Below are positions 1 to 23,590 of a DNA stretch of 23,590 nt, one piece after another. The notes beneath the pieces are model-generated. The model made no database searches and was not told the DNA's origin. It saw nothing but the letters and a program-made list of their open reading frames with translations. The stretch is from a candidate division Zixibacteria bacterium SM23_81. Lineage in GTDB: Bacteria > SM23-81. The stretch spans positions 1 through 23,590 of the forward strand of contig LJUY01000047.1 of assembly GCA_001304015.1 (NCBI GenBank). Direction: 5' to 3'. Within the stretch, counting starts at the first letter, position 1, and the number at the start of each line of letters is the position of its first letter. The position numbers and the translations under genes are program-made.

Positions 1-186
1 TTCCTGGTTGGTGATAATTATGACGGTGGCGTAATGGATCTTGGCGCAGGTATTTTCTATCACATGACCGGAAATTTCGGATTCAGTTTATTTGGTAAAT
101 ACGGGATAATCTGGTCAAGTACAGATAATATAGATAGTCAAAACCGAATATTGATTGGAATTGGGATATCAAATTTTATTCTATGA
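1..186 (+). CDS. C-terminal fragment of a probable outer-membrane beta-barrel protein
   Basis: The first frame is open from base 1 to a TGA at 184-186, giving the last 61 residues of a protein whose start lies outside the window. Hydrophobic and polar residues alternate (for example GAGIFYHM, FGFSLFGKYG, RILIGIGISNFIL) with short polar turns between, as in membrane beta-strands, and the chain ends in a strand rich in aromatic and aliphatic residues. This is typical of outer-membrane barrels, but the family cannot be named from this piece. An attC-like site follows after about 17 bases in the same orientation, so the gene may be the cargo of an integron cassette. Being a barrel is an inference from pattern only. 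Confidence 0.45.
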   Translation, partial: FLVGDNYDGGVMDLGAGIFYHMTGNFGFSLFGKYGIIWSSTDNIDSQNRILIGIGISNFIL

Positions 187-202
187 TAAGAATCACCATC
201 TC

Positions 203-300
203 ATAAGCGGATCAACTCGGACCCAGCCACGCAGGGTTTGAATGTGCTACTTGGAAATATTTTGTGCGTGGCAGCGCCGCTGATGCCCCAGCCGTTGGCG
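203..300 (+). other. attC-like recombination site (degenerate), attC-0
   Basis: Two nested inverted arms are visible: GCCACGCA (226-233) with TGCGTGGC (265-272), and AGCGG (206-210) with CCGCT (277-281). The right half (280-300), from CTGATGCCC to GTTGGCG, matches the right half of the clearer site at 1823-1843 at 16 of 21 positions. The R' core box is GTTGGCG at 294-300. The left core box is poor (CATAAGC rather than a box ending in AAC), so the site may be decayed. Its position just after a stop codon and its orientation agree with an integron cassette end. Confidence 0.5.
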
Positions 301-1837
301 ATTACCAGCATTTTAATTTTGGACACCAGTAAAGAAAGGATCAATTAAATGGTACTAAACTATATATGGATCGCATTCTTCCTGATCGCATTTCTCGTAG
401 CATCAATCAAACTCATATTTTTAGGTGATGCCGAAGTCTTTCCCAGAATTATTGAAATGACCTTTGACATGGCCAAAACCGGGTTTGAGCTCTCAATTTA
501 TCTTACCGGTATCATGGCCTTTTGGCTGGGAATAATGAGAATCGGTGAAAAGGGCGGCATCATTCGCGTTTTTAGCCGGCTGGTTGGTCCCTTCTTTTCC
601 CGTTTATTTCCTGAAATTCCTAAAGACCACCCCGCTACCAGCTCTATGATCATGAACTTCTCCGCCAATATGTTGGGTTTGGACAACGCCGCTACGCCTC
701 TGGGACTAAAAACCATGAAGGAGATGCAGGAAATCAATCCTAAGAAAGACACCGCTTCAAACTCCCAGATAATGTTTCTGGTGTTAAATACTTCCGGTTT
801 AAGCATCATTCCTTTAACAATTTTAATAGATCGCTCGGTCGTCGGTGCCACCAATCCCACCGATGTTTTTATTCCCATTATGTTAGCGACCTTTTTTAGC
901 ACTTTAGCCGGTTTAATTGCAGTTTCTATCTATCAGAAAATAAACCTCTTCGACAAGGTGATACTCTCCTATTTGGGTGGAATTACTCTGTTCATGACTG
1001 GAGTCATCGTGTATTTTTCTCTCATCCCCCAGGAACAAATTGCTGAAACATCAAATGTTGCCAGCACATTTATCATTTTTACTGTCATTATCAGTTTCGT
1101 GTTTTTAGCTATGATCAAAAAAGTAAATATTTACGAAGCCTTTATCGATGGCGCCAAAGAAGGTTTTGGGATTGCGATAAAAATAATTCCTTACTTAGTG
1201 GCAATTTTAGTGGCAATTGGTGTCTTCCGCGCGTCCGGAGCAATGGATTATGTGGTAAAAATCATCTCATCTTCCATTTCCTTTTTCGGCATCAATGCTG
1301 ATTTTGTGGAAGCACTGCCAACTGCCTTAATGAAACCTCTCAGCGGTAGCGCCGCCCGGGGAATGAACCTGGAAATCATGAAAACCTACGGACCGGATGC
1401 TTTTGTCGGCAGACTTTCCAGCATTTTCCGAGGTGCGACCGAAACAACCTTCTATATCATTGCCGTATACTTCGGGTCGGTTAATATTAAAAAAACCCGC
1501 TATGCCGTAACCGCCGGATTAATAGCGGACGCTGCCGGGATAATTGCCGGAATTTTTATTGGCTATTTGTTTTTTCACTAAATGAAAGAATATCTTTTCT
1601 TTTTCTTTTCTTTTTCTAAAGGGACTCAATCACTGTTCCCAGTGTGACACCTTTCCTTGTCAGCGCCTCGTGGATTGGTCTAGGCAGAATGAATCTTACG
1701 GTAAAGCACCTCAGTGGCTGAGGAAGATGCGTGAAAGTTCTGAGAGTTGAGGTCCTTGTATGCTACTGCCTAACAAGCGCATTCAGACGACGGCGGTCAA
1801 AACAAACCCCGCCTCGCCGCAACTGATGCGCAAGGCG
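295..1837 (+). mobile_element. Putative integron gene cassette carrying the spmAB-like gene
   Basis: The segment runs from the predicted cleavage point inside the R' box of the attC-like site at 203-300 to that of the site at 1768-1843. It has one gene in the orientation expected for a cassette. Bases 1582-1767 hold no gene; they start with a pyrimidine-rich run and otherwise show nothing I recognise. Both limits depend on the two attC calls, and the left one is weak. The A+T-rich composition differs from the next segment. Confidence 0.4.
349..1581 (+). CDS. Fused SpmA/SpmB-like nucleoside-recognition (Gate) domain membrane protein
   Basis: This 410-residue integral membrane protein corresponds to SpmA (residues about 1-200) joined to SpmB (about 210-410), the two spore-maturation proteins of Bacillus; fused forms occur in non-sporulating bacteria. 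Family hallmarks are visible in both halves: NFSANMLGLDNAATPLGLK in the first, and MKPLSGSAARGM followed by GPDAFVGRLSS and GATETTFYIIAVYFGSV in the second. Several hydrophobic segments lie between. Gate-domain proteins are thought to move nucleosides or other small solutes, but the substrate of this type is unknown. The ATG at 349 has AAAGGA 8 bases upstream. The gene is A+T-richer than the purine cluster and sits between two attC-like sites, so it may be cassette cargo or simply a flanking chromosomal gene. Confidence 0.88.
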   Translation: MVLNYIWIAFFLIAFLVASIKLIFLGDAEVFPRIIEMTFDMAKTGFELSIYLTGIMAFWLGIMRIGEKGGIIRVFSRLVGPFFSRLFPEIPKDHPATSSMIMNFSANMLGLDNAATPLGLKTMKEMQEINPKKDTASNSQIMFLVLNTSGLSIIPLTILIDRSVVGATNPTDVFIPIMLATFFSTLAGLIAVSIYQKINLFDKVILSYLGGITLFMTGVIVYFSLIPQEQIAETSNVASTFIIFTVIISFVFLAMIKKVNIYEAFIDGAKEGFGIAIKIIPYLVAILVAIGVFRASGAMDYVVKIISSSISFFGINADFVEALPTALMKPLSGSAARGMNLEIMKTYGPDAFVGRLSSIFRGATETTFYIIAVYFGSVNIKKTRYAVTAGLIADAAGIIAGIFIGYLFFH

Positions 1838-1843
1838 TTAGCC
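1768..1843 (+). other. attC recombination site, attC-1
   Basis: The site has the full attC order. R'' is GCCTAAC (1768-1774), followed by AA and L'' GCGCATTCAG (1777-1786). After a 36-base variable part come L' CTGATGCGC (1823-1831) and R' GTTAGCC (1837-1843). L'' pairs with L' over nine bases once a single T is looped out, which is the extrahelical base expected in a folded attC strand. Integrase would cut between G1837 and T1838. The length of 76 bases is within the usual range. Confidence 0.78.
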
Positions 1844-3051
1844 GAAGATAAGGAGGAACCTTACATGAGCAGAAGAAAGACCACATTAACACTGTTCGTG
1901 CTGATCACGCTCTTGGCGGCGTGCAGTGACATTCCGGCCTCAGAAGAAAAGAGGAAGGAGACGCTACTCAAGGGATTTCCGGAAGCGTCCCTTACGATCT
2001 TTCCCGTGACGCATAGTAAGATCACGGGACCGGTGGACAAGTCACCTGAGTATCGCAAGTTTGCCGATGCCTTGGAGCGCGCGTTCCGTGAGGAGGCGCG
2101 TGAGACTGCTGGCATCCTAGGGCTCCTGTTGGAAGAGAAAGGCTATGACAGGTTCGAGATGACGGATACAGAGTTTCGGTTCCCTGAGGGAAAGGCCGCG
2201 CGCAAAGAGAGAGCGGCCGCCTTCGGCAAGTTCGTCAGTGAGCTGAACTTGATGACCGACTACGCGCTGTGTGCTGAGTTCACCCTCCACATCGAGAAAA
2301 GCTACCAGGAAGTATACTGGGTGATGGTGGACGCAAAGGGAGGCATCGTGTGGGAAGATAGCCAGGGGCCGGATGATCCTGACTTCTTGGTAGAGAATGA
2401 GCTAGCGGGTTGTGAGCTGGTATGCAGACGCCTGACGCCGGTCATGGGTTTGGACAAGTTGCCCAAGAAGGAACTGTCCGAGGACAAGAAAGAGGCGCTT
2501 CGAGAGATCAGGGCGAAAAAGCCGCCGAGCCGGTCTGAGTTCGAGGCAATCGAGAACCGGCTGGAAACGATGAAGAAAGCCAGGGGCACCGCTCGGGTGC
2601 TGATCCGCCCCACTCGGGTAGATGGCGATCACACAGAGCCGAAGCGGGCAGCACATTTGGCCGAGCTGATCAATGAAGCCGGACTCTGGCTAGCCACTGT
2701 GGCGCAAACGGGTCCGGTTCTGGAGGGTTATGGCTGGCCAGACGAGTCGGTGGTCCTCTGGTTGTTCGCTCGCGCCGCAAGGGAACATGCGCAGCAACAC
2801 CCCGCCGACAGCGACTACGTTCTGTTTGCCGACTACTGGCTGAATCCACACGGGGAGGTATGGGCTGTGCATTTTGTGGTTCTTGACCGCGCCGGCGAGT
2901 GGGTGATCGTTGATCTCCAGAATTCGCATCAGAAGGACTTCCAACGGATCAGCCCCAAGACCCTGGCGGACTGCGACCGTCTCGTGTTGGAGCGACTCAA
3001 GGAATACTTACGCTAACAAGCTCTTGCAGCAGGACGCGCTGAAGCGCGCCG
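1838..3051 (+). mobile_element. Integron gene cassette carrying a lipoprotein gene
   Basis: The segment is bounded by the predicted cleavage points of attC-1 and attC-2 and carries a single gene. It starts 27 bases into the cassette, and its stop codon lies inside the R'' box of attC-2, both usual in cassettes. The 5' end of the cassette (TTAGCC) is complementary to the R'' box at its own 3' end (GCTAAC), as expected of an element that closes into a circle. No integrase gene is present in this window. Confidence 0.65.
1865..3016 (+). CDS. Lipoprotein of unknown function (cassette cargo)
   Basis: The 383-residue product starts with a lipoprotein signal peptide: basic MSRRK, a hydrophobic stretch, then the lipobox LLAAC with Cys20 as the lipid-modified residue, so it should be exported and membrane-anchored. 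The ATG at 1865 is preferred over an in-frame ATG at 1760 because AAGGAGG lies 7 bases upstream and only this start puts the signal peptide at the N terminus. The earlier start would also read through the attC site. The mature part is mostly soluble and charged. Residues about 75-180 and 230-380 look like two related halves, each with a segment resembling W-V-M/H-V-V-D near its end, but I recognise no family. The stop codon TAA (3014-3016) lies within the R'' box of the following attC. It is G+C-richer than the preceding gene, suggesting a different source. Confidence 0.8.
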   Translation: MSRRKTTLTLFVLITLLAACSDIPASEEKRKETLLKGFPEASLTIFPVTHSKITGPVDKSPEYRKFADALERAFREEARETAGILGLLLEEKGYDRFEMTDTEFRFPEGKAARKERAAAFGKFVSELNLMTDYALCAEFTLHIEKSYQEVYWVMVDAKGGIVWEDSQGPDDPDFLVENELAGCELVCRRLTPVMGLDKLPKKELSEDKKEALREIRAKKPPSRSEFEAIENRLETMKKARGTARVLIRPTRVDGDHTEPKRAAHLAELINEAGLWLATVAQTGPVLEGYGWPDESVVLWLFARAAREHAQQHPADSDYVLFADYWLNPHGEVWAVHFVVLDRAGEWVIVDLQNSHQKDFQRISPKTLADCDRLVLERLKEYLR

Positions 3052-3057
3052 TTAGCT
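3011..3057 (+). other. Short attC recombination site, attC-2
   Basis: R'' GCTAAC (3012-3017) and R' GTTAGC (3051-3056) are perfect complements. L'' GCTCTTGCAG (3020-3029) pairs with L' CTGAAGCGC (3039-3047) at eight of nine positions once one G is looped out, at the same place as the looped base in attC-1. The terminal loop is only about nine bases, making this 47-base site shorter than typical attC sites. The start TAACAAGC and the TTAGC end are shared with attC-1. A further GCTAAC (3055-3060) and GTTAG (3085-3089) pair just downstream may be the remnant of another site. Confidence 0.65.
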
Positions 3058-3100
3058 AACGCATAGGTTCAGCTGGTCGTTCCAGTTAGAGGACAACCGG

Positions 3101-3126
3101 GCCGTCGGGAGAGGGCACCCGACGGC
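3101..3126. other. Perfect 9-bp hairpin after the cassette array
   Basis: GCCGTCGGG (3101-3109) and CCCGACGGC (3118-3126) form a perfect nine-base stem with an eight-base loop. No T-run follows on either strand, so it is not a standard intrinsic terminator. It marks the passage from the cassette array to the purine cluster. Confidence 0.5.
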
Positions 3127-3140
3127 ACCTACGAAATGAC

Positions 3141-3315
3141 GGAAGCAAGATGCTGGATGCTGGTTTATGGTTTTTGAAGCTTGTATGGATGCTGGAAGCC
3201 AGAAGCTGGAGGCTGGAATACGACCGTCTTTTGGAGATTCCCGCATTCAAGCTTCTAGCATCAAGCATTTAGTTTCCAAACTAGCATCTACAACTTCAAA
3301 CCAGCTTCCAAAATC
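3141..3315. repeat. Low-complexity repeat island built on the words GATGCTGG and GAAGCTTG
   Basis: The stretch repeats short words: ATGCTGG at about 3150-3163 and 3189-3195, AAGCTGG at 3204-3210, GAAGCTTG at 3176-3183. Their reverse complements lie in the right half (CAAGCTTC at 3248-3255, AGCATC near 3257-3262 and 3283-3288, CCAGCTTCC at 3301-3309). The two halves form an imperfect inverted repeat. No coding region is evident here. It occupies the leader region of the purine cluster. Confidence 0.55.
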
Positions 3316-3358
3316 ACAATACTGACGAGTGTCCATTAACCTTTCCAGCGAGCAACGA

Positions 3359-3871
3359 ATGATAGATGAAAAGTTCAAACAGATCATTCAGTCCAAAACC
3401 GGCTGTGCCGTGGTGCTGGCCGGCTCAGATAGCGATCGGGCTCATGTTGACAGGATCGTCGCATCGCTGAAGGCATTTGATATTCCCCACCGGGTCAGAA
3501 TTTGTTCCGCCCACAAACAGCCCGTCGAGCTCATGAATCTTATCGAGGAGTACAACGCCATTGGCGGATCCGTCGCTTTTATCGCCGTGGCCAGTGGCAC
3601 AGATGCCTTGTCGGGAATCCTGTCCTTTCACGCCCTGGGGCCGGTGATCAGTTGTCCGCCGGATGGGCCCAATGAGAGCTGTCTGACCAACCCCCCGGGG
3701 AGCTCCAACGCGTACATCGAAAGACCGGAGAATGTGGGAAAATTCATCGCCCAGATCTACGCAGGTATAAATCCTACCTTCCGAAGGCACTTAGAGCAAA
3801 TAAAGGCACAAAAGCTCCACAAGTTACGCAAGACGGATGCAGATCTGAGGGCGAAAAGCAAGGGCACCTGA
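3359..3871 (+). CDS. purE: PurE, class II-type AIR carboxylase
   Basis: PurE makes carboxyaminoimidazole ribonucleotide (CAIR) in purine synthesis. The nucleotide-binding motif GSDSD is followed by SAHKQP. The Lys in SAHK, the segment VAFIAVASGTDALSG and the phrase PVISCPP match the CO2-using class II enzymes (the AIR-carboxylase half of animal PAICS and Treponema PurE). Class I enzymes instead have SAHR and GAGGAAHLPG and use N5-CAIR from PurK. Class II enzymes do not need PurK, and no purK is seen here. The C-terminal segment KFIAQIYAGIN also resembles PAICS. I use the ATG at 3359 (170 residues). A GTG at 3329 would add ten residues, and neither start has a clear ribosome-binding site. The gene opens the purine cluster and stops two bases before purO. 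The family is secure; class II is an inference from motifs. Confidence 0.88.
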   Translation: MIDEKFKQIIQSKTGCAVVLAGSDSDRAHVDRIVASLKAFDIPHRVRICSAHKQPVELMNLIEEYNAIGGSVAFIAVASGTDALSGILSFHALGPVISCPPDGPNESCLTNPPGSSNAYIERPENVGKFIAQIYAGINPTFRRHLEQIKAQKLHKLRKTDADLRAKSKGT

Positions 3872-3873
3872 GC

Positions 3874-4656
3874 ATGTCCTCACGGGGTTTGGAAGCTCTG
3901 GCGGGAATGGAGTATCCCGGCCGGGTCATCATCATGGGGAGAGATCCCAGCGGCGATCACGGCGTGGTGGTTTATGCCATAACGGGCAGAAGCCCCTCCA
4001 GTCAGGCTCGGAGACTGATCTACGATGGTCAAGAGACGGTGAGAAGCCAGGGCACCGATCCGGAGGGAATTAAAGAGGGAAACGAGCGGCTTCTCATCTA
4101 CAACTGCATCAGGAAATTCCCTGACGGTCTGGCCGTCAGCAACGGCACCCAGACTGACCTCATCTTGGAGACCATAGAGGATCTCAGGGACCGAGGGCTC
4201 CATCTCGCCCCTACGGAGATCCTGCAGCGAGCCTTCGCTCGGCCCCATGTGATGGCGGGAATCGACCTGACCAGCTACGAGCCCGACGAGCCGACATTCA
4301 CCACCAGGATCAGCGGGTGTCTGATGAACGGCGCCGCCCTGAGTATGGCGAAGCGTGCACCGGATGGCACGACTGAGAGGGAATACTTCGAAGTTCCCCT
4401 GAGTCCAGGAGAGGGTAAACTCATAACCACCTACGCTGGAGCCAACGTGGATCCTTTGCCCTCGTTCCGAGGCGAACCGCTCAGCGTCCAACTTGAAGGG
4501 CGAAGTGCCGAAGAACAGGCAGAGGCTATCTATAACTGTTTGGCTCCCAAGGATCCGCAAAAGGACTTCCGTGTCGCAGTGGCCGTCGCCTTCTCTCATC
4601 TGAGGACTTCGCAGATGGAGGTGTCGATCATCAACAGGCATGCGGGGGAAGGCTGA
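3874..4656 (+). CDS. purO: PurO, archaeal-type IMP cyclohydrolase
   Basis: PurO closes the ring of FAICAR to give IMP, the last step of purine synthesis. It is the archaeal-type enzyme, unrelated to the N-terminal domain of bacterial PurH, and is also found in some bacteria. The 260 residues start with the family pattern YPGRVIIMGRDPSG, followed by VVVYAITGRSPSSQARR. Further along are LLIYNCIR and SNGTQTD, then the late FTTRISGCL. Length is near the usual PurO size. The ATG at 3874 lies two bases after the purE stop, so translation is probably coupled. The gene directly downstream supplies AICAR transformylase, so the pair does the work of bifunctional PurH. A long open frame on the opposite strand (3880-4641) is a shadow of this gene. 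Confidence 0.9.
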   Translation: MSSRGLEALAGMEYPGRVIIMGRDPSGDHGVVVYAITGRSPSSQARRLIYDGQETVRSQGTDPEGIKEGNERLLIYNCIRKFPDGLAVSNGTQTDLILETIEDLRDRGLHLAPTEILQRAFARPHVMAGIDLTSYEPDEPTFTTRISGCLMNGAALSMAKRAPDGTTEREYFEVPLSPGEGKLITTYAGANVDPLPSFRGEPLSVQLEGRSAEEQAEAIYNCLAPKDPQKDFRVAVAVAFSHLRTSQMEVSIINRHAGEG

Positions 4657-4657
4657 G

Positions 4658-5842
4658 ATGAGAGGAACGGACGTTACGAATATGAAAAGGGCCTATCGTA
4701 CGTCTGTGGAGGGCGAGTTTCCCCAGGAGCTGCGCATCAATCTGCAAAAGGAACTTGACCTGCGATACGGCGAAAATCCGAACCAGCCAGGTGCCCTGTA
4801 CAGATTCCAGGAAACTTCCCTAGCGGTGCTCACCGACATCCGTCTGGCCAAATCCGGAAAGGGAGGGCTCTCGGCCACCAACCTGATGGACGTATGCCGA
4901 GCCTTGGGGATCCTGAAGTTCTTTCCAAAGCCCGCCGTGGCGGTGATGAAACACGCCTCGCCATCCGGCTTTGCCACGCAGCATGGGGGCAGCAGTCTGG
5001 CTCAAATCTACCAGCTGGCCAGAGATGTGGACGCCCGCAGCGCTTTCGGCTCCGTCGTGGTCACCAATAGACCTGTGGATAAAGCAACCGCCCAGGCCAT
5101 CATGTCTTCTTTCGTGGAAGCAGTGGCGGCTCCCGACTTCGAAGAGGGCGCCATGGAGATTTTCGGTCGCAAAAAGGACATCCGGGCCATCCTGTTCTCC
5201 AATCTCGACAAACTACCTAAATTCAAGGGGGACGACGTCACGGGCTGGTATGATCTCAAGGTCTTGCCGACGGGGAGGCTTGTCGTCCAGGCTCCCTACC
5301 TGAGCAGCATCAGGGGACCACGGGATTTGATCTGTGATCCCCTGGTGAGAACAGACCAGGAGAGCTACGTGGTCCAGCGAGATCCGACGCCAACTGAGTT
5401 GGTGGATTTGCTCACGGCCTGGTATGTCAACATCGGGGTCAGCAGCAACAGCGTCGTCTTCGTGAAAGACGGCGTGACCGTAGGCATCGGCTCGGGCCAG
5501 CGAGAGAGGGTGGGTGCGGTGGAGGAGGCCATCTCCCGGTCCTATCAGAAGGCCCTGGATCGAAAGAGAGTCGCACAGAAAGCCGAGAGCTTCTCCTGGG
5601 CGCCCGCAGACATGAGCTGGGAGCAGATGAAAGCGGAGCTGAAAGCAAAGCCCCTGGAGGGATCGGCCATGTCCTCCGATGGCTTTTTCCCCTTTCGCGA
5701 TTCCATCGACACGGCCGCGAGGGAGGGCGTCACGGCGATCGTTCAGCCAGGCGGTTCGCGGCGAGACCATGAGATTATCCAAGCGGTGAACGAACATAAG
5801 ATGGCTATGGCTTTTACGTTGGAAAGATGCTTCGCACATTAG
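4658..5842 (+). CDS. purH: Stand-alone AICAR transformylase (PurH C-terminal domain)
   Basis: This 394-residue protein matches the transformylase domain of PurH/ATIC, which transfers a formyl group from 10-formyl-THF to AICAR. The N-terminal IMP-cyclohydrolase domain is absent, not truncated: the frame starts just before the domain's opening motif RYGENPNQPGALY. The catalytic Lys-His pair is in AVMKHASPSGF, followed by DARSAFGSVVV, SSNSVVFVKDG with GIGSGQRERV, and the closing SDGFFPFRDSID and AIVQPGGSRRD. The last block, usually MVFTGMRHFRH, is changed here to MAFTLERCFAH. The ATG at 4658 follows the purO stop by one base and has GGGGGAAGG upstream; an in-frame ATG at 4640 would overlap purO. 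Together with PurO it completes IMP synthesis. The stand-alone domain is sometimes called PurV. Confidence 0.9.
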   Translation: MRGTDVTNMKRAYRTSVEGEFPQELRINLQKELDLRYGENPNQPGALYRFQETSLAVLTDIRLAKSGKGGLSATNLMDVCRALGILKFFPKPAVAVMKHASPSGFATQHGGSSLAQIYQLARDVDARSAFGSVVVTNRPVDKATAQAIMSSFVEAVAAPDFEEGAMEIFGRKKDIRAILFSNLDKLPKFKGDDVTGWYDLKVLPTGRLVVQAPYLSSIRGPRDLICDPLVRTDQESYVVQRDPTPTELVDLLTAWYVNIGVSSNSVVFVKDGVTVGIGSGQRERVGAVEEAISRSYQKALDRKRVAQKAESFSWAPADMSWEQMKAELKAKPLEGSAMSSDGFFPFRDSIDTAAREGVTAIVQPGGSRRDHEIIQAVNEHKMAMAFTLERCFAH

Positions 5843-5850
5843 CTGAAGTA

Positions 5851-6190
5851 ATCGTGAATTGTGGATCGAGATTCGAGAATCGAGACTCGAGATTCGTGAA
5901 AGACATAGGGGCAATGGCAGTCCCAATAGCAGTAAGCAGTAGGCAGTAAGCAGCTTTTCATGCAACACGCAAAACGGATTCCGAGTCTTGAATCTCGGTT
6001 CTTTACGGATCCCGGACCCCGGTTCCCTGTATTTTTCACCATCCAAGATCGAGGATCAGAGACCTCAACTCTCTTAACTATAATCCATGATCCAGTATTG
6101 GTCTTTTTACCAGTCTTCAGTCTCTGTTTTTTCACGAATCTCGAATCTCGAGTCTCGGCTTTTCAAGGATCAATCGAATTTCACGAATAA
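5851..6190. repeat. Inverted-repeat island with GAGATTCGAG words and a 7-base tandem repeat
   Basis: This fills the gap between the AICAR transformylase gene and guaB. Left words around 5864-5900 (GAGACTCGAGATTCG and GAGATTCGTGAA) recur as their reverse complement at 6131-6158, with one extra nine-base unit there. Outer words ATCGTGAATT (5851-5860) and its near complement at 6177-6189 extend the symmetry. At 5929-5953 lies a 7-base tandem repeat, GCAGTAA/GCAGTAG. No credible gene or riboswitch is visible. The TATAAT at 6079-6084 has no convincing -35 box. Confidence 0.65.
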
Positions 6191-6214
6191 TTTGGATTAG
6201 GAGCAGGTAAAACA

Positions 6215-7669
6215 ATGGCCAAAAAAATAATCCTCGATCCAGGGAGGACCTTCAGCGAGTTCTGCCTTTTGACGGGCCATACCAAACGTCAGGGCACAAT
6301 TTCCGACGTCACCCTGCAGACCAAGCTGACCGATCATCTCACTTTGAAATTGCCCCTGTTAAGTGCGGCCATGACCTCCGTGACCGGATACGAGATGACC
6401 CTGGCATTGGGGAAGGAGGGTGGGCTGGGTATCCTGCCGGCCAGGTTGACCGTCGAGGAGCAGGTCGATATCGTCCGGAAAATCAAAGATTATGAGATGG
6501 GCTTTGTGTCAGAGCCCATCACGGCCAGAGAGGATGCCACTGTGGAGGAGGTTCTCAAACTGGTCGAGCAGTTCGGCCACTCCAAGATCCCTATAGTGGA
6601 CAGAAACAACGTCTTCTCTGGGATGTTCATACAGCAGCATTATTGGGAAATAGACGTCGCCCTCCAGGACCCGGTGGCCTCAGCCATGATTCCTTTCGGC
6701 ACACAGGAGATATCCGCTTGTCAAAAGCCGAGCATCACCGTTGACGAAGCCAAAAAGCTTCTCAAGTCCAACAGGCAAAGGTACCTGGTGGTGCTCGATG
6801 ACCTGAACAGGCTGGTGAAGTTGGCCTTTCAAAAGGACATCGAAAAAATCAAGGTGGGCGCGGCCATCACCACTTTTAAGGGTTGGAGAGAGAGAGTAGA
6901 GGCCAACGTCGAGGCGGGCGTCGATTTGATCGTGGTGGACACATCGGATGCCTACAGCGATTTTGTGGTCGACGTGATGAAAGACTACAAAAAGATGGGC
7001 ATGCCAACGCCTCTCTGTGTGGGGAATGTCATCACCTATGACGGAGCCATGTATTTGATGCAAAAGGGTGCCGACATCGTCAAGGTGGGCATGTCCTCAG
7101 GCTCTATCTGTACCACCCATCGTGAGAAAGCCACCGGAAGAGCGCCCATGACGGCGCTGATAGAGGTCGGCAAGGCCAGAGAGGATTATCTGCAAAAATC
7201 CGGCAGGTATGTTTCCCTGATCATGGATGGAGGCATCACCTGTTCGGCAGATATGATCATCGCCTTAACCATAGCGGATGCCGTCATGATGGGATATTAT
7301 TTCAACAGATTTTATGAGTCCGCCGGGGAAAAGTTGGACAGAGGTGGTCAGGTGACCAGAGATGAAAACCAGATGGCCAGCGTGGTCACATGGGGAGAGG
7401 GTTCCATAAGAGCAAAAAATCTCAACAGGTACGGGCATGTCACGCGAAAGACCTTCTTCGAAGAGGGCGTAGAGGGGACAGTGCCGTATCTGGGGAGACT
7501 GAAGCCAACCCTGAAGAATGACATGATGAAGATCAAGGCCGCCCTGAGCAATGCTGGCTGCCTGAACTTGGAACAGCTGCGTGCCAATGCGGTCATCGAG
7601 CTAAACTCTCCCTATGCCGGCAAAATTGTTGGCGATGCCCACGATATTGCCATGAAGGACAGGTCGTAA
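6215..7669 (+). CDS. guaB: IMP dehydrogenase of the divergent (Tritrichomonas-like) type
   Basis: GuaB oxidises IMP to XMP with NAD+, committing purine to guanine nucleotides. The 484 residues form the usual TIM barrel interrupted at about 95-205 by a CBS pair (for example PITAREDATVEEVL). The catalytic Cys299 is in SSGSICTT, with SSG replacing the common GPG. The substrate-binding MDGGI follows. The mobile flap has WGEGSIRAKN and the Arg405-Tyr406 pair of the hydrolysis step, then EEGVEGTVPYLG. The WGEGS-x-RA phrase and the ending GDAHDIAMKDR resemble the Tritrichomonas foetus enzyme more than Escherichia coli GuaB. The ATG at 6215 has TTAGGAGCAGG upstream. Its stop overlaps the purF start by one base (TAATG), implying coupling. 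Confidence 0.93.
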   Translation: MAKKIILDPGRTFSEFCLLTGHTKRQGTISDVTLQTKLTDHLTLKLPLLSAAMTSVTGYEMTLALGKEGGLGILPARLTVEEQVDIVRKIKDYEMGFVSEPITAREDATVEEVLKLVEQFGHSKIPIVDRNNVFSGMFIQQHYWEIDVALQDPVASAMIPFGTQEISACQKPSITVDEAKKLLKSNRQRYLVVLDDLNRLVKLAFQKDIEKIKVGAAITTFKGWRERVEANVEAGVDLIVVDTSDAYSDFVVDVMKDYKKMGMPTPLCVGNVITYDGAMYLMQKGADIVKVGMSSGSICTTHREKATGRAPMTALIEVGKAREDYLQKSGRYVSLIMDGGITCSADMIIALTIADAVMMGYYFNRFYESAGEKLDRGGQVTRDENQMASVVTWGEGSIRAKNLNRYGHVTRKTFFEEGVEGTVPYLGRLKPTLKNDMMKIKAALSNAGCLNLEQLRANAVIELNSPYAGKIVGDAHDIAMKDRS

Positions 7670-9165
7670 TGTGTGGTGTCATAGGCATCATCGGCAACGA
7701 GCCTGTTTGCAAAGATCTGGTCAGGGGGCTTCACGCGCTTCAACACAGAGGAATTCAATCCTCCGGAATGATCAGCTATAGCTCCGTGGAGCAGCAATTC
7801 AGTCCGCCCATACGAGGAACAGGCTCAAGCACAGAGGTCTTCCGCAGTGATCAGGGAAGTTCCAGGGACAATGTCGCCATTGGCCATAACCGTTACGCCA
7901 CTTCGGGCGACGACGCCTCAAGGGATGCACAGCCCATTTACATTCAAAGACCCGGGCTGGCCATAGCCCACAATGGTCAGATTGCGAATTACACAAGCTT
8001 GAGGCGAAAGCTGGAAATGCTGGGGTCTTATTCCTTCTTTACGAATTGTGACGTGGAAACACTGCTCTTTGCTCTGGCTCAAAACCTGATCCTGAAAAAA
8101 TCCCACCAGGCCACAGATACGTCCTCCTTCGTGAGAGAAAAGCTCTTTCCGGCCCTGAAGATCACCATGGACAGTCAAGAGGAGTATTCCGCCACGGGAT
8201 CCTACTCCATCGTGGCGATCATCGCCAATCATGGTTTGCTGGCCTTCAAAGATCCCCATGGCGTAAGGCCCTTGAGCTTCGCCAGAAAGGATCAGGGTGG
8301 CATCGTCCAGTATGCGTTTGCCTCTGAAACGACAGCCTTTCATTTTCTAAAGGGATTTCAGGATTTTCAAGAGCTCAGCCCAGGAGAGGCGATATTTGTG
8401 GACTTCAACCTTCAGGTGTACTCGGATAAGATATATCCACAGCAGGAGAAATTTTGCCCCTTTGAGATCGTGTATTTTGCCCAGGTAGACTCCGAACTGC
8501 GGGGCCAGAAAGTTTACGATGCCCGCTACAAATTGGGCCGATCCATAGCTTCTGCTTTTTCCCACCTGAAAGACCGGGTGGATGCCGTCATGCCCGTCCC
8601 CAAATCGCCCATTCCCGCGGCCATAGCTCTGGCCAAGGAATGGAGAAAACCATATGGTGGCATCGTCCCTCGGCCCTCACATTCCCCAATTCGCGCCTTT
8701 CAACAAGAAGCCAGGAGAAGGAAGCAATCCATTGACGACAAGCTTATCTTCATCCGCTCACACATTAACAGAAAGAAGATCGGACTGGTCGACGACAGCG
8801 TGGTTCGAGGTGAGACCTCTAAAGAAGTGGTTTCTAAATTGTATGACTTGGGGGCCGAAGAGGTGCATCTGTTTCTCACCTTTCCTCCCTACATCGGCAT
8901 CTGTGCGGGGGGGATAGATACTCCCCTTCAAGAGGAATTGCTCCTGAACGGCAATGGAAAAGAGGACATAGAGCAGGCCAGGAAGTTTATCGGGTCCACC
9001 ACCCTGAACTTTCTCCCCTCAAAGCAGATGCTCCGCGCTGTCAACTTAACTCCGGAAACTGCCTGCCTCGGGTGCACCCAGAAGAAGTACCCCTTTGATA
9101 TGAGCGGTTATTCCGAGTTCCAGGCGCTTCGTAAAAAACACCGCGTAAAAGCATGCGATGGCTAA
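7669..9165 (+). CDS. purF: PurF, amidophosphoribosyltransferase
   Basis: PurF commits PRPP to purine synthesis by transferring ammonia from glutamine. The glutaminase domain comes first, with Cys2 as nucleophile straight after the initiator Met, so there is no propeptide to remove. It contains GHNRYATSG (72-80) and HNGQIANY (101-108). The phosphoribosyltransferase domain has the PRPP loop LVDDSVVRGETS (373-384). Four cysteines fit the iron-sulfur ligands of the Bacillus enzyme: Cys263, Cys412 and the pair Cys466/Cys469 (CLGC). The segment between the domains, usually YVGRTFIQPSQ, is replaced by GGIVPRPSHSP, so this is a divergent member. At 498 residues it has normal length. The gene overlaps guaB by 1 base and purL by 8. 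Confidence 0.94.
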   Translation: MCGVIGIIGNEPVCKDLVRGLHALQHRGIQSSGMISYSSVEQQFSPPIRGTGSSTEVFRSDQGSSRDNVAIGHNRYATSGDDASRDAQPIYIQRPGLAIAHNGQIANYTSLRRKLEMLGSYSFFTNCDVETLLFALAQNLILKKSHQATDTSSFVREKLFPALKITMDSQEEYSATGSYSIVAIIANHGLLAFKDPHGVRPLSFARKDQGGIVQYAFASETTAFHFLKGFQDFQELSPGEAIFVDFNLQVYSDKIYPQQEKFCPFEIVYFAQVDSELRGQKVYDARYKLGRSIASAFSHLKDRVDAVMPVPKSPIPAAIALAKEWRKPYGGIVPRPSHSPIRAFQQEARRRKQSIDDKLIFIRSHINRKKIGLVDDSVVRGETSKEVVSKLYDLGAEEVHLFLTFPPYIGICAGGIDTPLQEELLLNGNGKEDIEQARKFIGSTTLNFLPSKQMLRAVNLTPETACLGCTQKKYPFDMSGYSEFQALRKKHRVKACDG

Positions 9166-12136
9166 TCGAATAGAGGTGGCGCTAAAAATACCAGATGCTC
9201 GCGCCCTGGTGAGAAAAAGGCACCTGGAGGGAATGGGTCGTTCCATCAAAATCACCGGGGTATGGTTGGTGGATGTGTACACCGTAGACGGAGATCTCAG
9301 CGGAGCTCAGCTGAAGGCCATTGCCGGTGTGCTGTCAGATTCCATCACTCAAAGGGCGAAAGTGGATCAGCCTCAGAGTCCAGCTAAATTTGACTGGGCC
9401 ATTGAGGTGGGTTTTCTTCCCGGGGTCACCGATAACGTGGGGAACACAGCCAGGGAGATGATTGAGGATTTCCTAAAAGTAGAATTCCGTCCCGGTCAGG
9501 GCGTTTACAGCTCTCAGATCACCTTTTTGTGCGGAGATCTCACCGCAGATGATGTGGCGACAATTGCGAGGAGCCTTGCCAACCCATTGATTCAACGGGT
9601 GCACATCAAAAGACGAGATGAATTTCAAGCCTATCGCGGCATGGATCTGGTTATCCCCAGCGTCCATCTGGATAGTAAGCCCACCGCGGACATGGTGGAG
9701 ATTCTCGGTGCGGCCGATGAGGAATTAGCCCTCATAGGCAAACGGGGCATTGCCGATGCGGATGGAACCAGAAGAGGCCCGTTAGCATTGGATCTTACCT
9801 ATATGAAAGCGATCCAGGAACATTTTAAAGAACAAGGAAGGAACCCATCGGACGTGGAGCTGGAGTCCATCGCCCAGACCTGGTCTGAGCATTGCAAACA
9901 CACCATCTTTTCGGATCCCCTGGACGAAATTCGGGACGGCTTGTTGGCCACATTTATCAAAGGAGCTACCGAGAAAATCAGACAACAAAAGGGTAAGCGT
10001 GACTTCTGCGTCTCGGTGTTTCACGACAACTCAGGGGCCATCCTTTTTGACGATGATCATCTGATCACCCACAAGGTAGAGACCCACAATAGCCCCTCAG
10101 CCTTGGACCCCTTTGGAGGCGCCATCACGGGAATCGTTGGAGTGAACCGGGACGCCATTGGATTTGGCCTGGGCGCAAAACCGATAGCGAATGTATACGG
10201 CTTTTGTTTCGCCGATCCGAGAGATACAACGATCCTCTATAAGGGTTCCAACTTCACCCAAAGAATGCTTTCTCCCCGCATGATCATGGACGGTGTCATA
10301 CATGGTGTTAACGTCGGGGGGAATAACTCCGGCATTCCCACATCTCAGGGCTTTCTCATCTTTGACGAAAGCTACCGGGGTAAACCACTGGTATTTGTGG
10401 GCACCATCGGTCTCATACCTCAAAAGAGCCATGGAAGATCGGCACACATGAAGCGGGCGCGACCAGGGGATTGGATCGTCATGGCCGGAGGGCGTGTGGG
10501 CAAAGATGGCATCCATGGGGCTACTTTCTCATCAGAGGTTATGGATGCTGGCAGTCCAGCAGCTGCCGTGCAGATTGGAGACCCTATTACCCAAAAGAAA
10601 TTGAGCGATGCCATCGTCAAGGAGGCGCGAGACCAGGGACTTTACAACAGCATAACAGATAACGGCGCTGGTGGCCTGTCCTGCTCCGTTGCGGAGATGG
10701 CCAGGGAATGCGGAGGATGTTTTGTGAGGCTCGATGAGGTTCCCCTCAAGTATCCGGGATTAAAACCCTGGGAGATATGGTGCTCAGAATCGCAAGAGAG
10801 GATGACCTTGGCAGTTCCCCGAGAAAAATGCGGCCAGTTATCCGATTTGCTGAGCCGAAGGGGTGTGGAGGCAACCATCATCGGCGAATTCACGAATTCG
10901 GGACGGTGCATCGTTGAGTACAACGGCCAGCGGGTGATGGACCTGGACATGGAATTCCTGCACAATGGTTTGCCCAAAGAGGCGATGCAGACGGTAGAAT
11001 GCCGTCAAGTGCATAGAGAACCGGACATTCCCATGGCCGATGATCTCACCGACTGTTTCCATGCTATGCTGGCGCGGCTCAATACAGCCAGCTTCGAGTT
11101 CATCTCGCAACAATACGACCACGAAGTCCAGGGTGGCTCGGTCATAAAGCCACTACAGGGTAGAGGCCGGGTGAATGGCGACGCCACCGTGATCCGGCCC
11201 CTCTTGAACTCATCTAAGGGCATCGCCATCTCTCAAGGTATATATCCCACCTACAGCAAGATAGACACGTATCACATGGCCGCCTGCGCCATCGACACGG
11301 CCATCAGGAACCTGGTGGCCGTAGGGGCTGATCTCGAAAAGCTGGCCTTGCTGGATAACTTCTGTTGGTGCAGCTCCGATGAACCGGAGAGGCTAAGCCA
11401 ACTGAAACATGCCGCTCAGGCTTGCTACGATTACGCCATCGCCTACGGAAGCCCGTTCATCTCAGGTAAAGACAGCATGTTCAACGACTTCAAGGGCTAC
11501 GATGAGGACGGAAAAGAGATAAAGATCTCCGTGCTGCCCACCTTGCTCATCTCGGGCATCGGAATTTTGGAGGATGTGGGCAAGGCCGTCTCCCTGGATG
11601 CCAAGTTTCCCGGCGATCTGATCTACGTTCTCGGGGAGACATCTGAACAGCTGGGAGCCTCGGAATACTATGCCCTGTGGGGAGAGAAGAGAGGCCAGCC
11701 CGCCACCGGCAGCTCTGTGCCCCAGGTGGACGCCAAGAGCAATCTCAATCTGTACCGAGCCTACTCCCGATGCCTTCAGGAGGAGTTGATCGCATCGGCA
11801 CAGAGCATCCACCGAGGTGGTTTAGCGATGGCTCTTGCCAAGACGGCCATGGGCGGGATGCTGGGCATCGATGTCTGGCTGGAAAGTCTGCCCGGCACGC
11901 TTTCCCGGGAAGACGTCGCTCTTTTTTCAGAAAGCCAGGGCAGGATTTTGGCGACGATTCATCCAAATAAGAGGAAATCGTTTGAAGATCTGATGAGAGG
12001 CATTCCCCTGGCGCAGATAGGAACGGTGAGAGAGGATGATCTTATTATCATGAAAGGCCTGAGGGGAAATGTGATCATAAACACGGCGCTTCAGGGAGCT
12101 TTACAATCGTATAAGTCGACCTTTCGGGATTATTGA
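9158..12136 (+). CDS. purL: PurL, FGAM synthase with N-terminal PurS-like region and no glutaminase domain
   Basis: PurL makes FGAM from FGAR and ATP using ammonia from PurQ. The 992 residues start with about 165 residues resembling two PurS-like repeats (YTVDGDLS, then IEVGFLPGVTDNVGNTARE and NPLIQRVHIKRRDEF). The AIR-synthase-type core follows, with QTWSEHCKHTIF (241-252) and HKVETHNSPSALDPFGGA (305-322), and a second half with PLQGRGRVNGDA and GKDSMFND. Its size is between the small PurL (about 740 residues, separate PurS) and the large fused form (about 1,300 residues, including glutaminase). The glutaminase is the next gene, purQ. This architecture occurs in Dehalococcoides-type genomes. 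The start overlaps the end of purF by 8 bases, and its stop is two bases before the purQ ATG. Confidence 0.94.
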   Translation: MANRIEVALKIPDARALVRKRHLEGMGRSIKITGVWLVDVYTVDGDLSGAQLKAIAGVLSDSITQRAKVDQPQSPAKFDWAIEVGFLPGVTDNVGNTAREMIEDFLKVEFRPGQGVYSSQITFLCGDLTADDVATIARSLANPLIQRVHIKRRDEFQAYRGMDLVIPSVHLDSKPTADMVEILGAADEELALIGKRGIADADGTRRGPLALDLTYMKAIQEHFKEQGRNPSDVELESIAQTWSEHCKHTIFSDPLDEIRDGLLATFIKGATEKIRQQKGKRDFCVSVFHDNSGAILFDDDHLITHKVETHNSPSALDPFGGAITGIVGVNRDAIGFGLGAKPIANVYGFCFADPRDTTILYKGSNFTQRMLSPRMIMDGVIHGVNVGGNNSGIPTSQGFLIFDESYRGKPLVFVGTIGLIPQKSHGRSAHMKRARPGDWIVMAGGRVGKDGIHGATFSSEVMDAGSPAAAVQIGDPITQKKLSDAIVKEARDQGLYNSITDNGAGGLSCSVAEMARECGGCFVRLDEVPLKYPGLKPWEIWCSESQERMTLAVPREKCGQLSDLLSRRGVEATIIGEFTNSGRCIVEYNGQRVMDLDMEFLHNGLPKEAMQTVECRQVHREPDIPMADDLTDCFHAMLARLNTASFEFISQQYDHEVQGGSVIKPLQGRGRVNGDATVIRPLLNSSKGIAISQGIYPTYSKIDTYHMAACAIDTAIRNLVAVGADLEKLALLDNFCWCSSDEPERLSQLKHAAQACYDYAIAYGSPFISGKDSMFNDFKGYDEDGKEIKISVLPTLLISGIGILEDVGKAVSLDAKFPGDLIYVLGETSEQLGASEYYALWGEKRGQPATGSSVPQVDAKSNLNLYRAYSRCLQEELIASAQSIHRGGLAMALAKTAMGGMLGIDVWLESLPGTLSREDVALFSESQGRILATIHPNKRKSFEDLMRGIPLAQIGTVREDDLIIMKGLRGNVIINTALQGALQSYKSTFRDY

Positions 12137-12138
12137 TT

Positions 12139-12939
12139 ATGGCCCAGCCTCAGGTAATAGTCCTCAGCGGATACGGTATCAATTGCGAGGAGGAGACGCA
12201 ATTTGCCTTTGAACTAGCCGGAGCTCGGGCTCATATCGTGCATATCAACGATCTTATTGATGGACACAGGGGCTTGGAGAACTATCAAATTTTGGCCTTT
12301 CCCGGCGGCTTCTCTTACGGCGACGACACCGGCTCCGGTAACGCCTTCGCCCATCGGGTTAAAAATCACATATGGAAACAGGTGCTCTCCTTCGTACAGA
12401 AAGACCGGTTGGCGATTGGGGTGTGCAATGGCTTCCAGATTATGGTTCACCTGGGCCTTTTGCCCGCCATCGGGGGGAAATTTGGAACACAGCAAGTGGC
12501 CCTGACCTACAATCGGTCGGCACGCTATCTGGCCAGATGGGTTGACCTAGAGGTGCAGTGTGATAGTCCGTGGCTGCGGGGGCTCAGAAAAGTCTCCCTG
12601 CCCATCGCCCACGGCGAGGGCAAGTTCTACGCCCCTGGAAAGGTCCTGCAGGAACTGAAGGCCCGGGGCATGATCGCCTTGAAATACGCTCTTGGAGAGG
12701 TATGTACCCATCTCGACCTGGAACCGAATCCCAATGGTTCCCTGGAGGATATCGCCGGCATCGCGGATGAGACCGGCCGTTTGCTGGGCATGATGCCACA
12801 TCCCGAGCGGGCCATCGATTTTACCCACCTACCCCACTGGACCTGGTTGAAGGAGAAGTATAAGAGAGAGGGACAAAAAATCCCGGAGCGCGGTCCCGGG
12901 TTGAAGATATTTGAGAATGCAGTGGAATATTTTAAGTGA
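12139..12939 (+). CDS. purQ: PurQ, glutaminase subunit of FGAM synthase
   Basis: PurQ is a class I glutamine amidotransferase that feeds ammonia to PurL. The triad is visible: the nucleophile Cys96 in GVCNGFQ, and His221 and Glu223 in PHPER. The oxyanion region is FPGGFSYGDD. At 266 residues it is longer than the small PurQ (about 225 residues) and like the C-terminal glutaminase domain of fused PurL, which fits its partner. I choose the ATG at 12139; an in-frame TTG at 12133 would overlap the purL stop. It closes the purine run. No clear terminator follows, but repeat elements begin about 100 bases downstream. Confidence 0.94.
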   Translation: MAQPQVIVLSGYGINCEEETQFAFELAGARAHIVHINDLIDGHRGLENYQILAFPGGFSYGDDTGSGNAFAHRVKNHIWKQVLSFVQKDRLAIGVCNGFQIMVHLGLLPAIGGKFGTQQVALTYNRSARYLARWVDLEVQCDSPWLRGLRKVSLPIAHGEGKFYAPGKVLQELKARGMIALKYALGEVCTHLDLEPNPNGSLEDIAGIADETGRLLGMMPHPERAIDFTHLPHWTWLKEKYKREGQKIPERGPGLKIFENAVEYFK

Positions 12940-13038
12940 TTGGCTTCGCTTATCGATTTCCGGTGTCAATGAGCGTTACGTTGGTCGTTTGTCGGATTTC
13001 GCCGGTCGTCTTTTGAATGGCAAAAGCCATTACTATTT

Positions 13039-13127
13039 TGTCATGCCTGGGCAGGCAGGCATCTCAGAATGAGAATCACCCCTCGGTCATCCCACAAAGT
13101 GAGATTCCTGCATACGCAGGAATGACA
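13039..13127 (+). repeat. Palindromic repeat, copy A (89 bases)
   Basis: The copy starts TGTCAT and ends ATGACA. It has two hairpins: left ATGCCTG/CAGGCAT and right ATTCCTGC/GCAGGAAT with an ATAC loop. A centre of about 40 bases containing CGGTCATCCC lies between. It resembles paired REP-like elements. It lies about 100 bases after purQ. The first part of this gap (12940-13038) shows nothing else I can name. Confidence 0.85.
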
Positions 13128-13219
13128 ATCTGGATCGTCATTCGGCTCTTCCAAAAAGCATCTAGATTTGTTTTGACAATAATGGACTAATAAATCAAGC
13201 TACGTAGCTTAACCTCTGC

Positions 13220-13308
13220 TGTCATGCCTGCGTAGGCAGGCATCTCGGAAGGAGAGTCACCCTTCGGTTGTGCCTCAAAGTGAGATTCCTGCATTCGCAG
13301 GAATGACA
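13220..13308 (+). repeat. Palindromic repeat, copy B (89 bases)
   Basis: Same length, order and ends as the copy at 13039-13127. The left hairpin is ATGCCTGC/GCAGGCAT with a GTAG loop and the right is ATTCCTGC/GCAGGAAT with an ATTC loop. The centre differs at several positions, while the arms are nearly identical. Confidence 0.85.
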
Positions 13309-13349
13309 TTTCTTTAATAAAAATGCAAGAGTAGCAAAACAGTAATTAG

Positions 13350-13381
13350 TTGTCAGAGCCAAAAGCAAGCGGGAATGACAA
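13350..13381 (+). repeat. Internally deleted palindromic repeat, copy F
   Basis: TTGTCA (13350-13355) and TGACAA (13376-13381) frame a short stretch ending GCGGGAA, which matches the right edge of the full copies. It seems to be a remnant with the centre lost. It lies 15 bases before the GIY-YIG start codon. Confidence 0.5.
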
Positions 13382-13396
13382 CTAGGAATTGGCTAG

Positions 13397-13687
13397 ATGA
13401 CGAAATCATATTATGTCTACATCATGACAAATAAGCGCAACACTGTTCTTTACATTGGAATTACCAACAACCTGGTTAGAAGAGTGTTCGAGCATAAGAA
13501 TGATTTAGTAGACGGTTTCACAAAAAAGTACCGCTGCCACAAACTGGTCTGGTATCAGGAAACATCAGATGTTAAAAGTGCCATTATCAAGGAGAAACAA
13601 ATGAAAAAGTGGAAACGAGAATACAAGGAAAATGCCGTCATCAAAATAAATCCGGGATGGAAGGATTTATCCGCTGATCTATTTTGA
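13397..13687 (+). CDS. Small GIY-YIG family nuclease (COG2827/UPF0213-like)
   Basis: The 96 residues are a single GIY-YIG domain. The family signature appears as YYVYIMTN, then VLYIGITNNLVRRVFEHK, with the catalytic Arg in the LVRR helix. The helical part IIKEKQMKKWKR carries the metal-binding Glu, and the ending KINPGWKDL is typical of this small family. Such stand-alone proteins are thought to nick or cut DNA, but their cellular role is not established. The gene is flanked on both sides by copies of one palindromic repeat (13039, 13220 and 13350 upstream; 14619 and 14861 downstream). It is isolated from the purine genes. The IS1595-type element begins 24 bases after its stop. The ATG at 13397 is the natural start; the upstream GGAATT is a weak ribosome-binding site. 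Confidence 0.9.
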   Translation: MTKSYYVYIMTNKRNTVLYIGITNNLVRRVFEHKNDLVDGFTKKYRCHKLVWYQETSDVKSAIIKEKQMKKWKREYKENAVIKINPGWKDLSADLF

Positions 13688-13703
13688 ATAACAAAAGACA
13701 TTA

Positions 13704-13711
13704 TAATTTTA
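13704..13711. repeat. Left target-site duplication of the IS
   Basis: TAATTTTA stands directly before the left inverted repeat and is repeated exactly at 14613-14620 after the right one. Eight bases is the usual duplication length of the IS1595 family. Confidence 0.92.
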
Positions 13712-14612
13712 GGCAATTGACTAAGGTTTGGCACTGATGTTATATTGGTGCCATGGATCTATCTATTTATGAGCGTTTAATTAAAAGCGAGACATCGGCT
13801 CGAAAATACTTGTTGGGATTTTGCTGGAAAAACCAACAGCGATTTTGCCCCCGTTGCCGGAGCCGAAAGTTCTATCGATTGAAGGATGGACGCAGGCGTT
13901 GTGCCCGCTGTGGCTACCCGTTTCATGACTTCACAGGACGGTGGATTAACCGAGGAGCCCTGCGTCCAGATCAATGGCTGCGGTTGATCAAGCTGTTTGA
14001 GTTGGAGCTTTCAGCTCGCAAGATGGCCGTGCAGTTGAAGCTCTCTTATGCCACCGTATACAAGGCGCTCACCACCATCCGGCAGAGTATTTGGGTTCAT
14101 GCGCAGCAGGATGCTGGCAGTTTGTTGGGTGGTGAGGTGGAGGTGGATGAGACCTACTTTGGCGGTCGGCGCAAGGGCAAGCGAGGACGTGGTGCTGCTG
14201 GCAAGGTCCCTGGTTTCGGCATCTTGGAGCGCCAGGGCCAGGTCAGCGTGGAAGTGGTCCCCAATGTGCAGGCCAATACGGTGCTGGGGTTGGCCATCAC
14301 CAAGGTACGCCGTGGCAGCATCGTCTATACCGACCGCTATCGGATCTATGACGCCTTGATGTTTTGTGGCTACCGGCACTTGAAGATCGATCACGGAAAA
14401 CATTTCTCCCGTGGTCGTGTGTACATCAATGGCCTGGAAGGGTTCTGGAGCTGGGCCAAGGAATGGGTCATCAAACACCACGGTATCTCTGCTCACCGAT
14501 TCCCTCTGTATCTCAAAGAACTGGAGTTCAGGTACAACCACAGAGACCAAGACATCTTCACCATCATTGCTCAATACCTCTGTGACTTTGTGCCAAATCG
14601 TGACTAATTGCC
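13712..14612 (+). mobile_element. Complete IS1595-family insertion sequence (901 bases)
   Basis: The element has 23-base imperfect terminal inverted repeats (13712-13734 and 14590-14612), matching at 17 of 23 positions, with identical outer ends GGCAATT and identical inner ends TTTGGCAC. One transposase gene fills it, and exact 8-base duplications TAATTTTA flank it. Structure, intact gene and perfect duplication suggest a recent insertion. It landed between the GIY-YIG gene and a palindromic repeat, at that repeat's left edge. Confidence 0.93.
13753..14607 (+). CDS. IS1595-family (ISXO2-like) transposase
   Basis: The 284-residue transposase has an N-terminal zinc ribbon with Cys32/Cys35 (CPRC) and Cys50/Cys53 (CARC), a helix-turn-helix-like stretch near residues 85-110 (SARKMAVQLKLSYATVYKAL) and a DDE-type nuclease fold. 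Acidic residues fit the family: Asp132 in VEVDETYFGG and Asp194 in YTDRYRIY. The third site is in the segment INGLEGFWSWAK, where this family often has Asn plus Glu or Lys. The basic patch RRKGKRGRG follows the first Asp, as is typical. Length is normal and no frameshift is seen, so it is probably active. The stop codon (14605-14607) lies within the right inverted repeat. Confidence 0.94.
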   Translation: MDLSIYERLIKSETSARKYLLGFCWKNQQRFCPRCRSRKFYRLKDGRRRCARCGYPFHDFTGRWINRGALRPDQWLRLIKLFELELSARKMAVQLKLSYATVYKALTTIRQSIWVHAQQDAGSLLGGEVEVDETYFGGRRKGKRGRGAAGKVPGFGILERQGQVSVEVVPNVQANTVLGLAITKVRRGSIVYTDRYRIYDALMFCGYRHLKIDHGKHFSRGRVYINGLEGFWSWAKEWVIKHHGISAHRFPLYLKELEFRYNHRDQDIFTIIAQYLCDFVPNRD

Positions 14613-14620
14613 TAATTTTA
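14613..14620. repeat. Right target-site duplication of the IS
   Basis: TAATTTTA, identical to bases 13704-13711. Its last two bases are also the first two of palindromic repeat copy C. Confidence 0.92.
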
Positions 14621-14707
14621 TAATGCCCGCGCAGGCAGGCATCTCAGGAGGAGAATCACCTTTCGGTCATCCCGCAAAGTGAGATTCCTGCATTCGCAGG
14701 AATGACA
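14619..14707 (+). repeat. Palindromic repeat, copy C (89 bases)
   Basis: It has the same length as copies at 13039 and 13220. The left end is changed (TATAATGCC instead of TGTCATGCC), and the right hairpin ATTCCTGC/GCAGGAAT and the ATGACA end are intact. Without the IS this copy would start about 30 bases after the GIY-YIG stop codon. Confidence 0.82.
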
Positions 14708-14724
14708 AATTGTTTTAATATGCG

Positions 14725-14850
14725 CTAATAATAATCACCTAGCGATGCTTTTTTAGCCAGGTGAATTTCATATCCACAACTCTCTAGCTTACGCAGATGT
14801 TGAGAAGCAATTGGCCATGGAGAGTAATATATCAAAGTTGAATCCAATGA
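14725..14850 (-). pseudogene. Possible gene remnant, 41 codons without a start
   Basis: The minus strand is open from a TAA (14851-14853) to a TAG (14725-14727). The peptide includes LIYYSPWPIASQHLRKLE and then CGYEIHLAKKASLG, which looks more protein-like than its surroundings. There is no ATG, no recognisable domain, and repeats flank both sides. It may be the tail of a gene destroyed by repeat or IS activity, or chance. Nothing else was recognised between the repeats at 14619-14707 and 14861-14971. Confidence 0.2.
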
Positions 14851-14860
14851 TTAAAAGGAT

Positions 14861-14971
14861 TGTCATGCCTGGGCAGGCAGGCATCTCAGAATGAGAATCA
14901 CCCCTCGGTCATCCCTCAAAGTGAGATTCCTGCTCCCCGCCTGCGCGGGGACAAGATTCGTAGGAATGACA
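14861..14971 (+). repeat. Palindromic repeat, long form, copy D (111 bases)
   Basis: The left hairpin and centre match copy A, but the right hairpin is enlarged by about 22 bases holding its own palindrome, CCCCGC/GCGGGG, followed by ACAAGATTCG. The ends are still TGTCAT and ATGACA. Confidence 0.82.
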
Positions 14972-14993
14972 ATTTAAAAGAATGTGCTGCTAA

Positions 14994-15026
14994 AAACCGC
15001 CTGGCTCAATCTCCGCCGGGCGGTTT
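14994..15026 (-). terminator. Intrinsic terminator of the toroid-protein gene
   Basis: On the minus strand AAACCGCC (15026-15019) pairs with GGCGGTTT (15001-14994), with a 17-base loop, and the second arm runs into five T in all. It lies about 22 bases after the stop codon of the gene at 15049-16026 on the same strand. Confidence 0.7.
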
Positions 15027-15048
15027 CACATCCAGACTTGTCCATATT

Positions 15049-16026
15049 TTACAGCCATTCTTGCTTCCCAAATCTCCTCATCACCCTCCAAACCAGCATC
15101 GTCAGCCATCTCGATGGCTCTTTTTTCTGGCCGAAATCGAAATCGCCCCAGACATTGACGATTGACTCCGGTTGGAAACAGGCTTGCTCATCGGACTTGG
15201 CTTTCAACAGATTGAGGATCTCCTGAGTTCTCGGGTCTCTCCTGGCTGCTGGAAAACGAGAGAGCACATCCAGAAATTTCAAGATTCGATAGTCGGTAAA
15301 GGGGTATTTAAGCTTTTCCCACCCGGTTCCTATCTGGCTATCATGACCGGGATATTTCAGCTTTCCCTTATTATCCCAGCATGACAGCAGAAAGTCCACC
15401 GCCCTTTGGGAGGCCGAGTGTTTTCGCAGCTCCGGACGCTGATCCATAGCGCTCAAAACGAACATGGTGGCGAAGGGACAGCTAGGTTCCTTCTCTCGCG
15501 GTGCGCCGATCTGTCCTGTGTCCTTGCACCACCATCCACCATCCAGTCGCTGCCGGCTTAAAAGCCACTGATATGCTCTGTGAATCCGGGTGTCATCACC
15601 AAGACTACTCTTGACCAAAGGTTCCAGGAGAATTGCGGTGTGACACTCGGCGGCCTTCTGGGGCTCGAATCCTAGAAAGCCTCCCAAAGGTAGCTGCAGA
15701 TCAAGGACATACTCTGCGGATCGGGCCATGTGGGGATTCTCGAGCGTAAGGCCGAAATCGGCTAGCACTCCTATAATCCAAAAGGTGGTGTCCTTCCGCG
15801 GCCACCAGGTATGAATATCCTCTGGCCTGCCCCAATAGCCCCGGCGATGCTGTCGGCCGAGGATAGGCTTGATCAATCTGTGCTTCGATACAGCTTGCCG
15901 TGCGGCCGCGACATCAGCGTGGCTCTCGTCGTAGCCTAAAAGGCCGCTTAGGGTGCGGTAAACCACCCAAGGCTCGCCGCCCAAAAGCCAGCGAAGGAGC
16001 TCGTTTTTCAACACCAAAGAGCTCAT
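15049..16026 (-). CDS. Alpha/alpha-toroid (prenyltransferase/squalene-cyclase-repeat) protein
   Basis: The 325-residue protein is built of helical repeats of the type in squalene-hopene cyclases and prenyltransferase beta subunits. QW-like units recur: LDLQLPLGGFLGF, LLSRQRLDGGWW, and KLKYPFTDYRILKFLDVLSR, alternating with helices. The N terminus (LRWLLGGEPWVVYRTLSGLLG) is typical of stand-alone soluble members common in anaerobes and archaea. The DxDD motif of squalene-hopene cyclases is not seen, so cyclase activity should not be assumed. The function is unknown. The ATG at 16026 is chosen over an in-frame TTG at 16032. It lies next to the ceramide-like locus, transcribed the same way as the reductase gene, but 367 bases and a repeat separate them, so a shared role is uncertain. 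Confidence 0.75.
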   Translation of the reverse strand: MSSLVLKNELLRWLLGGEPWVVYRTLSGLLGYDESHADVAAARQAVSKHRLIKPILGRQHRRGYWGRPEDIHTWWPRKDTTFWIIGVLADFGLTLENPHMARSAEYVLDLQLPLGGFLGFEPQKAAECHTAILLEPLVKSSLGDDTRIHRAYQWLLSRQRLDGGWWCKDTGQIGAPREKEPSCPFATMFVLSAMDQRPELRKHSASQRAVDFLLSCWDNKGKLKYPGHDSQIGTGWEKLKYPFTDYRILKFLDVLSRFPAARRDPRTQEILNLLKAKSDEQACFQPESIVNVWGDFDFGQKKEPSRWLTMLVWRVMRRFGKQEWL

Positions 16027-16204
16027 CCTCAAACTATCATCTCCGCGCCGCAGTGGTTCGCGTTTCCGGAGCTGGTAGATCGGTTATCGGTCACGAAGCT
16101 CGTTACCTTAGTCGGTGATCGGATTTCGTCTGTCGAAGCCCCCCTCTTGATGCTGGGACTACTCGACGAACTTCGTCTGACGATCTTCGGCCCGCGATTC
16201 TTTT

Positions 16205-16315
16205 TGTCATGCCTGCGAATCTTGTCCTCGCGAAAGCGGGGAATAGGCATCTCGTTAAACTAGAAATCGCATCAACTCCGAGAAAAACGAGACTCCGGCC
16301 TGCGCTGGAATGACA
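16205..16315 (-). repeat. Palindromic repeat, long form, inverted, copy E (111 bases)
   Basis: It has TGTCAT/ATGACA ends and the same 111-base length as the copy at 14861, but the enlarged hairpin is on the left. That arm (CGAATCTTGTCC, then CGCG and GCGGGGA) is the reverse complement of the right arm of the other copy, so this copy is inverted. Its centre is quite different. The rest of the gap between the two minus-strand genes (16027-16204, 16316-16393) has no recognisable gene; it holds short words such as GATCGG and a stray GAATGACA. Confidence 0.78.
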
Positions 16316-16393
16316 AAGCAAGCTAGAATGACAAAACGGATAGTCTGCTGACCAGTGCGATTGATCTAAAATTACCAATTTTCAATGCTTTTA

Positions 16394-17374
16394 TTAAAGC
16401 CACCCCACCTCCCTGTACCACCCTACCGTCCCCCGGATGCCCTCCTGTAACGATACCGTTGGCCGATATCCCAGCTCATCCCGGGCCCTGCTCCAATCAC
16501 AGGTCCAACACCGATGGCTCCACTCCCGGGCCTTGCGACGGTCTAGCACCGGTTCCTCCCGGCTGAAAGGAGCGAATAGCTCGGAGAAGAAAGCGGCCAC
16601 ATGCAGGGCAAAGAGGGGCACCCGCACCGTCAGGGCTCGGACTGCCAAGGCAGCTGCCATGGTTCGCGTCAGCTCATCCCATGAGCAATCCTCCGCCCCT
16701 GCCAGAAAATAAATCTGCCCTGAGGATTTCTCCGACTCCGCAGCCAAAATGATACCTTGCACCGCGTCCCTCACATGACAGATGCTCAACTGCCGCTCCC
16801 CGAAGCCTAACAGCGGTCGCAGGCGCTTCTTTAAGATCCGGAAGTAGGCCAGGAAATCCCTGTCACGAGGTCCGTAGACCGCCGGCGGACGCACAACCGT
16901 GATGGGTAGGCGACCTTGGTACTCTCCGGCAGCCTGCTCAGCCATGAGCTTGCTCCGACCGTAGTCGCTCACAGGCTGGCAGGGATCCGTGTCCCCAAGA
17001 AGCTTGCCCTCGGGGCTGGGTCCAGCAGCGGCCAGGCTGCTTACCAGAACGAACTTCTCGAGGCTGGGATTAAACCGTGCGCAGACCTCCAAGAGGTTTC
17101 TGGTCCCCTGGTGGTTCACCCGGTAGTATGTCTCCCGCTGACGAGCCTTTGTCACTGCCGCTAAGTGATAGACAACGTCTGCCTCCTTTGCCGGCTCAGC
17201 AAGAGAAGGCGAATCGCTAATCTCCCCATAGGCCAGATCCATATCGAGGCCCTCCAGCCAGCGCAGGTCGCTGGTCTTGCGGACCAGTCCTGTCACCCGG
17301 TGTCCCCTGCGAAGCAGCTCCTCCACCAGGTGGCTTCCCAAAAACCCATTGGACCCAGTTACCAGCACCTTCAT
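16394..17374 (-). CDS. Extended SDR (NAD-dependent epimerase/dehydratase type), CerR-like ceramide reductase candidate
   Basis: The 326-residue protein is an extended short-chain dehydrogenase. It has the Rossmann motif GSNGFLG (7-13), HLAA, the YxxxK pair Tyr138/Lys142 in SDYGRSKLMAE, and RPPAVYGPRDRD in the substrate domain. In Caulobacter a protein of this family, CerR, reduces the 3-keto group of the oxidised ceramide made by serine palmitoyltransferase and ceramide synthase. Here the gene lies back to back with candidates for both, so that role is the best inference. Sequence alone cannot exclude a nucleotide-sugar or sterol substrate. The ATG at 17374 is used; an in-frame TTG two codons earlier lacks support. 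The 169-base divergent gap contains the promoter for the opposite operon. Confidence 0.78.
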   Translation of the reverse strand: MKVLVTGSNGFLGSHLVEELLRRGHRVTGLVRKTSDLRWLEGLDMDLAYGEISDSPSLAEPAKEADVVYHLAAVTKARQRETYYRVNHQGTRNLLEVCARFNPSLEKFVLVSSLAAAGPSPEGKLLGDTDPCQPVSDYGRSKLMAEQAAGEYQGRLPITVVRPPAVYGPRDRDFLAYFRILKKRLRPLLGFGERQLSICHVRDAVQGIILAAESEKSSGQIYFLAGAEDCSWDELTRTMAAALAVRALTVRVPLFALHVAAFFSELFAPFSREEPVLDRRKAREWSHRCWTCDWSRARDELGYRPTVSLQEGIRGTVGWYREVGWL

Positions 17375-17425
17375 GTTCAAGGCCCCCAGATGCTCAGACC
17401 TGTAGCCAATGGCTTAGGAAATCTC

Positions 17426-17454
17426 TTGACAAGCTAGCTTCCTGGCCATATAAT
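17426..17454 (+). promoter_or_regulatory. Perfect-consensus sigma-70 promoter of the ceramide operon
   Basis: TTGACA (17426-17431) and TATAAT (17449-17454) are both exact consensus boxes with the optimal 17-base spacer. The 10-base palindrome AAGCTAGCTT (17431-17440) overlaps the -35 edge and could be an operator. Transcription would start near 17461, leaving a leader of about 83 bases before the ATG at 17544. Confidence 0.82.
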
Positions 17455-17543
17455 AACCACAACTTCCAGCTCCACTTCTCTGCAACTATATCATCATCGG
17501 TGTCAAATTGCAAGCATTAATTGCCCCAGCGGGAGAGAAGGCC

Positions 17544-18728
17544 ATGGATATATTCGAGAAATGCTGGAACTACAAGCCCGCCAAGATCGCCCGGAAGAAG
17601 GGGTACTATCCCTATTTCATCCCTATCGACTCCGGCCAGGGTTCCGAGGTGACTTCAAAGGGAAAAAATCTCATCATGATCGGTTCTAACAATTACATGG
17701 GGCTAGTCTCCCATCCTAAAGTGATTGAGGCGTCGCGGGCGGCCCTGGAGAAATATGGCGCGGGCTGCACCGGCTCCCGCTTTCTCAATGGTACTCTGGA
17801 TATCCACGAGAAGCTTGAACAGGAATTGGCTGATTTCACGAACAAAGAGGCCGCTTTAGTGATGAGCACCGGTTTTCAAACCAACCTAGCCACCATTTCA
17901 TGTCTGGTGGCCAAAGGCGATGTGGTCATCACCGACCGTGCCGACCACGCCAGCATCGTGGACGGCTGCCGTCTTGGCTTCGGCAAGATCGTCAAATACC
18001 GCCACAACGACATGAATGATCTGGAGCGGGTCTTGAAGAACATTGGCGATGGCCCTGGCAAATTTATCGTCACCGACGGCGTCTTCAGCATGGAGGGGGA
18101 TATCGTCGACCTGCCTAGGGTTGTGGAGCTGAAGAACAAGTACAACGCCCGGCTCATGGTGGACGACGCCCACTCCATTGGGGTGCTGGGACCCCAGGGC
18201 AACGGCACGGCCGCCCATTTTGGTCTGGATGACGAGGTGGACATCATCATGGGCACCTTTAGCAAATCCTTCGTCTCCATCGGGGGATTCATCGCCGCCG
18301 ACTTCGATGTCATCGACTTCGTCAAGCACCACGGCAGGGCCCTGATCTTCAGCGCCAGCATGCCTCCGGCATCGGTGGCCGCCGTCCGAGCCGCCTTGAA
18401 GATCATCAAGGCTGAGCCAGAGCGGCGAGAGCGTCTGAGGAAGAACGCCAATAAGATGCGAGAGGGTTTTCAGGCCATGGGCTACAACACCGGCACCAGC
18501 AACACGCCCATCATCCCCGTGCTCATCGGGGAGGATATTAAGACCTTCTACTTCTGGAAAACCTTGTTCCAGAACGGCATCTTCACCAACCCGGTGGTCA
18601 CTCCGGCCGTTCCTCCAGGACAAGCTCTGATCCGCACCAGTTATATGGCTACCCATACCGACCAGGAGCTGGACCAGGTTCTGGAGATCTTTCAGCGAGT
18701 GGGCAAGGAGCTGGAGATCATCCCCTGA
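17544..18728 (+). CDS. spt: Serine palmitoyltransferase (alpha-oxoamine synthase family)
   Basis: This PLP enzyme condenses serine with a fatty acyl thioester to give 3-ketosphinganine, the first step of sphingolipid synthesis. The 394 residues match bacterial SPT closely along their length. The N-terminal GYYPYFIPIDSGQGSEV and SNNYMGL segments are followed by YGAGCTGSRFLNGT. The active site has His135 in DHASIVDG, the Asp pair 207/208 in VDDAH, and the PLP Lys241 in GTFSKSF. The N terminus resembles Bacteroides-type SPT more than Kbl (2-amino-3-ketobutyrate ligase), and no threonine dehydrogenase gene is adjacent. The ATG at 17544 has GGGAGAG upstream; an in-frame TTG at 17508 is less likely. 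No acyl-carrier-protein gene is present in the window. Confidence 0.88.
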   Translation: MDIFEKCWNYKPAKIARKKGYYPYFIPIDSGQGSEVTSKGKNLIMIGSNNYMGLVSHPKVIEASRAALEKYGAGCTGSRFLNGTLDIHEKLEQELADFTNKEAALVMSTGFQTNLATISCLVAKGDVVITDRADHASIVDGCRLGFGKIVKYRHNDMNDLERVLKNIGDGPGKFIVTDGVFSMEGDIVDLPRVVELKNKYNARLMVDDAHSIGVLGPQGNGTAAHFGLDDEVDIIMGTFSKSFVSIGGFIAADFDVIDFVKHHGRALIFSASMPPASVAAVRAALKIIKAEPERRERLRKNANKMREGFQAMGYNTGTSNTPIIPVLIGEDIKTFYFWKTLFQNGIFTNPVVTPAVPPGQALIRTSYMATHTDQELDQVLEIFQRVGKELEIIP

Positions 18729-18749
18729 GCGGTATCGAGAGTATTTGCC

Positions 18750-19919
18750 ATGCCCATAGCTCTAGACAATTCCTTGTATCCTCCAGCCATCGAAAAGGGC
18801 CAAGCGCAAATCCAGCTCTTACCGGTAACCTCCCGAGGGCAGCTGCGGGAGTTTATCAAGCTTCCCTGGAAAATTTACAGAGACGATCCCCTCTGGGTTC
18901 CCCCTCTCATCAGCCAGCAGAAGGAATATCTCAACCCCGTCAAGAATCCCTTCTACGATCACGCCAGAGTGCAGCTCTTCCTAGCCCGCAGGGGTGATCG
19001 TAGCGTCGGCCGCATCGCAGCGGTAGTCAACGAGGCCCACAACCAATTTCACAACGAACAAACCGGTTTCTTCGGCTTCTTCGAGTGTGTCAATGACCAT
19101 GCGGTGGCGAAACAGCTCCTAGATGGCGCCCGCGACTGGCTCAGGGAGCAGGGCATGCAGACCATGCGCGGCCCGGCCAACTTCTCCTCCAACGATGAGT
19201 GGGGCATGCTGGTGAAGGGCTTCGACATGAGTCCCGTCCTGATGATGAGCTACAACCTCCCCTACTATCCCGAGTTCATGGACTGCTACGGACTGGCCAA
19301 GGCCAGGGATCTCTTCGCCTACCGGATGTTCAGCAAGGACGGCATATCGGACAGATTACGAAGCATGGCCGAGAAGATCCAGAAGAAGGAGGGGCTGATC
19401 ATCCGGCCCATCAATATGAAGGACTTCGATGCGGAGCTAAAGCGCATAAAGGAGGTCTATAACAACGCCTGGGTCAAGAACTGGGGCTTCGTGCCTATGA
19501 CCGACGCGGAGTTTGACCACCTGGCCAAGCAACTCAAGCCCTTGATCGTGCCGGAGCTGGTCTTGCTGGCCGAGGTGAACGACCAGCCGGCGGGTTTCTC
19601 CCTGACCCTTCCCGATTACAACCAGGCCCTTAAGCATGTCAACGGCCGTCTCTTCCCCTTGGGCCTGATCAAGCTGTGGTGGCGTTCCCGAAAGATCGAC
19701 TGCGCCCGGATCATGGTCATGGGCGTGGTACACAAGTACCAGAAGCGGGGCATCGACGCCATCTTCTACATCAAAACCTTCGATGTGGGCACAGCGAGAG
19801 GCTACACCTGGGGAGAGATGTCCTGGGTTTTAGAGGACAACGAGATGATGATCCGAGCCCTGGAGATGCTGGGGGCCAAAGCGTATAAGACCTATCGGAT
19901 TTATGAGATGGAGATTTGA
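18750..19919 (+). CDS. GNAT-family acyltransferase, bacterial ceramide synthase (bCerS) candidate
   Basis: The 389-residue protein belongs to a long GNAT family. Its N-terminal pattern is FIKLPWKIYRDDPLWVPPL, followed by GRIAAVVNEAHNQFH, GFFGFFECVND and MRGPANFSSNDEWG. The C-terminal acetyl-CoA-like fold has VMGVVHKYQKRGIDAIFY, where the RGID loop stands for the usual pyrophosphate-binding loop. In Caulobacter a member of this family N-acylates 3-ketosphinganine, an activity unrelated to eukaryotic ceramide synthases. The gene follows spt by 21 bases and shares its promoter and terminator, and a CerR-like gene is divergent. The family is clear; the substrate is inferred from context. Confidence 0.8.
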   Translation: MPIALDNSLYPPAIEKGQAQIQLLPVTSRGQLREFIKLPWKIYRDDPLWVPPLISQQKEYLNPVKNPFYDHARVQLFLARRGDRSVGRIAAVVNEAHNQFHNEQTGFFGFFECVNDHAVAKQLLDGARDWLREQGMQTMRGPANFSSNDEWGMLVKGFDMSPVLMMSYNLPYYPEFMDCYGLAKARDLFAYRMFSKDGISDRLRSMAEKIQKKEGLIIRPINMKDFDAELKRIKEVYNNAWVKNWGFVPMTDAEFDHLAKQLKPLIVPELVLLAEVNDQPAGFSLTLPDYNQALKHVNGRLFPLGLIKLWWRSRKIDCARIMVMGVVHKYQKRGIDAIFYIKTFDVGTARGYTWGEMSWVLEDNEMMIRALEMLGAKAYKTYRIYEMEI

Positions 19920-19946
19920 GAGTGGCAATGGCAATATAATAGAAAG

Positions 19947-19978
19947 GTAGGGGCGAGCGGTGCTCGCCTTTTTTTTGC
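19947..19978 (+). terminator. Intrinsic terminator of the spt operon; member of a repeat family (U1)
   Basis: GGCGAGC (19952-19958), loop GGT, and GCTCGCC (19962-19968) form a perfect 7-base stem followed by eight T (19969-19976). The flanks GTAGGG before and TTTTGC after are shared with elements at 21381-21671 on the other strand. It ends the spt and GNAT transcript. From here to 20206 I see no gene; the stretch contains GGTGG/CCACC words and one CCCCTACC at about 20065-20072 that may be a decayed family member. Confidence 0.92.
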
Positions 19979-20206
19979 GATAATACTGGGGTCAAGTGAG
20001 GTCAATTTTCAATTTTAAATGCCCATTTTGCAATTTGAAATGATGTTTTAAAAGGTGGAAATCTGCCCCTACCACCCTTCACCGGTGGCAGTAGGCAGGG
20101 CCCGACCCTTACCCTCGCCATCGTGCTCAAAATGACTCTGCCACTACTGACACTCGAGCCGTCCGGCTCCCGAACCCTCATCGGGTGAGGACTGCATCGC
20201 GGTTTG

Positions 20207-20416
20207 CTACGATGATTCCCGGTACTCGATGAGATCGCCTGGGGTACACTCCAGGGCCTGGCAAAGCTTTTCCAATGTGGAGAAGCGAATGGCTCTCGCC
20301 TTCCCCGTCTTCAGCACTGAAAGGTTCTGTACCGAAATACCAACAAGGTTGGAAAGCTCGGTGAGCTTCATCTTGCGCTTCGCCATCTGCACGTCAAGGT
20401 TGATCACGATTGGCAT
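20207..20416 (-). CDS. Small XRE-family (Cro/CI-type HTH) regulator, YozG-like
   Basis: The 69-residue protein is a single helix-turn-helix domain. MAKRKMKLTELSNLVGISVQ holds helices 1-2, and NLSVLKTGKARAIRFSTLEK the recognition helix and helix 4. CQALECTPGDLIEY is the typical C-terminal end of this small family. Such proteins are usually encoded with a DUF2975 membrane protein, and that gene lies 10 bases upstream on the same strand. The pair is thought to be a membrane-linked regulatory module, but its signal is unknown. GAGGA precedes the ATG at 20416. It is likely to bind the operator-like palindrome or direct repeats in the promoter near 21046-21100, which is an inference. Confidence 0.9.
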   Translation of the reverse strand: MPIVINLDVQMAKRKMKLTELSNLVGISVQNLSVLKTGKARAIRFSTLEKLCQALECTPGDLIEYRESS

Positions 20417-20426
20417 GTCATGGTCC

Positions 20427-20978
20427 TCAGATCGTGAGCTCGATCTCTTCCTTCATCTGGCTCCGCTCTCTTAGGAGCTGCCCGTACTGATGTGCTAAGA
20501 ACGCCAATATTAGCGCGGCAATACCGAAGGCTTGTGGGAAGAGAAGGATGGAAAGATCAACTAAACCAAGCCACAACCCAGACACCGAGAAGGGCAGGAG
20601 CCTGTCGCTTAAGAAGATGACGGGAACGAAGCATAGGTCCAGTATGCAGCTCACTACCAGCAGCCGCGTTAGAGTCTTGAGGACCGGAGAGATGTGGTCA
20701 GCTAGATGCGGTGACTGCCCTTCCAGGCGGAGAATGGAAAAAGCCCCGGCCCCAGACCAGTAGATACGGATCCAAAGGCAGGAGCGAACGAGAGCCAAGA
20801 TAACAGCCAAGCCAACGAAGCGAGTGACTCCTGTGGACAGGGTGTATCGCAGCCCGGGCCAGACGTTGATGAAATACATCAGAACACCGACAAGCTGCAA
20901 CAGGAAGACCGTCAGAGCGAATCCTGCGTAGAATCGGAGTGCCTTTCCCAGCGGATTGAGAAATTTATGGTGAATCAT
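20427..20978 (-). CDS. DUF2975-type four-helix membrane protein
   Basis: The 183-residue protein has four hydrophobic segments: about 16-36 (YAGFALTVFLLQLVGVLMYF), 50-70 (FVGLAVILALVRSC), 100-125 (LLVVSCILDLCFVPVIFL) and 137-167 (LGLVDLSILLFPQAFGIAAL). A short charged tail follows (LRERSQMKEEIE). This layout and the adjoining small XRE gene fit DUF2975/YoaS-like proteins, whose biochemical role is unknown. The start at 20978 is chosen because AAAGGAGCC precedes it; an in-frame ATG or GTG farther upstream would put 16 polar residues in front of the first helix. The two genes share the promoter at 21032-21060. Confidence 0.75.
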   Translation of the reverse strand: MIHHKFLNPLGKALRFYAGFALTVFLLQLVGVLMYFINVWPGLRYTLSTGVTRFVGLAVILALVRSCLWIRIYWSGAGAFSILRLEGQSPHLADHISPVLKTLTRLLVVSCILDLCFVPVIFLSDRLLPFSVSGLWLGLVDLSILLFPQAFGIAALILAFLAHQYGQLLRERSQMKEEIELTI

Positions 20979-21031
20979 GATGATTGGCTCCTTTCTGTGG
21001 ATGTGGTGTGCGTCGGGCCAAACCAATTATC

Positions 21032-21060
21032 AATATAAAGCCTAAAAACATGTTTGTCAA
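21032..21060 (-). promoter_or_regulatory. Sigma-70 promoter of the DUF2975/XRE operon
   Basis: On the minus strand TTGACA (21060-21055) and TATATT (21037-21032) are 17 bases apart. The predicted start near 21025 gives a leader of about 47 bases. The palindrome AAACATGTTT (21046-21055) lies in the spacer and touches the -35 box, a classical repressor position. Confidence 0.8.
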
Positions 21061-21070
21061 GAAAAAAATT

Positions 21071-21100
21071 ATGATAATCGATAATTTATTCATGATAATC
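21071..21100. promoter_or_regulatory. Direct repeats ATGATAATC, possible operator
   Basis: ATGATAATC occurs at 21071-21079 and 21092-21100, exactly 21 bases apart, so both lie on the same face of the helix just upstream of the promoter. The shorter word TGATAAT also occurs on the minus strand at 21026-21032, near the transcription start. Bases 21101-21325 hold no gene I can support. Confidence 0.45.
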
Positions 21101-21325
21101 AAGATATCTAGGATACGGGCGGATCTAGCTGGAATGAACAGGAGGATCGCTTGGGCGCAAAGGCTGACGGCGACTCTTCTGTTTCTCTGGTGCTGGCTGA
21201 AGCGAGGGAGGGTAGCGGGAGGTGACGAAGAGGAGCCTCAGGCGGGGTGGCTCCCCTGTCACAGAATACCGACCGCCAAGATCCTTAACGCCCATCGAGA
21301 CCGAAAACCGAGAGCCGAGTTTCGA

Positions 21326-21360
21326 CATAAGAAACGGGAGCGGCCTGCCGCGCCCCTGCG
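21326..21360 (-). repeat. Degenerate member of the terminator-like repeat family (U6)
   Basis: The core GCGGC-CT-GCCGC (21340-21351) is framed by a weakened A-rich left flank (AAGAAACGGGA) and GCCCCTGC on the right, as in the better copies that follow. The T-run on the minus strand is interrupted, so termination is doubtful. Confidence 0.45.
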
Positions 21361-21380
21361 TGTGATCGGATCTTTTCTCA

Positions 21381-21413
21381 TGCAAAAAGGGGCGTAATTC
21401 ATTACGCCCCTGT
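21381..21413 (-). terminator. Terminator-shaped repeat U2
   Basis: GGGGCGTAAT (21389-21398) and ATTACGCCCC (21401-21410) are perfect 10-base complements. Read on the minus strand the second arm is followed by five T and GCA. No gene stops immediately before it on that strand. Confidence 0.75.
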
Positions 21414-21529
21414 GCTCTTTATGATATTTGCATTGGGGTGGCAGCGGGCAGTCTGCATACTGCCAACTGCCTACTTCCATCGGTGGGGTGGTGGGAGGAA
21501 ATATAGCGATCAGGAGATCCCTCTTACGA

Positions 21530-21563
21530 TGAAAAAAGGACGGGTTTTAAACCCGACCCTACA
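21530..21563 (-). terminator. Terminator-shaped repeat U3
   Basis: The core CGGGTTTTAAACCCG (21541-21555) is palindromic, and one A/A mismatch separates it from two more outer GG/CC pairs. On the minus strand it is followed by CCTTTTTT. The CCCTACA flank is as in the sister copies. Confidence 0.7.
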
Positions 21564-21584
21564 TATTATGGAAGCCTTTCCTTG

Positions 21585-21617
21585 TGCAAAAAAGAGCGAG
21601 GTGACCTCGCCCCTACA
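21585..21617 (-). terminator. Terminator-shaped repeat U4
   Basis: GCGAGGT (21596-21602) pairs with ACCTCGC (21604-21610), and CCCTACA follows on the plus strand. On the minus strand the stem leads into TCTTTTTTGCA. The preceding TTTCCTTG word is shared with the copy at 21638. Confidence 0.75.
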
Positions 21618-21637
21618 ATTTTGTTAACGATTTCCTT

Positions 21638-21671
21638 GCATAAAAAGGGCGCGCCGCCGCGCGCCCCTACA
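21638..21671 (-). terminator. Terminator of the nitroreductase-grx-FTR operon (repeat U5)
   Basis: GGGCGCGC (21647-21654) and GCGCGCCC (21659-21666) form a very stable 8-base stem. Read on the minus strand it begins directly after the TGA of the FTR-rubredoxin gene (21674-21672) and is followed by five T. The flank TGTAGGGG is the family flank. Confidence 0.88.
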
Positions 21672-22190
21672 TCAGATAAACTTTTCGAATCTCTCCTTTT
21701 TCGCTTTGCATATTGGGCAAATTTCCGGAGGGGTTTCGCGGGCGCATAGATATCCGCACACCTTGCACCGCCACACAGGCAGGGGCAGTGATCCAATGCC
21801 CGCGGGGGGCTTTGAGATTTCCACCTTGGCCTTCTTCCTCTCCTCCAGGGGCGGGCGCCTCTCCGGGATGGAGCTCAACCTTCTCTTGCTGTCCAGAACC
21901 TCCTGGGAAACGTATAGGGCGCAGTAACAAGCCCCATGCTCGTTCAGGTCGGCATCCCGGTAGTCGCAGGGGCAGATGATGTCCAGGTCTGCTTCCTTGA
22001 TGCCCGAGGCCAGACGGCAGGGGCAAGCCCAGTATCCATACCTCTTCTCATTGGTCAACAAACCCCGGATCAGGTCTTGGACGAATTCCACATCTGGGTT
22101 GAGGTGGTATCCACCCTCCTCTGTCTCTCTCTGCAGTCTCTGATAAACCCTCTCTACCTCATCGGGGGTCACTTCCATGGCGCTCATCAT
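21672..22190 (-). CDS. Ferredoxin-thioredoxin reductase catalytic subunit fused to rubredoxin
   Basis: The 172-residue protein has an FTR beta-like domain (about 1-100) and a rubredoxin domain (about 138-172). FTR passes electrons from ferredoxin to a disulfide through a 4Fe-4S centre. Its three Cys pairs are CPC (56, 58), CPC (73, 75) and CYC (88, 90). By comparison with plant FTR, Cys58/Cys90 form the redox disulfide and Cys56, 73, 75 and 88 bind the cluster. The spacing (14 and 12 between pairs) differs from the plant form (16 and 8). The rubredoxin part has WRCKVCGY and CPIC (Cys142, 145, 158, 161) for one iron. The start at 22190 gives a 4-base ATGA overlap with the glutaredoxin gene. 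The arrangement suits anaerobes that reduce thiol proteins directly from ferredoxin. Confidence 0.9.
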
Positions 22191-22471
22191 GCCACCGCCT
22201 CTCTGATTTCGTCCTCCTTGTACCCAGCGATGCATCTTTGGTTATCGATTACGATGGTGGGAAAGGAGCACATGGGATTCCAGCGGGTGATCTCTTCCCG
22301 GGTCTTTTGTCTCTCCTCACCTCTCAGGTGATCCACATCGATATAGTCATATTCAACGCTCAGGTCATTGAACAGCCTCTTGGTCCTCTTGCACCACCCG
22401 CAAGTGCTCAGGGCGTAGAGCATGACCTTATGTTTTTTGTTTGAGCCCTCTACATGGGTGACTTCTGCCAT
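22187..22471 (-). CDS. Glutaredoxin-like protein
   Basis: The 94-residue protein has the thioredoxin fold of glutaredoxins. The active site is [10 protein letters not shown] (Cys24, Cys27), with the cis-proline loop SFPTIV and the C-terminal [11 protein letters not shown]. It probably carries electrons between the neighbouring FTR-like reductase and target disulfides. The start at 22471 is supported by GGAGGAG upstream, a site that overlaps the last codons of the nitroreductase gene; five bases separate the genes. Its stop overlaps the FTR start. The WNPMCSFP segment is typical of a glutaredoxin group found in anaerobes and archaea, where glutathione is often absent. Confidence 0.9.
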
Positions 22472-22476
22472 ATCCT

Positions 22477-23037
22477 CTATTCTCCTCCGTAAGAATTGAT
22501 GTGCACGAACTTCTCCAGCGGAAGCCGCTCTGGCCTCTCTCGTTCCCATTCTCGTTGCTTCTGGGAAAGGACCGGGCGCAGTTGATCTCGCTTTTTGCCG
22601 AAATTCACCAGGGTGATGACGGTCATATCCTTCGGAATCCCCAAAATCTCTTTGACCTTGTCCTCGTGAAAGCCGGCGATGGGGTGGGCCACCATACCCA
22701 GCTCAGTGGCTCGCAGTATCATTTGTGCAGTGGCCATACCGGCGTCGAAGAGGTAATATTCCCTTCCCTTGACCACGCAGTCCAGATCCTTTTTGGTGAA
22801 CACGACCACGATCATGGAGGCGTAGTGGATCCACTCGTTGCCCTTGGAGAGGGCCCCGTGCATCTCTCTTAGCACCTGGGGATCATGGACGAAGACGAAT
22901 CTCCAGGGCTGATTGTTGAAGCACGAGGCGGCCAGCTGGGCGCACTCTGCCAAATCCTCGATAAGGTCTTCCGTGATCTTTACTGGATTCAAAGAGCGAT
23001 AGGCTCTTCTTCTGTGTATGACCTCTTTGACATCCAT
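22477..23037 (-). CDS. Nitroreductase-family flavoprotein
   Basis: The 186-residue protein is a small FMN enzyme of the nitroreductase family. The N terminus HRRRAYRSLNPVKI is the flavin phosphate-binding start. AASCFNNQPWRFVFV and the later DAGMATAQMILRATELGMVAHPIAGF are family landmarks. Members reduce nitro groups, quinones or other acceptors with NAD(P)H; the substrate here cannot be read from sequence. Cys38 (ASCFNNQPW) is in the position where many members have Ser or Pro. It is the first gene of the minus-strand trio; the peroxiredoxin gene ends 242 bases upstream, so the four genes may form one redox group. Confidence 0.9.
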   Translation of the reverse strand: MDVKEVIHRRRAYRSLNPVKITEDLIEDLAECAQLAASCFNNQPWRFVFVHDPQVLREMHGALSKGNEWIHYASMIVVVFTKKDLDCVVKGREYYLFDAGMATAQMILRATELGMVAHPIAGFHEDKVKEILGIPKDMTVITLVNFGKKRDQLRPVLSQKQREWERERPERLPLEKFVHINSYGGE

Positions 23038-23094
23038 AAAGCCCGCACCTCCTGGTTGAGGGAGCTATCCGGGGCCTTCAGCCTGGCCACCACA

Positions 23095-23235
23095 GGATTC
23101 TAGGAGTCAAGGGCCCATACCAGCCCCTCGACCCCAGGGGTCAAGAAATAAAGCACAATATTATTCAATCAAAAAGTTCTTCAGCTTAGCTTGGTTTTCA
23201 TGAGATAGCGTGGGGTCACTTGAATCCTAGAATCC
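23095..23235. repeat. Imperfect inverted repeat between peroxiredoxin and nitroreductase genes
   Basis: GGATTCTAGGAGTCAAG (23095-23111) and the complement of 23219-23235 agree at 16 of 17 positions, framing about 107 bases. Farther on, CGATCAACGATTACCGATT-like words (23261-23288) add a short direct repetition of ACGATT. Nothing coding is seen in the gap 23038-23279. A palindromic word CCCCTGGGG-like (23137-23148) is also present. Confidence 0.5.
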
Positions 23236-23279
23236 TTCAACCCTTAACCCCCTATCCTCTCACGATCAACGATTACCGA

Positions 23280-23590
23280 TTAACGATTCATGGTTTTCAA
23301 AAATTTGATGACCTCGCTGATTTTAGGCAACTCTTTTATGGGGTAGATTTTTATAAAAACGATTGTCCCCTTTTCGTCCACGATGATATTGGCTCTCTCT
23401 GCAATGCCGTTCTTATCTCTGAAGACCCCGTATTTCTTGGCGACCCCTCCATGGGGCCAGAAATCGGCCAGCAGGCGGGTGTTCTTTATCTTCAGGCTCT
23501 TCGCCCAGGCCTCCTTGCAGGGGACGGAGTCGACGCTCAGGCCCACGGCCACGGTGTTCAAGGAATCGAACTTGGCCTGGTTTTTCTCCA
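23280..23590 (-). CDS. Peroxiredoxin (AhpC/TSA family), 3' part
   Basis: The frame is open to the window end; about 102 C-terminal residues are seen and the N terminus with the peroxidatic Cys lies outside. The visible part is typical of a 2-Cys peroxiredoxin: VAVGLSVDSVPCKEAWAKSL, then LLADFWPHGGVAKKYGVFR, ERANIIVDEKGTIVFIKIY. Cys in SVPCKEAW fits the resolving or structural Cys seen in BCP/AhpC-type members. Such enzymes reduce peroxides with electrons from thiol proteins; the glutaredoxin and FTR genes downstream are plausible donors, which is an inference. A TTG at 23561 is not a real start, because the reading frame continues with protein-like sequence (EKNQAKFDS) upstream. Confidence 0.88.
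   Translation of the reverse strand, partial: EKNQAKFDSLNTVAVGLSVDSVPCKEAWAKSLKIKNTRLLADFWPHGGVAKKYGVFRDKNGIAERANIIVDEKGTIVFIKIYPIKELPKISEVIKFLKTMNR

Follow-up and report, generated by a model that had tools for sequence, protein, structure and literature searches.

The window analysed here is the whole of contig LJUY01000047.1 (C57; 23,590 bp), one of 99 contigs in a 3.07-Mb genome of candidate division Zixibacteria bacterium SM23_81 that is 92.6% complete with ~4% contamination. On its forward strand the window opens with the 3' end of an ORF (1–186), which is followed by a gene for a 410-residue Gate (nucleoside recognition) membrane protein (349–1581; PF07670, 4.3e-21), a gene for a 383-residue lipoprotein (1865–3016) and a purE-like gene (3359–3871; PF00731, TIGR01162), the first purine gene on the right flank. 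The original prediction was that the three genes to the left of purE each precede an attC-like site in the same orientation, at 203–300 (attC3), 1768–1843 (attC1) and 3011–3057 (attC2). The three same-strand genes are indeed followed by these sites, the first gene being a 61-codon tail at the contig edge; of the sites, two are real and one is a half-site. The array is truncated on the left because base 1 is a contig end. Base composition changes along the contig, from 42% GC in the Gate gene to 57% in the lipoprotein gene, with a step near 1600–1700, and is 53% for 3329–23590. Further to the right, at 13035–14950, a 94-nt repeat of the TGTCATGCCTG..GGAATGACA type occurs in four dispersed copies around a GIY-YIG gene and an IS1595-family transposase gene (13753–14607).

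attC sites and the cassettes they bound

The R'', L'', L' and R' boxes, EHB, UCS and VTS are described features of attC sites (PMC8946536). In attC1, the boxes R'' (1768–1774, GCCTAAC), L'' (1777–1786, GCGCATTCAG), L' (1823–1831, CTGATGCGC) and R' (1837–1843, GTTAGCC) are arranged as GCCTAAC-AA-GCGCATTCAG-(ACGA)-...-(CAA)-CTGATGCGC-AAGGC-GTTAGCC, with one extra-helical T, an unpaired central spacer (ACGA/CAA) and the crossover at G1837|T1838, as predicted for a site with all four boxes and a looped-out T. The corresponding boxes of attC2 are R'' (3011–3017, CGCTAAC), L'' (3020–3029, GCTCTTGCAG), L' (3039–3047, CTGAAGCGC) and R' (3051–3057, GTTAGCT), arranged as CGCTAAC-AA-GCTCTTGCAG-CAGGACGCG-CTGAAGCGC-GCC-GTTAGCT, with the crossover at G3051|T3052 and an extra-helical G at the same offset as the T of attC1. 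The looped-out G had been foreseen at this place, however, the description of the core boxes as perfectly complementary was slightly too strong, since there is one mismatch in the L arms (T/C) and another in the outermost R pair. With 47 nt, attC2 has almost no terminal structure, the shortest training sites of our models being 53–57 nt. The minus-strand fold beats most shuffles for both sites, with a z-score of -2.37 for attC1 and a modest one for attC2. Inverted R''/R' and L''/L' boxes, AAC/GTT cores, an extra-helical base, an unpaired spacer and a foldable bottom strand are thus all present at 1768–1843 and 3011–3057, which by these features are genuine attC sites at which recombination by IntI is predicted.

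Directly downstream of attC2, and adjoining it, lies an inverted attC-like right arm (3054–3073, minus strand), whose 3'-arm PWM score of 17.5 bits is the highest in the window. It mirrors the attC2 right arm in a palindrome, GCTGAA-N6-CGTTAGCTAACG-N6-TTCAGC, at 3038–3073; no partner arm for this half-site was found by eye.

The two sites delimit a complete gene cassette of 1214 bp from crossover to crossover (1838–3051, forward strand). It holds a single ORF, the lipoprotein gene, which starts 27 nt from the left cassette boundary and ends with TAA (3014–3016) inside the attC2 R'' box, in agreement with the original observation of a stop codon within R''. The encoded protein has the lipobox LLAAC and two similar domains (an internal repeat), and no Pfam or NCBIfam match was found for it. 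G028 and a Phycisphaerae MAG have chromosomal homologues (48% over the C-terminus and 32%, respectively) with no attC nearby; the gene was not found in plasmids, nor the cassette DNA in phages, nor an exact attC1-like pattern in viral contigs. The predicted structure (mean pLDDT 79, pTM 0.58) gives only weak fold matches to envelope lipoproteins such as PelC, GNA1162, LpoB and CsgG.

The Gate gene is probably a second cassette gene. To its left, attC3 is recognisable only by its right arm (280–300, forward strand; CTGATGCCCCAGCCGTTGGCG), which matches the right half of attC1 at 16 of 21 positions, the sole such match in the 23.6 kb and one that never arose when the first 400 nt were shuffled 1000 times. 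The proposal of a decayed third site therefore holds for this arm and not for 203–300 as a whole, which fails every covariance model (below 0 bits with R2, missing from the R3 list for the window), folds no better than shuffles and lacks a recognisable left arm. The ORF tail (1–186), for which no Pfam family scored above its cutoff and whose translation suggests a beta-barrel-like C-terminus, ends 17 nt before 203–300, and the Gate gene begins 49 nt after it; this spacing is as expected of cassettes. With moderate confidence, 203–300 may be regarded as at best a decayed attC, a half-site.

Covariance models and controls

A string-matching attC finder was dropped, as it gave about one false positive per 8 kb of shuffled DNA, and covariance models were used instead. 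Training neighbourhoods came from 60 IMG/VR contigs encoding IntI and from class 1 and cyanobacterial plasmid integrons, and the sites of the window were excluded from the training of all models. Model R1 was built from 27 attC sites upstream of integrases in these neighbourhoods, mainly of the GGGAC type, and is considered validated because, with few exceptions, the dense attC series that it detects in integrase loci show the strand and side that are expected from the position of intI. R1 was insufficient alone, with low scores and attC1 missed genome-wide, and was broadened by R2, built from 108 of the R1 matches in integrase neighbourhoods, and by R3, built from 61 sites from many phyla, including one attC of the same genome (contig C28).

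A covariance search had been named as the check on the original prediction, and with each of the three models built here the two sites rank top with a clear gap to the next match. With filters off, R1 assigns 21.3 bits to 3011–3057 and 15.5 bits to 1768–1843 (next 7.4), and R2 assigns 21.4 bits to 1768–1843 and 16.3 bits to 3011–3057 (next 7.7). R3 gives 36.3 bits (E 3.7e-7) and 29.8 bits (E 1.5e-5), respectively, followed by 11.1 bits; the genome-wide E-values are 4.8e-5 for 1768–1843 and 1.9e-3 for 3011–3057. The R3 sites minus the one from C28 also served to train a simpler score based on the two arms; it selects just these two sites, and neither of their scores was reached in any of 200 dinucleotide-shuffled windows. 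With respect to specificity, R2 produced no match at E<=1 in 58 of 78 diverse genomes and sites in the other 20. A search of Rfam returned no RNA family covering the array sites.

Integrase remnants and attC loci elsewhere in the genome and phylum

The original prediction found no integrase in the window, and this extends to the genome. None was recognised among the window ORFs, none was located on C57 by a whole-genome integrase search (TIGR02249), and no intact integron integrase exceeded the IntI family cut-off in the assembled genome. The search recovered only two C-terminal intI remnants, one at a contig end (C19:30580-30756; 72% identical to IntI1 over 47 residues) and one in which the catalytic tyrosine reads tryptophan (C26:127052-127231). 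Full-length 'integrase' matches on C9 and within C19 were rejected as XerC/D-like, lacking the IntI-specific insert. In the C26 locus, L172, the remnant (5052–5231) and an attC-like site (9661–9758) lie ~4.4 kb apart on one strand.

The search for further attC sites suggested at the outset was likewise run genome-wide and revealed a second locus on C28 (C28:8763-8819), with 34.0 bits in R2, for which it was not a training site, and 42.8 bits in R3, of whose training set it is a member. A second, decayed site on C28 scores 13.2 bits, and both its arms match attC1 at ~42 of 50 positions. Other candidates lie on C26 (26.1 bits) and, weaker, on C49 (22.1 bits). Arms are shared among attC1, the attC3 right arm and the decayed C28 site, and less so with attC2 and C28:8763-8819. 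The motif CTGATG-N4..18-GTTRGC, chosen after inspection, occurs among the loci scanned only in attC1, in attC3, on C28 and before an acetyltransferase gene on contig C95 (see below). The lineage appears to have once had an integron, the integrase of which has since decayed to C-terminal remnants.

The phylum is poorly sampled, and our comparison set comprised four genomes, the source genome (G000) and three others. G002 has a larger IntI piece with an IntI-specific patch and two contigs with three attC each, G001 has several attC sites, and G003 has one weak site beside small genes at a contig end. From these sites and IntI pieces it follows that integrons were active in the phylum. In one of the G002 loci (L017; G002:C75:15000-27370), three attC, with cassettes that have no assigned function, come after an IntI C-terminal fragment on the same strand. 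Another G002 array (L112; G002:C113:28000-34912) has one cassette whose product joins a cold-shock domain to a Shedu (SduA) C-terminal domain, and a second that encodes NUDIX plus a polyprenyl-synthase-like domain. Further arrays in the phylum, several in number, carry cassettes that may be of interest.

Probable position in the purine operon and possible origins of the array

In G003, which belongs to the same family, the gene order is purM-purE-IMP cyclohydrolase, and purM ends ~18 bp before purE. In the source genome, purM, preceded by purB, lies at the right end of C95, where, ~360 bp further on, an AAC(6')-Ia-like acetyltransferase gene is cut by the contig end (L152 6120–6637). With 114 bits, this gene falls short of the 265 bits set as cut-off for the named resistance enzyme; it is directly preceded by CTGATG-N12-GTTAGCC, which resembles the attC1 right arm, and is probably a cassette. 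From synteny with this one relative, we infer that C95 joins C57, and the simplest reading of the order would be purB - purM - [acetyltransferase ... ORF - attC3 - Gate - attC1 - lipoprotein - attC2] - purE. The array would then probably split the purine operon between purM and purE; while it does adjoin purine genes as originally described, the array is probably inside the cluster and not merely beside it. If C95 and C57 adjoin, the flanks leave ~360 bp on the left between purM and the first cassette-like gene and no space on the right, and therefore intI would have no room at either end. Conserved synteny of the cassette genes in relatives without the sites, which was to count against the prediction, was not observed, since neither the Gate gene nor the lipoprotein gene occurs in any of the other three genomes compared and purM adjoins purE in G003. 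The G003 spacer is too diverged from the source genome to define a target base for attG insertion. For the end steps of the purine pathway, two separate genes at 3874–5842 stand in place of a fused PurH: one encodes an IMP-cyclohydrolase-like protein (PF07826), and the other, an ORF of ~400 aa, resembles an AICAR formyltransferase.

A CALIN is defined by at least two attC less than 4 kb apart in the same orientation with no intact IntI nearby. The sites at 1768–1843 and 3011–3057 are both on the forward strand and within this distance, and no intact IntI was found on C57, for which sequence is available from base 1 rightward, or in the assembled genome; in a complete integron, intI with attI and Pc would adjoin the array. 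With high confidence, we consider the array a CALIN of at least two attC-bounded cassettes and a decayed third site, inserted by past IntI activity, most likely between purM and purE. The form of attC bound by IntI is the folded bottom strand, which is joined to attI and, less efficiently, to other GNT sites. The bottom strand of each attC in the array would form a hairpin; cleavage by IntI would take place at G|TTAGCC and G|TTAGCT and so account for capture of the lipoprotein cassette (1838–3051), and recombination at G|TT would leave exactly the boundaries found. The array was probably inserted by IntI in the past and is probably inactive at present. The lipoprotein cassette could still be excised with IntI supplied in trans, as CALIN cassettes remain mobilisable in this way (PMC9668308; PMC12444791).

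Two points speak to some extent against the CALIN assignment: attC2 is shorter than any training site, and the lipoprotein has its homologues outside cassettes. The palindromes might instead be terminators, REP-like repeats or chance structures, and the window does hold other dispersed palindromic repeats, in addition to the modest folding z-score of attC2; however, the conserved boxes, an extra base with identical offset in both sites, the unpaired spacer, the orientation, the placement relative to the ORFs and the model scores all fit attC, none of the 200 shuffles does, and no T-run follows the sites, making this explanation extremely improbable. That the left 1.7 kb (42% GC) is foreign DNA, or was attached to the native purine contig by misassembly, is also very unlikely. 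The GC step and the contamination of the MAG would allow for such a join, but the step falls at a cassette boundary marked by an attC, and a cassette-like gene on C28, a contig which carries an attC with arms like those of attC1, is also low in GC (43%).

Two further alternatives concern the source of the cassettes. A complete integron may have been broken by the assembly, in which case attI and an intact intI would lie either between C95 and C57 or in whatever part of the genome is missing; the array does run off the contig edge, so that intI could sit in unassembled sequence, intI remnants accompany an array in G002, and CALINs are overstated in draft genomes (IntegronFinder 2.0; PMC9024848). 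We regard this as unlikely, given that, with C95 and C57 as neighbours, nothing would occupy the place where intI normally lies, and that intI was found as remnants only. Somewhat less doubtful is the possibility that the cassettes stem from an integron elsewhere and entered the purM-purE spacer at a chromosomal G|TT site of the attG type (not attI), without a resident integron having lost its intI. Descriptions of attG insertion exist (Loot et al. 2024, cited by PMC12444791 and PMC12901181), and the missing room for intI at either end and the at least two dispersed attC loci in the genome are in line with it; on the other hand, the shared attC arms and decayed sites fit, and would favour, long residence of the array, no empty strain displays the target, and the attC-like right arm before the AAC(6')-like gene suggests earlier cassettes and not a bare target. 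Also tentative, and slightly harder to sustain, is the proposal that the lost integrase delivered the cassettes into the short purM-purE spacer and that operon transcription now expresses them, in place of attI and Pc.

As a CALIN in the sense of IntegronFinder, the array shares with others the at least two attC within 4 kb in one orientation, one ORF per cassette, the missing intact IntI and a location, common in drafts, at a contig end; it differs from them in its inferred position within a housekeeping purine cluster, in one very short and one decayed site and in coming from a poorly sampled phylum. In the sedentary chromosomal integrons of Vibrio and Xanthomonas, attC sites within a genome resemble one another, as some of those in the source genome do, and in Xanthomonas intI decays while cassettes remain (PMC12444791). 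Here, by contrast, there are few cassettes, at least two dispersed loci, and intI remnants of ~55 residues that are not beside the array. With attG-mediated insertion, a process described by Loot et al. (2024) and a candidate reading here, the locus has in common that its cassettes lie in the chromosome and lack an accompanying intI or attI.

CALINs are a known kind of array, and the present one is a further example, from a poorly sampled phylum. Such sites can be recovered by attC models whose training sites come from other taxa. If the cassettes are indeed expressed by operon transcription, a housekeeping operon would serve as a cassette platform in place of attI and Pc. The locus provides an example of integron decay, in which attC-bounded cassettes outlast an integrase reduced to fragments and probably interrupt a biosynthetic operon.
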